A stretch of DNA of 64,000 nt from Phycisphaerales bacterium (GTDB taxonomy: Bacteria; Planctomycetota; Phycisphaerae; Phycisphaerales; SM1A02). Shown one piece after another: positions 1 to 64,000 of this stretch. The stretch is taken from contig JAKVBU010000006.1 in the NCBI GenBank assembly GCA_022446885.1, forward strand, positions 62,001 to 126,000, given 5' to 3'. How positions within the stretch are numbered: the first letter of the stretch is position 1; each line of letters opens with the position of its first letter. The position numbers were made by a program, and so were the translations under genes. The notes under the pieces are model-generated. The model was given only the letters and a program-made list of their open reading frames with translations, was not told the DNA's origin and did no database searches.

Positions 1-395
1 CGATCGATCTGCACGATGAGCGCTCCACCCTCATAGCGATGGGCCGAACCCGTGAGCACGTCACCAACCCGCTTGCCGTACTCATCGAGCAGGCTGACCT
101 TCTCATTCTCGCGGAAGCGCTGGATCATCACCTGCTTGGCGGTCTGGGCGGGGATGCGGCCCAGATCCTCCATCGGGATGAGCTCCTGCGAACCGTCTTC
201 TTCATTCACCCGCCAGAGCTGTATCGAGCCACGGGCTGGATCGATCGTGCAACCAAACGCCTCGGTGTCGAGCGAATTGAAGTGCTTTCGCGCAGCACTG
301 ACCAGCGCCTGCTCAAGGTCTTGAAGCAATAGGTCGCGATCGACTCCGCGGTCGCGGGCGATGGCGTCGATGAATCGGATGAGGTCGGCACTCAT
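1..395 (-). CDS. nusA: Transcription termination/antitermination factor NusA, N-terminal part (cut by window edge)
   Basis: NusA binds RNA polymerase and controls pausing, termination and antitermination. The visible 131 residues match the NusA N-terminal RNAP-binding domain: an opening MSADLIRFIDAIARDRGVD, the helix LEQALVSAARKHF, and then TAKQVMIQRFRENEK and a GDVLTGSAHR stretch that leads into the S1 domain. The KH domains lie beyond position 1. The ATG at 393-395 is preceded by AGGACAG about 8 bases upstream, which fixes the start. It is divergent from dsbD, across about 500 bases. By family synteny infB might follow, but that cannot be seen here. Confidence 0.9.
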   Translation of the reverse strand, partial: MSADLIRFIDAIARDRGVDRDLLLQDLEQALVSAARKHFNSLDTEAFGCTIDPARGSIQLWRVNEEDGSQELIPMEDLGRIPAQTAKQVMIQRFRENEKVSLLDEYGKRVGDVLTGSAHRYEGGALIVQID

Positions 396-500
396 GGGGT
401 CTGTCCTGAATCGCTTGGCCTGATTGAATCAACTGGCCTGAAATTGTCGCCGCCGTGTTCAGCGGCCTGGTTGTCTCCCCCGGACGGGGTCGGTGTTGTC

Positions 501-525
501 GCCCGCCGAAAACGAGACGGCGGGC
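501..525. repeat. Perfect 8-bp stem-loop upstream of nusA
   Basis: GCCCGCCG and CGGCGGGC flank the 9-base loop AAAACGAGA. No T-run follows on either strand, so it does not look like a simple terminator. It lies about 105 bases upstream of the nusA start and could be leader structure or an operator. Confidence 0.5.
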
Positions 526-856
526 CGTGGCCCGTCAAAGGGCGCACACGACCCGCGCCGTGATGACTGGAGTCGCCCCTGATCATTCTGGGGGCGGTGG
601 TCCAGACCCGATCGATCTGTGCGATCGACTTCAGGCCATGGGCCGGCTCCGGTCACGATCCGACACGGATCGCTCTGTCTCCCGAGCACACGCGGCTCGG
701 GCAACGGGATGGAGTGCATCACTCCGCATGGGGGTCAAATTGTCGGTCAATCGACATGCAATCTTCTTCCATACTGGCGGCGGTCCTGGGCCAACCCGAA
801 CGGGGAACAATATCCGCCACGGAAGGGGGCCGCAACCGACAATCCCATAGGCCTCG

Positions 857-862
857 TACACT
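857..862 (+). promoter_or_regulatory. Candidate -10 box for dsbD
   Basis: TACACT. A start of transcription about 7 bases downstream would give a leader of roughly 32 bases that includes the GGAG at 889-892. No good -35 was seen. Confidence 0.3.
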
Positions 863-900
863 GGGCTGTTGGCCCCGCTCTGAGGGCCGGAGAACCCGGT

Positions 901-2901
901 TTGAGCACACTTGCTGCCCTGCTTCTGAGCACGCTGGCGACGACGCCGTTTGGCAACCCATTTGCCCAGCGATCACCCCACACCCAAGACGTGCCGGTGT
1001 TTCGCGACTCTCGCGATCGGGTGGATGTGTCCGTTGAGCAACAACGCAAGCGTGTTGCGCCCGGGCAAGACACCGCCATCGCCGTCATCTTCGATCACGA
1101 CCACGGCTGGCATGTTCATACGAACGACCCACAGGTGCCCGAGGAACTGGGCAGCGCCGACAACTACATCGCCACCCAGATCATCGTGGACCGTGTTGAA
1201 GATGCCCCACTACAAGTCTTCACCAACTTCATCCAGTGGCCAGAGGTGCACGAGGTCGAGGTCGCCTTCGCCGGCACACCTGTGCTCTACGGGGTCTGGG
1301 AAGGTAAGGCTGTCGCGTACGTGCCGATTCGCATCGATCCCGATGCGCCGCTGGGCAAAGCCAGCGTCAGGGTGCACACCGTCTTTCAGGCTTGCGACGA
1401 TCGACAGTGTGAAGCGCCAACACCTTCGCCACCTGGGCCTCGCAGTGAGCCGTCGGAGAAGTGGCTCGAGACAGGCATCGATGTGACGTTTGACATCGTC
1501 TCGCTGGAGACACTGGCTGCGACCCCGGGGGCTGAAGATGAACCGCGGGTGTTCAAGGACTTCGACGAGACTGTCTTCGGTCGCATGGTGCCGCCGTCAA
1601 GCCCTTGGCTGATCATGTTGCTTACGGCGTTGGTGGGAGGATTCCTGCTCAACCTGACGCCCTGCGTGCTGCCGGTGATCCCGTTGAAGATCATGGCGAT
1701 TGCAAACTCATCACACTCGGCGGCACGCACGCTCACGCTTGGTGTGTCCATGACGCTCGGGGTGATCGCGTTTTGGATCGGCATCGGGTTGGCGATCGCG
1801 CTCGTCACCGGATTTGGCGCGAGCAATCAGCTCTTCCAATACCCGTGGTTCACGATCGGCGTGGGGGTGATCATCGCCGCCATGGCGGTGGGCATGTGCG
1901 GGCTGTTCACAGTTCGGCTCCCGTCGGCGGTGTACATGGTGACACCCAAGCACGACACGCTGACGGGCTCATTCCTGTTCGGCATCATGACGGCGGTATT
2001 GAGCACCCCCTGCACCGCACCGTTCATGGGCGGGGCAATGGCCTGGGCCCTGAAGGAGTCAACTGTCATCGTGCTGGTGACCTTCACAGCCATCGGTGTA
2101 GGCATGGCGATGCCCTATCTGGTACTGGCCATGTTCCCGAAACTGACCGACCGCATGCCCAAGGCAGGCCCGGCCAGTGAACTCATCAAGCAAGTGCTCG
2201 GCGGACTCATGCTGGCCGCCGCCGCCTACTTCGTCGGCGTGGGCATGAGCGGCATGTTCATCACGCCACCTGAACCACCCAGCCGTGCCTACTTCTGGGT
2301 GGTCGCAGGCATTCTGATCCTCACGGCACTGTGGTTAGGTTGGCGTGTCTGGCAACTCACGGCCACGGCGGCGCCGAAGAAGGAGATGCAGACGCACAAG
2401 CCCGTGGACCTGACGTTGCCACGCCATGCGCTGCGTTGGCGGGCCATCGGCACCGTGCTCTCGCTGGCGATCGTGGCAGGATCGATCCTGGGTGCACTGG
2501 CCCTCACCGATAAGGGGCCGATCAAGTGGGTCTACTACCTGCCCGATCGATTCGAGACCGCCCTTCAGGATGGCGATGTGGTCGTGCTGGAATTCACTGC
2601 CGAGTGGTGCCTCAATTGCAAGGCACTCGAGGAGACGGTGCTGGCGAGCGAGTCGGTGTACACCGTGCTCAATGGGCCCGGCGTCGTACCCATGAAGATC
2701 GATCTCACAGGCGACAATGAAGCCGGCCGCGCCATGTTGCACGAGGTAGGTCGCCACCAGATTCCGCTCATCGTGGTCTTCGCACCCGACGGCGAGGAGG
2801 TCTTCAAAGCCGACTTCTACACGTCTGGACAAGTGCTCAAGGCGATCGAAGAAGCAGGCGGGCCTTCCGCAGCGGCCCCGCAAACAGCTGACGCAGTCTG
2901 A
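901..2901 (+). CDS. dsbD: Thiol:disulfide interchange protein DsbD
   Basis: DsbD passes electrons from cytoplasmic thioredoxin through the inner membrane to periplasmic thiol proteins. All three parts are visible in 666 residues. The periplasmic alpha domain has the cysteine pair CDDRQC (about 165/170). The eight-helix CcdA-like core has LNLTPCVLPVIPLK (Cys about 254) and STPCTAPF (Cys about 371). The C-terminal thioredoxin domain has WCLNC (570/573). I chose TTG at 901 because GGAG sits 8 bases upstream and the first residues then form a signal peptide ending near NPFA. Upstream in-frame starts would add a non-signal extension. It converges with the next gene with no spacer: the two stops together read TGATCA. 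Confidence 0.9.
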   Translation: MSTLAALLLSTLATTPFGNPFAQRSPHTQDVPVFRDSRDRVDVSVEQQRKRVAPGQDTAIAVIFDHDHGWHVHTNDPQVPEELGSADNYIATQIIVDRVEDAPLQVFTNFIQWPEVHEVEVAFAGTPVLYGVWEGKAVAYVPIRIDPDAPLGKASVRVHTVFQACDDRQCEAPTPSPPGPRSEPSEKWLETGIDVTFDIVSLETLAATPGAEDEPRVFKDFDETVFGRMVPPSSPWLIMLLTALVGGFLLNLTPCVLPVIPLKIMAIANSSHSAARTLTLGVSMTLGVIAFWIGIGLAIALVTGFGASNQLFQYPWFTIGVGVIIAAMAVGMCGLFTVRLPSAVYMVTPKHDTLTGSFLFGIMTAVLSTPCTAPFMGGAMAWALKESTVIVLVTFTAIGVGMAMPYLVLAMFPKLTDRMPKAGPASELIKQVLGGLMLAAAAYFVGVGMSGMFITPPEPPSRAYFWVVAGILILTALWLGWRVWQLTATAAPKKEMQTHKPVDLTLPRHALRWRAIGTVLSLAIVAGSILGALALTDKGPIKWVYYLPDRFETALQDGDVVVLEFTAEWCLNCKALEETVLASESVYTVLNGPGVVPMKIDLTGDNEAGRAMLHEVGRHQIPLIVVFAPDGEEVFKADFYTSGQVLKAIEEAGGPSAAAPQTADAV

Positions 2902-3486
2902 TCAACTCCCGCTGGGCACATGAGCGTTCGGATCCACTACGCCACAGGGCATGGACCGAAGTACGTCGAGCGCAGCATCCGGGTGGTTGGTGACGCGATA
3001 GAGCGTCCGCACCGACTCGCGAACCAGATTGCGAGCGATCAAGTCGTCGAGCATCGCTGAGAGCGACGCCAGCCCGTCATCGATGTCCACCAGCACGATG
3101 GGTGTGCCGTGATCGCCGAGTTGCCGACCGACGATCGCCTCGAAGAACTCCTCCATCGTCCCGAGCCCGCCTGGCAGCACAAGTAGCCCGTCGGCCAGAT
3201 CGAGGAGACGGCGACGCCGCTGCTGCATTGTCTCGACCACTTCGAGTTCGTCACACCCTTCCCACCCCTGCTCCATCGCAAGGAGTTTCGATGTGATGAC
3301 TCCGTGAACCCGTGCCCCGGCCGCCTTCGCTGCAGCTGAAACGGTGCCCATCAGGCCGATAGAACCCCCTCCGTAGACCAACTCGAGCCCCGCTGCTCCA
3401 ATCGCCGAGCCGATGCGAGCGGCAGCCTCATGCGTCGTGTCGGGCAGACGGGTGGATGAAGCGCAATAGACGGTGATGCGTTGCAC
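2902..3486 (-). CDS. LOG family protein (nucleoside 5'-monophosphate phosphoribohydrolase)
   Basis: 194 residues of the Rossmann-like LOG/TIGR00730 family, whose members release the base from cytokinin or nucleoside monophosphates. The diagnostic motifs are present: ELVYGGGSIGLMG near residue 35-47 and the catalytic PGGLGTMEEFFE near 105. The start is GTG, with no clear Shine-Dalgarno but a -10-like TACGTT 8 bases upstream, so the mRNA may be leaderless. It is divergent from lpxI. The real substrate in this organism is unknown. Confidence 0.85.
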   Translation of the reverse strand: MQRITVYCASSTRLPDTTHEAAARIGSAIGAAGLELVYGGGSIGLMGTVSAAAKAAGARVHGVITSKLLAMEQGWEGCDELEVVETMQQRRRRLLDLADGLLVLPGGLGTMEEFFEAIVGRQLGDHGTPIVLVDIDDGLASLSAMLDDLIARNLVRESVRTLYRVTNHPDAALDVLRSMPCGVVDPNAHVPSGS

Positions 3487-3494
3487 GGGGCCAA

Positions 3495-3500
3495 AACGTA
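3495..3500 (-). promoter_or_regulatory. -10-like box directly before the LOG gene
   Basis: TACGTT on the minus strand, with 8 bases to the GTG start. One of the set that suggests leaderless transcripts. Confidence 0.4.
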
Positions 3501-3521
3501 CACGCTGGCGCCCAACATGGT

Positions 3522-3527
3522 CATACT
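3522..3527 (+). promoter_or_regulatory. -10-like box directly before lpxI
   Basis: CATACT with 6 bases to the ATG; no Shine-Dalgarno is visible. The first base departs from TANNNT. Confidence 0.35.
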
Positions 3528-3533
3528 GCGGCC

Positions 3534-4370
3534 ATGTCCGAGACCGTCATAGGACTGATCGCCGGAGAAGGCGCGCTACCGCTGCTGGTGGCCAAAGGCA
3601 TGCGTCGCCGTGGGCATCGCGTGGTCTGTGTGGCCTTTCGAGGGCACGCCCACGAGGCACTTGAAGCGTCGTGCGATCAGTTTGCTCAGGTCTCGCTCTA
3701 TCGGCCCGGTGGGTGGATCAGGCGACTACGGCGGTGGGGTGCCCATGAAGCGGTCATGGTTGGTCGAGTAGCGAAGACGCGGATGCATGATCGCTGGCGG
3801 CTCGTTCGTGACCTTCCAGACTGGCGGGCGATACGCCTGTGGTATCGTCGCCTACGCCATGACCGCCGCGACCGCGCCGTTCTTGCCGCGGTGGCCGAAG
3901 AGTTGGAGCGTGGCGGAGTATCACTCATCGACTCGACGACGCACATTCCCGAACACATGGCATCGACCGGACGAATGGGCCGCGTCGAACCATCGGCCAT
4001 GCACCTGGCCGACATCGATCTTGGCTGGCCGCTGGTGCAGTCTTCGGCTGATCTTGGCGTGGGCCAATCGATGGCGATACGTGAAGGCGACGTCATCGCG
4101 GTCGAAGCCGTCGAAGGTACTGCAGCCATGATCGAACGGGCCGGCTCATTGTGCCCCCGACGTGGTTGGACACTGCTCAAGACAGCGGCCAATGATCACG
4201 ATCTGCGGGCCGACGTGCCGACCATTGGCGTCGAGACAGTTGATCAACTCACGCGGGCCGGCGCCGGCGCAATCGCGATTGGCACCGGCCGGGTCATTCT
4301 GCTCGACCGTGATGCTGTCATCGCCGCCTGTGACGAGGCAGGCATCGCCATCATCGGCGTAGGCGAATGA
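3534..4370 (+). CDS. lpxI: UDP-2,3-diacylglucosamine diphosphatase LpxI
   Basis: LpxI (formerly DUF1009) cleaves UDP-2,3-diacylglucosamine to lipid X and UMP in lipid A synthesis and replaces LpxH in some bacteria. The 278 residues start with the family signature IGLIAGEGALPLLVA. They contain MVGRVAKTRM and end with the second-domain pattern TIGVETVDQLTRAGAGA followed by AIGTGRVILLDRD. It shares ATGA with the next gene, so the two are probably translationally coupled. Together with the LpxL-type acyltransferase at 32268 it implies that this organism makes a lipid A-like outer leaflet. Confidence 0.88.
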   Translation: MSETVIGLIAGEGALPLLVAKGMRRRGHRVVCVAFRGHAHEALEASCDQFAQVSLYRPGGWIRRLRRWGAHEAVMVGRVAKTRMHDRWRLVRDLPDWRAIRLWYRRLRHDRRDRAVLAAVAEELERGGVSLIDSTTHIPEHMASTGRMGRVEPSAMHLADIDLGWPLVQSSADLGVGQSMAIREGDVIAVEAVEGTAAMIERAGSLCPRRGWTLLKTAANDHDLRADVPTIGVETVDQLTRAGAGAIAIGTGRVILLDRDAVIAACDEAGIAIIGVGE

Positions 4371-4969
4371 GTGGCGACAAGCGATTCGTCTCACGTGCGG
4401 GCGAGAAGCTGGACCACGCCCTGAACGAGTTCGATCTCGATGTGACAGACCGCAGGTGTGCCGATCTGGGCTGCAATATAGGAGGCTTCACCGACGTCCT
4501 TCTGCAGCGAGGCGCGGCCTCGGTGATCGCTGTGGACACCGGCTATGGCACACTGGCCTGGACCTTGAGGCAGGATGATCGCGTGGACGTACGTGAGCGC
4601 ACGAATGCCCTGCATACAGAGCCGCCCGACGGGGGTGTCGACTTTGTGGCTGTGGATCTGGGATGGACACCCCAGCACCGGGCCATACCAGCCGCAATCC
4701 AGTGGCTCGCCCCGGGGGCTGACATCGTGACGTTGGTCAAGCCTCATTACGAGTTGGACGAATCACAGCGTCGATCGCACCTGAAACAAGGCGCGCTCGA
4801 CGATGAGATGGCCGACATGATCGTGACAAAGACCGCCGCAGAAATGGCCGGTTTGGGCCTTCAGGTGATGGGTCGAACCTGGTCGCCAATTCGGGGGTCG
4901 AAGAGCTCCAAGGGAGGGCGACTGGGCAACCGGGAAGCACTCCTCCATCTGCGCGCCAAGACGGCCTGA
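4367..4969 (+). CDS. TlyA/FtsJ-type rRNA ribose methyltransferase lacking the S4 domain
   Basis: 200 residues of a SAM-dependent methyltransferase. FVSRAGEKLDHALNEFDLDV and CADLGCNIGGFTDVLLQRG correspond to the TlyA core, with the SAM loop DLGCNIGG. AVDTGYGTLAWTLR and ERTNA follow, then TLVKPHYE. Classical TlyA (about 270 residues) begins with an S4 RNA-binding domain; here the protein starts directly at the catalytic domain. The ATG overlaps the lpxI stop, so the short form is not an artefact of a missed upstream start. It probably methylates a ribose 2'-OH in rRNA, but the target is not inferable. Confidence 0.8.
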   Translation: MSGDKRFVSRAGEKLDHALNEFDLDVTDRRCADLGCNIGGFTDVLLQRGAASVIAVDTGYGTLAWTLRQDDRVDVRERTNALHTEPPDGGVDFVAVDLGWTPQHRAIPAAIQWLAPGADIVTLVKPHYELDESQRRSHLKQGALDDEMADMIVTKTAAEMAGLGLQVMGRTWSPIRGSKSSKGGRLGNREALLHLRAKTA

Positions 4970-4974
4970 ATAGG

Positions 4975-4980
4975 TACAAT
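4975..4980 (+). promoter_or_regulatory. Candidate -10 box for gyrA
   Basis: TACAAT, 29 bases before the gyrA ATG. It would give a short leader that contains GGAG at 992-995 of the 4981 line (positions 4992-4995). Confidence 0.35.
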
Positions 4981-5009
4981 GGCTCGCTGCTGGAGCCCCC
5001 CTATCACGC

Positions 5010-7604
5010 ATGGCAAATGACGACTCAGCACGCCCTGAAGACGCAACGCGCCCGGACAATCTTGGCACGGTTGTTGAGCAGGAAATCGAACGGGAACTGC
5101 ACGACAGTTACCTGACTTATGCCATGTCCACCATTACGGACAGGGCTCTGCCGGACGTACGTGACGGCCTCAAGCCTTCTCAGCGCCGCATTCTTGTTGC
5201 GATGCATGATCTGAATCTGCAACCGGGTCGTAAGCATCGAAAGTGCGCCAAGATCGCGGGCGACACCTCCGGCAATTACCACCCGCACGGTGAGTCGGTC
5301 ATCTACCCGACCCTGGTCAATCTCGGCCAAGACTGGAAGATGCGGGTGCCGCTGGTAGACAAGCAGGGCAACTTCGGATCGATCGATGGCGACCCCCCTG
5401 CTGCTATGCGTTACACCGAAGCTCGCTTCACCTCTGCCGCAACGGAGATGTTGGCGGACATCAAGTACGAGACCGTCGAATTCCAAGCCAACTACGACGA
5501 GACTCGGGCTGAGCCGACTGTGCTGCCGGCACGGTTCCCGAACCTGCTGGTCAATGGATCCAACGGCATCGCGGTAGGCATGGCCTGTTCAATGCCGCCG
5601 CACAACGTCTCGGAAGTGTGCGACGCGATCATTCGCGTGATTGACGAACCGGACATCGATCTGATGTCCTTGATGGAGGTGATTCCCGGCCCCGACTTCC
5701 CCACCGGCGGGGTCATCGTGGGTCGCAGCGGCATAGCCCGGGCCTATGCGGGTGGTCGCGGTCGGATCATGCTTCGGGGTGTCGTGCACCAGGAGACCAT
5801 CGGTGGTCGAGAGTGCCTGGTCATCGACGAGATCCCCTATCAGGTGGTGCAGAACAACCTGATCGAAAAGATCGTAGACGCTGTGAAAGTCGGCCGTCTT
5901 GACGGCGTCTCCGATGTAAAGAACTTCTCCGGCAAGAAGCACCGCACCCGAATCGTGGTGCAACTCAAGCGTGGCGCCGATCCAGACGTGGTCGAACGTC
6001 AGCTGTTCCGCTTCACGCCACTGCAGAGCACAGTCTCGATCATCAACATCGCCCTCGATCGCGGCAGGCCCCGAACCATGGGGCTGAGGCAGTTGATCGA
6101 CCGGTTTGTCGATCACCGTATTGACGTCATCCGACGTCGAACCGAGCACCTGCTGCGAGAGGCCCGAAAGTCGGCCCATCGGCTCGAAGGCCTCATTCTC
6201 GCGGTTTGCGACATTGATGAGGTCATCGCCCTGATTCGAGCGTCGCGAACGCGCGACGAGGCGATCCAGCGGCTCATGGCCCGCCGATTCGTCATCGGCG
6301 GCGATCACCCGCATGCGGCTCGGATACCCGGCCGTTTGCTCGAGGCCGCCGGCGGCGAGGGCGTGGCGCTGACACGCGTGCAGGCTGATGCGATCGGCGC
6401 ATTGCGGCTGATTCAACTCGTCAGTCTTGAGATCGAGAAGCTCGTGGATGAGTACACCGCCTTGGTCGAGAAGATCGCCGAGTACGAAGCGATTCTCGGA
6501 GACCAGCAGCGGGTGCTGCAGATGATCCGCGAAGACTGCCTCGAACTGAAGAGCCGCTACGGCAGCGACCGGGCCACGTCGATCATTGACGATGAAGAAG
6601 GCTCTGACGACGTAGGCGACCTCATTCCCGAGCATGATGTGGTCTTCACCATGTCACACCGGGGATACGTCAAGCGACTGCCACTGGACACCTATCGCGA
6701 ACAAGGCCGCGGCGGCGTTGGCATTAGAGGCGCCGCCAAGAGCGAAGACGACTTCCCCGAGCACATCATCTCGGCCTCGTCGCACGATGATCTGCTGTGT
6801 TTCACGGGGCTCGGCCGCGTCTTCCGCATCAAGATGTGGCAGGTGCCCGAAGGTACGCGCACCGGCCGTGGTCGATCCATCGCAAATGTGCTCCGCCTAC
6901 GCGAGAACGAACACCCGGTTGCATTCCTGGCGATCCCTGACTTCGAAAAGGGGGAAGACTTCCTCCTCTTCTCCACAAAGCGGGGCAAAGTAAAACGAAC
7001 CGCCTTGCGTGACTATCGCAATGTGAACGTTGCCGGCATCAACGCCATCAATCTCAATGAGGGCGACGGCCTCGTCGGTGTCATCAAGACATCCAGCAGC
7101 GACGATGTCATTCTCGCCACCGCCACAGGCATGTCGATCCGCTTCAATGAGAACGATGCCCGCGTCATGGGGCGATCCGCCGCCGGCGTCAAGGGCATCG
7201 ACCTCAGTGAGGGCGATGAGGTCATCGGGATCGTGCGTGCCGAAGAAGGCCGCGACCTGCTCACCATCACCGAGCAGGGATATGGCAAGCGCACCGACAT
7301 GGGTGAGTATCTGGTCCACAAGGAAGACGGCTCCACCCGACCCCAGTCCCGTGGCGGCAAGGGCCGTCGCGACATTCGCACGGATGGCCGAAACGGCCCT
7401 GTGGTGGCCATTCGCCGGGCAGATGACGACTTTGGTCTCGTACTGGCCTCTGAACAAGGCATGCTGGTTCGAATTCCAATGGACTCGGTGAGTCGCATCG
7501 GACGCAATACCATGGGCGTGCGACTAGTCAAACTTCGCGAGGGAGACCGACTGGTCGCCGCCGCCATCACCGAGACGTCCACCGAGGACGACAACAAGGA
7601 CTGA
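5010..7604 (+). CDS. gyrA: DNA gyrase subunit A
   Basis: GyrA cuts and reseals DNA to introduce negative supercoils with GyrB. The length is 864 residues, close to the usual 875. The breakage-reunion domain contains AAMRYTEAR with the catalytic Tyr135. In the quinolone region HPHGESVIYPT, Ser96 aligns with E. coli Ser83 and Pro100 with Asp87. The C-terminal pinwheel carries a GyrA box, QSRGGKG, near residue 779, which separates gyrase from topoisomerase IV ParC. A long tail, EDDNKD, follows. No gyrB is nearby. The STAS gene starts 4 bases after its stop. Confidence 0.95.
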   Translation: MANDDSARPEDATRPDNLGTVVEQEIERELHDSYLTYAMSTITDRALPDVRDGLKPSQRRILVAMHDLNLQPGRKHRKCAKIAGDTSGNYHPHGESVIYPTLVNLGQDWKMRVPLVDKQGNFGSIDGDPPAAMRYTEARFTSAATEMLADIKYETVEFQANYDETRAEPTVLPARFPNLLVNGSNGIAVGMACSMPPHNVSEVCDAIIRVIDEPDIDLMSLMEVIPGPDFPTGGVIVGRSGIARAYAGGRGRIMLRGVVHQETIGGRECLVIDEIPYQVVQNNLIEKIVDAVKVGRLDGVSDVKNFSGKKHRTRIVVQLKRGADPDVVERQLFRFTPLQSTVSIINIALDRGRPRTMGLRQLIDRFVDHRIDVIRRRTEHLLREARKSAHRLEGLILAVCDIDEVIALIRASRTRDEAIQRLMARRFVIGGDHPHAARIPGRLLEAAGGEGVALTRVQADAIGALRLIQLVSLEIEKLVDEYTALVEKIAEYEAILGDQQRVLQMIREDCLELKSRYGSDRATSIIDDEEGSDDVGDLIPEHDVVFTMSHRGYVKRLPLDTYREQGRGGVGIRGAAKSEDDFPEHIISASSHDDLLCFTGLGRVFRIKMWQVPEGTRTGRGRSIANVLRLRENEHPVAFLAIPDFEKGEDFLLFSTKRGKVKRTALRDYRNVNVAGINAINLNEGDGLVGVIKTSSSDDVILATATGMSIRFNENDARVMGRSAAGVKGIDLSEGDEVIGIVRAEEGRDLLTITEQGYGKRTDMGEYLVHKEDGSTRPQSRGGKGRRDIRTDGRNGPVVAIRRADDDFGLVLASEQGMLVRIPMDSVSRIGRNTMGVRLVKLREGDRLVAAAITETSTEDDNKD

Positions 7605-7608
7605 CCCC

Positions 7609-7962
7609 ATGCCGCTGAACGCCTGGTCGGAACAGATCACAATCGCAGAGCTCTCCGATGAACCGATGTTCTCGGAAGAGATGGACATGCTGGCCGCACG
7701 CTTGGATGAGCAACGCCACTCCGGCGATGACACCGTGCCAAACGTCATCATCGATCTCTCGCAGGTGGCCAGTGTGAATTCATCGAATCTTGGCGCCATG
7801 CTTCGGCTCAGGAAGACACTGATCAGCGCCAAGAGCCGGATGCTGGTGTGCCGGGTCAATGACGGCGTCTGGACGGCGATGATCGCCACAGGGCTCGATC
7901 GGGTGTTTGACTTCACCGAGGACGCCACCACGGCGCTCGCCACGTTGCAGTTGGACCTCTGA
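7609..7962 (+). CDS. STAS-domain protein (anti-sigma factor antagonist-like)
   Basis: 117 residues forming one STAS fold: a beta strand NVIIDLSQVASVNSSNLGAM followed by LRLRKTL. The VNSSNLG segment aligns with the DSSGLG phosphorylation loop of SpoIIAA-type antagonists, so Ser near residue 63 could be the regulatory phosphorylation site. Such proteins bind an anti-sigma kinase or partner-switch elsewhere. No serine kinase or phosphatase partner lies nearby. It sits between gyrA and exbD in the same direction and may be cotranscribed with them. Confidence 0.75.
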   Translation: MPLNAWSEQITIAELSDEPMFSEEMDMLAARLDEQRHSGDDTVPNVIIDLSQVASVNSSNLGAMLRLRKTLISAKSRMLVCRVNDGVWTAMIATGLDRVFDFTEDATTALATLQLDL

Positions 7963-7982
7963 TCCGACAAGAGGGTTGCACC

Positions 7983-8438
7983 ATGATCAAGGTGAGGCGA
8001 CAGGAAGCCGATCTCCGCATCGAGATGATGCCGTTGATCGACGTGATTTTCCTGATCCTCACCTTCTTCCTGTACGCCATGGTGCTCATGGTGCGGGTGG
8101 ACATGGTTCCGGTGCCAATGGAAGAGTACGCCTCGGGTGAAGCGCCGGAGCAGGCCCCCGCGCTGGGCGTTGTGCTTCGAACTGACGGCACGATCCACGT
8201 CGGGCAGAACGAAGTGGCAATGGTCGACATCGAGTCCGCCCTGCGCAACGCCGTTGATGCCTCGCCCGACACCGCCATTTATCTGGTGCTCGAGGAAGGT
8301 TCGTCGGACATTGACCGAGGGCCACTGCTGACCGAGCTCTGGGACCGAGTGCGTAAGGCCGGCATTGAGATCCGACTGGTCGGTCGGCCGGCGCCTGAGT
8401 CTGGAAACGTCGAACTTCCACCGGTCCCAACGCCGTGA
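7983..8438 (+). CDS. exbD: ExbD/TolR-type biopolymer transport protein
   Basis: 151 residues: a short cytoplasmic N-terminus, one membrane helix and a periplasmic domain. The helix begins MPLIDVIFLILTFF, which carries the conserved membrane Asp that uses the proton gradient in ExbD/TolR/MotB motors. The periplasmic part has the LRTDGTIHVG and LLTELWDRVRKAGI elements of the family. It overlaps the TonB-like gene by GTGA. An ExbB/TolQ partner, which ExbD needs for a motor, is not in this window. Confidence 0.85.
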   Translation: MIKVRRQEADLRIEMMPLIDVIFLILTFFLYAMVLMVRVDMVPVPMEEYASGEAPEQAPALGVVLRTDGTIHVGQNEVAMVDIESALRNAVDASPDTAIYLVLEEGSSDIDRGPLLTELWDRVRKAGIEIRLVGRPAPESGNVELPPVPTP

Positions 8439-9850
8439 ACGCCGACCAATTGCGGCTGGGATACTCGTTCGCCGGATCAATTCTGGTCAATACCCTCATC
8501 GTCGCGCCGGCGGCGGTCGTGGCGTTCACCGCTCAGCCATCGGCTGCAATCAGCCCTGATGCCTCCCACGACTTGGCACTTGAGTTGCCACCACCGGATG
8601 ACGAGATCGACTTGGGCATCGATGAGTCCGATGCCTCCACCCTCACGTGGGTCGGATACGAGGAGTACATGGAGCATGTTGCTCGGCAGGCCGAGTTTGA
8701 GCAGGCGCAGCTCCAGGCGGCCCAAGGAGAGAATGCGGCAGGCCAGCCCGAGGCGGCGCCACAATCGCAGCCGCAGCAAGAGCAAGCTCAACCAGTTCAG
8801 CCCCAGCCTGAACCTGTCCCTCCGACAGAGCCTGCCCCCACCACAACGCCCCAACCACCCTCGCCAGATGCGACAGACGAACCCGAACCCTCGCAAGACT
8901 CACCGCAGACACAAGGAACACCTGCAGAGGCGCCGCCCGATACCACGCCGCCAGCGTCAGTGGGTCTGCCCGTAGCAGCCGAGGCAACCAATGCAGGGTT
9001 TGAGCCTGATCAACCGGGTGTGCCCCAAGTCGGGCGTGAGACACCCGAGTCGGGCGAGCACCTGCCTTCTGAGACGCCCGAGCTTCAACCCGAGCCGGAT
9101 CCCGGTCAGGAGACAAGCGAGCCGACGCCGGTGCGACCAGTCGAGACGACGCGCCCCGCTGCGCAGCCGGCCCCAGAACATCCTGCCGAGCCAAGTCCCA
9201 CGGAGCCGAGCCCTGCCGAGCCAAGCCCAGTAGAGCCACGACCTGCAGAGCCTGAGCCAGTAGAGCCACGTCCCACCGAGCCACAGCCAACTGAGTCCAG
9301 CGAGGCGACACCACCTGCGCCCCAACCCACGACGCCATCTCCCACGCCCACCCAAGCAACATCCGAGCCTGACAAGACCAAGCCTCAGGGCGTCAAGGGC
9401 ATTGATGATGCGCCGCTGCGGCTTGACGGAAGCGATCGCGACGCAGATGCCACGTCGCTGGTCAAAGTGTCACGCCGCAACCTGAACTTGGGGCGGCCCG
9501 TCGCACGAGAGGGGCTCAAGCTGTTCCCTCGAAAGCCGGACTTCACCTCATTGCAGGTGGTCAGCTCCGGTGGCAAACGAGGCGTGCTGGCACGGCTGGT
9601 GTTCAAGTCCAGTGGCAGGCGTCGCTCCGGGCGACTGCTTCCCAGTGAGGCGTACATCGGTCGCGAGATTTTGAGCGGGCCGGACAAGGGCACCGTGCAG
9701 TGGTTCAATGACAGTCAGCGGTTTGATCGTCTGGAGCAGTCAATCCACACCGCGCTCTTCTCATGGACAGCAGAAGGCCGCAAGGTTGATGAGATCGAAG
9801 AGGGCAAGCCCGTAATCATCAATCTGGAACTGCAGATCGCCGTGCGATGA
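8435..9850 (+). CDS. Pro/Glu-rich TonB-like periplasmic protein
   Basis: 471 residues. The N-terminal hydrophobic anchor (LRLGYSFAGSILVNTLIVAP) resembles TonB/TolA. It is followed by an acidic DDEIDLG segment, a coiled-coil-like VARQAEFEQAQLQAAQ, and about 300 residues of low-complexity Pro/Glu/Gln/Thr. This includes degenerate EPSPxEP/EPRPxEP repeats typical of a spacer that crosses the periplasm. A globular 120-residue C-terminus (KLFPRKPDFTSL to LELQIAVR) is basic and does not obviously match TonB_C. GTG start coupled to exbD. TonB-like function is inferred from architecture and neighbour only. Confidence 0.6.
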   Translation: MNADQLRLGYSFAGSILVNTLIVAPAAVVAFTAQPSAAISPDASHDLALELPPPDDEIDLGIDESDASTLTWVGYEEYMEHVARQAEFEQAQLQAAQGENAAGQPEAAPQSQPQQEQAQPVQPQPEPVPPTEPAPTTTPQPPSPDATDEPEPSQDSPQTQGTPAEAPPDTTPPASVGLPVAAEATNAGFEPDQPGVPQVGRETPESGEHLPSETPELQPEPDPGQETSEPTPVRPVETTRPAAQPAPEHPAEPSPTEPSPAEPSPVEPRPAEPEPVEPRPTEPQPTESSEATPPAPQPTTPSPTPTQATSEPDKTKPQGVKGIDDAPLRLDGSDRDADATSLVKVSRRNLNLGRPVAREGLKLFPRKPDFTSLQVVSSGGKRGVLARLVFKSSGRRRSGRLLPSEAYIGREILSGPDKGTVQWFNDSQRFDRLEQSIHTALFSWTAEGRKVDEIEEGKPVIINLELQIAVR

Positions 9851-9857
9851 GGGTGGG

Positions 9858-10667
9858 TCAACCTCGGCCCTCACCATCGAACACATCACGCCAACCCTGC
9901 ACCCGGGCAGTGTCGGTCATCAGATATGAGAGCGGTGTGAGGGTCACGCACTTGTCGCGGAGTGTTCCGATGTCGCCTTCGCTGCGGGCGGTCTTGAAAG
10001 GCAGCCCATCGCCGTCGATCCAGTAGTACGTTTGCCCGCCCGGTGACGTACGCCTCTCGAACGACTCTTCCAGCGGCGCCCCGTCCATCTCAGCAACCCG
10101 AATTGGAGGCATCGGGGCGTCTTCTCGATCGGTCCGCGGCACATTGATGTTCACGACTTCATGAGCATTCAAAGGGCGAGCAGCAAGCATCCGATCGATG
10201 GCCTGCCGCGCGATCCAGGCGGCGCGGCCCATGCAGTTGCGACCGCCGGGGGTGAAGTCCATATGCAGACTTGTTGCGATCGACGGCACCCCAAGAAAGG
10301 CCGACTCGATCGCCGCTGCAACCGTGCCCGAGTACAGGATGTTGATACCGACATTCGCCCCGCTGTTGATGCCGCTCACTGTCAGATCAGGCTTGGTGCC
10401 CTCTCCGAATGTGTCTGGCCAGAGCCGCTGGATCGCCAACTTGACGCAGTCGGCGGGGCGGCCATCCACCGCCATGCCTTGAACACCGGGCCGAAACTCG
10501 ACTTGCTCGACCATGAGTGGTTCGGTGAAGGTGATGCCGTGCCCGGTTGCGCTCTGCACCGTTTTGGGCGCGACCGTGAAGATCTCACCCAGCCCATCCA
10601 GCGCCTCGTGCATGGCTGCCAGCCCCGGAGCCCGAATACCATCGTCATTTGTCAGCAGGATTCTCAT
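9858..10667 (-). CDS. surE: 5'/3'-nucleotidase SurE
   Basis: SurE dephosphorylates nucleoside 5'- and 3'-monophosphates (survival protein E). The N-terminus MRILLTNDDGIRAPGLAAM carries the metal-binding Asp8/Asp9. VSGINSGANVGINILYSGTVAAA is the family active-site loop, reading through to GVPSIATSLH. Length 269, normal for the family. I chose the internal ATG because GGAG lies just upstream and it forms ATGA with the preceding glycosyltransferase stop; the longer frame adds only 11 unlike residues. It converges with the TonB-like gene, with a 7-base gap. Confidence 0.93.
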   Translation of the reverse strand: MRILLTNDDGIRAPGLAAMHEALDGLGEIFTVAPKTVQSATGHGITFTEPLMVEQVEFRPGVQGMAVDGRPADCVKLAIQRLWPDTFGEGTKPDLTVSGINSGANVGINILYSGTVAAAIESAFLGVPSIATSLHMDFTPGGRNCMGRAAWIARQAIDRMLAARPLNAHEVVNINVPRTDREDAPMPPIRVAEMDGAPLEESFERRTSPGGQTYYWIDGDGLPFKTARSEGDIGTLRDKCVTLTPLSYLMTDTARVQGWRDVFDGEGRG

Positions 10668-11845
10668 CGCGGCTCCAGCACATACGCTCGGCCGCCCCAC
10701 TTCACCGGCTCACCCTTCAGCAACAAGCGGCGGGCACGGCGATGTGCGCGGGCGACTTCAAAGCACCCCATGGGAAAAAGCAGTGTGCACCAAAGTGGTT
10801 GCCTGGATCGTGAGTAGATCACGAACAAGACTGCCCATTGGACCAGCAAGGTGATGGCAGCCATGATCCAGAAGATCGCTGTTCCTGTCACAACTCCAAT
10901 GGTAAGTCCTGCAGCCATCAACACGGGCGGCGCTGCCCCCAGCACCTCTTGTCGAAGGGCTACCTGGCCCAGTCGATCGACGTTTCTGCCGCAGCTCTCA
11001 AGATAGATTCGCGTCCAGCCTCGGCGAAAGTCCGCCCAGTCTCCGTACATGGAGCATGAGAGCAAGCCGTCGGCGGACAGCACACGAACCCTACCCCCAG
11101 ATTGGTCCATGACCTTGGAGAACATGATGTCCTCGAGCAGGTCGTCTTTCACAGCACCATGGCCACCAATGGCTTCGTACCAGGAACGCTGAAACAACAT
11201 GCACTGGCCATTGGCAAAGGGGCGGTTTCGTTCATCGCGGTTGACGCGGTCTGGGGGGAAAGACTGCATCAGCACCATCATGGCGACAGGCTGGAACGCA
11301 CGCTCGAACCAAGCACTGCAATCCAGATCGGTCAGCAGAGAGAGCAACGCCGCATCGCGCCTGATGGCCTCGCCGAGAAGCGCCCGCACAAGCTTGGGGT
11401 CGGCGTTGGTATCGGCGTCCAGCATGAGCAGCCAGTCGCCCCGGGCGGAACTGACACCCTGCGAAGCTGCGTTGCACTTGCCGGCCCAAGTAGGTGGACA
11501 GGCATCAATACGAACGATCTTGAGCCGCTCGTCTTGTTCCGCCAGTTGCAACACGATTGCTTCCGACCCATCGATGCATCGATCCAGTGCAACGATCACT
11601 TCAAGTGCGGGCCAGTCCTGTGCAAGCACCGACTTCAAGCACCGCTCAAGAACACGCTCTTCATTGTGCGCGGGAATGACGACGGAAACGAGGGTCGTCT
11701 CATCGGGCGTCTCGTCCAGGCCCCGCAGCACCGACAGCCCTGTGCGCAGCATCCGAACAAGCCGGAAGACCACAACGATCCACCAAATCAGGATCAGCGA
11801 GAGGCCGGCGAACACGACCCAACCAAGAGCAACGAGGGCTGTCAT
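10664..11845 (-). CDS. Membrane-bound family 2 glycosyltransferase (HpnB/CrtQ-like layout)
   Basis: 393 residues. There is one N-terminal membrane helix, then a GT-A catalytic domain with VSVVIPAHNEERVLERCL, GKCNAAS, the metal-binding LLMLDADT, LLEDIMFSK and FRRGWTRIY in place of the usual QxxRW. Two or three C-terminal helices follow. This order (helix, GT2, helices) is shared by hopanoid-associated HpnB and carotenoid glycosyltransferases. Squalene-hopene cyclase is 8 kb away, so a lipid or hopanoid acceptor is possible but not shown. It leads a two-gene unit with surE. The ATG has TACAAT 9 bases upstream and no Shine-Dalgarno. Confidence 0.75.
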   Translation of the reverse strand: MTALVALGWVVFAGLSLILIWWIVVVFRLVRMLRTGLSVLRGLDETPDETTLVSVVIPAHNEERVLERCLKSVLAQDWPALEVIVALDRCIDGSEAIVLQLAEQDERLKIVRIDACPPTWAGKCNAASQGVSSARGDWLLMLDADTNADPKLVRALLGEAIRRDAALLSLLTDLDCSAWFERAFQPVAMMVLMQSFPPDRVNRDERNRPFANGQCMLFQRSWYEAIGGHGAVKDDLLEDIMFSKVMDQSGGRVRVLSADGLLSCSMYGDWADFRRGWTRIYLESCGRNVDRLGQVALRQEVLGAAPPVLMAAGLTIGVVTGTAIFWIMAAITLLVQWAVLFVIYSRSRQPLWCTLLFPMGCFEVARAHRRARRLLLKGEPVKWGGRAYVLEPR

Positions 11846-11854
11846 GGGTGTGCA

Positions 11855-11860
11855 ATTGTA
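11855..11860 (-). promoter_or_regulatory. -10-like box directly before the glycosyltransferase
   Basis: TACAAT on the minus strand, 9 bases before the ATG: the best match to consensus in the leaderless-type set. Confidence 0.5.
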
Positions 11861-11876
11861 GATGGGAGGCCCCAAC

Positions 11877-11882
11877 TACACT
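11877..11882 (+). promoter_or_regulatory. -10-like box directly before the NAD(P)HX epimerase gene
   Basis: TACACT with 6 bases to ATG 11889. It faces the divergent TACAAT box, so the two promoters would overlap. Confidence 0.45.
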
Positions 11883-11888
11883 CCGCAC

Positions 11889-12572
11889 ATGCTGGAACAA
11901 GGCGGCAAGGGCCTCGTATTCGATCGCGTGGGTATCCGCGAAGTTGACCGATTGACAATTGAGACCACCGACATCAATTCACTGGCCCTCATGGAGCATG
12001 CCGCCGAAGGGGTGGCCCGGGTGGCTGAGACGATGGGTGTTGATCGTGGGCCGGCCCTGATTGCCTGTGGGCCCGGGAACAACGGCGGCGACGGATGGGC
12101 GGCGGCTCGGCTGCTGCACGAAGCAGGATGTCAGGTGCAGGTCCTCGCTACTGCTCCGCCAAGAGCCAACTCCGACGCAGCCATCAACGCCGCGAAAGTG
12201 GCCGCCCTGCCCATCGAGGTGTTCGAAACCCCGGAGGAGGGCCTTGGCCCCTGCCTGATCATCGACGCCCTGCTGGGCACCGGCCTCACTTCGACGGTCC
12301 GCGCCTCAATGTTGGCATGCATCGACTGGATCAACGAGCAATCCTGTGGGGTCTTGAGTGTGGACCTGCCCTCGGGCATGGATGCCGACACAGGCAAGGG
12401 GCTGCCCCGCTGCGTACAGGCTGCCGCGACAGCGACCTTCGTCGGGGTCAAACTGGGCATGCTGCAAGAAGCGGGCAAGCAGGCCTCCGGTGATGTGCAC
12501 GTGATCGACATCGGCGTGCCCAAGGCCATCGCCCGAAGGCTGGCCCACAAGGAAAGCGAGCCACACGGCTAG
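11889..12572 (+). CDS. nnrE: NAD(P)H-hydrate epimerase (YjeF N-terminal domain)
   Basis: Repairs hydrated NAD(P)H by epimerising R-NAD(P)HX to the S form. 227 residues form a YjeF_N domain: REVDRLTIE, LALMEHAAEGVA, the nucleotide loop GPGNNGGDGWAAARLL (about 61-76), DALLGTGL and VDLPSGMDADTG. The ADP-dependent dehydratase (NnrD), fused in many bacteria, is absent, so it must be encoded elsewhere. An ATG at 11862 is also in frame but lies upstream of the -10-like box; I prefer 11889. The promoter region is shared with the divergent glycosyltransferase. Confidence 0.88.
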   Translation: MLEQGGKGLVFDRVGIREVDRLTIETTDINSLALMEHAAEGVARVAETMGVDRGPALIACGPGNNGGDGWAAARLLHEAGCQVQVLATAPPRANSDAAINAAKVAALPIEVFETPEEGLGPCLIIDALLGTGLTSTVRASMLACIDWINEQSCGVLSVDLPSGMDADTGKGLPRCVQAAATATFVGVKLGMLQEAGKQASGDVHVIDIGVPKAIARRLAHKESEPHG

Positions 12573-12590
12573 AATTTGCCCGACCGAACC

Positions 12591-14462
12591 ATGTACCAAC
12601 TCCTTCTCACCAATCGATATCTGGCCTCCCGACTTACGCCGCTGCTGGCGGTCGCCGCAGTTGCATTGTGCGTGGCATTGGTGATCGTGGTGGTTTCGGT
12701 GATGTCCGGCTTCCTGAACATGGTTCAGTCGAGTGGCCGAACATTGATGGGCGATGTCATCATTTCCTATCCGGTGCGAGGCATTCCGTACTACGACGAT
12801 CTGGTTGAACGACTCGAGGCCAATGAGATTGTCGCTGCTGCCACACCCGCGATTGAGACCTGGGGCCTGCTGCGGATGCCGTACCCGGAAGGTGACGCCA
12901 AAGAGAGTGTGAAGGTGCAGGTCTGGGGTATCGAGCCCGAGGGGTTCGCGCAAGTGACCAGCTACCTCGAGTCGCTGCAGTGGACAAAGCCGCCCAAAGA
13001 AGTCATTCGTCACCTGCTGCTGGACGTGATTGACTCGAATGCCAACACGCTGATTGCGGCACTTGATGGCCCCACAAGAGCCGCACTGCTTCAGCACACA
13101 GCCCCCGATTCGGTTGCGGGCATGAGCGCTGATGAGATTGAGACGCTTGCCGTGCAGTTGGACAATCCAGCTTGGGATGTGAGGCTGCGGATCGTCGCTC
13201 TGGAAGGGGTGGATGCCTTTCGTTCCACCGTGAATGACGCTGTCTGGGAGGCCGTTGTCGAGGTCGATCCCAGACTGGGCCCCGGCACACCCACTCTTGA
13301 AGCTGGCGCTACTTTGATGCGTGACGGGCGCGAAGGCATCGTCACGGGCCTGCACGTGTCCGATGCCAATCGCCGTGGCAGCGAAGGTCAGACAGTCATC
13401 GCTCGAGACGGCTACTGGTGGCTGCCCCGCTTTGACGTCACGCTCACCACCCTTCCCATTGACGCCCGTGGTGGCATTCTCGAACCCGAGAGCATTTCAC
13501 TGCCGGTCGCCAATGAATATGCAGCTGGGGTCTATCTGATCGATCAAACGCGAGTGTTCGTACCCATCGATCTCGTGCAGGACATCACGCATCTGGATGA
13601 GGCTCGCCTCGTGGACCCAGATGATCCGACCACCGTCATCGGCACACATCCGGCGAGAGCCACCATGGTGCTGGTGAGAGGCCAGGACGGGGTTCACCCC
13701 ACCCAACTCAGAGGCGTGGTGGACAGGATCTACGACGAATTCGCATCGGCCCACGGTGCTTCCTTCACGCCTCCGCCTCAGCGAGGGCTCTCACCGGGTC
13801 TGGGCATTCGCACATGGGAGGAGCAGAACGCGTCCTTCATCGCCCCGGTGCAGAAGGAACGGCAACTCATGCAGACGCTGTTCTCGATCATCTACGTGGT
13901 CTGCGGGGCGTTGATCGTGGCGATCTTCTGGGCGATTGTCTACGAGAAGACACGTGACATCGGCATTCTGCGAAGCATCGGAGCGCCTCGCTCGGGCATC
14001 GTGATGATCTTCCTGCTGTACGGGCTGGTCGTCAGTGTGCTGGGTTCTGTCGCGGGCGTGGGGCTCGGGTGGTTTGTCACGACGAATGTTGGCTCCATTC
14101 ACGATGGGCTGTCAGACCCGCCCCTTTGGCCGGCGTGGTTGTTGATCGGGGCCGGCGTCGCGCTGCTGGCGGGCGGGATCATCACAGGCAGACGACGCCG
14201 CATGTTGCCGTTGCTACTGGGCAGCTACGCCATGGTGGCATGCATCGCCGTGGCGGTCGGTGTCATTCTGCTGCGAGAGTCCGGGGGCATGACGATCTGG
14301 GACCCATCGGTGTACTACTTCGACGAGGTGCCAGATCAGGTGGATTGGCGAGAGGCCATCACGACGGCTATCGGGGCCGTCATCGCTTCGGTGATCGCCG
14401 CCTCTATTCCAGCGGCACGCGCTGCCGACATCGATCCGGTGAGGGCCCTGCGCTATGAGTGA
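12591..14462 (+). CDS. Lol-type ABC transporter permease (FtsX/MacB fold), enlarged
   Basis: Permease of an ABC system that, by family, extracts lipoproteins from the inner membrane (LolC/LolE). N-terminal LLLTNRYLASRLTPLLAV plus helix, then a large periplasmic domain, then an FtsX core (LMQTLFSIIYVVCGALIVAIF, DIGILRSIGAPRSGI) ending AARAADIDPVRALRYE. At 623 residues it is about 200 longer than LolC/E. The excess lies in the periplasmic domain (residues about 125-230) and between the last helices. ATG 12591 is preceded by TAGAAT (12570-12575) and no clear Shine-Dalgarno. It overlaps lolD by 8 bases. Only one permease gene is present, so it may be a homodimer. Confidence 0.8.
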   Translation: MYQLLLTNRYLASRLTPLLAVAAVALCVALVIVVVSVMSGFLNMVQSSGRTLMGDVIISYPVRGIPYYDDLVERLEANEIVAAATPAIETWGLLRMPYPEGDAKESVKVQVWGIEPEGFAQVTSYLESLQWTKPPKEVIRHLLLDVIDSNANTLIAALDGPTRAALLQHTAPDSVAGMSADEIETLAVQLDNPAWDVRLRIVALEGVDAFRSTVNDAVWEAVVEVDPRLGPGTPTLEAGATLMRDGREGIVTGLHVSDANRRGSEGQTVIARDGYWWLPRFDVTLTTLPIDARGGILEPESISLPVANEYAAGVYLIDQTRVFVPIDLVQDITHLDEARLVDPDDPTTVIGTHPARATMVLVRGQDGVHPTQLRGVVDRIYDEFASAHGASFTPPPQRGLSPGLGIRTWEEQNASFIAPVQKERQLMQTLFSIIYVVCGALIVAIFWAIVYEKTRDIGILRSIGAPRSGIVMIFLLYGLVVSVLGSVAGVGLGWFVTTNVGSIHDGLSDPPLWPAWLLIGAGVALLAGGIITGRRRRMLPLLLGSYAMVACIAVAVGVILLRESGGMTIWDPSVYYFDEVPDQVDWREAITTAIGAVIASVIAASIPAARAADIDPVRALRYE

Positions 14463-15189
14463 TCTGGTGCTTTCAGCGCGTGGGCTGGCCCGCACCTACC
14501 ACCTTGACCGGGTGGATGTGCCGGTACTCAAGGACTGCTCCCTTGATGTCGAAGACGGCGAGTGGGTGGCAATTCTGGGCGCAAGTGGATCGGGCAAGAG
14601 CACGTTGCTTCATCTGCTTGGGGCGTTGGATCGCCCCGACGCGGGCACTGTGCACATTGGTGGTATGGAGTTGTCGCGGGCGTCGCAGCGTCAACTGGAT
14701 CGGGTTCGAGCTGGCCAGGTCGGGTTCGTCTTTCAGTTCTATCACCTGCTGCCAGAATTGACGGTGCTGGAGAATTCCATGTTGCCGGCCCACATGCCCG
14801 GCGGTGTTGGGGCCTCGGAGGGCCGACGACGAGCGCTGGACCTGCTGGAGCGGTTCGCCTTGGGCGATCGGCTTGGACATCGCCCGCGAGAGCTCTCGGG
14901 AGGCGAGCGGCAGCGAACGGCCCTTGCTCGGGCCTTGGTGAACGCACCAAGGGTGCTTCTGGCCGATGAGCCCACCGGAAATCTGGATGCCACAACCGGG
15001 GCGGCGATTCTCGACGTCTTGAGCGATCTCCATCGAGACGGCCTGACCATGGTCACCGTGACCCACGATCAGACGATCGCCAGCCGGGCGGATCGTGTGC
15101 TGGAGCTCACCGGCGGGCGATTGCAGTTGGATGATGAGGCCGCCGAGGGGGCTGACTCGAAGGCAGTTGTCGAATCTCGCCGACCTTGA
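14455..15189 (+). CDS. lolD: Lol-type ABC transporter ATP-binding protein
   Basis: 244 residues of an ABC ATPase of the LolD/MacB group. Walker A GASGSGKST (about 42-50), Q-loop VFQFYHLLPELTVLEN (the LolD-type pattern), signature LSGGERQRTALARAL, Walker B VLLADEPTGNLD and switch His in VTHDQ. It overlaps the preceding permease gene, so the pair forms one transporter. The predicted role is outer-membrane lipoprotein sorting; export of another lipid or peptide cannot be excluded. Confidence 0.85.
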   Translation: MSDLVLSARGLARTYHLDRVDVPVLKDCSLDVEDGEWVAILGASGSGKSTLLHLLGALDRPDAGTVHIGGMELSRASQRQLDRVRAGQVGFVFQFYHLLPELTVLENSMLPAHMPGGVGASEGRRRALDLLERFALGDRLGHRPRELSGGERQRTALARALVNAPRVLLADEPTGNLDATTGAAILDVLSDLHRDGLTMVTVTHDQTIASRADRVLELTGGRLQLDDEAAEGADSKAVVESRRP

Positions 15190-15293
15190 GCCAGCCGGGC
15201 GAATAGACTGGAACGTTCCCACAATCATCCCGATAGACCATCTGGTCGATCGTGGGGTTCACGCCGACAATCGGCCGGAATTGGAGATCAGGC

Positions 15294-17825
15294 ATGTTCG
15301 AACGCCTAACGGACCGCGCACGTAAAGTCATGGCACTGGCCAATCAAGAGGCCCAGCGGTTCAACCATGAATACATCGGCACCGAGCACATTCTGCTGGG
15401 GTTGGTCAAGGAGGGGTCCGGTGTCGGCGCCAACGTGCTGAAGAACCTGGACATCGATCTGCGCAAAGTGCGGCTCGAAGTTGAGAAACTGGTCAAGTCC
15501 GGTCCGGAAATGGTGACCATGGGCAAACTTCCGCAGACGCCTCGGGCCAAGAAGGTGCTCGAGTACGCGATCGAGGAAGCTCGCAACCTGAATCACAATT
15601 ACGTGGGCACCGAGCACTTGCTGCTGGGCCTGCTGCGTGAGCAAGACGGCGTCGCCGCCCAAGTGCTGATGAACCTCGGCGTGAAGCTTGAGGAGGTTCG
15701 AGAAGAGGTGCTCAATCTGCTGGGCGCAGGCGTCGAGGGTGAGGAGATGGAAGAACTCGACGAGACAGTCGAGCAGGAATCCGCTCCTGGCCCTTCACCT
15801 CGTCGCGGCAAGAGCAAGACGCCGGCGTTGGACTCATTCGGGCGCGACCTGACTGAACTGGCCCGCAACAAAGACCTCGACCCAGTGATCGGCCGCATGG
15901 GAGAGATCGAACGGCTGGTTCAGATTCTCTGTCGCCGCACGAAGAACAACCCGGTGTTGTTGGGTGAAGCTGGCGTGGGCAAGACAGCCATCGTCGAAGG
16001 CCTCGCCCAGCGGATCGTAGACAAGGATGTGCCAGACCTGCTGCACGACCGTCGTGTCGTCGTGCTCGATCTAGCCATGATGGTGGCCGGCACCAAGTAT
16101 CGCGGGCAGTTCGAGGAACGAATCAAGGCGGTCATGAATGAGGTTCGTCGGGCCGGAAACGTGATCCTGTTCATTGACGAGCTGCACACGCTGGTGGGTG
16201 CTGGCGGTGCCGAGGGTGCCATCGACGCCTCCAACGTGCTCAAGCCTGCTCTGTCACGGGGTGAGATCCAGTGCATCGGCGCGACCACCTTCGACGAATA
16301 CCGCAAGTACATCGAGAAGGACTCGGCGCTGGAGCGGCGATTCCAGAGCGTCGCTGTTGAACCCCCCAGCGCAGCCCAGACGGTGGAGATCCTCAAGGGC
16401 CTTCGTGTGAAGTACGAAGAGCATCACCGAGTGAACATCACCGACGAAGCGTTGCAGGCGGCTGTGGAGATGTCCACTCGGTACATGCCCTCGCGTGTTC
16501 AGCCGGACAAGTCGCTTGATGTGATCGATGAGGCAGGAGCGCGGGTGCGCCTGTCGTCGATGACCAAGCCGCCAGATCTTGCTGAGATCGAGGACAAGAT
16601 CGAACTGCTGAATGTTGACAAAGAAGACGCCGTCAAGGGCGCCGACTACGAGAAGGCGGCCAGCCTTCGCGATCAGGCGGAGAAACTCAAAGACGAGAAG
16701 GACCGCATTCAGCGCGAGTGGCGAGATCGTATGGCTGAGACCGCTGGCACCGTAGATGAGGATGTCATCGCGGAGGTCGTGTCGAAGATCACTGGCGTGC
16801 CATTGACGCGGCTCGAGGAGACCGAGTCGGCCCGATTGCTGCAACTGGAGACTGAGCTGCACCGGACGGTCATCAGCCAGAAGGATGCCGTGACCCAGGT
16901 TGCACGGGCCATTCGAAAGGCACGCTCAGGCTTGAAGGACCCAAATCGGCCGATGGGTTGCTTCCTGTTTGTCGGGCCATCGGGCGTAGGCAAGACGCTG
17001 CTCGCCAAGGCACTGAGCGAGTTCATGTTCGGCGATGCCGACGCGCTGGTGTATCTGGACATGTCCGAGTACATGGAGAAGCACACCGTTTCTCGGCTGG
17101 TCGGAGCGCCTCCCGGATACGTCGGGTATGAAGAGGGTGGCCAGCTCACGGAGAAGATCCGCCGCCGCCCCTATTCAGTGGTGCTTCTGGACGAGGTCGA
17201 AAAGGCCCACCCGGACGTGTTCAACATGCTCCTTCAGATCATGGAGGAAGGGCGGCTCACCGACTCGTTCGGCCGCAAGGTCGATTTCAAGAACACGATC
17301 GTCATCATGACGTCGAACATCGGCGCGGACCTCATCAAGGGTGGTTCGAGTTTCGGGTTCGGCAAGCGTGAAGAGGTTCAGGACTACGAGAAGATTCGCA
17401 CTGCTCTGATGGGGCAAGTGGAGAAGTTCTTCCGGCCCGAGTTCATCAACCGCCTTGATGACACGATCGTGTTCCGCCCACTCACGAAGGATGACCTCTA
17501 CGGCATCATCGGCAATGAGCTGTACAAGGTGATCGAGCGACTGAAACTGCGAGGCCTTGACATGGAACTCGACGCGAAGGCCAAGGACTTCCTCATCGAG
17601 AAGGGATACAACCCGGACTTCGGTGCGCGTCCGCTTCGTCGAGCCATCAGCTCTCACATCGAGGATCCGCTGGCGGAAGCCCTGCTCAGCGGTGAGTACG
17701 AACCGGGCACGATGATTCACGTCTCGCACAAGGATGACGCGGAAAACCTCTTCTTCGAATCGTCGAAGATTCCAGAGGACTCGGCCGAGTCCGACGAGCC
17801 AGAAGAGGTCGAGAGCAGTTCCTGA
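15294..17825 (+). CDS. clpC: ATP-dependent Clp protease ATP-binding subunit ClpC
   Basis: 843-residue AAA+ unfoldase that feeds ClpP. It has two Clp_N repeats ([19 protein letters not shown] and [19 protein letters not shown]), the first AAA domain with [13 protein letters not shown] near 224, a UVR segment [16 protein letters not shown] near 455, and the second AAA domain with GPSGVGKT near 561. The ClpP-contact loop is not certain. The UVR segment and the absence of a long ClpB middle domain make it ClpC. An acidic tail, [10 protein letters not shown], ends the protein. The ATG has TTGGAG 9 bases upstream; the longer in-frame start is not needed. Confidence 0.93.
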
Positions 17826-17828
17826 CGG

Positions 17829-18467
17829 TCAGTGATAGAGGATGTCGTGCAGACGCAGTGACCCGTCTCGGGCCTGCGTGATCACGATGCCGTAGACCGG
17901 GAAGTCACCGCGAACCCGCTTGTGCAGACGAATGCCCATGCGATCGCTGTCGATCATCCACTGCTTGACATCGCCGAAGACGTCGCCAGCCTCCATGCGG
18001 CGCAGGCAGGTGACCAGGTCCTTGCGGGCCTGCCGGAGGAATCGCTCGAAGGCGGCGCGGCCCACCTCGCCGCCTTCCTCGTAATACGCACGCTGGGAGT
18101 CACTGAGCAGTTGCTCCCAGATGACGTCGTACTCTTCGTCAGTCATGCACTGACGCAGATTTGCCACGACGTGCATGGGGAGCAGGCAGTGCAGTACCGG
18201 GCCGTCGGCTGTCTCCAGGCGAGGTGGCGGCGGCGGTTCTCCGGCCACGTATGTGCCATCGCTTCCGATCGAGCCCGATGCGACGAATTCACCGGCGTTT
18301 CGCTCTACCACCCAGCGGACTTCGTTGCCGTCTTCATCGACATGGCTGGTTGCGGTTGCCCCGAGGTTCTGGGCCCATGCGGGCACGCGGCGGTACTCGA
18401 TAGTGCGCGGAGTACAGGCAGGCAGCGTCAGCATTGCCAGTGTCAGAAGATGTGCCGAGGGGCGCAT
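17829..18467 (-). CDS. Predicted lipoprotein of unknown function
   Basis: 212 residues starting with a lipoprotein signal, LLTLAMLTLPAC, so Cys18 would be acylated. The mature part has DEDGNEVRWVVERNAGEF, a proline run (EPPPPPR), and a helical middle with DEEYDVIWEQLLSDSQRAYYEEGG. I do not recognise the family. Start: an AGGATGG stretch can be read as a Shine-Dalgarno or, as TAGGAT 8 bases from ATG, as a -10 box. It converges with clpC 3 bases apart and is divergent from the pseudouridine synthase gene. Confidence 0.7.
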   Translation of the reverse strand: MRPSAHLLTLAMLTLPACTPRTIEYRRVPAWAQNLGATATSHVDEDGNEVRWVVERNAGEFVASGSIGSDGTYVAGEPPPPPRLETADGPVLHCLLPMHVVANLRQCMTDEEYDVIWEQLLSDSQRAYYEEGGEVGRAAFERFLRQARKDLVTCLRRMEAGDVFGDVKQWMIDSDRMGIRLHKRVRGDFPVYGIVITQARDGSLRLHDILYH

Positions 18468-18475
18468 TGCCAACC

Positions 18476-18481
18476 ATCCTA
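18476..18481 (-). promoter_or_regulatory. -10-like box or Shine-Dalgarno before the lipoprotein gene
   Basis: TAGGAT on the minus strand, 8 bases from ATG. The reading is ambiguous because AGGATGG could also pair with 16S rRNA. Confidence 0.3.
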
Positions 18482-18502
18482 GCGCTGGCGGGCGTGGGGA
18501 TC

Positions 18503-18508
18503 TACCAT
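18503..18508 (+). promoter_or_regulatory. -10-like box directly before the RluA-family gene
   Basis: TACCAT with 8 bases to GTG 18517; no Shine-Dalgarno is visible. Confidence 0.4.
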
Positions 18509-18516
18509 GCTGTCTC

Positions 18517-19143
18517 GTGCAGCCGCCACCAGTCATTTTTTCCGATGAGCGGATCGTGGTTTTCGACAAGCCGACGGGATTGCTGTCGGTGCCGGGCATT
18601 GGGCCTGAGAAGGCCGACTGCCTCGTGGCCCGAGCCCAAGGGGTGTTCCCAGGATGTCGAATTGTGCATCGGCTGGATCGCGACACGAGTGGGGTGATCG
18701 TGCTGGGCCGTGATGCCCAGGCCCATCGGGACTTGAGCATTCAGTTTCAAGAGCGAGAGGTGGGCAAGGCCTACGAAGCGCTCGTGCTGGGGGTGCCGGA
18801 GGCGGACTCGGGACTGATTGATGCGGCGATCAGGAAGGATCTGGATCGGCCGCCGCGGCAGTGCATCGATCCGGTGCAGGGGCGGCCGTCCCAGACGCGT
18901 TGGTCCGTACTTGAACGATCGGCGGGTAGTGCACGATTGGAGTTGCGGCCATTGACCGGTCGAAGCCATCAGTTGCGAGTGCACCTGCTGTCGATTGGCC
19001 ACCCGATTTTGGGAGACGATCTGTATGCGCCGCGTGAGGGGTTGGAGTTGGCGGACCGCTTGTGCCTTCATGCGACAGAGCTGAGCGTGCGGCACCCTGG
19101 GACGGGGGAGCGGGTTTGCTTTGCGTCTCGTCCCCCCTTCTGA
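18517..19143 (+). CDS. RluA-family RNA pseudouridine synthase, short form
   Basis: Isomerises uridine to pseudouridine in rRNA or tRNA. The 208 residues hold the catalytic domain only: IVVFDKPTGLLSVPG, the catalytic-Asp motif RIVHRLDRDTSGVIVLG, the LELRPLTGRSHQLRVHL segment and HPILGDDLYAP. There is no S4 domain, as in RluA/TruC-sized members. The GTG start is supported by TACCAT 8 bases upstream and by family alignment; the frame is open far upstream but overlaps the divergent lipoprotein gene. Confidence 0.85.
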   Translation: MQPPPVIFSDERIVVFDKPTGLLSVPGIGPEKADCLVARAQGVFPGCRIVHRLDRDTSGVIVLGRDAQAHRDLSIQFQEREVGKAYEALVLGVPEADSGLIDAAIRKDLDRPPRQCIDPVQGRPSQTRWSVLERSAGSARLELRPLTGRSHQLRVHLLSIGHPILGDDLYAPREGLELADRLCLHATELSVRHPGTGERVCFASRPPF

Positions 19144-19153
19144 CCAAGCCATC

Positions 19154-19166
19154 GACCCGTCGGGTC
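19154..19166. repeat. Isolated copy of the palindromic unit GACCCGTCGGGTC
   Basis: The same 13-base unit forms both outer arms of the adjacent 98-base inverted repeat, giving three copies in 152 bases. I saw no further copy elsewhere in the window. Confidence 0.7.
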
Positions 19167-19207
19167 GTCTGCATTACAGCCTGCACCTAACAAACATCCC
19201 TAACAAG

Positions 19208-19305
19208 GACCCGTCGGGTCGTTTATCTTGGTTTCTGACAACAACTTACACGCCCGCCTGGGCATAAGTCGTTGTAGGACAGTCAGATAAATGACCCGAC
19301 GGGTC
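19208..19305. repeat. 98-base imperfect inverted repeat between convergent genes
   Basis: Outer arms of 21 bases (19208-19228 and 19285-19305) pair throughout, with a single G-T position. An inner imperfect stem (238-248 with 265-275 of the 19000s) and a GCCC/GGGC tip extend it. It fills the gap between rluA-like and shc, so it probably acts as a bidirectional terminator. Its size, nested palindromes and extra half-unit also fit a REP/MITE-like element. Confidence 0.7.
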
Positions 19306-19330
19306 AGCGCTTGTAGGGTCAGCGCTTGTT
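19301..19330. repeat. 15-base tandem duplication across the shc stop codon
   Basis: GGGTCAGCGCTTGTA is followed at once by GGGTCAGCGCTTGTT. Read on the minus strand, the last codons and stop of shc (AAG CGC TGA CCC) are repeated in frame after the real stop. The duplication abuts the inverted-repeat arm. Confidence 0.7.
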
Positions 19331-21310
19331 GAAGTGGGCGAGGGCCATCAGCGGGAAGTAGAGCCGGTAGAGGTGATAACGCAGGTAGAAGACCTTCGGA
19401 AAGCCCGTCCCCGTGAACTCCTGCTCACTCCACGAACCTGCCTGATCGCCGTCTGGATTGCGAACTGAGTCTGCCGCCGCCTCAGCAGAGAGCTGCGTCT
19501 CAATCAACCAGTTGATCGCCCTCACCACCCGCCGATCATCCCGCCCATACACCGCCTGTAGTGTCATGGCTGCCCATGCCGTCTGAGATGCCGTGCTTGG
19601 CCCCGTCCCCTTCAGCGTCGGATCCAGATATGAACCCGCCGACTCGCCAAACGAGCCGTCGGCCTTCTGAACCGACGTCAACCAACGACCAGCCCGACGC
19701 ACCCAAGCCTCACCTGGATCCACACCGCAGCGAATCGGCCCCACCAGTGACTGCCACGTGCCATAGATGTAATTGACCCCCCACCGCCCAATGAACGCCC
19801 CCTCGATCGTCTGCCGCGACTTGATGTAGTCAATCCCCCTTCTCACCAAAGCATCCGCAGTGCTGTACCCATGCATCGACAGGCACTCAAGCACGCGACC
19901 CGTGATGTCCGGACACGATGGATCCTGCATCGCGTTGTGATCCGCAAAGGGCACATACTCCAGCACTCGACGATCCCGGCTGCGATCAAACGCCGCCCAT
20001 CCCCCATCCTCATTCTGCATCGCCACCAGCCACTTCACGCCTCGGCAGGCAGCCTCCATCGCCGCTGGATCGCCAGTGAGGCGCAGCGCCATCGCCACCT
20101 GCGCGGTGTCGTCAACATCCGGGTACCACGCATTCTCGTACTCGAAGAACCAACCCAGCGCATCCTCTGGAACCGGCGCCGATCTCGCCCAATCGCCACG
20201 AAACCGGCACGCCTTGGACAACAGCCACGACACGGCTGCATCTACCTCAGCGTCGCCACAACCTCGGCCCGCTGCCCCGAGCGCGCTGAGCGCATACCCC
20301 GTGTCCCAAACAGGTGAAAAGCAAGGCTGAATCCGAATCTCGTCATCTTGATCCACGAAGAGGGCATCAAGATCATGTTCAGCCTGTTGAATCACCTCGT
20401 GCGACCGCGACCACCCCATCGCCTTGAGTGCGATCTGCATGTAGACCATCGGCGGAAAGATCGCCCCCAACCCTTCGGTCGCAGCCTCACCCTTCTGCGA
20501 CGCTCGCTCAAGCATCCAATCTCGACAGCGACGCAGCGCCGCCTTTCGAACCGGCGTGCCGCCAAACTTGTGGGCCACCTTCAGACAACGATCCACGACA
20601 GAAAAGAACGCGGACCAACCCGACGGCGCATCGACAGTCTTCCCCAACTTGTGCCGCTGAACGTGATCGACGAACAACTCATCAATCCCCTGCTCAGGCT
20701 TCAACGCTCTGGTCGGCCGAAGGCATGTCACGATGGCCAGCGGAACGACCATGGTTCGCGTCCATGCACTGACCTTGTCGAGATGAAAATAGAACCACCG
20801 GGGCAGCAAGACGATCTCCGGAGGAATCGCCGGAACCGCATCCCATGACACCTGACCAAGGCAGGCCAGATAGAACCGACTGAACGTGTTCACACGCTCC
20901 GCCCCACCTCCAGCCAGCACCGCCTCACGGGCTGCAGTCATGTGAGCCGCTTCAGGATCGTCACCCATCAGTTTCAGGGCAAAGTACCCCTTGACGGTGG
21001 CGCTGAGATCCATCTCGGCGCCCGGATACTGCCCCCAGGTGCCATCGCTACGCTGCTGCGCTCGCAGCCCTGCCGCAATGCGATCCAACGTCTCCCTGCC
21101 TGAGCCGTCTCGGAGGGGCGCCTCCTCCTGTTCGAGGATGAACTTCATCAACAGGTACTCGCTCTCGAGGATCGAATCCCCTTGGAGCAATGCACACCAA
21201 TGCCCATCCTCACGCTGCAATGACACCAACGCTTCAACAGCACGGTCCAAGGCAACGGCGGCGTCAAGCTCATCACCCACCTTGAACGGAGGGTCTGTAA
21301 CGGCAGACAT
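19319..21310 (-). CDS. shc: Squalene--hopene cyclase
   Basis: Cyclises squalene to hopene/hopanol, the first hopanoid step, as a monotopic membrane enzyme. 663 residues, normal for the family. The catalytic DXDD motif is DVDDTAQ at about 398-404. Several QW repeats are present (for example QRSDGTWGQY, QNEDGGWAAF, QKADGSFGES). YPDVDD and the downstream WGVNYIYGTWQ segment are typical of bacterial SHC. No hpn genes (squalene synthases HpnCDE, HpnH) flank it. The start has TACTGT 6 bases upstream and no Shine-Dalgarno. Confidence 0.95.
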   Translation of the reverse strand: MSAVTDPPFKVGDELDAAVALDRAVEALVSLQREDGHWCALLQGDSILESEYLLMKFILEQEEAPLRDGSGRETLDRIAAGLRAQQRSDGTWGQYPGAEMDLSATVKGYFALKLMGDDPEAAHMTAAREAVLAGGGAERVNTFSRFYLACLGQVSWDAVPAIPPEIVLLPRWFYFHLDKVSAWTRTMVVPLAIVTCLRPTRALKPEQGIDELFVDHVQRHKLGKTVDAPSGWSAFFSVVDRCLKVAHKFGGTPVRKAALRRCRDWMLERASQKGEAATEGLGAIFPPMVYMQIALKAMGWSRSHEVIQQAEHDLDALFVDQDDEIRIQPCFSPVWDTGYALSALGAAGRGCGDAEVDAAVSWLLSKACRFRGDWARSAPVPEDALGWFFEYENAWYPDVDDTAQVAMALRLTGDPAAMEAACRGVKWLVAMQNEDGGWAAFDRSRDRRVLEYVPFADHNAMQDPSCPDITGRVLECLSMHGYSTADALVRRGIDYIKSRQTIEGAFIGRWGVNYIYGTWQSLVGPIRCGVDPGEAWVRRAGRWLTSVQKADGSFGESAGSYLDPTLKGTGPSTASQTAWAAMTLQAVYGRDDRRVVRAINWLIETQLSAEAAADSVRNPDGDQAGSWSEQEFTGTGFPKVFYLRYHLYRLYFPLMALAHFNKR

Positions 21311-21316
21311 CCAGAC

Positions 21317-21322
21317 ACAGTA
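21317..21322 (-). promoter_or_regulatory. -10-like box directly before shc
   Basis: TACTGT on the minus strand, 6 bases before the ATG. Confidence 0.4.
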
Positions 21323-21356
21323 CCCCTGCGACTGCAACCGAGTCGCCACTTGCGGA

Positions 21357-21362
21357 TACCCT
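21357..21362 (+). promoter_or_regulatory. -10-like box directly before the FIST gene
   Basis: TACCCT, 8 bases before ATG 21371. It is back to back with the shc box. Confidence 0.4.
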
Positions 21363-21370
21363 TCTCGATC

Positions 21371-22570
21371 ATGCTCACGGGCACACGACGAACCCGAGGG
21401 GAGGCCATCGCCGTCTCCGCCCTCAGCGAGCACCCGGACGGCCGCACCTCCATCGCGGAGGTCGCCGACACCCTGCACGAAGGGCTCCGCGGCGCAGCCC
21501 CCGATCTGGTGCTGCTGATGACCTCGTTTCAGCACGCACGGGTGTTGCCCGAGGCAGCAGTGCAGTTGCGCCGCACACTCGGTGCCGGGCACGTTCTGGG
21601 GGGCACGGCTGACACCGTCATGAGCGACGCCCGCGCACCAGAAGGTCGCCCGGCCACCTCAGGGCTCGCACTGCACCTGCCTGGCGCAGGCATCAGAGTC
21701 TGGAGATCTACGCCTCGCCACCCACTGCCTCTGTCCCGCCCGAATGACCTTCCCGCTGCCGTGGGCCTTGACGATGAAACCCGGGGCATCTTCGTGATGG
21801 GTGACCCCTACACAACACCAGCCTCGCGCATGATCCCGCTTCTGGCCTCGTGCACCGGCCGCCCTGTACCGATCTTCGGCGGCCTTCTCTCAGGCGCCTC
21901 ACAGGCGGGCGGCAATTGCGTACTGCTCGACGACTTGACCCTGAATGAAGGTTGCGTGGGAGTCTCTTTCAGTGGCATCGAGATTGATGTGATCGCCAGC
22001 GAAGGCTGCAAGCCCGTGGGGCAGCCCCACGTCGTAACCCAATGCGATGAGAACATTATTCAACAACTGGGCGGACGGCCCGCCATCCAGGCGCTGCAAG
22101 AGACGGTCGAGTCTCTCGCGGAACGCGATCAGGAACTCGCCCGCAAGGGGCTGGTCGTCGGCCAAGCGGTGGACTCGAACAAGACTCGGTTTGGACGGGG
22201 AGACTTTGAACTTCGAAATGTCATGGGGGTCCATCCCGAAAAGGGCATCGCGATTGCAGCCATCCCCCGAGTGGGACGCACGGTCCAATTCCATGTGCGT
22301 TCCGCAAAGGCCGCTGACGAAGACCTACGGCTGCAGCTTGACGGCCAATCCCTCTCCTCATCCCCGTTGGCCGTTCTCGCTACCAGCTGCAAGGCCCGAG
22401 GCCGAGCTTTCTTCGGACACGAAGCACATGACGGTGGAGTCCTTCGGGAACGTCTCGAAAAGCCACCAATGTGGGGGTTTCACGGCGTGGGCGAGTTCGG
22501 CCCGACCGGTGCATCGGCCACGGTGCACGCCCAGAGCATCGTGGCCGCGATGCTCCGAACAGTCGGCTGA
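21371..22570 (+). CDS. FIST-domain protein (FIST_N + FIST_C)
   Basis: 399 residues of the FIST sensory fold, thought to bind small ligands such as amino acids. FIST_N includes DLVLLMTSFQHARVLPEAA, HVLGGTADTVMSD and PIFGGLLSGASQAGG. FIST_C includes GFHGVGEFGPTGA near the end. No histidine kinase, GGDEF or methyl-accepting partner is fused or adjacent, unlike many FIST genes. Start 21371 rather than an upstream TTG (21350), because the -10-like TACCCT lies between them. It is divergent from shc (60 bases). Confidence 0.8.
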   Translation: MLTGTRRTRGEAIAVSALSEHPDGRTSIAEVADTLHEGLRGAAPDLVLLMTSFQHARVLPEAAVQLRRTLGAGHVLGGTADTVMSDARAPEGRPATSGLALHLPGAGIRVWRSTPRHPLPLSRPNDLPAAVGLDDETRGIFVMGDPYTTPASRMIPLLASCTGRPVPIFGGLLSGASQAGGNCVLLDDLTLNEGCVGVSFSGIEIDVIASEGCKPVGQPHVVTQCDENIIQQLGGRPAIQALQETVESLAERDQELARKGLVVGQAVDSNKTRFGRGDFELRNVMGVHPEKGIAIAAIPRVGRTVQFHVRSAKAADEDLRLQLDGQSLSSSPLAVLATSCKARGRAFFGHEAHDGGVLRERLEKPPMWGFHGVGEFGPTGASATVHAQSIVAAMLRTVG

Positions 22571-22652
22571 TCGCTATTCGCCTGACACCTACAAGCATCA
22601 CTGGGCCCGCTCATCGCGTCTTGTCGCCCCTGTTGGGCAACCAATCAGTCGA

Positions 22653-23342
22653 TCACTGGCCGGCAGTACCAATCGAAGTCACTGCACCTGCCTCCATGTG
22701 CACCACTTGATCACCCAATCCACGCATTACCTCGAGTTGATGTGTCACCTGCACCAGTGTGCGCCCTCGATTGTGCAGGTCACACAAGGCGGAAATGATG
22801 CCCCCGCGGCTTGCTGCGTCGAGATCGCTCAACGGCTCATCCAACAGGTACACGGGTGGGTCGAGCACCAGGGCCCGCCCCAACGCCGCCCGCTGTCGCT
22901 CCCCACCACTGAGTCGGTCAGGTCGGCGGTCCTGACAGTGCTGCAGTTCAAGCAACTCGAGCACGTGCCTAGCTCGCTGCAGGAGGGCCGCCCGACGAAC
23001 ACGCTGCGCGGGTCGCGGGCGAGCCCGTCGACCGTGCATCTCCAACACGAACTTGAGATTGTCGATCACACTCATGTGTGGATACAAGGGTGCATCCTGC
23101 AGCACCATGGCAACGCCACGAAGATGCGGTTCGACATCGGCCATATCTTGACCACCCAGCCGCACCACACCTCGAGCGGGAGACTCCAACCCGGCAATGA
23201 CCCGCAACAAGGTCGTCTTGCCGCAGCCGTTGGGGCCCACGATGAGCGTCCAAGAGCCGGAGGGCACACTGAGCGTGCACGACTGAAGCGCCCGCACGTC
23301 GCCGGGAAGCACGCAATCCACGCTGTCAAGGTGAATGTCCAT
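22653..23342 (-). CDS. Orphan ABC transporter ATP-binding protein
   Basis: 229-residue ATPase: Walker A VGPNGCGKTTLLR, VLQDAPLYPHMSVIDNLKF as Q-loop, signature LSGGERQRAALGRAL, Walker B VYLLDEPLSDLD and switch QVTHQ. The LSDLD and PLYPHMSV patterns resemble the MalK/UgpC sugar ATPases, but the C-terminal TOBE domain of those proteins is missing. No permease or binding protein is adjacent, so the substrate is unknown. An in-frame ATG at 23366, with AGGG just upstream, is an alternative start. Confidence 0.75.
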   Translation of the reverse strand: MDIHLDSVDCVLPGDVRALQSCTLSVPSGSWTLIVGPNGCGKTTLLRVIAGLESPARGVVRLGGQDMADVEPHLRGVAMVLQDAPLYPHMSVIDNLKFVLEMHGRRARPRPAQRVRRAALLQRARHVLELLELQHCQDRRPDRLSGGERQRAALGRALVLDPPVYLLDEPLSDLDAASRGGIISALCDLHNRGRTLVQVTHQLEVMRGLGDQVVHMEAGAVTSIGTAGQ

Positions 23343-23425
23343 CTTCGTCAAGGTCGGCACAATCATCCCTGAGCCGGAACTCAAGGGCAATGTGAGCCTC
23401 ACTCTAAAAATCACTGGCCTTCTTA

Positions 23426-23465
23426 TTGCCACCCACATAGGCTGGCAAGGCGGCGTCACACCGCC
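23426..23465. promoter_or_regulatory. Two adjacent inverted repeats (possible operator)
   Basis: TTGCCA-N11-TGGCAA (23426-23448), a LysR-box-like T-N11-A spacing, directly followed by GGCGG-N7-CCGCC (23449-23465). Both lie between the divergent ABC ATPase and secreted-protein genes, 28-67 bases before the latter's ATG. Confidence 0.35.
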
Positions 23466-23492
23466 GAATCATCATCTTAGAGAGGAGATGAC

Positions 23493-24614
23493 ATGTCCCG
23501 TTTTTCACCCGCTCTGCTCACCTTGGCCATCACCGGCGTCTGCTCTGCTCAAGCACTGATCGACGGGACTCTGTCCGATGAGATCTACCAGACGCCCAAC
23601 GCAGTTCAGAACACCTCGACGAGTTTCGGCAACAACACGCTTGAAGACGCCGCCTATGCCAATGGATCTGAGTTGGACATCGGCTTCGCAGTCATCGATC
23701 AAGGCATCCTCCATATTGGACTGGTCGGATCACTCGAGAGCAATTGGAACAAGCTCGACGTGTTCATCGACTGCCGCGAGGGCGGGCAACAGCGCATTCT
23801 GGGCATCAACCCGGATGTTGACTACAACGCCCTGGGTGTCATGGGAGATGATGGATCGGGGAATGGACTGCGATTCGATCCGGGATTCGAGGCGGACTAC
23901 TACCTCACAGTCGGATGCAACAATCACGAAGACATGGGGATCATCTATTGGGCATCGGGCGCTCAATTGAAGACCAATGGCGACGGCACTGGCATGAGCC
24001 TTGGCTTCGGCACCACGATCGTCAACGCGAAGGGTGAAGTTGAAGTCACGCCGAGTCTGAGTGACGATGGGATTCAACTTGCCATCAACAACAGTGCTGT
24101 TGGTGGGGTAGGAGGCGGGACAGGCCTCGACTGCGGTGATTCGCTCGAGCAGACCGGCATTGAGATTGCAATTCCACTTTGGGTACTGGACTGGGACTTC
24201 GAAGGCATCCCCTTCGACGATGTCCGCATCACCGCCATGATCAACTCCAGCGGGCACGACCTGGTTTCCAATCAACTCGTGGGCGGCATCATGGGCGGCG
24301 GAAATCTCGGGTACGTGCGTGATGTCGATCTTGGCCTGATCCCTGGCGATCAGTTCATGAAGGTCGGAGTTGCGGCAACGCCATGTCCAGAGATTTTGCT
24401 TGGAGCATGCTGCTTCGCCAATGGTGAGTGCTGGGAAACGATGCAGCAACAGTTGTGTTTCGACGCCCGAGGCCACTGGATGGACGACGGAACGACATGC
24501 GACGATTGCAATCTGGGCGGCGACGACTGCCCCACCGACGCGAATGGCGACGACGTGATTGACGTCAATGACCTGCTGAAAGTCATTTCTGAGTTCGGTA
24601 ACGTCTGCCCATGA
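23493..24614 (+). CDS. Secreted protein with planctomycete Cys motif and dockerin-like EF-hand tail
   Basis: 373 residues. The signal peptide SPALLTLAITGVCSAQA is cleaved near residue 20. A beta-rich body follows, with many Asn/Gly turns and a cluster of Cys. GACCFANGECWETM and GTTCDDC form a Cys-rich module, and a final DANGDDVIDVNDLLKVISEF gives one dockerin/EF-hand calcium loop. I do not recognise an enzyme domain; surface or extracellular location is inferred. AGAGGAGATGAC supplies a good ribosome site. The same tail type ends the next gene. Confidence 0.75.
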   Translation: MSRFSPALLTLAITGVCSAQALIDGTLSDEIYQTPNAVQNTSTSFGNNTLEDAAYANGSELDIGFAVIDQGILHIGLVGSLESNWNKLDVFIDCREGGQQRILGINPDVDYNALGVMGDDGSGNGLRFDPGFEADYYLTVGCNNHEDMGIIYWASGAQLKTNGDGTGMSLGFGTTIVNAKGEVEVTPSLSDDGIQLAINNSAVGGVGGGTGLDCGDSLEQTGIEIAIPLWVLDWDFEGIPFDDVRITAMINSSGHDLVSNQLVGGIMGGGNLGYVRDVDLGLIPGDQFMKVGVAATPCPEILLGACCFANGECWETMQQQLCFDARGHWMDDGTTCDDCNLGGDDCPTDANGDDVIDVNDLLKVISEFGNVCP

Positions 24615-24654
24615 GCCCACACTGAGGCGGTAACACGACTCCACAATTCGTCTG

Positions 24655-24682
24655 TTGGAGATTTGTGGCCTCCCGGTATACT
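24655..24682 (+). promoter_or_regulatory. Candidate full promoter of the GH13 gene
   Basis: TTGGAG (24655-24660), 16-base spacer, TATACT (24677-24682). The predicted transcription start falls within 2 bases of GTG 24691, so the message would be leaderless or nearly so. Confidence 0.5.
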
Positions 24683-24690
24683 CGGTTGCC

Positions 24691-26718
24691 GTGAACAGAC
24701 GTCCTGCTCGATTCAAAATGCTCACCCCGGCGGCACTCACTTTAATGATGTGCGCGTCGGCTGCCTTGGCTCAGTCCACACACCCGGGCATGGGCGCAAA
24801 CGTCTGGATTGACGACTCCGGGTGGGGCACCGCTTTCAGGACCTGGGCTCCAAATGCCGATGCCGTCTATCTATCAGGCGATTTCAACGGCTGGGCAACC
24901 AACACCCACCCGCTTGTGCACGAGGGCGAGGGTGTCTGGAGCGTTGATGTGCACAGTGTCTGGGCCGGCACCCAGTACCAGTTCGTGATCCTCCATGACG
25001 GGGATACGCTTTTCCGCCAGGATCCACGGGCACGTTCGCTCACATCCAGCTCTGGCAAGAGCATCGTTGTCAACCCTGACCAGTACAACTGGCAGCACAC
25101 CTTTGACATGCCGCCCTGGAATGAACTTGTCATCTATGAGTTGCACCCCGGCACGTTCGGCGTCATGGAAAACGGCCCGTTCCCGGGGAATTTCGCCGGC
25201 GTCCGTGCACACCTCGACCATCTGCAGGCATTGGGTGTCAACGCTGTCGAACTGATGCCCGTAGCCGAGTTTCCCGGGGGCCAGTCATGGGGATACAACC
25301 CGTCCCACATCTTCGCCATCGAGCAGCAGTATGGCGGCCCGGATGCCCTCAAGCAGTTGGTGGACGCCTGCCACGAGCGAGGCATCGCCGTACTCATGGA
25401 TGTGGTCTTCAATCACCTCGGCCCTAACGACCTCGCCAGTTGGCAATTCGACGGCTGGTTTGAGAACGAATTGGGAGGGATCTTTTTCTACAACGATGAC
25501 AGAGCCATCACGCCTTGGGGAGACACTCGACCGGACTTTGGCCGCGATGAAGTCCGGCAGTGGCTGAGGGATGCGTTGTTCAGTTGGTTTGACGAATACC
25601 ACGTCGACGGCATTCGCATGGACGGATGCCGCTGGATCGAGTGGACCGACGCCGGAGTCAACCCCGATGGTTGGTCATGGATGCAATGGATCAACGATGA
25701 GCTCGACGCGGTCTATCCCGGTCGATTCATCACCGCCGAGGACATGAGCGACAACCACTGGATCACCAAGACCACAGGTGAGGGTGGGGCCGGATTCGAC
25801 TCGCAATGGGACCCTCACTTTGTTCACCCGATTCGCGAGGCAGTCGAGGCCATCGATGATGACTGGCGCAACATGTGGGCGGTGCATGACGCCATCTCCT
25901 TTGCCTACAACGGCCTGCCGATGCAGCGTGTCATCTTCACCGAATCACACGACGAAGTTGCCAACGGCCGCCAACGGGTTCCCGAGGCAATTTGGCCGGG
26001 ATACGCGGACTCCTGGCACTCAAAGAAGCGATCCACGCTCGCCGCAGTCGTCTTGTTCACCTCCCCGGGCGTTCCCATGCTGTTTCAAGGGCAGGAGTTT
26101 CTGGAAGACGGCTGGTTTGACGACGCCGTCGCCCTCGACTGGGATAGGGCAGAGACCTTTTCCGGCATCACTCACCTCTACCGCGACTTGATTTCTCTCC
26201 GTCGCAATCTTGCGGGAAACTCCCGCGGGCTCACCGGCGAACATGTCAATGTGCATCACGTCAACGACTGGGACAAGGTCATCGCATGGCATCGCTGGAT
26301 GTACGGCGGCCCCGGTGATGATGTCGTCACGATCGCCAACTTCAGTGGAGACGGATGGGGCGACTACCGCATAGGTCTTCCTCACGGCGGCACTTGGCAG
26401 TGTCGATTCAACAGCGACTGGGTGGGCTACGACGCATCGTTCGGCAATCACCCGTGCTGGAGCGTCGAAGCTGAGCCGACCCCCTGGGACGGACTGCCTT
26501 ATAGCGCCCCCGTCTCAATCGGCCCCTGGAGTGCCGCCATCTTCTCGCAATCCCCCGACTGCACTGCCGATCTCAGTGGAGACGGTGTCGTTGGCGTGAA
26601 CGACCTGCTGGTCATCATTGGTCACTGGGAGGAACAGCCAGGCGACATCGACGGTGATGGCACAACCGGCGTCAGTGATCTGCTCGTGTTGCTTGATGCA
26701 TGGGGGCCATGCCCGTGA
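24691..26718 (+). CDS. Secreted GH13 alpha-glucan enzyme (branching-enzyme-like) with dockerin-like repeats
   Basis: 675 residues. A signal peptide (RRPARFK then LTPAALTLMMCASAALA) precedes a CBM48-like early-set domain (FRTWAPNADAVYLSGDFNGW). The GH13 barrel has GYNPSH, DVVFNHLG, nucleophile Asp311 in GIRMDGCRW, acid Glu350 in ITAEDMS and Asp421 in TESHDEV, so the catalytic triad is complete. The closest layout is the glycogen-branching/trehalohydrolase group, but export suggests an extracellular alpha-glucan substrate. Two EF-hand loops, DLSGDGVVGVNDLL and DIDGDGTTGVSDLL, end the protein. Start GTG 24691 fits the promoter; ATG 24718 is the alternative. Confidence 0.8.
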   Translation: MNRRPARFKMLTPAALTLMMCASAALAQSTHPGMGANVWIDDSGWGTAFRTWAPNADAVYLSGDFNGWATNTHPLVHEGEGVWSVDVHSVWAGTQYQFVILHDGDTLFRQDPRARSLTSSSGKSIVVNPDQYNWQHTFDMPPWNELVIYELHPGTFGVMENGPFPGNFAGVRAHLDHLQALGVNAVELMPVAEFPGGQSWGYNPSHIFAIEQQYGGPDALKQLVDACHERGIAVLMDVVFNHLGPNDLASWQFDGWFENELGGIFFYNDDRAITPWGDTRPDFGRDEVRQWLRDALFSWFDEYHVDGIRMDGCRWIEWTDAGVNPDGWSWMQWINDELDAVYPGRFITAEDMSDNHWITKTTGEGGAGFDSQWDPHFVHPIREAVEAIDDDWRNMWAVHDAISFAYNGLPMQRVIFTESHDEVANGRQRVPEAIWPGYADSWHSKKRSTLAAVVLFTSPGVPMLFQGQEFLEDGWFDDAVALDWDRAETFSGITHLYRDLISLRRNLAGNSRGLTGEHVNVHHVNDWDKVIAWHRWMYGGPGDDVVTIANFSGDGWGDYRIGLPHGGTWQCRFNSDWVGYDASFGNHPCWSVEAEPTPWDGLPYSAPVSIGPWSAAIFSQSPDCTADLSGDGVVGVNDLLVIIGHWEEQPGDIDGDGTTGVSDLLVLLDAWGPCP

Positions 26719-27701
26719 GTGTCAGACGGCATTTGAGGGCTCGGCCAGCATTCAGTCTGGTTGAACTCATGGTTGTGGTCGCGATCATTGGCGTGTTGAC
26801 ATCGCTCATTCTGGTGGGGATCAACTCCATGGAGACGTCGGCCTACATGACGACTGATCTCGCCCACCATCGCATGATCGCAAAGGCCAGTGCACTGCAC
26901 GCCACGGATAATGAGAATCGACTTCTCCATCCACGTACGGAACCCACAAACAGCGGTCAGATTCAGGGGATGGCAAACAACCAGTACGTGCCGGAAATCA
27001 TCACCCAGAACATGATTCAGGAGGCCGTCGAGAGCGCGAACAAGCGACTCTGGGTACGGGCCTACGATGATGAAAATGTGATACGGCTGGACGACGTGGA
27101 CAACGGCCTACCGGATACGAGTCGTAGAGAGCTGCTTCGGGCGTTGTCGGATGGCGCAGCATGGATGTACATGGACGGGGACGGATCGCAGTACCGATCA
27201 CCACTGGATCCCACCCAACTGCGCCGCTCCTATTCACTGAATGCATTCACCGGCAGTGAACTCTGCCCGGACGAGTGGTTCGGCACAGGATGGAGCGACC
27301 CCTTCTACGGGGAGTTCGCCCGGTATGCCACAGGTACACCGACGCTCTCACAGATTCCCCAGCCGGCGAACACCTTCTTCTCGATCATCGAGTGGGACCC
27401 GGGACATGGCACGAACATCCCGCCCGGCCGCAATTTCCTCGGATTCATGCTGCATCCAAATCAGGCCACGGGATACGCCAACTACCAGATCTGGCATGAC
27501 ATTCCTGGCTTCTGGTACAACGACAAGTACACGATCTCAATGGTGGACGGTTCAACGCGAGCCGTGCCGATCAGTGAGCCGGATCTCCCCGCCATCCTGA
27601 ACCAGCATCGAGTGGTACACGACGGGCCTGACCTGCGGCGCATCCAGCAGTGGATGCTGCCAGGCGTCCTCGAGTATCGATTCGACGAGGTGGGTGAGTG
27701 A
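26700..27701 (+). CDS. Pseudopilin-like protein (prepilin-type N-terminal signal)
   Basis: Up to 333 residues. RARPAFSLVELMVVVAIIGVL is a type IV prepilin/type II pseudopilin leader: cleavage before Phe, Glu at +5, then a hydrophobic helix. The residue before the cut is Ala rather than the usual Gly. The long mature domain ends with TISMVDGSTRAV, the C-terminal motif region of planctomycete pseudopilin-like families. It overlaps the GH13 stop by 19 bases; ATG 26709 or GTG 26715 are alternative starts. Its role could be secretion of the flanking exported proteins. Confidence 0.75.
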   Translation: MGAMPVSVRRHLRARPAFSLVELMVVVAIIGVLTSLILVGINSMETSAYMTTDLAHHRMIAKASALHATDNENRLLHPRTEPTNSGQIQGMANNQYVPEIITQNMIQEAVESANKRLWVRAYDDENVIRLDDVDNGLPDTSRRELLRALSDGAAWMYMDGDGSQYRSPLDPTQLRRSYSLNAFTGSELCPDEWFGTGWSDPFYGEFARYATGTPTLSQIPQPANTFFSIIEWDPGHGTNIPPGRNFLGFMLHPNQATGYANYQIWHDIPGFWYNDKYTISMVDGSTRAVPISEPDLPAILNQHRVVHDGPDLRRIQQWMLPGVLEYRFDEVGE

Positions 27702-27707
27702 CTGAAC

Positions 27708-29045
27708 TCAGACTGCCGCAGTCGCGGCGGCAGCCTTGACAGCAGCTTCGAAGCGGTCCAGCAGTTCGTCGGCTTCTGTTGTCGTCATGACCATCGGCAG
27801 ACGGAATCGCAGCGACGTCTCTCCACATGGCAGGGCGATCGCCTTGCGTTCGAACAGGCCCTGCAGCACCTTGTTTCGTCGATCGGCATTCTCAAAGGTG
27901 CAGGCGAGCAGCGATCCAAGCCCCCGGACACTTGTGAACTGCCCCGTCTCGCAGGCGATGCGACGCATGCCGGTCTTGACGTGTTCTCCAAGATCTCGGA
28001 CCTGTTCCATGAGCCGGTCCTGAACGATGATCTCGATAAACCTGCGGCTGCGAACCATGTCGACCAGATTTCCACCCCAGGTGGAATTGATGCGACTGGA
28101 CGTCTTGAACACGTTGTGCTCGACCTCATCCACGCGGCTGCCGGCATACATGCCACACACTTGAGACTTCTTGCCGAAGGAAACGACATCGGGGGCAACA
28201 CCGTGGTGCTGCCACAACCAAGGCTTGCCTGACCCGAAGAACCCGGTCTGAACCTCGTCGAACAACAGCAGGCACTCGAACTCGTTGGCATACGTCCGCA
28301 GCGCCTGCAGGAACTCGGTGCGGAAGTGGTTGTCACCGCCCTCTCCCTGCATGGGCTCGATCAGAATCGCAGCGACATGGCCATGGGTGCCATCGTCATT
28401 GCGCAGCACGTGCTCAATCTCACTGCATGCCCGGGCTTCTTCAGCCTCGACATCGTTGCAGACGGCGCCATCCAGATCGAACACACAGGCCGGGTTGTGC
28501 ACTCGGGGCCACTTGAACTTGGGAAACAGGCCGACCTTGTCCGGAAGTGTGTTGGTCACACTCATCGTGTAGCCACTGCGGCCGTGGAACGCCTGCTTGA
28601 AGTGAAGAATCGACAGGTCGCTGCAGTCGGCCAGGTAATCGTCTCGACCCAGCTTGCGGGCCTTCCAGTCGAACGCTGTCTTCATCGAATTCTCGACAGC
28701 CAACGCACCCCCGGCCACCCAGAAGTGGTGATGGAATCCCTCCGGCGTGGCGTGCGTTGCGAACGCGTCTACGAACTGCGCCATCTCTGCCGAGTACACA
28801 TCTGCATTGGACAGGTTGTGCTTTGCAGCGCGGTCCAGTGTGGCCGTGAATCCCTCATCGGCGAAACCCGGGTGGTTGTACCCCAGCGGCCAAGAGGCGA
28901 AGCAGGTGAACGCATCGAGATACCGCTCTGACGTCACCGCATCGTGAATCCAGACGCCCTCAGAGGCTTCCAGATCGACAACAAGCGGATACCCGTCCAC
29001 AAGCTGGTGACGTGCGAGATTGGCCAGTACCTCAGTGGGGTGCAT
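27708..29045 (-). CDS. lat: L-lysine 6-transaminase
   Basis: PLP enzyme of aminotransferase class III that converts lysine and 2-oxoglutarate to 2-aminoadipate 6-semialdehyde and glutamate. 445 residues match the Lat subgroup closely in pattern: DAFTCFASWPLGYNHPGF, SNADVYSAEMAQFV, WVAGGALAVENSMKTAFDW, FKQAFHGRSGYT and the PLP-lysine motif SFGKKSQVCG (Lys292/293). GGAG upstream of ATG 29045 decides the start; the longer frame would run into the gspE promoter. No aminoadipate dehydrogenase or lysine catabolic gene is adjacent. Confidence 0.88.
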   Translation of the reverse strand: MHPTEVLANLARHQLVDGYPLVVDLEASEGVWIHDAVTSERYLDAFTCFASWPLGYNHPGFADEGFTATLDRAAKHNLSNADVYSAEMAQFVDAFATHATPEGFHHHFWVAGGALAVENSMKTAFDWKARKLGRDDYLADCSDLSILHFKQAFHGRSGYTMSVTNTLPDKVGLFPKFKWPRVHNPACVFDLDGAVCNDVEAEEARACSEIEHVLRNDDGTHGHVAAILIEPMQGEGGDNHFRTEFLQALRTYANEFECLLLFDEVQTGFFGSGKPWLWQHHGVAPDVVSFGKKSQVCGMYAGSRVDEVEHNVFKTSSRINSTWGGNLVDMVRSRRFIEIIVQDRLMEQVRDLGEHVKTGMRRIACETGQFTSVRGLGSLLACTFENADRRNKVLQGLFERKAIALPCGETSLRFRLPMVMTTTEADELLDRFEAAVKAAAATAAV

Positions 29046-29126
29046 GAGCGCTCCTTGAAGGGGAAAACCCGAGTCGGGGACAGCACATCGTATCGAATCC
29101 GGGGATGCAATCCGCCTCCAAGGGCG

Positions 29127-29132
29127 TAGGAT
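29127..29132 (+). promoter_or_regulatory. -10-like box directly before gspE
   Basis: TAGGAT, 7 bases from ATG 29140. Confidence 0.35.
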
Positions 29133-29139
29133 TGAGCCC

Positions 29140-30732
29140 ATGGGCATGGACACCCTCCTGTTGGACTCTGGCGCGGTCACTGAGGCACAGGTCGAGGAAG
29201 CTCGAACCCAGTCTCAGCGGACCGGTGAGCGGATCGACCGCGCATTGGTGCGTATGGGCCATGTCTCCGCCCGGGCCGTACTCGAGGCCCTCGCTGGCCA
29301 GTTGGCCATGGACATCATCGATCTGGCCGACCATCACCCCGCCGAGTCAGTGACCGAGATGATCCCCTCCCGGCTCGTCTTCCGGCTGCAATGCGTGCCG
29401 ATTGAAGACGACGGCGTCCGGCTTCGGGTTGCCACCAGCGATCCACTGCAGTTGGCCGAGTTGGACGAGTTGCGACTGCTGACGGGTCGAGAGATCGAAC
29501 TCGTGTTGGCTGACGACGAAGACTTGCGTGGCCTCATCCGCCGTCACTATGGAGTCGCCGGCGACACGCTCGACGCGCTCGGCGTCGACCGTCACGACTC
29601 GCCAGAAACGCTGGTCGCCCCTGAAGACGAGGCCCATGAAGCCAGTGTGATCAAGCTTGTCCGCGACTTGCTGATCGAGGCCGTGCGTGAGCGAGCCACC
29701 GACGTGCACATCGAGCCGTTCGAACACAGCCTGTCGATCCGGTATCGGATCGACGGTGTGTTGTCGCCGGCAGGTGTCCCCCCATCGATCAATCAATTCC
29801 GCGACGCGATCACCAGCCGACTGAAAATCATGGCCGGTCTCAATGTGGCCGAGCGGCGCCGCAGCCAAGATGGCCGTATCGCCCTGAGGCATGAGGGACG
29901 TGAATTCGACCTTCGTGTGTCGATCATTCCAATGGTGCACGGCGAAGGCATCGTGCTGCGAATACTCGAGTCATCGGCAGTGCTGCTGGGGCTGGAACAG
30001 TTGGGCATGGAGCCTGAACTGCTCCAACGCTGGGACGACCTCATCGCCCGGCCACATGGCATCCTGCTGGTGACCGGCCCAACCGGTTCGGGCAAGTCGA
30101 CAACGCTCTACGCCTCACTCAACCGGATCGTGAGCGACTCGGTCAAGGCGATCACCATCGAGGATCCGGTCGAGTACCAGCTCACGGGCGTCAACCAGAT
30201 CCCCGTCACCGAAGGGGCGATCGATTTTGCCCAAGGCCTGCGGGCCGTGCTTCGGCACGACCCGGACATCGTCATGGTGGGCGAGATCAGAGATCGATTG
30301 ACCGCCGAAGCTGCCATCCAGGCATCGCTCACAGGCCACCTGGTCTTCTCGACGCTGCACACCAACGATGCCCCCTCGGCCATGCCACGGTTGATCGACA
30401 TGGGCGTTGAGCCATTTCTGGTGTCCTCAAGCCTCGAGGGCGTGCTGGCTCAGCGTCTGGTGCGGCGTCTGTGCACGTCGTGCGACACCCCGGGAAGTGG
30501 TTGCCGGGACTGCCGAAGCACCGGCTATCGAGGCCGTGTCGGCCTGTATGAGCTCATGGCCTTTGACGCGGCCATTCGAGATCAAGTGCTCCAGCGTTCG
30601 GCGTCCGGGGTGCTACGGGCTCAGGCGGATGAGCGTGGGCTCCTACTGGGCCTGGAGGCCTCCGGAGCAGCCAAGATTGAGCAGGGCCTGACCACCCAGC
30701 AGGAGGTCGCCCGCGTGACCCGATCCCACTGA
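29140..30732 (+). CDS. gspE: GspE/PilB-type secretion or pilus assembly ATPase
   Basis: Cytoplasmic motor ATPase that drives pseudopilus or pilus assembly. 530 residues: an N-terminal T2SSE_N domain (residues 1-150), then SVIKLVRDLLIEAVRERATDVHIEP, Walker A GPTGSGKSTTLYA (about 313), Asp box TIEDPVEYQ, Walker B DPDIVMVGEIRD and His box LTGHLVFSTLHTNDA. A zinc tetracysteine, CTSC...CRDC, precedes GYRGRVGLYELM. The order is complete. No gspF, gspD or pilus genes lie next to it, but two pseudopilin genes occur in the window. Confidence 0.92.
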   Translation: MGMDTLLLDSGAVTEAQVEEARTQSQRTGERIDRALVRMGHVSARAVLEALAGQLAMDIIDLADHHPAESVTEMIPSRLVFRLQCVPIEDDGVRLRVATSDPLQLAELDELRLLTGREIELVLADDEDLRGLIRRHYGVAGDTLDALGVDRHDSPETLVAPEDEAHEASVIKLVRDLLIEAVRERATDVHIEPFEHSLSIRYRIDGVLSPAGVPPSINQFRDAITSRLKIMAGLNVAERRRSQDGRIALRHEGREFDLRVSIIPMVHGEGIVLRILESSAVLLGLEQLGMEPELLQRWDDLIARPHGILLVTGPTGSGKSTTLYASLNRIVSDSVKAITIEDPVEYQLTGVNQIPVTEGAIDFAQGLRAVLRHDPDIVMVGEIRDRLTAEAAIQASLTGHLVFSTLHTNDAPSAMPRLIDMGVEPFLVSSSLEGVLAQRLVRRLCTSCDTPGSGCRDCRSTGYRGRVGLYELMAFDAAIRDQVLQRSASGVLRAQADERGLLLGLEASGAAKIEQGLTTQQEVARVTRSH

Positions 30733-30850
30733 GGGATTGAATTGGCTCTCGCGACCACGCGGCGGGCCAATCCCGGTATCTTGACGCATCTGGACATCGG
30801 GGGGACTATGCCCGATTCCAGGCGATTCATCGCCACGCTCGGAGATTTCA

Positions 30851-32221
30851 ATGGCCATTCGTACTTCCGCCGGCACCGGCGTCATCATCTCGCTGATCGT
30901 CTTTGTTCTGCTCACCGTGCTTCTGGCGGTGCTGTCGATTCTGCTTTGGGGCCGTCTACGCGAAGCCCAACAGTCAGTAGACAACGCAGACCAGAATCTT
31001 TCGCAGTATGCCTCCTCGAGTGAGCGCACCTCCGACTGGATGGACCTAATCAAGAACCAGAGCGGTCGTAAGTCGGTCGTGGGCTGGCTGCACGATGAGA
31101 ACGGTCAACTCAAGGGCCTTCTTGGTGGATCATCGAGCGACTCGATGGACAACATCAAAGAGCGGATGGAGGCACTTGGGCTGACACCGGAGAACACGGC
31201 GCTTGATTTGATCGCTCGCCAATCACGTCAGTTGGGTGAAGCCACCTCCGCACGCAGCCAGCTCGAAGAGCGTGTAAACGTCGCAGAGGGCGCCGTCAGT
31301 GACCTGCAGAAGCGACTGAATGAAGTCGAAGAGTTGAACAACAAGGTGGCGCAGAAAGCCTCCGACGCACTGGAGCCCTTCCGCGATGCAGAAACTCGGC
31401 ACGACGCCCGCATCAACGAGGCAATCAGTGAGTTCAAGAAGGCCGAAGCGCGCACGCGAGATCGCTACACCGACCAGATCGACAGCCTCGAGACCGAGAA
31501 CGACGACTATCGCCGACGGAATCACACGCTGCAGTCACGTCTGGCCGATTTGGACTCCACCTTCACCCGCAACCGCGTCATGACGACCGACCCCAGCCTG
31601 CTTGCAGATGGTCGGGTCATCGAGGTCGTGGGCTCCGATCGGGTCTATCTGGATCGAGGCAAACGTGATCACGTCATGCTCGGCATGACGTTTGAGGTCT
31701 ACGACGACCCGACCCAGATTCAACCCGACGAAGATGGCAAGTTCCCTCCCGGCAAGGCGAGCATTCAGGTGCTCAAGGTTGGCGATTCAACCTCGACCGC
31801 CAAGATCACTCGCACCTCGCCTCGCCAGCACGTGCTGGCCAATGATGTCTTCGCCAGCCTCGCCTACTCACCTGACTACAAGTTCCTGTTCCTTGTGCAT
31901 GGCGCGTTCGACGTCAACAAGGACGGCATCTCCACGACGGAGGAAGCCGAGCACCTGCGCGATCGCATTCGTCGCTGGGGCGGCGCAGTCGTCGAAGGCG
32001 ATGCAATCCCGGGCAATCTCGACTTCCTCATTCTGGGAGACCAGCCCAAGGCGCCCGAGCGGCCTCAGGGGGCATCGCTCTCTCAGCAGGAGTGGCAGGA
32101 TTACACCCGCCGCCGACAGGTCTATGAGACTTACCAGAACCTGTTTGACACAGCCCGTGAGGCCCGAATCCCGGTTCTGAATCAGAATCGTTTCGAGGTG
32201 CTCTCCGGCCAGCACGGCTGA
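30851..32221 (+). CDS. Membrane-anchored coiled-coil protein with MreC/FlgT-like beta domain and BRCT-like, EF-hand-bearing C-terminus
   Basis: 456 residues, not a known named family. Residues 11-33 form one membrane helix (VIISLIVFVLLTVLLAVL). Residues about 35-60 and 120-245 are heptad-rich coiled coil. Residues about 250-335 form a beta domain (GRVIEVVGSDRVYLDRGKRD, GMTFEVYD) like those after coiled coils in MreC/FlgT-type proteins. The last 110 residues look like a divergent BRCT fold: FLFLVHGAF, IRRWGGAVVEG, LDFLILGDQP and AREARIPVLNQNRFEVL. A canonical EF-hand loop, DVNKDGISTTEE (354-365), sits inside it. GGAGA supports the ATG. Function unknown. Confidence 0.6.
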   Translation: MAIRTSAGTGVIISLIVFVLLTVLLAVLSILLWGRLREAQQSVDNADQNLSQYASSSERTSDWMDLIKNQSGRKSVVGWLHDENGQLKGLLGGSSSDSMDNIKERMEALGLTPENTALDLIARQSRQLGEATSARSQLEERVNVAEGAVSDLQKRLNEVEELNNKVAQKASDALEPFRDAETRHDARINEAISEFKKAEARTRDRYTDQIDSLETENDDYRRRNHTLQSRLADLDSTFTRNRVMTTDPSLLADGRVIEVVGSDRVYLDRGKRDHVMLGMTFEVYDDPTQIQPDEDGKFPPGKASIQVLKVGDSTSTAKITRTSPRQHVLANDVFASLAYSPDYKFLFLVHGAFDVNKDGISTTEEAEHLRDRIRRWGGAVVEGDAIPGNLDFLILGDQPKAPERPQGASLSQQEWQDYTRRRQVYETYQNLFDTAREARIPVLNQNRFEVLSGQHG

Positions 32222-32267
32222 CGGACATCACTCCACCCTCATGCCCACCAAGGGCGAGGGGCTACTC

Positions 32268-33311
32268 ATGGGCTCCACACGAACGCCCCTGCGAAACCTG
32301 GCCGAGTACATCCCGGCCCGGGCTCTGGCGTCGGTGATTCGGTGCTTTCCGCCAGAACGCAATCAGTCAACAGCTGACTTGGCCGCAACGATCTACGCCC
32401 GCTGCACGCCTCGACGAACGGCCAGAGCCACGGATAACGTCAAGCGGTCCATGCCCCACTTGTCTGACCGACAAGCTCAGCAGTTGGCTGTGGATTCGAT
32501 TTGCCATCTATTCCGTCTGGCACTCATGGATGCCATGCAGATGGACCGGGTGATTCACCCCGATCGTTGGTGGCACCATCTGGACATTCGACAGGCATCC
32601 CGTGCACGGGCGGTGCTGATGGGCGATCGTCCGGCGATTCTCGTCACTGGACATCTGGGTAACTGGGAACTGCTGGGATTTGCTCTATCGATGCTCGGCG
32701 TGAAGCTGCACGCGCTCGCTCGCCCACTCGACAACCCTCTCCTCAATCGCTGGCTCCTGGGCATTCGAGAAGCGTGGGGCCTGAAGGTGCTGACGAAGTT
32801 CGGTGCCGCCCCGCGCATGCAGGCCATTCTCGACCGCGGTGAGCACCTTGCCTTCATCGCTGATCAGAACGCCGGCGATCGGGGCATGTTCGTGCCGTTC
32901 TTCGGTCGGCTCGCATCGGCCTACAAGTCGATCGCCTTGTTGGCCATCACCCAGAAACTGCCGGTGGTTGTAGCCGGTGCATTTCGCGTGAAGCGTGGCA
33001 TCCACTACCGGCTGGAAGTACAGGAAGTCATCGAGCCTGAGCAGTGGAGTGATCACGATAATCCGGTCTACTGGCTCACTGCCCGGTACACATGGGGCCT
33101 GGAACAACTCGTCAAACGGCACCCCTCGCAGTATCTCTGGTTACATCGCCGCTGGAAGAGCCGGCCGCGGCACGAACGCAATGGAACAGAGATGTCTGCC
33201 GCACTCGAGCGACGCATTCGAGGGCTCGATTGGCTTGATGCCTCGGAGCAGGACGGGGTCATCCAACGATCCAACGCCGAGGCGATTGACGGACCCGGGT
33301 CGAACAACTGA
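32268..33311 (+). CDS. LpxL/HtrB-type lipid A (Kdo) acyltransferase family protein
   Basis: 347 residues of the lysophospholipid acyltransferase superfamily, lipid A type. The catalytic HX4E motif is HLGNWE (His129, Glu134). FIADQNAGDRGMFVPFFG is the acceptor region, and YLWLHRRWKSRPRHER is the diagnostic C-terminal motif. By family it adds a secondary acyl chain to a lipid A precursor at the inner membrane. The start ATG at 32268 is chosen over 32241 because GAGGGG sits 6 bases upstream. A long C-terminal tail (after about 305) is unlike E. coli LpxL. Confidence 0.82.
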   Translation: MGSTRTPLRNLAEYIPARALASVIRCFPPERNQSTADLAATIYARCTPRRTARATDNVKRSMPHLSDRQAQQLAVDSICHLFRLALMDAMQMDRVIHPDRWWHHLDIRQASRARAVLMGDRPAILVTGHLGNWELLGFALSMLGVKLHALARPLDNPLLNRWLLGIREAWGLKVLTKFGAAPRMQAILDRGEHLAFIADQNAGDRGMFVPFFGRLASAYKSIALLAITQKLPVVVAGAFRVKRGIHYRLEVQEVIEPEQWSDHDNPVYWLTARYTWGLEQLVKRHPSQYLWLHRRWKSRPRHERNGTEMSAALERRIRGLDWLDASEQDGVIQRSNAEAIDGPGSNN

Positions 33312-33321
33312 TACTCCTTCG

Positions 33322-33705
33322 ATGCCTGGCTCACTTCAGAACCGAAGAATTCTGGTCGTGGACGACGATGAGGACATTCGCGCCGGCATCGTGCTGGCGC
33401 TGCAGGCTGATGGGGCATCAGTTACCGAGGCTGCCGACGGCAATGAGGCGGTAGACCTACTTGCCGGTGACACACCAGAAGCCGTTGTGCTCGATCTCAT
33501 GCTCCCGGGGCGTAGTGGTTTTCTGGTGCTGGAGGAGGCTCAGGGATGCACGCCACGGCCGATCGTGATCATGGTCACCGCCAATGAGGGCCGACGCCAC
33601 GAGTCGTGGGCCCGCACACAGGGCGTGGATGACTATTTCGTCAAGCCGGTTCCGTTGGGGCGGCTCTCTGACCGCCTCGCCCAACTGCTGGGTGAGCCAT
33701 CCTGA
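33322..33705 (+). CDS. Single-domain response regulator
   Basis: 127 residues forming a lone CheY-like receiver: acidic pocket VVDDDED (15-17), phospho-acceptor Asp58 in VVLDLMLPGRSG, Thr near 86 (VTANEG) and Lys108 in YFVKPVPLGRLSDRL. There is no output domain, so it must act by protein contact. Eleven bases follow the LpxL-type gene. No histidine kinase is in the window. Confidence 0.85.
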   Translation: MPGSLQNRRILVVDDDEDIRAGIVLALQADGASVTEAADGNEAVDLLAGDTPEAVVLDLMLPGRSGFLVLEEAQGCTPRPIVIMVTANEGRRHESWARTQGVDDYFVKPVPLGRLSDRLAQLLGEPS

Positions 33706-33711
33706 TAGCAT
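33706..33711 (+). promoter_or_regulatory. Extended -10-like box before the 99-residue gene
   Basis: TGATAGCAT: the TG-N extension plus TAGCAT, 9 bases before ATG 33721. It overlaps the response-regulator stop. Confidence 0.35.
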
Positions 33712-33720
33712 CTCCCACCT

Positions 33721-34020
33721 ATGGCGCAGCAATTCGTCATTCTGGCCCGTACCGGCAACGGCGACGCCCCGCTTGGCAGCCGCAAGGAGATTGTCTCGCG
33801 ACTGGCCGGCCTCAATACGTGCCCTGAGACCGACGGCGAGGATGTGCTCTGGGGGCCGGGCATCCGCATTGATCTTCCGCCGGATCAGGATCCGGTCAGG
33901 CAGATGCTGCTGGGCATCGTCGAAGAGGAGATCGCCTGGCTCGTCATCATGCGATTGGCCCGTGAGTGCCAGTGGCGAGTCGTCGATATGGAAACGGGCG
34001 ACGAACTGGTGCCAGAGTGA
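33721..34020 (+). CDS. Small protein of unknown function (99 residues)
   Basis: A compact soluble protein, QQFVILARTGNGDAPLG to GDELVPE, with a central acidic stretch (CPETDGEDVLWG) and a helical hydrophobic segment (EEEIAWLVIMRLAREC). No motif is recognised and no signal peptide is present. It overlaps the next gene by GTGA, so the two proteins are likely made together and may interact. Confidence 0.6.
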   Translation: MAQQFVILARTGNGDAPLGSRKEIVSRLAGLNTCPETDGEDVLWGPGIRIDLPPDQDPVRQMLLGIVEEEIAWLVIMRLARECQWRVVDMETGDELVPE

Positions 34021-34400
34021 CCAACCCCACCAAGGGTGATCTCGAAGCGAGCGGGGAACTTGATGAAGGGCAGCAGGGACTGCATCTGACACGCCTTGAC
34101 GGTGAATCTGCATTCGCCGGGGCGATCGCGATGGCGGTGAACTACCGAGGTGACGTCACTATCGAGCAGCAGCAAGGTGAGCGCATCGTGTGCTTCGTGT
34201 TCGATCGTACAGACACCCTGATTCGATACATGACCTCTTCCGGCGTGCGAGCGTCCATCTCGATCGATGAGGTGGAAGGCATCGTTTTCAGCGGCAAGGA
34301 CCCGGCCGTTGGAGTCACCTTTGAGCGGTGGATCGAGCGATACGTCGAGCGCACACTTGCGGGGGAAGAAGCCTCACTGCACGGTGATGAGTCGGCCTGA
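34017..34400 (+). CDS. Protein of unknown function (127 residues), coupled to the preceding gene
   Basis: GTG start inside the previous stop (GTGA). The sequence begins TNPTKGDLEASGELDEGQQG, is acidic, and continues in short beta strands (GDVTIEQQQGERIVCFVFD), ending VERTLAGEEASLHG. I do not recognise the family. The open frame reaches further upstream, but the coupled start is the economical choice. It ends one base before the convergent gene's stop. Confidence 0.6.
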   Translation: MTNPTKGDLEASGELDEGQQGLHLTRLDGESAFAGAIAMAVNYRGDVTIEQQQGERIVCFVFDRTDTLIRYMTSSGVRASISIDEVEGIVFSGKDPAVGVTFERWIERYVERTLAGEEASLHGDESA

Positions 34401-34401
34401 C

Positions 34402-35124
34402 TCAGGCCGCCAATCGGTCTCGTAGCGCAACGTCGATGCCGATCCACTGCCCCCCGCCGGGGCCATCCAGGACGACGGACTCAACGCCCATGCCTCGAAG
34501 CTGAACAAGCATTGAATGCAGTTCCTCCGGGCCTACGCCGACGACGGCTGATCCGGGGTCGGCTACGAGTCGGGGCCCCATGGCAGTGGCCCGAGCCTGA
34601 GCACGGTACATGTCTGTGAACAACCGAAGACTGGGTTGGTCGTTGACAATCTCGATCAGCGGGGTCTCGGGAGAGACTGGATCACGCAGCAGGAAAAGTT
34701 GATCCACCGGTTGCAGCGTGGTGACGTGTGTTGCCATTCGCAACGCACCTGCCATCGCCTCAAGCGGCAGCTTGACGCTGCGGGGACCGTGATTCACTCG
34801 AACCCAATTCAGGCCTCGCTCACCCAGACGTGCCAGCAGCGCGGCCATCGACCGACGTGAGCAACTCGCTGAACGAACGTCCATGTCCAGCGAGGGTTGG
34901 ATCCAACCTTGCAACGCCTGATTTGCCTTGCGTCGTGTGGTGAACAGGAGCAGCACTGGGACATCGTCTTCCAGCACCAGATACGGCATGCAGTCGCCAT
35001 CCAGACCAAGCACCGGCAGATGCCACCTGCTGCGAGCACCGCAGAACTCGACTGCCTCTCGCGGCCCTCGGGCATGGTGGAGGCGATGTCTCATGGTTGA
35101 CCGGTCGCGGCGTTGGGACGGCAT
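34402..35124 (-). CDS. Protein of unknown function (240 residues)
   Basis: No family recognised. Visible traits are a basic N-terminus (MPSQRRDRSTMRHRLHHARG), a beta-strand pair LPVLGLDGDCMPYLVLEDDV, and a C-terminal half that looks like a second alpha/beta unit (AVVGVGPEELHSMLVQLRGMGVESVVLDGP). The ATG has GGAG 8 bases upstream. It is convergent with the 127-residue gene and directed the same way as the peptide ABC genes upstream of it. Confidence 0.5.
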   Translation of the reverse strand: MPSQRRDRSTMRHRLHHARGPREAVEFCGARSRWHLPVLGLDGDCMPYLVLEDDVPVLLLFTTRRKANQALQGWIQPSLDMDVRSASCSRRSMAALLARLGERGLNWVRVNHGPRSVKLPLEAMAGALRMATHVTTLQPVDQLFLLRDPVSPETPLIEIVNDQPSLRLFTDMYRAQARATAMGPRLVADPGSAVVGVGPEELHSMLVQLRGMGVESVVLDGPGGGQWIGIDVALRDRLAA

Positions 35125-35190
35125 CTTTGATTCTCCGATGGATGAGCACCTGCGTCTCCAGTCCGAGAATCCTCAACGCTCGCGGTCCAT

Positions 35191-36108
35191 TCACGGTTCG
35201 ATCGAAACTCCAATTTGCCGCCCACCGCCCAGATCGAGCATCTCGCTGGGGCCAGCATCTCCCAACCAAGGGCGACGACCTTGAACGAGCGGGGCGTCCT
35301 CTTCCATCAGATCCTCCAGTTGCTGTAATGGGCCGCCAGCTGCCAGTGTTGGAGCACACGCAAGTAGGCCTCTTGTATAGGGATGCGCCGGAGTGTCGAG
35401 CACCTCACTTGCCCCTCCACGCTCACAGATGCGCCCATGTCGCATGACGACGATGTCATCCGCCCAGCCCCGCACCGCGGCCAGATCGTGGCTCACAAGC
35501 AGCACGGATGCGCCCGCCGCGGCCTTCTGTGAGAGTTGGTCGAGCACCAACTGGCGGGTCAGTGGATCGAGGGCCGTCGTTGGCTCGTCAGCCAAAATCA
35601 CCTCCGGGTCAGGGGCAAGCGCCATGGCAACCAGCACTCGTTGACGCATGCCGCCACTGAGTTGGTGGGGCCATGATCGCAAGAGTTTTTCAGGCCGAGG
35701 AAGGCCAACTGCCCCCAGCGCCTCCACACACCAACGCCCGGAGGCATCTGCGCCCGGCCGCCGCAGACGCGACTCCTTCAACTGGGCGTCGATCCGCATG
35801 ACCGGATTCAGCGCTGTCATGGGCTCCTGAAACACGACCCCGATTTGACGGCCGCAAACCGCTCGTCGCTCACGCGGTGGGAGTTGCTCAAGCAACCGCT
35901 GGTTCAGACTGATCGACCCTCCGGTCACTCGAACCCCACCGGGCAGCAGACCAGCGATGGCGAGCAGGGTCATCGACTTGCCCGACCCACTCTCACCCAC
36001 CAACGCCACTCGACGAGCGGAAGTCAATTGCAAAGACACATCCTTGATGATGCTCGAGCCAGCACGCGACTCGAGGGTGAGCCCGGTGATCGTCAACTGA
36101 GCGCTCAT
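35191..36108 (-). CDS. Oligopeptide/dipeptide ABC transporter ATP-binding protein (OppD/DppD type)
   Basis: 305 residues: Walker A VGESGSGKSMTLLAIAGLL, Q-loop VFQEPMTALNPVMRI (the peptide-transporter pattern), signature HQLSGGMRQRVLVAMAL, Walker B VILADEPTTALD, switch VSHDL, and a C-terminal HPYTRGLLACAP segment as in oligo_HPY domains. It shares ATGA with the permease gene. The partner ATPase (OppF) and the binding protein are not here. Confidence 0.87.
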   Translation of the reverse strand: MSAQLTITGLTLESRAGSSIIKDVSLQLTSARRVALVGESGSGKSMTLLAIAGLLPGGVRVTGGSISLNQRLLEQLPPRERRAVCGRQIGVVFQEPMTALNPVMRIDAQLKESRLRRPGADASGRWCVEALGAVGLPRPEKLLRSWPHQLSGGMRQRVLVAMALAPDPEVILADEPTTALDPLTRQLVLDQLSQKAAAGASVLLVSHDLAAVRGWADDIVVMRHGRICERGGASEVLDTPAHPYTRGLLACAPTLAAGGPLQQLEDLMEEDAPLVQGRRPWLGDAGPSEMLDLGGGRQIGVSIEP

Positions 36109-37016
36109 GCGTTGGCATCCGCGTATCGAGGGTCTACTCGAGCTCGGAGTGACTCGCCCATGATGGTCAGCGCCACAAGCGTCCCTGCAATGAGCAGGCA
36201 CGGTGGAATCAGCAACCACCAACGAAAACGAACCGGATTGAGTTCTGACAGCCCAGAAGCCGCCAACGCGCCCCAACTTGGAAGCGGCTCCCGAATGCCG
36301 ATTCCCAGAAAGGACAAGAATGCTTCAGCCAGCATCGCCGTGGGCACGATGAGTGCTGACCATGCCAGCACCGGCGGCGCCAGCCAGGGCAGGTAGTAGC
36401 GTCGCACCAGCCGCCACTTTGAGACACCAACGATCCGAGCGGAGTCCATGAATGGCCGCACCTTCAAACTGAGCACTTGACCTCGAACCACCCGGGCCAG
36501 CGTCAACCAGCCCACTGCCCCGATGGCGAGAAAGAGCGCCGCCAGATCAAGAAACAGACGGGCAGAGGGTGAGTCGATACCAAGTCGATCCCGCAGACCA
36601 TCAAAGGCAACTGCCAACACCACCACCAACAACACCGAGGGCAGCCCGTAGAGCACGTCCACGATCCGCATGAGCAGTGCATCTACCCGAGGCCGAGCCA
36701 AGCCGGCGGCAAGGCCCCATGCCGTGCCCAAAATGAGGGCAGTTCCGGCAGCGCACACGCCCACAAGCAGCGAGATTCCGCCACCCAACAGCAGGCGAGC
36801 GCCAAGATCACGACCGAGCCGGTCGGTTCCGGCGAACCCGTGCGATCCGGGTGCCTGGAGCGCCAACTTGGGATTTGTGGCTTCGAAACGGCGCGGGGCG
36901 GCGGCATCGTCGCCCATCCGCTCAAGTGTCCAAGGCAGTGACAGAATGGTGGCCGCGACGACAAGGGTCAGGAACCCGCCAGCCAGCCAGACGCCCAATT
37001 GTCCTGTGCCCTTCAT
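36105..37016 (-). CDS. Peptide ABC transporter permease (OppC/DppC type)
   Basis: 303-residue inner-membrane permease with about six helices. HGFAGTDRLGRDLGARLLLG is the OppC N-terminal signature, and the EAA loop is FMDSARIVGVSKWRLVRRYYLP followed by LSFLGIGIREPLPSWG. The second permease OppB, normally immediately upstream, is missing, so the system is incomplete locally. The start has TAGCCT 9 bases upstream and also a weak GGAA. Confidence 0.87.
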   Translation of the reverse strand: MKGTGQLGVWLAGGFLTLVVAATILSLPWTLERMGDDAAAPRRFEATNPKLALQAPGSHGFAGTDRLGRDLGARLLLGGGISLLVGVCAAGTALILGTAWGLAAGLARPRVDALLMRIVDVLYGLPSVLLVVVLAVAFDGLRDRLGIDSPSARLFLDLAALFLAIGAVGWLTLARVVRGQVLSLKVRPFMDSARIVGVSKWRLVRRYYLPWLAPPVLAWSALIVPTAMLAEAFLSFLGIGIREPLPSWGALAASGLSELNPVRFRWWLLIPPCLLIAGTLVALTIMGESLRARVDPRYADANA

Positions 37017-37025
37017 TTCCGCCGC

Positions 37026-37031
37026 AGGCTA
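37026..37031 (-). promoter_or_regulatory. -10-like box before the OppC-type gene
   Basis: TAGCCT on the minus strand, 9 bases before the ATG. It suggests that this gene heads its own transcript and did not lose an upstream oppB by operon truncation. Confidence 0.3.
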
Positions 37032-37045
37032 CCTGCGCGACGATG

Positions 37046-37621
37046 TCAGGGTGAGGCGAGCGACTCCATCCGACTCTGCACCAACTCGTCGATGCGGCCG
37101 CGATCGACTTCAAGTTCCGACTCAAGCCCTTCCAAGTGGGCTCGAAGTCGCTGTGCGAACAGGGCTCGATTCTCAAGGCTGGTCACCACCTGAGCTCGAA
37201 CCATGGCCTCAAGTTGCCCCTGCAGTGATGCTTCGATCGCTGCGTTTGCCGGATCGTCAGACATGGAAGCTCGCCTTGCATCGACTGCGAGGGAAGCGAC
37301 TGTCGCCTCCAGATGAAGTTCGCGGATCTTGCGTTGATAGAGCTCTGGGTCATCCATGCGCAGATCCGCAAGGCCCGAGAGCATCGGGCCCAACCGCCTG
37401 AGGACGATCTCGAATGCCTCGGGGTCGATCTGGCACATGGAACGCAATTGCTCAGCGAGGGCCGGGTCGATCTGGTCTGCCACGTCGAGATAGCGGTCGA
37501 TGAACTCAGGCGCAGTAACTTCATTCGATGCGCTCAAGTGCATGGTGCTGCGAACACCCACAAGCCCTGACACGACAACGGCAATGAGTATCCACAAGCG
37601 ATGACTTCGTTGAATTCGCAT
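37046..37621 (-). CDS. Membrane-anchored helical protein in the ECF sigma operon
   Basis: 191 residues: one N-terminal helix (LWILIAVVVSGLVGV), then an all-helical exported domain rich in Arg/Glu (DRYLDVADQIDPALAEQL, LRMDDPELYQRKIRELHLEA). The pattern resembles periplasmic stress sensors such as CpxP or heavy-metal resistance proteins, but no diagnostic motif is seen. The start ATG overlaps the anti-sigma stop as TGATG, with GGAGG upstream. It is the third gene of the sigma module, so a sensing role is a reasonable guess. Confidence 0.55.
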   Translation of the reverse strand: MRIQRSHRLWILIAVVVSGLVGVRSTMHLSASNEVTAPEFIDRYLDVADQIDPALAEQLRSMCQIDPEAFEIVLRRLGPMLSGLADLRMDDPELYQRKIRELHLEATVASLAVDARRASMSDDPANAAIEASLQGQLEAMVRAQVVTSLENRALFAQRLRAHLEGLESELEVDRGRIDELVQSRMESLASP

Positions 37622-38178
37622 CACGAGGCGCCTCCTGTGATATTGGCCACTGTGAGCAATTCAGACTCGACGCGTTCCAGTGGTGTGTCGTCGGCGATGA
37701 TGCCCAATTGCGTGCTCTGACCTGATCGAACCGTATTCACGACCGTCTCCAGATCACCCAAGGCATCTTGCCAATCCATGTCCTGCACCTGCATCAAGGT
37801 CAGCATGGCGCCGTCGCGCCACTGGAATGGACCCGCTGCGACAAGCGCACCAGTGGGGCGATCCCCCGGCGCAAGTGCGATGGGCATGGCCGTTGTCTCA
37901 AACTGGCGTGCCGCTGGCTGGGCCCAAAATCCCAGCACGATGGCCAACGCAAGGCCGGCGGCCACGGCAAGGCGAGCGGCCACCGTGGTCAGCCGCAGCC
38001 GGCGAGGCCCTCGAGAACGGCCTTCTGCCAGCAGCGGCAGTGAAGCCTCCAGCACACGCCCCACCAGGCCCTCAGCCGCAGACCTGGACGAAGAGACGCC
38101 CGGCGCCGTCTCGTCAAGCTCGGTCATGAGCCGGCGGTCGGTGTCGTTCATCCGGGGGTCGAGTCGGTCTTCAGCCAT
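37621..38178 (-). CDS. Putative transmembrane anti-sigma factor
   Basis: 185 residues: an acidic cytoplasmic N-terminus with DRRLMTELDET and helices (SAAEGLVGRVLEASLPLL), a basic stop (RSRGPRRLR), one membrane helix (ARLAVAAGLALAIVLGF) and a periplasmic part. Size, topology and its place 33 bases after an ECF sigma gene suggest an anti-sigma factor. The HxxxCxxC zinc motif of the ZAS family is absent, so this rests on context. Confidence 0.55.
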   Translation of the reverse strand: MAEDRLDPRMNDTDRRLMTELDETAPGVSSSRSAAEGLVGRVLEASLPLLAEGRSRGPRRLRLTTVAARLAVAAGLALAIVLGFWAQPAARQFETTAMPIALAPGDRPTGALVAAGPFQWRDGAMLTLMQVQDMDWQDALGDLETVVNTVRSGQSTQLGIIADDTPLERVESELLTVANITGGAS

Positions 38179-38211
38179 GGGGGTACTGCTCCAACGCCCA
38201 TGCAGGGGCCT

Positions 38212-38868
38212 CTATTGCTCATCGGCTTCAGACTCGAAGCCGTACTCGGGAAAAACGTCGCCGAGCTGGTCCCGCAGCCGCCTCACAGCCCGGAAATGGC
38301 GTGCCAGCAGCGTGCCGACTGGTGTTTCGAGCACCTCGGCGATCTCCTTGAATCCCAGCCCCGAGACGTGCCGCAGGTGGAGAATCTCCTGATCCTGATC
38401 CGAGAGCCCCCGGACAGCCTCCCAGAGCACGCCGGCTCGATCAGCCTCAATGGGTGCATGAGATGGCCGATCTGCTCGGCCCGTGTCCTCGGTATCGGGG
38501 AAGCCCGTCTCGCCGACAGGTCGAGCCTGCCGGCCTCTGCGACGCATCTCGTCGCGAAGCTTGTTCATGGCGATTCGAAACACCCACGCTTCGAATCTCC
38601 CCTGCTCCACATAGTCGTTGATCCGCTGAGCGATCGTGCAGAAGACGACCTGCGTGAGTTCTTCAGCCAGTTCATGGTCTCTGGCATTTGCCACAATCAG
38701 GGCGTGCACTCTGGGCGCAAGTTCGGAGACGAGTTGAGACCAGGCCTGGTCATCACCCTCGGCGGCACGTTCGAGCAGATTGGCGTAGTCGATAGCCAGG
38801 ACCGTATCCCGATGTCTGAAGCGCAGCGGCCCTGATGCAGTCCCGGTGGACCACTTAGACTGCCGCAT
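38212..38868 (-). CDS. ECF RNA polymerase sigma factor
   Basis: 218 residues. Region 2 is DYANLLERAAEGDDQAWSQL to ELAEELTQVVFCTIAQRI with the -10 helix FEAWVFRIAMNKLRDEMRR. Region 4 is LSDQDQEILHLRHVSGLGFKEIAEVLETPVGTLLARHFRAVRRL, a clear helix-turn-helix. It probably directs transcription of its own operon with the putative anti-sigma gene. No strong ribosome site precedes ATG 38868 and the first 22 residues look non-conserved, so a CTG nearer position 38799 is possible. Its start lies only two bases from the divergent antiporter gene. Confidence 0.88.
   Translation of the reverse strand: MRQSKWSTGTASGPLRFRHRDTVLAIDYANLLERAAEGDDQAWSQLVSELAPRVHALIVANARDHELAEELTQVVFCTIAQRINDYVEQGRFEAWVFRIAMNKLRDEMRRRGRQARPVGETGFPDTEDTGRADRPSHAPIEADRAGVLWEAVRGLSDQDQEILHLRHVSGLGFKEIAEVLETPVGTLLARHFRAVRRLRDQLGDVFPEYGFESEADEQ
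38856..38861 (+). promoter_or_regulatory. -10-like box before the antiporter gene
   Basis: TAGACT, 9 bases before ATG 38871. It lies inside the 5' end of the divergent sigma gene. Confidence 0.35.
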
Positions 38869-38870
38869 CC

Positions 38871-39890
38871 ATGCTCAGTCTGCTGCAGGATACGCTTGCG
38901 ACCACTGATCCCGTCGGGCTACCGCTGGCCAGTGCCCTGTTGGTGGGCGGGCTGGTGGGTTTGCTGGCCGGCGGACACCTGTTGGTTGAAGGAGCGGGAT
39001 CACTCGCTCGGCGGCTGGGCGTGACGCCCCTGATGGTGGGGCTGACAATCGTGGCCTTTGGAACCAGCGCCCCGGAATTGGCTCTGAATGTCGTTGCCGT
39101 CTCGGCGTCTGAAGCTGGGGCGATGCTGGCCTGGGGCAACATCATCGGATCGAACATGGCCAACGTAGGGTTGGTGCTGGGGATGGCCTGCCTGATCGCC
39201 CCACTGTCGATCAAAGGGCAGGCGCTCAAACGAGATCTACCGCTGCTGATGATCACTACCGCGGGGTTCATCGCGCTCTTGCTGCTGACGCCTCATCATG
39301 ACGGAGGGGCGGGGCTCTCACGTATCGACGGGGGCATCCTGCTGGGCGGATTCATAGCCATAACGGCTGCCTGGTTCATCTCCGGAAGGCGGCATCAAGA
39401 CGAGTCAATGGAAGTCGCCGGTGGGGCGTCGCTCGAAGGCGTGCGTCGTCTGGGGCCAAGTCTGGGCATGGTGCTCATCGGGCTGGCGCTATTGCTGTCA
39501 GGCGCATGGGCAGCTGAATCCGGGGCTGTTGACATTGCCCGCCATCTGGGCGTGCCCGAGGTCATCATCGGCCTGACCATCGTGGCTGTGGGTACAAGCC
39601 TGCCCGAGGTTGCCATGGCTTTGATCGGCACGCGACGGGGGGAGACCGATCTGGTGATCGGAGCGGTCATCGGATCCAACCTCTTCAACCTCGTGTTGGT
39701 CATGGGTGTGACAGCCTTGATTCGGCCGATCCCCATGCCCGCTGATGGAGGCATCTCGCTGGCCGCCATGGGGCTGCTCACGGTGATGGTTCTCTTTGTG
39801 CTGACGCCCCCTGGCAGACTTGGAAAAGTCTGGGGCATGACCGCCCTGCTGCTTTGGGCAGGCGCAATCACCTGGTCCGCCCTCGCCTGA
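38871..39890 (+). CDS. Calcium/sodium antiporter of the CaCA family (YrbG-like)
   Basis: 339 residues with about ten membrane helices in two inverted halves. The two alpha repeats are GLTIVAFGTSAPELALN with GNIIGSNMANVGLVLG, and GLTIVAVGTSLPEVAMA with GAVIGSNLFNLVLVMG. The acidic residues in TSAPEL and TSLPEV are the cation ligands. By family it exchanges Ca2+ for Na+ or H+ across the inner membrane. No Shine-Dalgarno is visible. Confidence 0.9.
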   Translation: MLSLLQDTLATTDPVGLPLASALLVGGLVGLLAGGHLLVEGAGSLARRLGVTPLMVGLTIVAFGTSAPELALNVVAVSASEAGAMLAWGNIIGSNMANVGLVLGMACLIAPLSIKGQALKRDLPLLMITTAGFIALLLLTPHHDGGAGLSRIDGGILLGGFIAITAAWFISGRRHQDESMEVAGGASLEGVRRLGPSLGMVLIGLALLLSGAWAAESGAVDIARHLGVPEVIIGLTIVAVGTSLPEVAMALIGTRRGETDLVIGAVIGSNLFNLVLVMGVTALIRPIPMPADGGISLAAMGLLTVMVLFVLTPPGRLGKVWGMTALLLWAGAITWSALA

Positions 39891-39896
39891 GGGCGG
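39877..39896. terminator. Stem-loop over the antiporter stop codon
   Basis: CCGCCCTC-GCCT-GAGGGCGG: a perfect 8-bp stem with 4-base loop that contains the TGA. No T-run follows, so it would be a weak or factor-assisted terminator. Confidence 0.4.
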
Positions 39897-39976
39897 CCCG
39901 CCTTGATGTGATGATTGCCCGGCAGAGGCCAGTTCCACCTTGCGCAGAGGGGAACGTGAGCGACTGAACCCCTCCC

Positions 39977-41494
39977 TCACGTGGGCAGATCGTCCCAGTC
40001 TTGATGCCCTCCGCCAGCTGGAGGTGGCCCAGGATCGACATAGGCCGGCCCCGCATCGCCCCAGGCGGTGTTGCCTGCGCCCGGCGGCGGTGTTCGATCG
40101 ATGTAGTCTCGGAATCGAGTGCTGGACGACTCCCACGTCAATCGCACTCGCCCGGTCGGGCCGTTCCTCTGTTTGCCGATGATCACCTCAGCGACATTCA
40201 GTAGATCTGGGTGCTCTTCCTTCCACTCCTCGTCGGTGTGGTAGTAGGCCTCGCGGTGCAGCAGCAGGACGACATCGGCGTCTTGTTCAATAGCGCCAGA
40301 TTCTCGCAGATCGCTCAATCGTGGTTCATGGTCTTCACGCTGGGTGGCTGCTCGATTGAGCTGACTCAGGCAAACCACCGGCACGTGCAACTCACGAGCC
40401 AGCGCCTTGATGCCGCGGCTGATCTCGCTGACCTCCTGCTGCCGAGACTCCACCCGACCGCCGGTGGACATGAGCTGCAGGTAGTCGATCACGATGGCTT
40501 TGATGCCGTGCTGCTGGTGCATGCGTCGAGCCTTGGCCCGCAGTTGCAGGAGCGTCAAGCCCGGCGAGTCGTCGATGTACAGCGGCGCGTTCTCCAGTTC
40601 CCCACAGGCTGAGAACAGTGCCCGGAACTCATCCTGACGCAGCGACCGCGACCGCATGCGATCACCACTGATACCCGCTCGTGAACACAGCAGTCGCTGC
40701 ACGAGTTGCTGGGCCCCCATCTCCAGTGAGAACACCCCCACGGCCTGTCCGGTGGTCGCCATGTTCTCTGCGATGTTCAGGGCGAGGGCCGTCTTGCCCA
40801 TGGACGGGCGTGCAGCCAGAACCAACATCTCACCAGGCTGCATGCCTCCGAGCATGTCGTCCAGCCGCGAGTACCCCGTGGCCACGCCGGTGAGCGTCTG
40901 TCCGTCTGATTGCTCGATTCGCTCGACGGTTTCGCGAATGAGCCGTGCCAGATCTGCGGTACGGCGAGTCTGTGCCTGTTGGGCGATTTCGAAGATTCGA
41001 CGTTCAGCTTCATCGAGCAGATGCGGCGCCTCATCGGGGCGTTCATGGGCATCGCGAAGAATGTCGTGCGCCGCCGCGATGAGCTGACGGAGCATCGACT
41101 TGTCACGAACAATTCTGGCGTAGTGCGTGGCATGCGCCGCTGTGGGCGTGCCCTCGGCAAGCGTCATCAGGTACTCGGTACCTCCGATCGCCTCGAGCGT
41201 GCCTCGGTCGGTGAGCACCTGCTGCAACTGCACGAGGTCTACGGCCTGACGCTCGTCGTAGAGAGAGATCATCGTCTCGTACAGTTCGCCATGCCCCGGA
41301 CGGGAGAAGTCGGCACGCCCACTGAGCATCTGCACAACTTCACCGCAGGCGTGGGGCTCCAGCAGGATGGCCCCGAGCACGCTCATTTCAGCCTCGATGG
41401 ATACCGGCGGCGACATCTCCGAGAGCATGCCGATCGCTGCTCGGGTGCCACTGCGGTGATCCGAGGGGACGCCCTGCCCTTGTGTCGCCGTCAT
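39977..41494 (-). CDS. dnaB: Replicative DNA helicase DnaB
   Basis: Hexameric helicase that unwinds DNA ahead of the replisome. 505 residues. The N-terminal primase-binding domain is SIEAEMSVLGAILLEPHA to GTEYLMTLAEGTPTAAHATHYA. The RecA-type core has Walker A ARPSMGKTALALNIAENMA, SLEMGAQQLVQRLLC, Walker B VIDYLQLMSTGG, LSQLNRA and DADVVLLLHRE. A Pro/Gly-rich tail (TPPPGAGNTAWGDAGP) follows. GGAAGAGA supports ATG 41494; the longer frame overlaps the HU gene's terminus. No intein is seen. Confidence 0.95.
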   Translation of the reverse strand: MTATQGQGVPSDHRSGTRAAIGMLSEMSPPVSIEAEMSVLGAILLEPHACGEVVQMLSGRADFSRPGHGELYETMISLYDERQAVDLVQLQQVLTDRGTLEAIGGTEYLMTLAEGTPTAAHATHYARIVRDKSMLRQLIAAAHDILRDAHERPDEAPHLLDEAERRIFEIAQQAQTRRTADLARLIRETVERIEQSDGQTLTGVATGYSRLDDMLGGMQPGEMLVLAARPSMGKTALALNIAENMATTGQAVGVFSLEMGAQQLVQRLLCSRAGISGDRMRSRSLRQDEFRALFSACGELENAPLYIDDSPGLTLLQLRAKARRMHQQHGIKAIVIDYLQLMSTGGRVESRQQEVSEISRGIKALARELHVPVVCLSQLNRAATQREDHEPRLSDLRESGAIEQDADVVLLLHREAYYHTDEEWKEEHPDLLNVAEVIIGKQRNGPTGRVRLTWESSSTRFRDYIDRTPPPGAGNTAWGDAGPAYVDPGPPPAGGGHQDWDDLPT

Positions 41495-41537
41495 CGTCTC
41501 TTCCAACGCCACGTGGTGGCGGGCACGGGGGGTGTGG

Positions 41538-41870
41538 TCAGTCGACGGATGTTTCGACCGACTCGATCCCGGTGAACTCGATCTCATCAGTATCGACGGC
41601 CTGCCGCATCAGCCGCCCGACCTTGAACTTCACTGTCTTGCGAGCGGGCACTGGCACGCGCTCGAGCGTTCTGGGGTTCTGCGCCATCCGAGCCGCTCTC
41701 TCGCGAATCTCGAACACGCCAAAGTCTCGGAACTCGAGACGATTCCCATCACCCAACTCATTGATCACGTTGTCCAGGAATGCCTGAATGACGTCTCGTA
41801 CTTCAGCCCGCTTGAGGTCGGTCTGATGTGCAATGCGATCAACGAGATCCTTCTTTGTAACGGTCCCCAT
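41538..41870 (-). CDS. HU/IHF-family DNA-binding protein
   Basis: 110 residues of a histone-like DNA-bending protein: TKKDLVDRIAHQTDLKRAEV, the signature GNRLEFRDFGVFEIRERAAR, the beta-arm segment QNPRTLERVPVPARKTVKFK and GRLMRQAV. An acidic 17-residue tail (DTDEIEFTGIESVETSVD) is longer than in E. coli HU or IHF. The beta arm lacks a plain RNPxTG Gly and reads NPRTLE. GGAG precedes the ATG. Two inverted repeats lie just upstream and could be autoregulatory. Confidence 0.9.
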   Translation of the reverse strand: MGTVTKKDLVDRIAHQTDLKRAEVRDVIQAFLDNVINELGDGNRLEFRDFGVFEIRERAARMAQNPRTLERVPVPARKTVKFKVGRLMRQAVDTDEIEFTGIESVETSVD

Positions 41871-41871
41871 C

Positions 41872-41931
41872 GGTGCTCCAACTCCCGCGTTCAGACGTTT
41901 CTCTGGAGCACCACATCGACCAAAGTCGATG
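41872..41931. promoter_or_regulatory. Nested inverted repeats in the leader of the HU/IHF gene
   Basis: GGTGCTCC (41872-41879) pairs with GGAGCACC (41905-41912), and immediately beside it CATCGAC-CAAA-GTCGATG (41914-41931) is a perfect hairpin. In the minus-strand mRNA the first stem would sequester the GGAG ribosome site of the HU gene, so a translational switch is conceivable. Confidence 0.45.
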
Positions 41932-42048
41932 CGTCTCCTTTACTCCCAAGGCCAGTATGTCCCCTCACATGCCCCTCCGTCAAGGATCGACGGGCGGTTT
42001 CCGGCCCCTCGAGGGCTGTTCAGGCACGAAAGTCTGCGCCACGAGCAG

Positions 42049-42054
42049 TAGACT
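42049..42054 (+). promoter_or_regulatory. Candidate -10 box for trkA-trkH
   Basis: TAGACT, about 50 bases before the trkA ATG. Confidence 0.25.
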
Positions 42055-42104
42055 CGGCCGCTGGACGGCACCTGCATCCCCAGACCATCCACTAGAGACC
42101 CTCA

Positions 42105-43451
42105 ATGGACGTCATCATCTGCGGCGGAGGCGATATCGGCGGCTCGGCGGCCCAAGTGCTTGCTGGGGCGGGTGATGCCGTCACGATCATCGAGTCAGAC
42201 GACGATCGTGCGCAAGAACTGCAGGAGCATCTGGACGTGGCCATCGTCCATGGCTCAGGCTCCACAGCAGACACATTGCGTGCAGCAGGCGTGGCACATG
42301 CCGATGCGGTCATTGCGACCACTGCGACAGATGAAGTCAATCTGGTCATCTCCGCAGTTGCCGACGCCCTGGGTGCGGCACGAACGATGGCGCGAGTTGA
42401 TCACAGTGGGCTGCTCCGCGACGGTTCATTGGATTACGCCAACATGTTCTGCGCGGGTCGGCTCTTCTCGCCAGACAGAGCGCTGGCACGCAGCATGGCA
42501 GCGAGGTTGCGCAATCCAGAGGCAAAGGCCATCGAGCACTTTGGTGGTGGCATCGAACTGCAGCAATTCGAGGTTGACGAGGCCGCATCTGCTTGCGGCA
42601 GCAGACTTCGCGACATCACGCTGCCCGAGGGCACCCGGCTGGCGGCGCTCACCCGCGAGGGCCGCACCAGGCTGCCCACGGCCGACACCCGGCTGCTGGC
42701 AGGCGATCTTGTGCTGCTTGCCGCCCAGCAGGAGGTCATGCAGGAAGCCCACGACATGCTCGGCCGTGGCACCTTCGGCAGACGCAACATCGCTATCTAC
42801 GGCAGTGGCCCCGCAGCCATCTGGCTCTGCCGCATGCTCGGATCAGCAGCATTCAACATCCGGCTCTTTGAACCGGATCGCGATCGTGCGCAGGAACTGG
42901 GGGAGCAACTTGAGCAGATCACGGTGCTCTGCAGCGACCCCGCCCGGCCGGAGGTGTTTGACGACGAACATCTCGAACGCGTGGATGCGTTCATCTCCAC
43001 AGGAACCGACGAACAGAATCTGCTTGCTTGCGGATACGCCGCCCGCATGGGCATTGCGCAAGTCATGCCGGTGCTGCGCCGTGGTGAGTTTGCCCCATTG
43101 CTTGAGCGGCTTGGCGTTCCCGAGTCGTTCAACCCTCGCACCGCCGCGGTGCGGGAGATCACGCGATTCCTGCGGGCAACCACGTTCGACCGAATGCAGG
43201 AGTTCACTGGTGGCGCGCTACTGTTGGTTCGAGGCACCCTCGGGGCGAACTCTCCGTTGGCGGGGTCCATCTTGCGAGACGTGGCGATCCACCCACCTGT
43301 GATCATCGCCGCAGCCGAACGCAGCGACGGCACCGCATTTGTACCTGGCCCTGACACCGTGCTTGACGTTGGCCGCAGAGTGATGGCGATTGCAGATCCT
43401 CAAGACGAACAGCACGTTCGGAGGCTGCTGGACATCGGAGCTGCTGGATGA
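42105..43451 (+). CDS. trkA: Trk potassium uptake regulatory subunit TrkA
   Basis: 448 residues: two RCK units, each an NAD-binding Rossmann domain plus TrkA_C. The first starts MDVIICGGGDIGGSAAQVLAGAGDAVTIIESD and the second NIAIYGSGPAAIWLCRMLG. The TrkA_C pieces include GSRLRDITLPEGTRLAALTREG and the terminal GSILRDVAIHPPVIIAAAER. It gates the TrkH channel in the cytoplasm by NAD(H)/nucleotide binding. The second glycine motif is degenerate (GSGPAA). It is coupled to trkH by ATGA. Confidence 0.9.
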   Translation: MDVIICGGGDIGGSAAQVLAGAGDAVTIIESDDDRAQELQEHLDVAIVHGSGSTADTLRAAGVAHADAVIATTATDEVNLVISAVADALGAARTMARVDHSGLLRDGSLDYANMFCAGRLFSPDRALARSMAARLRNPEAKAIEHFGGGIELQQFEVDEAASACGSRLRDITLPEGTRLAALTREGRTRLPTADTRLLAGDLVLLAAQQEVMQEAHDMLGRGTFGRRNIAIYGSGPAAIWLCRMLGSAAFNIRLFEPDRDRAQELGEQLEQITVLCSDPARPEVFDDEHLERVDAFISTGTDEQNLLACGYAARMGIAQVMPVLRRGEFAPLLERLGVPESFNPRTAAVREITRFLRATTFDRMQEFTGGALLLVRGTLGANSPLAGSILRDVAIHPPVIIAAAERSDGTAFVPGPDTVLDVGRRVMAIADPQDEQHVRRLLDIGAAG

Positions 43452-45040
43452 ATCTGAAGTTCCTCGCCGCGCAACTGGGCCGCATCGCACAATTGCTCGG
43501 CCTCGTCTTGTCCGGCATCGCAGCGCTGTTCGTGATCGTTCCGGGCGCCGACATGAACTTCATTGATGCGGGGGAATTGAGCCTGCTGGCGACTGGGGTG
43601 CTGTCACTGGCCTCCGGCACGGGCCTCTGGCTCTGGGGCAAAGGCGCACGCATGGTTCGCACCAGAAGCCTGCAGGGCGATGAACTGGTGCGGCCCTATC
43701 GAATGTCACGCCGAGATGCCGCCTTGCTCACGACCACCGCGTGGCTCGTAGGGTCGCTCGTCGCGGGGCTCCCCTTTCTGCTCTGGGCGTCACTCTCGGG
43801 TGATGCCCCAGACGCGCACCCCTTTCGCAGCGCAGTGAATTGTTGGTTCGAGGCGGTCAGCGGGCTGACCACGACTGGCGCTACCATCTTGAGCGACATC
43901 GAAGCGTTGCCTCGATCACTGCTCTTTTGGCGATCGATCATCCAGTGGTTGGGCGGGCTGGGAATCCTCATGCTCTTCGTGGCACTGCTGCCAGGGCTGG
44001 GCATCGGCGCCAAGCGGCTGTTCAGGTTCGAGGCACCAGGCCCCTCGCCAGACGGGCCAAGGCCGTCAGTACGTGATGCCGCTCGCACACTGTGGCGGAT
44101 CTACCTGGGCCTGACGGTCGCCATGTTCGTGCTGCTCATGCTCGGGGGCATGGAGTGGTTTGACTCGGCGAACCACACCTTCACGACGCTGGCAACGGGT
44201 GGCTTCAGCACCCGCAATGCGAGCCTCGCTCGCCCTGAATCGATGTTCGCCGAGATCGTGATCGTGGTCTTCATGGTGGCGGCCGGTTCGAACTTCGGTG
44301 TGCTTCATGCCATGTTCCGCGGCCGCTGGAAGACCGTGCTGCGCGATACCGAGTTCAAGGTTTACCTGGCGCTGCTCATTGTCGGCAGCCTGGTGTGCAC
44401 GATCGCCCTGACCACTGCAGGGCAGCCGCTCGTCCTCACCGACGGAGCAGAGGTGCCCGCCACTACTGGAGAGGCAGTTCGGGCAGCCACGTTCACCGTG
44501 GTTTCGCAACAAACAACCACCGGCTTTGCCACCGTGGACTGGGACCTGTGGCCATTTGCCGCAAAGGCCTTCATCATCGTGCTGATGTTCGTTGGTGGGT
44601 CGGCCGGGTCAACCGCCGGTGGTGTGAAAGTGGTGCGGGTCTGGATTGCCCTTCGTACCTTGTGGGCAGAGTTGGAACGATTCTTCCGGCCCGACGTGGT
44701 GCGACCGCTGCGAGTGGCCGGGCAGGTTGTTGATGATCGACAACAGATGCTCGTACTGGTGCATCTGCTGGGCACCCTGCTGCTGCTGGGGCTGGGCGCT
44801 GTGGCACTCATGGCGCTGGAGTCCAGTCGAGGCGAGATGAGTTTCACGACGGCGGCGAGCGCATCTCTGGCCACGATCTGCACCGTGGGTCCGGGTATGG
44901 ATGCGGTGGGCGCCCTGAGAAATTACGACTGGTTCAGCGACGCCTCAAAGGGCCTGCTGTGCCTGCTCATGCTGATCGGTCGGCTGGAGTTGTTCGCTCT
45001 GGCGGCACTGGCGCACCCGCGATTCTGGCGCGAACAGTAA
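43448..45040 (+). CDS. trkH: Trk potassium uptake channel subunit TrkH
   Basis: 530-residue inner-membrane K+ channel with four M1-P-M2 units. The pore loops are visible as GLTTTGATILSDIE, TLATGGFSTRNASL, QQTTTGFATVDWDLW and a fourth CTVGPGMDAVG, with filter glycines. FVGGSAGSTAGGVKVVRV is the diagnostic loop after the third pore. An N-terminal extension of about 70 residues with two extra helices is present. It converges with nuoI, with 8 bases between stops. Confidence 0.92.
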   Translation: MNLKFLAAQLGRIAQLLGLVLSGIAALFVIVPGADMNFIDAGELSLLATGVLSLASGTGLWLWGKGARMVRTRSLQGDELVRPYRMSRRDAALLTTTAWLVGSLVAGLPFLLWASLSGDAPDAHPFRSAVNCWFEAVSGLTTTGATILSDIEALPRSLLFWRSIIQWLGGLGILMLFVALLPGLGIGAKRLFRFEAPGPSPDGPRPSVRDAARTLWRIYLGLTVAMFVLLMLGGMEWFDSANHTFTTLATGGFSTRNASLARPESMFAEIVIVVFMVAAGSNFGVLHAMFRGRWKTVLRDTEFKVYLALLIVGSLVCTIALTTAGQPLVLTDGAEVPATTGEAVRAATFTVVSQQTTTGFATVDWDLWPFAAKAFIIVLMFVGGSAGSTAGGVKVVRVWIALRTLWAELERFFRPDVVRPLRVAGQVVDDRQQMLVLVHLLGTLLLLGLGAVALMALESSRGEMSFTTAASASLATICTVGPGMDAVGALRNYDWFSDASKGLLCLLMLIGRLELFALAALAHPRFWREQ

Positions 45041-45048
45041 CCCGAGAC

Positions 45049-45606
45049 TCACATGGGCTTGTCGGACACCGTCTGGTCGAACACTTCCAGCAGTTTGGCC
45101 TTATCGAAGATCATCTCGTTGCGGGTCAGACCGACCACTTCATATCGCGGCGTCAATTCGATCGCATCCACAGGGCAGGCTTCCTCGCACATGCCACAAA
45201 AGATGCATCGCAGTTCGTCGATGTCGAACTGCTTGGGGTACTTCTCGCGATCTTCCCAAGGCGAGGCCTCTCCCACGATGTGAATACAGTTGGCCGGACA
45301 GGCCGTGGCGCACATGAAGCAGGCCACACAGCGAACTCGTCCATCTTCGTCTCGGTTGAGCCGGTGCACACCGCGGAAGGTCTCCCGGCACTGTCCGCCG
45401 GCCTCAACATCCCGGTGATCCCGCTTCTGTTCGGGGTATTGCACGACATGGATGTTCTTCGTGTTGGACCCGTCCCGACCCACATTGCCCAGCAGGTGCC
45501 GGAAAGTGGTACCCAGACCCTTGAAGATGGCCGGCAAAAACAGCCGTTCCGACCGCCCCATTGGAGCGGGATTGACGTCGATGATGTCCTTGGGGTCGAT
45601 GGCCAT
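45049..45606 (-). CDS. nuoI: NADH-quinone oxidoreductase subunit I-type 8Fe ferredoxin protein
   Basis: 185 residues. Two 4Fe-4S motifs, CVACFMCATACPANC and CIFCGMCEEACPVD, are spaced as in NuoI. RLNRDEDGRVRCVACFMC and RCIFCGMCEEACPVDAIELTPRYE are typical of complex I, in which these clusters (N6a/N6b) pass electrons toward quinone. An N-terminal segment RLFLPAIFKGLGTTFRHLLG would lie on the membrane. No other nuo gene is in the window, which is unusual. The start has TACCAT 9 bases upstream. Confidence 0.88.
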   Translation of the reverse strand: MAIDPKDIIDVNPAPMGRSERLFLPAIFKGLGTTFRHLLGNVGRDGSNTKNIHVVQYPEQKRDHRDVEAGGQCRETFRGVHRLNRDEDGRVRCVACFMCATACPANCIHIVGEASPWEDREKYPKQFDIDELRCIFCGMCEEACPVDAIELTPRYEVVGLTRNEMIFDKAKLLEVFDQTVSDKPM

Positions 45607-45615
45607 TGACCGATC

Positions 45616-45621
45616 ATGGTA
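45616..45621 (-). promoter_or_regulatory. -10-like box before nuoI
   Basis: TACCAT on the minus strand, 9 bases before the ATG; no Shine-Dalgarno. Confidence 0.4.
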
Positions 45622-45659
45622 TCGCCAGAGTGCGGCGGTCGGCTGGCATCCTCGGCATG

Positions 45660-45665
45660 TACCAT
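45660..45665 (+). promoter_or_regulatory. -10-like box before the ATP synthase cluster
   Basis: TACCAT, 6 bases before ATG 45672. This selects 45672 over the in-frame ATG 45657, which lies upstream of it. Confidence 0.4.
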
Positions 45666-45671
45666 CCCGCG

Positions 45672-45926
45672 ATGCTTCCTTCTGGCGGATCATCGAATTC
45701 GGACACGGCCGGCATCTGGCGGATGACCGGCCTGGGCTGGACGATGCTCTGTGAGATCCTCGCCGGGGGGCTCGTGGGCTGGGGGCTGGATTGGCTCCTG
45801 GAAACCGACCGCGTCTTTCTCATCATCGGGCTCATCGCCGGTGTGCTGGTAGGCATGACCGGATTCATTCGCGCAGCCCTCAAAGAGACCCGGCGAAACG
45901 AGTCCAAGGGGGAGAAAAGTGACTGA
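45672..45926 (+). CDS. AtpZ/AtpI-type small membrane protein
   Basis: 84 residues with two membrane helices: GLGWTMLCEILAGGLVGWGLDWLL and RVFLIIGLIAGVLVGMTGFIRA, then a charged tail. This is the AtpZ layout (helix, GxxxDxxL, short loop, GLxxG helix). Members aid assembly of the F0 rotor or Mg2+/Ca2+ handling. It is the first gene of the ATP synthase cluster and overlaps the next gene by 8 bases. Confidence 0.7.
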   Translation: MLPSGGSSNSDTAGIWRMTGLGWTMLCEILAGGLVGWGLDWLLETDRVFLIIGLIAGVLVGMTGFIRAALKETRRNESKGEKSD

Positions 45927-46359
45927 GCAGCCCAAGGTCTCACTGCCCAGGAACGCCTTGCTGCAGGCCGATGTGGCGGGGCTGGTCGCAGGCGGTCTGT
46001 TGGGCGCTGGAGGCGGTCTGCTGGCGGGGCAGGACATGACTTGGGCCCTGTCCGCGGCTCTGGGGTCGGCCATAACTGGGGTCGTTGCGATGGTCGGGAC
46101 CGGCCTGATCCGGCCCCAGCAAGAGCGGCCAGTGCTGCTGTGGGCGAATCTCCTGATTGCCCTTGCCTCAGGGCGTCTGGTGGTGTCCGTGGGGGCCTGT
46201 CTGTTGCTATACTTCGCGGCTCAATTGCCCGTGGCAGCGCTGCTCACCGGCATGCTTTTGACGCTCGTCATCGTCCTCATCACAGAGACCCGGATCGCAG
46301 CCGCCCGCTTCTCCAAAGCAACGCCTGCAGCCTCGAAGACAGACCAGTCCGAATCCTGA
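45919..46359 (+). CDS. Putative ATP synthase subunit I (AtpI-like)
   Basis: 146 residues with four predicted helices (ADVAGLVAGGLLGAGGGLLAG, LSAALGSAITGVVAMVGTGLI, LLIALASGRLVVSVGACLLLYF, VAALLTGMLLTLVIVLITE). Sequence similarity to AtpI is too weak to see by eye. The assignment comes from topology and from its place directly before atpB. AtpI assists c-ring assembly in other bacteria. GTG start inside the previous gene; six bases separate its stop from atpB. Confidence 0.5.
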   Translation: MTEQPKVSLPRNALLQADVAGLVAGGLLGAGGGLLAGQDMTWALSAALGSAITGVVAMVGTGLIRPQQERPVLLWANLLIALASGRLVVSVGACLLLYFAAQLPVAALLTGMLLTLVIVLITETRIAAARFSKATPAASKTDQSES

Positions 46360-46365
46360 TTCGAC

Positions 46366-47756
<1,391 letters not shown>

Positions 47757-47776
47757 TCTGGAATCGTCCGACCGCT

Positions 47777-47804
47777 CCGGAGCCTCGCTAGTGCGGGGCT
47801 CCGG
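47777..47804 (+). terminator. Strong intercistronic stem-loop after atpE
   Basis: CCGGAGCCTCGC-TAGT-GCGGGGCTCCGG: a 12-bp stem (one G-T) with tetraloop and no T-run. It is best read as a 3' stabiliser or partial attenuator that raises c-subunit mRNA relative to the b-delta-alpha genes. Confidence 0.6.
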
Positions 47805-47833
47805 GGCACCGGACCCAGTCCCGGAGCACCACG

Positions 47834-48364
47834 ATGCTGCACATGATTGCCGCCGACGCAGGAGCTGGCCCAGTTGATATCAACTGGCTGAGCCTCGTCA
47901 CCACAATCGTCGTCTTCATGCTCTTCTTCGCCGTGGCCGCCACGATGGTGTGGCCGAAGATCCTCAAGGGTCTTGACGAGCGAGAGCAGAAGATTCGCGA
48001 GGAGATCGAGTCTGCCGAGGCCGCCCGTGCCGAAGCAGCCGAGTCGCTGGCTCGCCAAGAAGCGGCGCTCAATGAGGCCCGTCGCGAGGCCAAGGCCATG
48101 CGTGAGCAGGCCAAGGCTGATGCAGAGGCCTATGCCCGAGACCTGCGTCTCCAAGCTGAAGCCGAACTCGATGCCTTGCGCAAGCAGGCGCATCGAGAGG
48201 TTGATGTCGCACGCGAAGCGGCGATCAAAGACCTCTCCGCCCACGCTGCAGAGTTGGCCACCGCCGTCGCAGGCCGAATCATCGAGCGGGAACTCTCGTC
48301 CGCAGATCAGCAGGATCTCGTCGAGTCATCCATGAAGGAGATGGCATCGGCCCCCTTGGGCTGA
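47834..48364 (+). CDS. atpF: ATP synthase F0 subunit b
   Basis: 176 residues: one N-terminal helix (LSLVTTIVVFMLFFAVAATMVWPKI), then a long uninterrupted coiled coil (GLDEREQKIREEIESAEAARAEAAE onward), rich in Ala/Glu/Arg, that forms the peripheral stalk. The C-terminal end (AGRIIERELSSADQQDLVE) binds the delta subunit. CGGAG upstream gives a good ribosome site. A single b gene is present, with no b' partner. Confidence 0.9.
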   Translation: MLHMIAADAGAGPVDINWLSLVTTIVVFMLFFAVAATMVWPKILKGLDEREQKIREEIESAEAARAEAAESLARQEAALNEARREAKAMREQAKADAEAYARDLRLQAEAELDALRKQAHREVDVAREAAIKDLSAHAAELATAVAGRIIERELSSADQQDLVESSMKEMASAPLG

Positions 48365-48373
48365 TCCCCCCCG

Positions 48374-49024
48374 ATGGCCTCAAACGCCGACACGATCGCC
48401 AAGGTCTACGCTCGAAGCATCTTCGAGCTCGCCCATGATGCGGGCGGGCAGGAGAAGACGCTCGAAGTCACTGATGAACTCGAACAAGTGGTGGAACTGA
48501 TGCGGGGCGATGAACGCTTCGCACGGTTCATCGAGTCGCCCGTTGTCAACGCCGCCCGACGAGCCACTTCGATTCGATCGATCTTCGAAAACCGCATCAG
48601 TGACCTGACCCTGAGGTTCATGCTGGTGCTGAACACCAATGGGCGGTTGGGGCATCTGGATGCTGTCCATGAAGCGCTCGTTGACCTCGTGCATGAGGCG
48701 ATGGGCCGCGTCGAAGTTGACGTTTGGACGGCAACCGAGATGAACGATGCCACCCGCCAGCAGGTGACTGAAGGCCTCCGTGGCGTACTGGGTAAGGACC
48801 CGGTCGTTCACGCATGGGTTGACCCCTCGATTCTGGGTGGCTTGAAGATCCGTGTCGGCGACAAGCTGGTTGACGGCACGGTGGCTTCTCGCCTGAGACA
48901 ACTTGAACACTCCATTCGCAGCGGTGCAGCACATCGCATCGCCGCATCCACCGATTCATTCACCGAGGGTGCTCCCTCCACGGCCAAAGAAACAGGGCCG
49001 ACCTCCACAGGACAAGAGTCGTGA
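48374..49024 (+). CDS. atpH: ATP synthase F1 subunit delta
   Basis: 216 residues of the OSCP/delta stalk connector. [27 protein letters not shown] is the N-terminal helical domain, and [30 protein letters not shown] is the signature near the C-terminus. A roughly 40-residue low-complexity tail ([17 protein letters not shown]) exceeds the normal family length. It lies nine bases after atpF and overlaps the atpA start (GTGA). Confidence 0.92.
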
Positions 49025-50568
49025 AGATCAAGACCGACGAAATCACCGCCGTCATCAAGCAGGAGATCGAACAGTTCTCCTCCGAGCTGGAAGTGGCCGA
49101 AGTTGGCCGCGTCGTGGAAGTTGGCGACGGAATCGCCCGCATCTACGGCTTGGCCCAGTGCATGGCCGGCGAACTGCTTGAGTTTGACACCTCCAAGGGT
49201 CCGGTCATGGGCCAGGCGATGAACCTCGAGGCCGACACGGTCGGCGCCGTGATCTACGGCGACTACCTGTCCGTCTGCGAAGGCGACACCGTCCGTACCA
49301 CCGGCAATCTTCTTGAGGTGCCCGTCGGCGACGGCATGCTCGGCCGGGTTGTTGACCCGCTGGGGCAGCCCATCGACGGCAAGGGCCCCATCGATAGCAC
49401 CGCTACTCGCAAGCTCGACATCGTGGCCCCCGGCATCGCTGCCCGGCAGCCCGTGACCGAGCCGCTGCAGACGGGCATCAAAGCTATCGACTCGATGATC
49501 CCCATCGGCCGTGGCCAGCGAGAACTGATCATCGGCGACCGCAAGACTGGCAAGACCGCCGTCGGGCTCGACACGATCATCAACCAGAAGAAGTACTGGG
49601 GCACTGACGACGCCGTCGTGTGCATCTACGTGGCGGTGGGCCAGAAAGACTCCACCGTCGCCGGCGTGGTTGACACACTGTCCCGTCACGGCGCGATGGA
49701 ATACACCATCGTCGTTTCAGCCGGTGCCTCCACCGCTGCCCCGCTGCAGTACATCGCCCCCTACGCCGGATGCGCCATGGGCGAGCACTTCATGTGGCAG
49801 GGCAAGGAAGGCAAGTCGCCCAAGCATGTCCTGGTGGTCTACGACGATCTGTCCAAGCAGGCCGTGGCCTATCGACAGCTCTCGCTGCTGCTGCGGCGGC
49901 CGCCCGGCCGTGAGGCCTACCCCGGCGACGTGTTCTACCTGCACAGCCGTCTGCTTGAGCGTGCCACCAAACTCTCTGATGAGAACGGTGGCGGTTCACT
50001 GACCGCCCTCCCGATCATCGAGACGCAGGAAGGCGACGTGTCCGCCTACATCCCGACCAATGTGATCTCGATCACCGACGGGCAGATCTACCTCCAGCCG
50101 GAATTGTTCGCCTCGGGTGTGCGTCCGGCCGTGAACGTAGGCATCTCCGTGAGCCGCGTGGGTGGCAACGCACAAATCAAGGCGATGAAGGAAATCGCCG
50201 GCTCCCTGCGTCTGGACCTGGCTGCCTTCCGCGAGTTGGAAGCCTTCGCCCAACTGGGTACCGAGCTGGACAAGGCTTCTCAGCAGCAACTCGATCGCGG
50301 TGCCCGCATGGTCGAGCTGCTCAAGCAGGGCCAGTATGTGCCCTACGACGTGATCGACCAGTGCATCTCAATCTTTGCCGCCTCCAAGGGCTTCCTCGAC
50401 ACCCTTCCGCTGGGTGACGTACATGCCTTCGAGTCGGCACTGCTGGACCACTTCCGGGGCTCAGCCAAGGGCCTGCGAGACAAACTGGTCGAGACCAAGT
50501 CGTTCAAGGCAATCGGCGAGGAGTTCGAAGCGGAAGTCAAGTCGTTCGCCGCTTCTTTCCTGGCCTGA
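49021..50568 (+). CDS. atpA: ATP synthase F1 subunit alpha
   Basis: 515 residues. The beta-barrel N-domain includes [28 protein letters not shown], and the non-catalytic nucleotide site has Walker [33 protein letters not shown], the Arg-finger signature [22 protein letters not shown] and a helical C-terminus follow. GTG start inside the atpH stop. A strong terminator follows and no atpG, atpD or atpC is downstream, so the catalytic beta and central-stalk genes are encoded elsewhere. Confidence 0.95.
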
Positions 50569-50590
50569 GAATCCCAGAAACCCAATCCAC

Positions 50591-50628
50591 ACAGTCGGCG
50601 GCACATTGTGCCGCCGACTGTCATTTTC
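50591..50628 (+). terminator. Rho-independent terminator after atpA
   Basis: ACAGTCGGCGGCAC (50591-50604) pairs perfectly with GTGCCGCCGACTGT (50608-50621) over a 3-base loop, followed by CATTTTCAT. This is one of the two strongest terminators in the window. Confidence 0.8.
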
Positions 50629-50658
50629 ATGCCGCTCGAGCCGATACAGATGGTGCCA

Positions 50659-51678
50659 ATGCAGCACCCAGCCATGCCAATTGCTCTGGAGGCCGTCGCC
50701 ACGGCCATGTCGATCACCCGTGCCGTCCAGCACCGGCTGCAGGAGGTCTCCGGCCATCTGAAGGACGATCGCAGTCCTGTGACTGTCGCTGACTATGCCG
50801 CCCAAGCGGTCGTCAGCATGCTGCTCCGAGAGGGCCTGAGCGACCAGGGGCTGAGGCGTATCGTTGGCGAAGAGGACGGTGGCGAGTTGTCCCGGCCCAA
50901 CAACGCTGCTCTGCTGGACGCCGTGACGGCGGCTGTTCGTCTGTGGCGAGGGGATGTGAGTCAAGCACAGGTGCTCGAGGCCATCGACGCATGCAACCAC
51001 GATGCCTCGGGCGACTGCTGGTGGACGCTCGACCCTGTTGACGGCACCAAGGGGTTTCTTCGTGGTGGCCAATACGCCATTGCACTTGGCCTCATAGTCG
51101 ATGGGCAGGTGCATGCTGGCGTGCTGGGATGCCCGAATCTCTCGGTGGACCCCGGCAAAGACCCTGCCGCGGCCGACAGCGAGGGCTCGGGCATGTTGTA
51201 TGGGGCGCAGCAGGGACTGGGCGCGTGGGAATTCCGAGATGGCGATCCTGCAGCGACGCCCATGCGGATCACATGCCCGGCGTGGACTGACGACAAGTCG
51301 ATCAGATGCTGCGCTTCAGTGGAATCTCACCACACAAACAAGGGGCAGACCAGTGAACTGCTGGATGCCTTTGAGAACGACCGCATCATGGTTCGCCTGG
51401 ACTCGCAGGCGAAGTATGCCGTCCTCGCCAGAGGCCAGGCTGACGCATACCTTCGCTTGCCAACAAGAGATGACTATCGCGAATGCATCTGGGATCACGC
51501 CGCCGGGGCGCTGGTCGCCACCGAAGCAGGTGCCGTGGTGACGGATGTTCGCGGCAAAGAGCTCGACTTCACCACCGGTCAACGACTACAGAACAACCGC
51601 GGCGTGATTGCCGCCGCTGACGGGCTGCAACAGCGTCTGATCGAACGAGCTGTCGCCATGGGAGTCGGCAGCCCATGA
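50659..51678 (+). CDS. 3'(2'),5'-bisphosphate nucleotidase (PAP phosphatase, Hal2/CysQ type)
   Basis: 339 residues of the lithium-sensitive Mg2+ phosphatase family. The metal-site motif is DPVDGTKGFLRGGQYA (Asp125, Asp128), followed by IALGLIVDGQVHAGVLGCPNL, the pattern of Hal2-type enzymes that remove the 3' phosphate of PAP/PAPS. IVGEEDG carries the first metal ligands, and CIWDHAAGALVATEAGA is the second site. Several ATGs are possible; 50659 lies after the terminator and fits family length (50629, 50650 and 50674 are alternatives). It is coupled by ATGA to the SLC13 transporter. Confidence 0.87.
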   Translation: MQHPAMPIALEAVATAMSITRAVQHRLQEVSGHLKDDRSPVTVADYAAQAVVSMLLREGLSDQGLRRIVGEEDGGELSRPNNAALLDAVTAAVRLWRGDVSQAQVLEAIDACNHDASGDCWWTLDPVDGTKGFLRGGQYAIALGLIVDGQVHAGVLGCPNLSVDPGKDPAAADSEGSGMLYGAQQGLGAWEFRDGDPAATPMRITCPAWTDDKSIRCCASVESHHTNKGQTSELLDAFENDRIMVRLDSQAKYAVLARGQADAYLRLPTRDDYRECIWDHAAGALVATEAGAVVTDVRGKELDFTTGQRLQNNRGVIAAADGLQQRLIERAVAMGVGSP

Positions 51679-53468
51679 CACCAGATGCATGGATCACACT
51701 GGCAGTCTTGGTGCTCGTCATCGGTGCGTTGCTCACCAACCGCATCAACACGGATGTCGTGATGGCGACCGGCTTGGCACTGCTCTTGGCAATGGGCGTG
51801 ATCGACGAAGCGGCGATCGGATCAGGGTTCGGATCGCCGGCCGTGCTGATGCTGGCCGGGCTTTACGTGGTCGCAGCCGGCGTGGAACAAACTGGCGCCA
51901 TTCGCATGGTTGCCTCTCGCATGCTGGGAAGGCCCAGATCGTTGCCGGGCGCACAAGTGCGCATGATGTCTCCAGTGGGGATCTTCAGCGGCTTCATGAA
52001 CACCACGCCCGTAGTCGCGATTGCCATCCCGATCATTCGCGACTGGGCCCGGCGAATCGGCGTCAGCCCGTCCGGGCTGTTCATGCCTTTGAGCTTCGCG
52101 GCGATCCTCGGAGGCAAACTCACGCTGATCGGAACGGCCGCGAACCTGATTGTGATGGAGGAGTTCGTAAGTTGGTCTGCTCGGACAATGCCAGAGGCAC
52201 AAGCACTGTCTCCATTCATGACGTTCTTCGGCATCGCGTTCATCGGGCTGCCCTGCCTCATCGCCGGAATCGCGTTCATCGCGATCTTCTCGCGCTGGCT
52301 CATTCCTGACCGCAGCAATGTTGAGGATCTCGGGAAACAGGCGCGTCGCTACCGCACCGAAGTCGTGGTGCCGAAAGGCAGCCCTGTTGCAGGGAAAACG
52401 ATCGAGCAGGCACAGTTGCGTGGCCTGCCCGGGCTCTACCTGAGTGAGGTTGAACGCAACGGCACCATTCTCTCCGCTGTGGATCCGGGTGAGGTGCTTC
52501 AGGAGGGAGACCGGCTCGCCTTCGTCGGAGCGCTCGACTCGGTGATTGATCTTCGCCGAATTCGGGGGCTGGACATCGACGACGCCCAAGCGTCCAAGCT
52601 CGAGGTGACCGACACCCAGCGTCGTCTAGTCGAGGCTGTCGTGGGTTCAAACTCACCCCTGATCGCAATGTCGGTCAGGGAAGCTCAGTTTCGAACTCGG
52701 TACAAGGCGGTCATCGTGGCCGTGCACCGGCAGGGCAAGCAGGTGCAGGGCAAGATCGGCGACATCGTGCTGAGGCCCGGTGACACACTCCTGCTGGAGA
52801 CGCACCAGCACTTTGAGCAGTCATGGAGGGGCAGTGATGAGTTCTTCCTCGTCTCCGAACTCAAGGACACGCGACCGACAAGGCATCGCCGAGCGCCGCT
52901 GGCATTGGCGATTCTGGTCGCCATGGTCGTTCTGCTGTGCTTTGGTTGGATCGACCGTGTCGCAGCCGTCTGGTGCTGCGCGTTGGCGATGATCGCAACC
53001 CGCTGCCTGTCAGGGACGGAGGCTCGAAAGGCGATTCACTGGCAGGTGCTCATCGTCGTAGGCGCCTCATTGGGCATCGCGGCAGCCGTAGACAACACTG
53101 GGCTCGCCGACGAAGCCGTGAGCCTCTTGGGCGTCGACTCAGGCGCTGGTGTGGCGCCAATGTTGTTCCTGCTGTTCATCGTGACGTCAATCGCATCTCA
53201 ATTGGTGACGCCGTACGCCGCAGCCGTACTGCTGTTCCCCTTCACCATGCAGTTGGCACAGGCTGATGGCGGCCATCTCCTGCCGTGGGTCTTCACACTG
53301 ATGATGGGCGCTGGATGTGCCTTCATCAACCCCGTGGGGTACCAGACGAATCTCATGGTCTACGGCCCTGGCGGATATCGCTTCCTCGACTTTGCACGAG
53401 TGGGTGTGCCACTGACGATTCTGATTGGGCTGCTCACGGCGATCCTGGCGCCAATCGTCTACACATGA
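51675..53468 (+). CDS. SLC13/DASS-family transporter with two internal RCK_C (TrkA_C) domains
   Basis: 597 residues: six or so helices, then two cytoplasmic TrkA_C domains (residues about 215-300 and 310-385, e.g. VVVPKGSPVAGKTIEQAQLRG), then further helices. The helix-turn motifs FSGFMNTTPVVAIAIP and INPVGYQTNLMVYGPGGY are the duplicated SNT-type signatures of the family. This layout occurs in SAC1/SLT-like sulfate transporters. Coupling to a PAP phosphatase gene favours sulfate, but dicarboxylate is not excluded. It overlaps its neighbours on both sides by ATGA. Confidence 0.85.
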   Translation: MTPDAWITLAVLVLVIGALLTNRINTDVVMATGLALLLAMGVIDEAAIGSGFGSPAVLMLAGLYVVAAGVEQTGAIRMVASRMLGRPRSLPGAQVRMMSPVGIFSGFMNTTPVVAIAIPIIRDWARRIGVSPSGLFMPLSFAAILGGKLTLIGTAANLIVMEEFVSWSARTMPEAQALSPFMTFFGIAFIGLPCLIAGIAFIAIFSRWLIPDRSNVEDLGKQARRYRTEVVVPKGSPVAGKTIEQAQLRGLPGLYLSEVERNGTILSAVDPGEVLQEGDRLAFVGALDSVIDLRRIRGLDIDDAQASKLEVTDTQRRLVEAVVGSNSPLIAMSVREAQFRTRYKAVIVAVHRQGKQVQGKIGDIVLRPGDTLLLETHQHFEQSWRGSDEFFLVSELKDTRPTRHRRAPLALAILVAMVVLLCFGWIDRVAAVWCCALAMIATRCLSGTEARKAIHWQVLIVVGASLGIAAAVDNTGLADEAVSLLGVDSGAGVAPMLFLLFIVTSIASQLVTPYAAAVLLFPFTMQLAQADGGHLLPWVFTLMMGAGCAFINPVGYQTNLMVYGPGGYRFLDFARVGVPLTILIGLLTAILAPIVYT

Positions 53469-54394
53469 GCGAGGCACTGCCCATGACGCGGGCGAGGCGA
53501 CTGTTCGCCCGAGGGCTGCTGTTCGCTGGTGCACTGGGTGTTCTGGCCTGGCTATTGGGTCGAATCTGCTCTGACAGATGGGTTTGGTCACAGTGGCTGC
53601 TCTGGCTTCCCGCGGCAGTGATGACGCCGGCGCTTGGACTGATGGCGGCAGGGCTGCTGCTACGTCGCGCCCGTCGATGGTTGATCGGGGTGTGCGCATT
53701 GGCTGCGGTCGCTGCGCCGGGGATCGACGTCCTCAGACTGTGGCGGCCGAACTGCGCCCCGAACGGATCCCTGCGGGTCTTGCACTGGACGGCAGGGCCG
53801 CAGATGCGAAGCACCGACCTGCTCAAACAGGTCATTGAGCAAACAGACCCGCACCTTGTGGTTGTGCTGGGCGCCCGCCGCGCCTCTGCAGGAGAGGCCT
53901 TGGCCAACTGGGGTGTCGTGCCCGGTCCACTCTCACGTGGAGAATTCATGATCTTCAGCAAGGTGCCAATCACAACTTGCCGCAGTCTCGCCCGAAGCGA
54001 CGACATTCAGTTGGTGGAGTTGGTGCTGGCCTCACCCTGGGCGATGTCCATTCTGCTGGTGGATCTTCCATCTGATCCTGCTCGTAGCCGCTGGACCATC
54101 GCACAGCAGACGGCCAATCTCATGAGCCGGACGCTTCCGAGCGAACCCGATGCCATCCTGGGAGACTTCAACATGACGCAGGCCAGCCAAGCCTTACGGT
54201 CGATTCGCCCTGATTGGGCACTGGCCTGGCCAGGTGGCGGCTCGGGCTGGGGGGGAACATGGCCTCGCGCAGTACCGTTGTGGCGGATCGATCATGTGCT
54301 GACGCCGCCCGATGCGCCCAAGCCCTGGGTGAAGACACTCGACCCCGGCGCCGGACGTCATAGGGCCCAGATCATTGAATTCACCCTGCCCTGA
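53465..54394 (+). CDS. Membrane-anchored endonuclease/exonuclease/phosphatase-fold protein, probably degenerate
   Basis: 309 residues. Three N-terminal helices (LLFAGALGVLAWLLG, LLWLPAAVMTPALGLMAAGLLL, LIGVCALAAVAAPGID) precede an EEP-like domain. GDFNMTQ (233-239) and RIDHVLTP match EEP motifs. The first motif reads LHWTAG, where Asn is expected. VVVLGARR lacks the Mg-binding Glu. The final SDH motif reads GAGRHRAQI, with His but no Asp. Catalysis is therefore doubtful. It is the third gene of a coupled unit with PAP phosphatase and the SLC13 transporter. Confidence 0.7.
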   Translation: MSEALPMTRARRLFARGLLFAGALGVLAWLLGRICSDRWVWSQWLLWLPAAVMTPALGLMAAGLLLRRARRWLIGVCALAAVAAPGIDVLRLWRPNCAPNGSLRVLHWTAGPQMRSTDLLKQVIEQTDPHLVVVLGARRASAGEALANWGVVPGPLSRGEFMIFSKVPITTCRSLARSDDIQLVELVLASPWAMSILLVDLPSDPARSRWTIAQQTANLMSRTLPSEPDAILGDFNMTQASQALRSIRPDWALAWPGGGSGWGGTWPRAVPLWRIDHVLTPPDAPKPWVKTLDPGAGRHRAQIIEFTLP

Positions 54395-54533
54395 GTACAA
54401 CTTGCCCTGATCTGCGAGATCGCCAGCATCAAAACAATGCTCGACACTTGCCCAGCGCCTCAGGGACAACTGAAACCGCAGCATCAGCGCGTGGCCGCCA
54501 CCAGCCTTCCCCACAGAGAAATCTCACACTTGG

Positions 54534-55397
54534 TCAGTGCTGCAGAACGATCCCGTCGTCGTCGTAGCGCTTGAGCTGCTCCTGGAGCGTTCCATTGAAC
54601 ACGCTTCGGATGATCTCATTCTGCTTCTGCTTGGGCTGTTCGTCCTCACCCCGAGGCACCAATTGCAGGTGACGGAACAAGTTCGAATTCGCCTTCCAAT
54701 GCACCGAGTTATCAGCCCACAACATGTTGAGCCCGTTTCGATGGCTCATGTCAGTTCGCGACCGCAATCCATCCACGATCAGCGCCCGGTCGGGGTTTCG
54801 ACGAAGCGTGATCTCCCGGCCGAATTCGTCCAGATGGCCGCAGTAGTGATAATTCGTGTAGATCGTAACTTCCGGCAGATGCCCCGAGTCTGGATGCATC
54901 CAGTCTTCGGCGTATCGGTCGTAGGGGTGATCTCCCCAGTGGGCCGGGCTGTAGAAGACGCTCGACTCGGCGATGAAGTGCCCGCGGAAGAGATGGCCCA
55001 ACCCATCCCATCCAAAGTGGAACTGTTCCTCTTCCAGATAGGCCAGATATCGCTCCCCAGGTGTAATGCTTGCGTTTTCGAAACCACCCGGTCGATCTTC
55101 GTGGGCGCCGAACTTCTCGGGCTGGTAGGCCCGCATCAACTCCGAAAGATCGAGGGGGTCTTCTTCCAACACACGGCTGGGTGGAATCCGGCTGTCGTTT
55201 CCACCAGACCACATGATGATGCCCTGCCCAAGTGTGCGCATGTTGCCTGCGCTCACCACTCGATAGGCGGCGCGGCGGGCGGCCGTCACCGTCGGCATGA
55301 GGATTGCGAGCAGGAGCCCAACAATTGCAATGACAGCAATCAGTTCCACCATCGTGAAACCGCGGGCAACCCGGCAGTGTTGTAGACGCCCGATCAT
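54534..55397 (-). CDS. Pseudopilin-like protein with prepilin leader and planctomycete C-terminal motif
   Basis: 287 residues. VARGFTMVELIAVIAIVGLLLAIL is a standard prepilin peptidase site (G|F, Glu at +5) with its helix. The mature domain is large and ends with SHRNGLNMLWADNSVHW, the conserved C-terminal region of many planctomycete pseudopilin-like proteins. ATG 55397 is chosen because it puts the short basic leader (IGRLQHCRVARG) right before the helix; GGAGGAAGA lies upstream, somewhat far. It stands alone between EEP and sigma genes. Confidence 0.75.
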   Translation of the reverse strand: MIGRLQHCRVARGFTMVELIAVIAIVGLLLAILMPTVTAARRAAYRVVSAGNMRTLGQGIIMWSGGNDSRIPPSRVLEEDPLDLSELMRAYQPEKFGAHEDRPGGFENASITPGERYLAYLEEEQFHFGWDGLGHLFRGHFIAESSVFYSPAHWGDHPYDRYAEDWMHPDSGHLPEVTIYTNYHYCGHLDEFGREITLRRNPDRALIVDGLRSRTDMSHRNGLNMLWADNSVHWKANSNLFRHLQLVPRGEDEQPKQKQNEIIRSVFNGTLQEQLKRYDDDGIVLQH

Positions 55398-55571
55398 GCC
55401 GTTGCGTCTTCCTCCAACGCTCAACCTACCGGACTCAGCGGCCCATGGAAAGGGTCGATGGCGGATCTTCTGCCCTTGTTCGGCATTTGTTATGGCGGCC
55501 AATACCCAAGATTCCACTGTGCGGCTTGGGATTTGACCCGGTAGGCTCAAGGCTGATCTCGTGGGGCGAGG

Positions 55572-55577
55572 TACGCT
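55572..55577 (+). promoter_or_regulatory. Candidate -10 box for the second ECF sigma gene
   Basis: TACGCT. Transcription would start near 55584, just before AGGAGG at 55586-55591, which excludes the upstream in-frame GTG 55561. Confidence 0.35.
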
Positions 55578-55602
55578 TCTGGCGCAGGAGGTCCCGGAAC
55601 CA

Positions 55603-56169
55603 GTGCCGAATCTCGAAGACGCACGCCTGATGTCGCAGGTTGCCGCAGGCGATCAAGGCGCCGTTGAAGCGCTCTATGACCGCTTCGGAGGGCTGGTCTT
55701 TCGAATTGCGCGCCAATTGCTCCCGACCTCTGCAGAGGCCGAGGACGCCGTTCAAGAGGTGTTTTTGCGGCTCTGGAAGACGGCTGACCGATTCGACCCT
55801 GAGCGGGCCAAACTGGTCACTTGGGTCATCTTGCTCTCTCGAAGGCACGTGATTGACCGCCTGAGACGCAAGTCCAGCCGACCCAAGACCGTTGTAGCCC
55901 CCGAGGATGCCATTCCTGGTGAGGCGCCATCCGCAACCAAATTGGAACGAGACGAAGCCGGCGCAGGCCTGCGGCGGGCGGTGGCCACCCTGCCGCAACT
56001 GCAGCGGGTGGTGATCGAGAAGGCCTACTTTCATGGATTCACACTCAGAGAGATCAGTGTCCAGATGGACCTGCCACTTGGAACAGTCAAATCCGCTCTG
56101 AGCAGGGGATTAGGCCGATTACGGGACCGCGTAGATCCCGGAGATATTGCTGAATCAGCCGCATCCTGA
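55603..56169 (+). CDS. ECF RNA polymerase sigma factor (SigK-like)
   Basis: 188 residues. Region 2 is LMSQVAAGDQGAVEALYDRFGGLVFRIARQLL with EDAVQEVFLRLWKTADRFDPERAKLVTWVILLSRRHVIDRLRR. Region 4 is LPQLQRVVIEKAYFHGFTLREISVQMDLPLGTVKSALSRGLGRLR. The pattern is that of the SigK/ECF19 group that pairs with RskA-type anti-sigma factors, and such a gene follows. GTG 55603 has AGGAGG 11 bases upstream. Confidence 0.9.
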   Translation: MPNLEDARLMSQVAAGDQGAVEALYDRFGGLVFRIARQLLPTSAEAEDAVQEVFLRLWKTADRFDPERAKLVTWVILLSRRHVIDRLRRKSSRPKTVVAPEDAIPGEAPSATKLERDEAGAGLRRAVATLPQLQRVVIEKAYFHGFTLREISVQMDLPLGTVKSALSRGLGRLRDRVDPGDIAESAAS

Positions 56170-56218
56170 AGGCTGGCAAACACGAATGGACACCCGTTGA
56201 GGGGAATTGGATCTGATC

Positions 56219-57034
56219 ATGACGACGCACACGCTGAATCAAGCCGAACTGGAAGAGCTCGCCGTATTGGACGCCTGGGGGCTCCTCGAAGGTGAAGAAC
56301 TGGCTCAGTTCGAGGCTGCTTTCGCTGCTTTGGACGCCCCAGCCCGTGCCCAATTGCGCAGCATCCAAACGGCATGCACGGCTCAGGACGCCAGTGCACC
56401 AGACTTGGCTGCACCGCCGGCGCATCTGCGAGCCCTCGTGCTGCAGCGTATTCAAGCCTTCAAGGATCTGGAACACCTCAACCGCCACGATTCGGCCAGC
56501 GAACTCTCAGCCACACCAACTCCCTTGGGCGGCCCCAGCCTGTTTGGTTCTGCCGCTCTGTGGCGGATGGCAGCCCTCATCCTGCTTGCCGTGAGCATCA
56601 CGCTGGTCGTGATGCATCGCGAGACTGCTTCTCAGTACGACCGATTGCTGGATGAGCACACGCTTGTGGCAGCGTTGGGCACCATGCAGGCAGATATGAC
56701 GCCAGATGAGCAGGCGGCATTCGTAGCCATGCTCAGGCGGCCCGATGTCCGCCACGCCTATCTGGCGGCTGATGACGGCCCCGGCTTGGTGCGTATCGCC
56801 ATCGACGAGACGACCGGCGAGACGTTCGTGCTGGCATTCGATCTGTCCGGTCGGGCCACGCCGTGCGCCTTGGAATTGGAGACCGCAGACGGTGAGGTCA
56901 TTCAATTGGCTGCGATCCGAACAGATCGCCCAATCGATGGCAGGCACTTGATCATCGACATGGCCCAGCTGGATGGTGCCACGTTCCGTCTGCGTGACGG
57001 AAACAACACCGTCATCGGATCAGTTGTCGCCTGA
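56219..57034 (+). CDS. RskA-type transmembrane anti-sigma factor
   Basis: 271 residues. The N-terminal sigma-binding helix region LEELAVLDAWGLLEGEELAQFEAAFA is the RskA pattern. One membrane helix (LWRMAALILLAVSITLVVM) follows near residue 120, then an exported domain whose end (FDLSGRATPCALELETADGE, IIDMAQLDGATFRLRDG) resembles the RskA C-terminus. It directly follows the sigma gene, so release by regulated proteolysis is likely by family. It is converged on by the ABC-F gene 51 bases away. Confidence 0.8.
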   Translation: MTTHTLNQAELEELAVLDAWGLLEGEELAQFEAAFAALDAPARAQLRSIQTACTAQDASAPDLAAPPAHLRALVLQRIQAFKDLEHLNRHDSASELSATPTPLGGPSLFGSAALWRMAALILLAVSITLVVMHRETASQYDRLLDEHTLVAALGTMQADMTPDEQAAFVAMLRRPDVRHAYLAADDGPGLVRIAIDETTGETFVLAFDLSGRATPCALELETADGEVIQLAAIRTDRPIDGRHLIIDMAQLDGATFRLRDGNNTVIGSVVA

Positions 57035-57085
57035 TCGCGTCTCCCCCAACAACAGACCCTCCCTCCCCCGACGCCCGTTCGAGTT

Positions 57086-58990
57086 CTACTCGGCGGCGTC
57101 GGCGCGCGCACCCCACTCATCCTCGAGTGGTCTCAACTCAGTTTGAAGCGCGTTGACTCGATCGGTAATGGCCTGCATTCGCTGCGGGTCGGACCAGTTC
57201 TCCTCAAGGCTCATCGCCGCGTTCAACTCCCCCAACTCCAACTCAATGGTCTCGATCGCATCTTCCAGACCTTGCTGTGTCATCCGCTGCAATTTGGTGC
57301 GACGAGACTTGGGCGGGGCGACTCTGGCGGTTGCCTCGGGTGATGCAGCCGGCTCGCTGGCCGGCGATCGGCCCCGGAGCCACTGTTCGACATCAAGGAC
57401 GTTGGTCAGCGCCCCCCCTTCGATCACCAGCAGGCGGCTACAGGTGGCCTGCAGGAGTGCACGATCATGGCTCACCACGATCAGCGTGCCCGGCCAGTCG
57501 CTCTGTGTGCCCAGCACCGCCTCGATCCTCTGGGCTGAAGGAATATCCAGGTGATTGGTCGGCTCATCGAGCACCAGCAGATTGCATCCGCGTCCAAGCA
57601 GGCCAGCCATCACAGCCCGAGCTCGCTCACCGCCGGAGCAGGCCCCCATCTCTCGATCCTGCATGTCGCCCGAGAACAGGAAGGCACCAGCCAGATTGCG
57701 GGCGGCCTGCTCCGAGACGGGGCCATCGAGGCCCTCTTCCAGCGCCCGACGCACATGCAGCCAGATTGCAGCCTCTGGGTCTACGTCGGTGCGATCTTGG
57801 CGGAACCAGCCGGTTCGAAGGCCAGCGCCGAGCCGATGCGTGCCCCCCAACGACGGCAGTTCACCCAGCAGCGTTCGAAGCAGGGTTGTCTTGCCCGTAC
57901 CGTTTGGCCCGACGATGCCAACATGCTCTCCGCGACGAATGTCGATGTCGATGGGATCCAGCAGGGGTGTTCCCTCTACACCCACGATGAGCCCGACAGC
58001 CTCAACCACCATGTCGCCGCTCCGAGGCGGCACGGGAAGGTCGAAGGCCGCAACGGCTTCGTCATCGGGCACTTCCACGGTGTTGGCCTCTACGTGCCGC
58101 TCCAGACGGGAGGCGCGGCCACGCGCCTGCTTGGCCCGCTGACCCGCCTTGTAGCGACGAATGAACGCCTGCTCACGGCGAACGTGAGCTGCCAACTTCT
58201 CGGCGGCCCGAGTTGCAGCCACTGATCTCTGGGCCCGGTGCGCCTGCCACTGATCCCACCCCCCTTCCGAGACAAGCAAAGCACCACCGTTGATCTCGAT
58301 CACCCGTGTACATACCGCTTGCAGCAGCCACCGATCATGGGTCACCAACATCACGGCACCCTTGAATGTGTCCTGCAGGAACGCCTCAAGCCACCGACGA
58401 GCCTCCAGATCGAGGTGGTTCGTCGGCTCGTCGAGCAACAGCACGTCGGGAGACTCCAGAAGAACACGAGCCAGTTCCAATCGGGCCCGTTCGCCACCTG
58501 AGAGCGTGCGAACCTCGCGATCTCGATCGAGCTCGCCCAAGCCGACGCCCTCAAGCACGGCATCCACTCGATAGGCCTCGTCCCAGCCACCCATCGCTTC
58601 CAGCGTGCTCTCCAACCTCGCCTGTTTGGCCAACAACGAGTCCAGCGCCTCGGGAGCCGCTGTGCCCATCGCCTCAAACACCTCTTGTAAGGCGGCCTGG
58701 ACCTCCTCGACATGTGCCCGGGTGGCATCGAGAAGGGCTCGAGCCGTAAGGCCGGGCGTCATCGGAGGCTCCTGATGCAGCCGACCAATGCGGAGTTCCC
58801 TTTGTTGATCTACACGCCCTTCATCGGGCTCGAGGGAGCCCTCAACGACCCGCAGCAGCGTGCTCTTTCCTGCCCCATTGCGGCCCACAACAGCCACACG
58901 ATCGCCTTGAGCGATGGTCAGCGAGGCATCCGCCAGAATGGTCGTGGTGCCGTGGCGGAAGGTGACGGATTGGAGTGAAAGCAGAGGCAT
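57086..58990 (-). CDS. ABC-F family ATPase (Uup-like)
   Basis: 634 residues with two ABC cassettes and no membrane part. The first has VGRNGAGKSTLLRVV, LSGGERARLELARVLL and LLLDEPTNHLDLEARRWLE. The second has VGPNGTGKTTLLRTLLG, CSGGERARAVMAGLL and LVLDEPTNHLDIPSAQ. The linker RREQAFIRRYKAGQRAKQARGRASRLER is the Uup/EttA-type P-site motif. A C-terminal coiled coil (LEDAIETIELELGELNAAM) matches Uup. ABC-F proteins act on ribosomes or DNA intermediates. The second signature starts with CSGG in place of LSGG. Confidence 0.9.
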   Translation of the reverse strand: MPLLSLQSVTFRHGTTTILADASLTIAQGDRVAVVGRNGAGKSTLLRVVEGSLEPDEGRVDQQRELRIGRLHQEPPMTPGLTARALLDATRAHVEEVQAALQEVFEAMGTAAPEALDSLLAKQARLESTLEAMGGWDEAYRVDAVLEGVGLGELDRDREVRTLSGGERARLELARVLLESPDVLLLDEPTNHLDLEARRWLEAFLQDTFKGAVMLVTHDRWLLQAVCTRVIEINGGALLVSEGGWDQWQAHRAQRSVAATRAAEKLAAHVRREQAFIRRYKAGQRAKQARGRASRLERHVEANTVEVPDDEAVAAFDLPVPPRSGDMVVEAVGLIVGVEGTPLLDPIDIDIRRGEHVGIVGPNGTGKTTLLRTLLGELPSLGGTHRLGAGLRTGWFRQDRTDVDPEAAIWLHVRRALEEGLDGPVSEQAARNLAGAFLFSGDMQDREMGACSGGERARAVMAGLLGRGCNLLVLDEPTNHLDIPSAQRIEAVLGTQSDWPGTLIVVSHDRALLQATCSRLLVIEGGALTNVLDVEQWLRGRSPASEPAASPEATARVAPPKSRRTKLQRMTQQGLEDAIETIELELGELNAAMSLEENWSDPQRMQAITDRVNALQTELRPLEDEWGARADAAE

Positions 58991-59073
58991 GCCAGATCAC
59001 AAGATCAAGTGAACAGGTGGACAGTAGAGCAGGAGCAGGCATGCCCAGTCGAGCCTTGTGGAGCGTAGTCCCG

Positions 59074-59079
59074 TACGCT
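59074..59079 (+). promoter_or_regulatory. -10-like box before the HIT gene
   Basis: TACGCT, 7 bases before ATG 59087; no Shine-Dalgarno is visible. Confidence 0.4.
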
Positions 59080-59086
59080 CTTGAGC

Positions 59087-59593
59087 ATGCACGATCCACT
59101 CTGGGCACCATGGCGAATGGCCTACCTCCAGCGGCTGTCCGATGATGACATCGCCAGCCGCGGCGGGCTCGATGACTTCATCGCCTCGGCATTCACAGAC
59201 CCGCAAGCCGACGAGGTCAATCACGTCGTCCATCGCACTCCAGAGGGGATCATTTTGCTCAATCGATATCCCTACGCCAACGGTCACCTGCTCGTGGCAC
59301 TGGGTGAGGCCCGTGCAAAGCTGCTCGACTACGACCCTGCCCAGCGGCAGGCCTTTTGGGGGCTCGTCGATACAGCGATGCACCTGATGCACAGGGTTCT
59401 GCAACCTCAAGGTGTGAACATGGGGATCAATGAGGGTGAAGCGGCGGGCGCCGGCTTGCCAGGCCATCTGCACGCCCATCTTGTACCGCGTTGGCATGGC
59501 GATGCGAACTTCATGGCCGCCGTCGCCGGGGCTCGAGTGATTCCATCGACGCTGGACGACATGGCTGCGGCCTACAGGGCCCCCAGCGCTTGA
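59087..59593 (+). CDS. HIT-family nucleotide hydrolase/transferase (Ap4A phosphorylase-like)
   Basis: 168 residues. DPLWAPWRMAYLQ is the conserved start of the bacterial branch that includes Mycobacterium Ap4A phosphorylase. NRYPYANGHLLVAL is the nucleotide-binding strand, and the histidine triad HLHAHLVPRWHGD has His127, 129 and 131. In place of a zinc site the N-terminal half carries no CxxC. It is divergent from the ABC-F gene by 96 bases. Confidence 0.88.
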   Translation: MHDPLWAPWRMAYLQRLSDDDIASRGGLDDFIASAFTDPQADEVNHVVHRTPEGIILLNRYPYANGHLLVALGEARAKLLDYDPAQRQAFWGLVDTAMHLMHRVLQPQGVNMGINEGEAAGAGLPGHLHAHLVPRWHGDANFMAAVAGARVIPSTLDDMAAAYRAPSA

Positions 59594-59987
59594 GCCGATC
59601 CACCGCCCTCTGGTGAGGACCCATCAAAGTGACAGCCGGAAGATCGAATCGACCTTCCGGCTGCCGGTCGTCTCTCGCCGGGACTTGCTCGAACCCCGTT
59701 TCAAGGTGGGTTCATCAGCCGCCGTACCCGGCCTTCCACTCGTTGGAGGCTTGACCATCGACGCAGCCAGGATGATCCCTGGGGATTCGTCAGGAACGAG
59801 CAAGTGTGCCCGACGGGATGTGTGCTTGAGGGTGCCGAGGCGCCCTCCAGCCATGGCCACCCTACCCCCCGCTCGATTCACCTGCAAAGCGAAAACCCCG
59901 GGGCGGGTCAACATTGACAGTCGGGGGCACAGTCGCGACACTGGGTTGCTCATGCGGGGATGGCCCACATTGGCCCAGGAGACGTGC
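59594..59987. other. Gene-poor stretch between the HIT and lipoprotein genes
   Basis: About 390 bases. It holds a perfect 10-bp stem-loop (59633-59663) and otherwise no recognisable gene. Open frames on both strands lack family signatures. The frame that continues into the lipoprotein gene is open but its upstream part is basic and low in hydrophobic residues, unlike a signal peptide. Confidence 0.45.
59633..59663 (+). terminator. Stem-loop downstream of the HIT gene
   Basis: CAGCCGGAAG-N11-CTTCCGGCTG, a perfect 10-bp stem 40 bases after the stop. No T-run follows, so termination is uncertain. Confidence 0.45.
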
Positions 59988-60284
59988 ATGTTCCCATCAG
60001 GACTTACGACCACCATCTGCTGCACCGCCACACTGCTGTTGGCAGGTTGTGGGAATGGCACCCATCGCAATATCGAAGACACCCGATACGCGTCAGTGCT
60101 GAACAACCTGACGCCTGAGTTGGCAGGGTTGTCATCTACTCAAGACGACATCCGAAACAACAGCGCGATCGTCGGCAACTTGAATCTCCGGATGCTCAGT
60201 GATGACTGGGTCCGAGTGTGGCTGTTCGACAAGCCCTCGATTCTGACGCCCTATCCGGTCTACGACTCAGGTCAACAGCCCTGA
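59988..60284 (+). CDS. Small predicted lipoprotein
   Basis: 98 residues. The signal TICCTATLLLAGCGNG has a lipobox LAGC; the mature part is about 75 residues (HRNIEDTRYASVLNNLTPEL to PYPVYDSGQQP). AGGAGA lies 6 bases before the ATG, a strong reason for this start. No family is recognised. A strong terminator 60 bases downstream makes it a single-gene transcript. Confidence 0.65.
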   Translation: MFPSGLTTTICCTATLLLAGCGNGTHRNIEDTRYASVLNNLTPELAGLSSTQDDIRNNSAIVGNLNLRMLSDDWVRVWLFDKPSILTPYPVYDSGQQP

Positions 60285-60344
60285 TCGCGCTTTGGCCCGT
60301 TCCCGCGGGGCCACCTGCAGGCCCGATTCCAAGGACCCCCTTTC

Positions 60345-60370
60345 AACCCGGCGACTGCCGGGTTGTTTTT
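60345..60370 (+). terminator. Rho-independent terminator after the small lipoprotein gene
   Basis: AACCCGGC-GACT-GCCGGGTT-GTTTTT: an 8-bp perfect stem, tetraloop and T-run. The clearest classical terminator in the window. Confidence 0.85.
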
Positions 60371-60408
60371 CGCCAGCACACGTTCTGTTGTGAATCTGCT
60401 GAGTCCAC

Positions 60409-61728
60409 ATGTCTCTCGCTCACCTGATTGATGCCACCATCGGACGGCTGCACCCGCGCAGCATCCCCTTGATGGCGAGGCCTTCGTACCGACGCGAGGT
60501 CGTCGCTTGGTCGCTGTTGCCGATCATGCTCGGTGCAGTCGAAGGCGGCGTTGTGGGGACGATCGCGACTCGAGCATTCGTCGGGGTCGCATCGGAGTCC
60601 GCGATCGATCTGGCAGTGGGCATCATGATGGGCGCTGGAGCAAGCGCCAACCTCTCGAGTCTGGGCTGGGCAGCACTGGCTAGAGGTCGAAGCAAACTCA
60701 AGCCCTTGACGTTGCTCCAGATTGCAACGGCGCTCTGTGCGGCCATGCCTGTTGTGTTGCCAATCAACTTGGCGGGACTCGTGCTGCTCACTGCCGGCGT
60801 GGTGCTTGCACGCGTGTTCTGGTGCGGCGTGATCACGCTTCGTACGAGCATCTGGGGTGCAAACTGGCCCAGAGAGGTTCGAGCTGGCATCACCGGCCGG
60901 ATCATGGTGGTGTCGTCAATCATGTCGGCCCTGACCGGGCTCTCAATTGGGGCCCTGCTCGACCAGAACCCGGAAGCCTTCCGATGGCTGTTCCCACTTG
61001 TGGCGCTGATCGGCTTGGGGGGCACGGTGGTGTACGCTCGTGTCCGGATTCGACGCGGGGCACACCTGATGGAGCAGGAGCAGCGGGCGGCCGGCGGTGC
61101 CCGCCTGAGCCTGCGTGACCTCACCCGCCCTCTGGCCAAGAACCGCCTCTTCAGGCGGTACATGATCTGCCTGTTCGTGCTGGGCAGCGGCAACATGATG
61201 GTCGACGCCCCGCTCGTACTGGCGCTCGCTGTTCGCTTCGAGACCGACTATCTGGTGAGCATTGCGGTGGTCAGTTCGATACCGGTCATCACGATGCCGC
61301 TGGTGATCGGCGTCTGGTCCAAACTCCTCAACCGGACCCATGTGCTGCCTTTCAGAGCAATTCACGGCTGGTCATTCGTGGCCAGCAACGCGATCTTGCT
61401 GCTTGGCGTCTCTGTTGCGAGCCTTCCGATTGTGATCGTCGCCGCCGTGATGCGAGGCATTGGCTTTGCCGGCGGTGTGCTGGCTTGGAATCTCGGGCAC
61501 CACGACTTCGCTCCGTCCGCCGAGTCGGGAACCTACATGGGCACGCACGTGACGCTCACGGGCATACGCGGGCTGGTTGCCCCACTGGCGGGGGTCTTCC
61601 TGTGGCAGTGGCTGGGTTGGTGGGCGTTCATGGTGCCTCTGGCCCTGTCCCTCGCCGGCGCCCTGGGATTCACCCGCTTGGCCCGTGCCTGGCAATCACA
61701 GCAGAGATGCCTCGAAAAGAGGGCGTGA
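60409..61728 (+). CDS. Major facilitator superfamily transporter, substrate unknown
   Basis: 439 residues with about eleven or twelve helices in two halves joined by a basic cytoplasmic loop (RVRIRRGAHLMEQEQRAAGG and LRDLTRPLAKNRLFRRYM). VEGGVVGTIATRAFVG and FAGGVLAWNLGHHDFAP are recognisable MFS-type turns. The second half begins with a helix carrying VDAPLVLALAV. No drug- or sugar-specific motif is evident. It lies between a terminator and rpsA with no obvious partner. Confidence 0.75.
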   Translation: MSLAHLIDATIGRLHPRSIPLMARPSYRREVVAWSLLPIMLGAVEGGVVGTIATRAFVGVASESAIDLAVGIMMGAGASANLSSLGWAALARGRSKLKPLTLLQIATALCAAMPVVLPINLAGLVLLTAGVVLARVFWCGVITLRTSIWGANWPREVRAGITGRIMVVSSIMSALTGLSIGALLDQNPEAFRWLFPLVALIGLGGTVVYARVRIRRGAHLMEQEQRAAGGARLSLRDLTRPLAKNRLFRRYMICLFVLGSGNMMVDAPLVLALAVRFETDYLVSIAVVSSIPVITMPLVIGVWSKLLNRTHVLPFRAIHGWSFVASNAILLLGVSVASLPIVIVAAVMRGIGFAGGVLAWNLGHHDFAPSAESGTYMGTHVTLTGIRGLVAPLAGVFLWQWLGWWAFMVPLALSLAGALGFTRLARAWQSQQRCLEKRA

Positions 61729-61886
61729 ATCCACTATCATCCTCGGTTCGACATCTATCAGCGGGACGCCCGGTTCCAGCCCCGAATTCAGGCCGCATTG
61801 AGCGGTCGGCGGAGGCCTCCGAGGCAGTCTTCAACCTGCGAAGCGATCCGCAGTGTGCACGTCCCGCTCGATCGCACCAACCAGTA

Positions 61887-63659
61887 ATGGTCAATTTCAA
61901 TCTCATCGCGGAAATGGGCGTCGAAGATGCCGACATCGATGCGCTCATCCGCACACAAGCTGGCGACGCAGTTGCCGCTGGCGACATGGAAACCGTCCTC
62001 GCGGGCGAAATGCAGAGTTACAGCCGGGGCAACATCCTCACCGGCAAAGTCGTAGGCAAGGCCGGCGACGATGCCGTCATCGATGTGGGCCTCAAGTCTG
62101 AAGGCCTCGTCAACAAGGGCGAATTCGACGACTGGGACGCACTGGCATCGGGTGACGAGGTCGAGGTGCTTCTGGAAGACCTCGACGACGGCACCGGGGT
62201 GCTGAAGCTGTCCAAGCGCAAGGCCGACCGCATCCGCGGCTGGGAGCGCATTCTGGAGACGTGTGCCGAGGGTGAGATCATCGAAGGTCGCGGTATGCGG
62301 AAGATCAAGGGCGGTTTGCTGGTGGACATCGGTGTGCCCGTCTTCCTGCCCGCATCGCAGGTGGACGTACGGCGGCCCAGCGATCTGTCCGAGTTCATCG
62401 GTCGCACGATCCGCGCCGAGGTCATCAAGATCGACCGTGAGCGTCGCAACATCGTCATCAGTCGCCGCAAGGTCATCGAGCGAGAGCGCAACGAGGTTCG
62501 CAGCAAATTGCTGGACGGCCTCTCCGAAGGCTCGGTCATCAAGGGCACGGTCACGAACATCGCTGACTTCGGTGCATTCATCGATCTGGGTGGCATCGAC
62601 GGCCTGCTCCACATCACGGACATGAGTTGGGGCCGAGTCAACCACCCCAGCGAAGTCGTCAAGCCCGGCGAGGAGATCGAGGTCAAGGTGCTCCGCATCG
62701 ACCGCGATCGGGAGAAGATCGCTCTGGGCCTCAAGCAGAAGGATGCCTCGCCCTGGGAGGACATCGAGTCAACCTTCCCGCTCAACAGTCGAGCCAAGGG
62801 CAAGGTTGTCAGTCTGGTGTCTTACGGCGCCTTCATCGAACTCATGGAGGGCGTCGAAGGCCTCGTCCACGTCTCGGAAATGTCCTGGACTCGGCGGATC
62901 AACCACCCCAGCGAAATGCTCGAGCCAGGAGAAGAGGTCGAGGTTGTTGTTCTCGATATCAACCGCGAGAAGCACGAGATCTCACTGGGAATCAAGCAGA
63001 CAGAGGTCAACCCGTGGGAGCTCGTCGCGGAGAAATTCCCTCCCGGAACCGTTATCGAAGGTCAGGTTCGGAACCTCACCAACTACGGCGCGTTCATCGA
63101 GATCGAGCCGGGCATCGACGGCCTGCTACACGTGTCCGACATGTCGTGGACCGAGAAGGTGGCGCACGCCAACGAGAAGTACAAGAAGGGCGACACGGTC
63201 GAGTGCGTCGTGCTCGACATCGACCGCGACAAGCAGCGCGTTGGCCTGGGCGTCAAGCAGCTCAACGAGGATCCGTGGGCCACGGCGATTCCAGAGGCCT
63301 ACAAGCCAGGCATGGTCGTGCACGGAGCCGTCACGAAGCTCACCAACTTCGGTGTGTTCGTAGAGCTTGAAGACGGCCTCGAAGGACTGCTGCACATCTC
63401 AGAGCTCAGCGACGAGAAGGTCAACGACCCGACCGATGTCGTCAAGCCCGGCGACGAGGTGGACGTCAAGATCCTTCGTGTGGACATCGACGATCGCAAG
63501 ATCGGCCTGAGCCTGAAGCGAGCCAAGTGGGGCGACGCGGAAGTTGACGGCGGACCCGGCGGTCGAGGTCAAGACGCAGCCGAGCCTTCATTCGACGCAC
63601 CCACCCGTGGTGGTATGGACGACCACGGCGCTCTGGGTACGGACAAGATCGAACTCTGA
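61887..63659 (+). CDS. rpsA: 30S ribosomal protein S1
   Basis: 590 residues. S1 bridges mRNA and the 30S subunit. Six S1 (OB-fold) repeats can be traced, starting at about residues 48, 128, 215, 300, 387 and 474. Examples are GTVTNIADFGAFIDLGGIDGLLHITDMSW, GKVVSLVSYGAFIELMEGVEGLVHVSEMSW and GAVTKLTNFGVFVELEDGLEGLLHISELS. The number is that of full-length S1. An acidic Gly-rich tail closes the protein. ATG 61887 follows alignment with homologues; no Shine-Dalgarno is visible, as is common for S1 genes. Confidence 0.93.
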   Translation: MVNFNLIAEMGVEDADIDALIRTQAGDAVAAGDMETVLAGEMQSYSRGNILTGKVVGKAGDDAVIDVGLKSEGLVNKGEFDDWDALASGDEVEVLLEDLDDGTGVLKLSKRKADRIRGWERILETCAEGEIIEGRGMRKIKGGLLVDIGVPVFLPASQVDVRRPSDLSEFIGRTIRAEVIKIDRERRNIVISRRKVIERERNEVRSKLLDGLSEGSVIKGTVTNIADFGAFIDLGGIDGLLHITDMSWGRVNHPSEVVKPGEEIEVKVLRIDRDREKIALGLKQKDASPWEDIESTFPLNSRAKGKVVSLVSYGAFIELMEGVEGLVHVSEMSWTRRINHPSEMLEPGEEVEVVVLDINREKHEISLGIKQTEVNPWELVAEKFPPGTVIEGQVRNLTNYGAFIEIEPGIDGLLHVSDMSWTEKVAHANEKYKKGDTVECVVLDIDRDKQRVGLGVKQLNEDPWATAIPEAYKPGMVVHGAVTKLTNFGVFVELEDGLEGLLHISELSDEKVNDPTDVVKPGDEVDVKILRVDIDDRKIGLSLKRAKWGDAEVDGGPGGRGQDAAEPSFDAPTRGGMDDHGALGTDKIEL

Positions 63660-63693
63660 TCCGGTCCGCTGTTCAGTGTCAGAACGACTCGAT

Positions 63694-63726
63694 CCCCCGA
63701 TGCGACCGTTCACGGCGCGTCGGGGG
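63694..63726 (+). terminator. Stem-loop after rpsA
   Basis: CCCCCGATGCG (63694-63704) pairs with CGCGTCGGGGG (63716-63726) with one T-G position and an 11-base loop. It is followed by TGTCGTTTC, so probably a terminator of moderate strength. Confidence 0.6.
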
Positions 63727-63861
63727 TGTCGTTTCAACACATCGCCACGAAGGTCAGCAGTGTGAGTACGGCCACACGCCTCCGGTAGGCCGTCCAAGCC
63801 AGCATGTTGCGACAAGTTGCCACGATCCTCTTCCTCTCGATCTCTTCTCGATGTCTCGCTC

Positions 63862-63867
63862 TACCAT
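63862..63867 (+). promoter_or_regulatory. -10-like box before the last, truncated gene
   Basis: TACCAT, 7 bases before ATG 63875. Confidence 0.4.
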
Positions 63868-63874
63868 GACTCGA

Positions 63875-64000
63875 ATGACCGCTCCGGCCAGCACTGAAGC
63901 CTCGAAACGGGGTTGGTCTGTGCGCTCTGGACGCTCTGCACGCCCATTGAGGTGGTTGACAGGGCTTGCCGCGTGCCTGCTCACGTCTATCTCCGTAGCC
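63875..64000 (+). CDS. Exported protein, N-terminal fragment (cut by window edge)
   Basis: 42 codons without a stop, ending in a signal peptide: a basic n-region (KRGWSVRSGRSARPLRW) and a hydrophobic core (LTGLAACLLTSISVA). Nothing of the mature protein is visible, so no function can be given. ATGs at 63851 and 63866 are in frame, but TACCAT (63862-63867) would make 63875 a leaderless start. The n-region is long, as is common in planctomycete exported proteins. Confidence 0.5.
   Translation, partial: MTAPASTEASKRGWSVRSGRSARPLRWLTGLAACLLTSISVA

Follow-up and report, generated by a model that had tools for sequence, protein, structure and literature searches.

A near-universal protein of Planctomycetota with a predicted membrane anchor, a coiled coil and a divergent BRCT domain

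In most bacterial species, BRCT domains are found in only one or two proteins, the DNA ligase and a DNA polymerase III subunit (PMC10386641). An open reading frame near the middle of the window, the whole stretch of 64,000 nucleotides analysed here, raises the question whether this domain can also be carried by a membrane-tethered coiled coil, and on which side of the membrane it would then work. The initial annotation had read the product as a membrane-anchored coiled-coil protein with a BRCT-like tail containing an EF-hand loop. It had further suggested that the architecture is new, possibly extracytoplasmic and perhaps controlled by calcium. The gene, here called X, starts with ATG and encodes 456 amino acids according to open reading frame analysis of the window. 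Its features are as follows.

30841..30844, plus strand: GGAG, likely ribosome binding site, 6 bases 5' of the X ATG (sequence)
30851..32221, plus strand: X gene, with transmembrane helix, coiled coil, FlgT_C-like barrel and BRCT domain (open reading frame; genome conservation)
30878..30946, plus strand: single membrane helix, residues 10-32, with predicted cytoplasmic N-terminus (Kyte-Doolittle; family flank charges)
31196..31576, plus strand: long helix or coiled coil, residues 116-242 (AlphaFold 2 secondary structure; coiled-coil Pfam noise)
31604..31861, plus strand: beta-barrel, about residues 252-337, FlgT_C/TsaP-like (profile and fold matches)
31868..32212, plus strand: BRCT domain with two insertions, residues 340-454 (hhalign, Pfam in relatives, PDB profile match)
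31910..31945, plus strand: EF-type acidic loop DVNKDGISTTEE, residues 354-365, between beta-1 and alpha-1 of the BRCT domain (alignment; per-position counts)
32042..32131, plus strand: second insertion, about residues 398-427 (alignment)

All the motifs on which the first reading was based were located in X in the order given, namely RVYLDRGKRD, GMTFEVYD, FLFLVHGAF, DVNKDGISTTEE, IRRWGGAVVEG, LDFLILGDQP and ARIPVLNQNRFEVL. A promoter scan upstream of X gave no site exceeding the shuffled background. An AlphaFold model built on an alignment of 18 sequences placed the membrane helix within residues 8-51, a helix at 116-242, a beta domain at 254-336 and a mixed alpha/beta region in the tail. The mean pLDDT was 75.6 for the whole model and 82.1 for residues 241-456.

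X was detected at full or near-full length in 60 of the 61 nearest genomes with 24-68% identity, and this conservation marks it as a real gene. Except one split match, each of these genomes has a single copy. In the class as a whole, X was matched in 193 of 198 genomes (154 of 155 when the good ones alone are counted), making it a core, normally single-copy and near universal gene of the class. The named loci belong to Phycisphaerales and Planctomycetota bacteria. In a sample of the phylum, all 199 genomes matched at E<=0.001 a profile of diverse X members, a profile which includes the coiled coil. With a coiled-coil-free profile of barrel and BRCT domain, 195 of the 199 matched at E<=1e-6 and about 179, counted from the table, at E<1e-15. 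The domain order recurs in the phylum. One family (f67) gave weak matches only, around 1e-8 with the barrel and BRCT profile, in its near-complete genomes G281, G301, G318, G335, G350, G379, G393 and G418. In this family X may be lost or highly divergent, and the weak matches may come from the BRCT domain of LigA itself. Tandem pairs of X paralogues were observed in other classes of the phylum (L074, L078, L079, L085, L086 and L087). When the own genome was searched with the barrel and BRCT profile, X was the sole match. The single Pfam BRCT of this genome lies on another contig, in a 674-aa open frame fitting the LigA ligase.

A single-sequence search of the window X against Pfam and NCBIfam gave no BRCT, just noise from the coiled coil and a FlgT_C match below threshold, so relatives were needed to prove the motif reading of the tail. 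Comparison of 89 tails of the class with 25 LigA BRCT domains of the same phylum by hhalign gave E 7.8e-12 with a probability of 97.5, while the best of 40 column shuffles reached E 0.054 and the reversed alignment 0.36. With the tails of 26 other phylum members, the value was 3.3e-23. PF00533 was found above its cut-off in 18 of 27 distant members (best E 1.6e-18) and in 18 of 40 class members (best E 2.1e-5), and L074 and L079 possess two BRCT domains in tandem. The X family profile matched the BRCT of a DNA ligase in the PDB (1l7b, E 1.7e-8). Searched against all PDB sequences, the barrel and BRCT profile recovered the BRCTs of DNA ligase, RFC1, XRCC1, Mdb1 and TopBP1, along with TsaP through the other domain. 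The alignment also contains intermediates, which run from members with a short loop and an ordinary BRCT pattern to members that have the acidic loop as an insertion. The proposal of a BRCT tail on a membrane-tethered coiled coil is therefore borne out far above chance. The structural call was correct and harder than it appeared. The domains are visible only with family-level profiles.

In the AlphaFold model, the tail is composed of a strand at 346-350, a helix at 364-376, strands at 379-381 and 392-395, a helix at 412-437, a short strand at about 442 and a helix at 445-451, with pLDDT of about 80-92. This predicted succession follows the BRCT order beta1-alpha1-beta2-beta3-alpha2-beta4-alpha3. 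Beta4 is preceded by a long helix which falls inside an insertion. This second insertion occupies the site of the short, lysine-bearing alpha-2 of other BRCTs. Foldseek and VIA-align searches with both models gave lists filled up by barrels (F1-ATPase, FlgT), with no BRCT among the matches listed, and are neutral on the BRCT fold. The BRCT likeness could in principle be fortuitous, the tail being an unrelated alpha/beta domain; the window X itself has no Pfam BRCT match, and the matches listed in the model's fold search were all barrels. But the family profile evidence lies many orders of magnitude above the shuffled controls and the intermediates exceed the Pfam cut-off, leaving this alternative with a negligible probability and refuted in practice. 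Judged from the profiles, the tail is a true BRCT domain, though a divergent one.

The residue composition of this domain hints at how it may be used. In BRCTs which bind 5'-phosphate DNA or phosphopeptides, the Thr-Gly and Lys positions contact the phosphate. At the position preceding the beta-1 glycine, 21 of 25 LigA BRCTs from this phylum have threonine, while among 115 members of the X family threonine occurs in 0 and serine in 6. The GSK lysine motif is carried by 23 of these 25 LigA BRCTs and by 0 of 115 X members. Phosphate-binding BRCTs such as those of LigA, RFC1 and BRCA1 have Thr/Ser-Gly following beta1 and a lysine within alpha2, and X does not belong to this type. This loss, which the first reading had missed, argues against binding of DNA or phosphopeptides and is in keeping with a BRCT that serves contacts between proteins.

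The acidic loop DVNKDGISTTEE fits the EF consensus at positions 1, 3, 5, 6 and 12, with acidic residues at 1, 3, 5 and 12 and glycine at 6. In the own family (n=41), position 1 (D354) is aspartate in all 41 members, position 3 is D/N in 40, position 5 is D/N in 40, Gly6 is found in 35 and Glu/Asp12 in 37. The full pattern D-x-[DN]-x-[DN]-G...[ED] was found in 31 of 41 members of the own family, 10 of 17 in the rest of the order, 4 of 31 in the rest of the class and 0 of 20 in most other classes. Six loci of two other families have an acidic D-x-[DN]-x-D core with altered spacing. The distribution suggests an old insertion whose acidic core is selected in part of the phylum. In the AlphaFold 2 model, the E/F helix-loop-helix pair was not found; a strand precedes the only loop, and no Pfam EF-hand family was among the matches listed for X. 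As the loop follows a strand and has no EF-hand match, it is better described as an EF-type loop than as an EF-hand. The earlier claim thus holds for the 12-residue spacing and the position between beta-1 and alpha-1, and fails for a full EF-hand. Conservation in orthologues likewise stands for the own family and for a large part of the class, and not for most other classes. Because the loop is absent there, any calcium control cannot be a general property of X.

The likeness of the barrel to FlgT_C and TsaP was another feature missed in the first reading. FlgT_C (PF16538) was matched by 17 of 40 class members with a best E of 2.3e-7; the window X alone gave E 0.052 and 14.4 bits, under the 27-bit cut-off. 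The barrel and BRCT profile matched TsaP (3jc8) with E 1.9e-5 among all PDB sequences. Fold matches of the barrel included FlgT (3w1e), the LPHT ring (8z5n) and, in F1-ATPase, the N-terminal barrel. Both FlgT and TsaP belong to the cell envelope, a setting that fits the topology predicted for X. The F1-ATPase is cytosolic, so the fold alone cannot fix the location of X. LysM, which accompanies the FlgT_C-like domain in the exported TsaP, was absent among the Pfam matches listed for X.

The X family has one hydrophobic segment. A Kyte-Doolittle scan found no second one, the strongest 19-residue stretch elsewhere in any family member scoring 1.75. Around the membrane helix, the mean net charge is +1.97 on the N side, amino terminus included, and -0.34 on the C side. 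The N flank is more positive than the C flank in 95 of 105 members and the reverse is true in 2 of 105. This charge bias, together with the single helix, predicts a cytoplasmic N-terminus and an extracytoplasmic BRCT, in agreement with the placement suggested earlier. The topology is a prediction only, since the N-terminal flank is short, with about 8-10 residues, and Lys and Arg taken as a plain count are more numerous on the C side (1.75) than on the N side (1.11). The coiled coil of 127 residues would measure about 19 nm as one straight helix. Its matches to EzrA, SMC, Rad50 and bZIP were rejected as composition noise.

The genes around X in the window are given below.

29140..30732, plus strand: GspE/PilB-type ATPase with MshEN, upstream of X (PF00437 E 4.9e-116, PF05157)
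32241..33311, plus strand: lipid A acyltransferase (LpxL-like), downstream of X (PF03279 E 6.5e-35)
33322..33705, plus strand: response regulator receiver protein (PF00072 E 1e-19; order kept in 16/17 loci)
33721..34020, plus strand: smallA, conserved, 99 aa, no Pfam family (sequence, gene order)
34020..34400, plus strand: smallB, conserved, about 126 aa, no Pfam family (sequence, gene order)

The acyltransferase, here 19 bases from X, is the next gene in all 17 Phycisphaerales loci with flanks (L032-L048), and in nearly all of them it is followed by the response regulator, smallA and smallB. The GspE/PilB-type ATPase, whose MshEN domain is of the c-di-GMP-binding type, adjoins X in only 6 of the 17. 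A firm link with type II secretion through this upstream gene was dropped, as the neighbour is not kept. Outside the class, X shares its strand with tatC and lies immediately upstream of it in eight loci of several families, often with coaE and rho on the other side of X (for example L071, L082, L083 and L088), and this locus is conserved across the phylum. X is divergent from polA in five loci of two families outside the class, and within the class polA also adjoins it in two loci belonging to other orders. The loci pairing X with polA are overall L070, L072, L076, L077, L089, L170 and L176. The divergent housekeeping genes polA, coaE and rho mark a shared ancestral position, while the co-directional neighbours LpxL and TatC point to the envelope. 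Elsewhere in the window, the open reading frame at 24655-26718 is alpha-amylase/branching-enzyme-like and ends in two dockerin-like DxxGDG repeats.

The reading which we favour, with moderate confidence, is that X forms an inner-membrane coiled-coil stalk with a periplasmic head of barrel and BRCT domain which docks a partner protein. The N-terminal helix would fix the protein in the inner membrane, leaving a short tail in the cytoplasm, and the coiled coil would span the periplasm and bear the head formed by the FlgT_C/TsaP-like barrel and the BRCT. The BRCT would act as a protein-protein docking module, with neither 5'-phosphate DNA binding nor phosphopeptide binding in the usual mode expected. 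In this lineage, the calcium-type loop at the beta-1/alpha-1 turn may bind metal and make the docking face stiffer or adjust it. A component of the envelope is the probable partner, because X lies directly upstream of the lipid A acyltransferase here and of TatC elsewhere. The order of domains, the BRCT homology, the conservation, the lost residues and the gene order are observed, whereas the periplasmic location, the docking, the metal binding and the partner are inferences from them. Against this stand the short N flank and the basic residue count of a topology that is predicted, the occurrence of the barrel fold in the cytosolic F1-ATPase, the polA neighbour in some relatives as a possible nucleoid hint, and a docking role based on lost residues and general BRCT knowledge. 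The polA neighbour would suit an inverted protein with its N-terminus outside, in which a cytoplasmic coiled coil and BRCT tether the chromosome or replication and repair proteins. The characterised BRCT proteins described in a review mostly serve DNA metabolism or the cell cycle (PMC10386641), and polA is the divergent neighbour in several lineages. However, the charge bias (95 against 2 of 105), the FlgT_C/TsaP-like barrel, the co-directional LpxL and TatC neighbours and the lost phosphate and DNA contact residues all speak for the opposite orientation, and the inverted arrangement is considered improbable.

Two other explanations were weighed. X may be a secretin accessory of the TsaP/FlgT kind in type II secretion or the type IV pilus, its barrel packing around the secretin ring and its coiled coil connecting to the inner membrane. 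The barrel matches to TsaP and to the FlgT/LPHT ring agree with this, as does the GspE/PilB ATPase gene that immediately precedes X in this genome and in 6 of 17 relatives. But that ATPase is missing beside X in most relatives and outside the order, X is without the LysM present in TsaP, and such barrels are widespread; an accessory role of this type appears unlikely. X could otherwise be a morphogenesis or division scaffold like MreC, which has a transmembrane helix, a coiled coil and a beta barrel, a gross layout shared by X, and would then take part in growth and division without FtsZ in Planctomycetota. Such a scaffold would be a special case overlapping the favoured reading. It agrees with a core, single-copy gene of the class that is near universal in a phylum reported to be without ftsZ (PMC10632474). 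Against it, no division or wall gene is found among the neighbours of X, and MreC (PF04085) is absent among the Pfam matches listed for X, with a different gene of the genome matching it weakly. The scaffold role is rated as rather doubtful, though a little less so than the inverted and secretin-associated arrangements.

The domains of X are of known kinds and their combination is undescribed. This architecture came up neither in Pfam/NCBIfam nor in the papers searched on BRCT with Planctomycetes and periplasm or transmembrane, in accordance with the novelty first proposed, and a review of BRCT mentions no periplasmic one (PMC10386641). If the favoured reading is true, a BRCT docking fold has moved from DNA metabolism to the cell envelope. 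X is an unstudied candidate part of the unusual envelope of Planctomycetota, with relatives in nearly all sampled members. A transposon study of Planctopirus limnophila states that ftsZ has been lost in all Planctomycetes, and it reports 108 essential phylum-specific proteins of unknown function (PMC10632474). X offers a specific gene to examine in such a phylum, rich in essential unknowns (PMC10632474). Automated annotation is likely to overlook it or to name it a ligase fragment. NCBIfam LigA models match the BRCT in 13 of 27 distant members, so these proteins may be mislabelled in that way. A bolder and rather unlikely proposal is that X would be the first extracytoplasmic BRCT, a phylum-wide periplasmic docking head which is borne on an inner-membrane coiled-coil stalk, is calcium-tuned in Phycisphaerae and organises envelope growth or division without FtsZ.

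Among known systems, X resembles several in part. With the calcium loops of EF-hand and dockerin type, its loop shares the DxDxDG...E spacing over 12 residues and the helix that follows. It differs from them in the strand before the loop, the absence of an E-helix and of a Pfam match, and its loss in most other classes. With MreC, it has the same order of transmembrane helix, coiled coil and beta barrel, whereas it lacks a PF04085 match and has an additional BRCT. TsaP, associated with the type IV pilus secretin, and FlgT of the flagellar H-ring share with X the beta-barrel domain and, as predicted, an envelope setting. Unlike these, X has no LysM and no cleavable signal peptide was seen in it, while it possesses a transmembrane anchor, a coiled coil and a BRCT. 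The C-terminal BRCT of LigA (PF00533; 1l7b) shares with the X tail the order of fold elements, the GG between alpha-1 and beta-2, the D-[FY]-L-V-x-G strand and the A...GV-I-[LI] end. In contrast to that of LigA, the BRCT of X is without the Thr-Gly and Lys phosphate contacts, contains two insertions, one of them the acidic calcium-type loop, and is carried on a membrane-anchored coiled coil.
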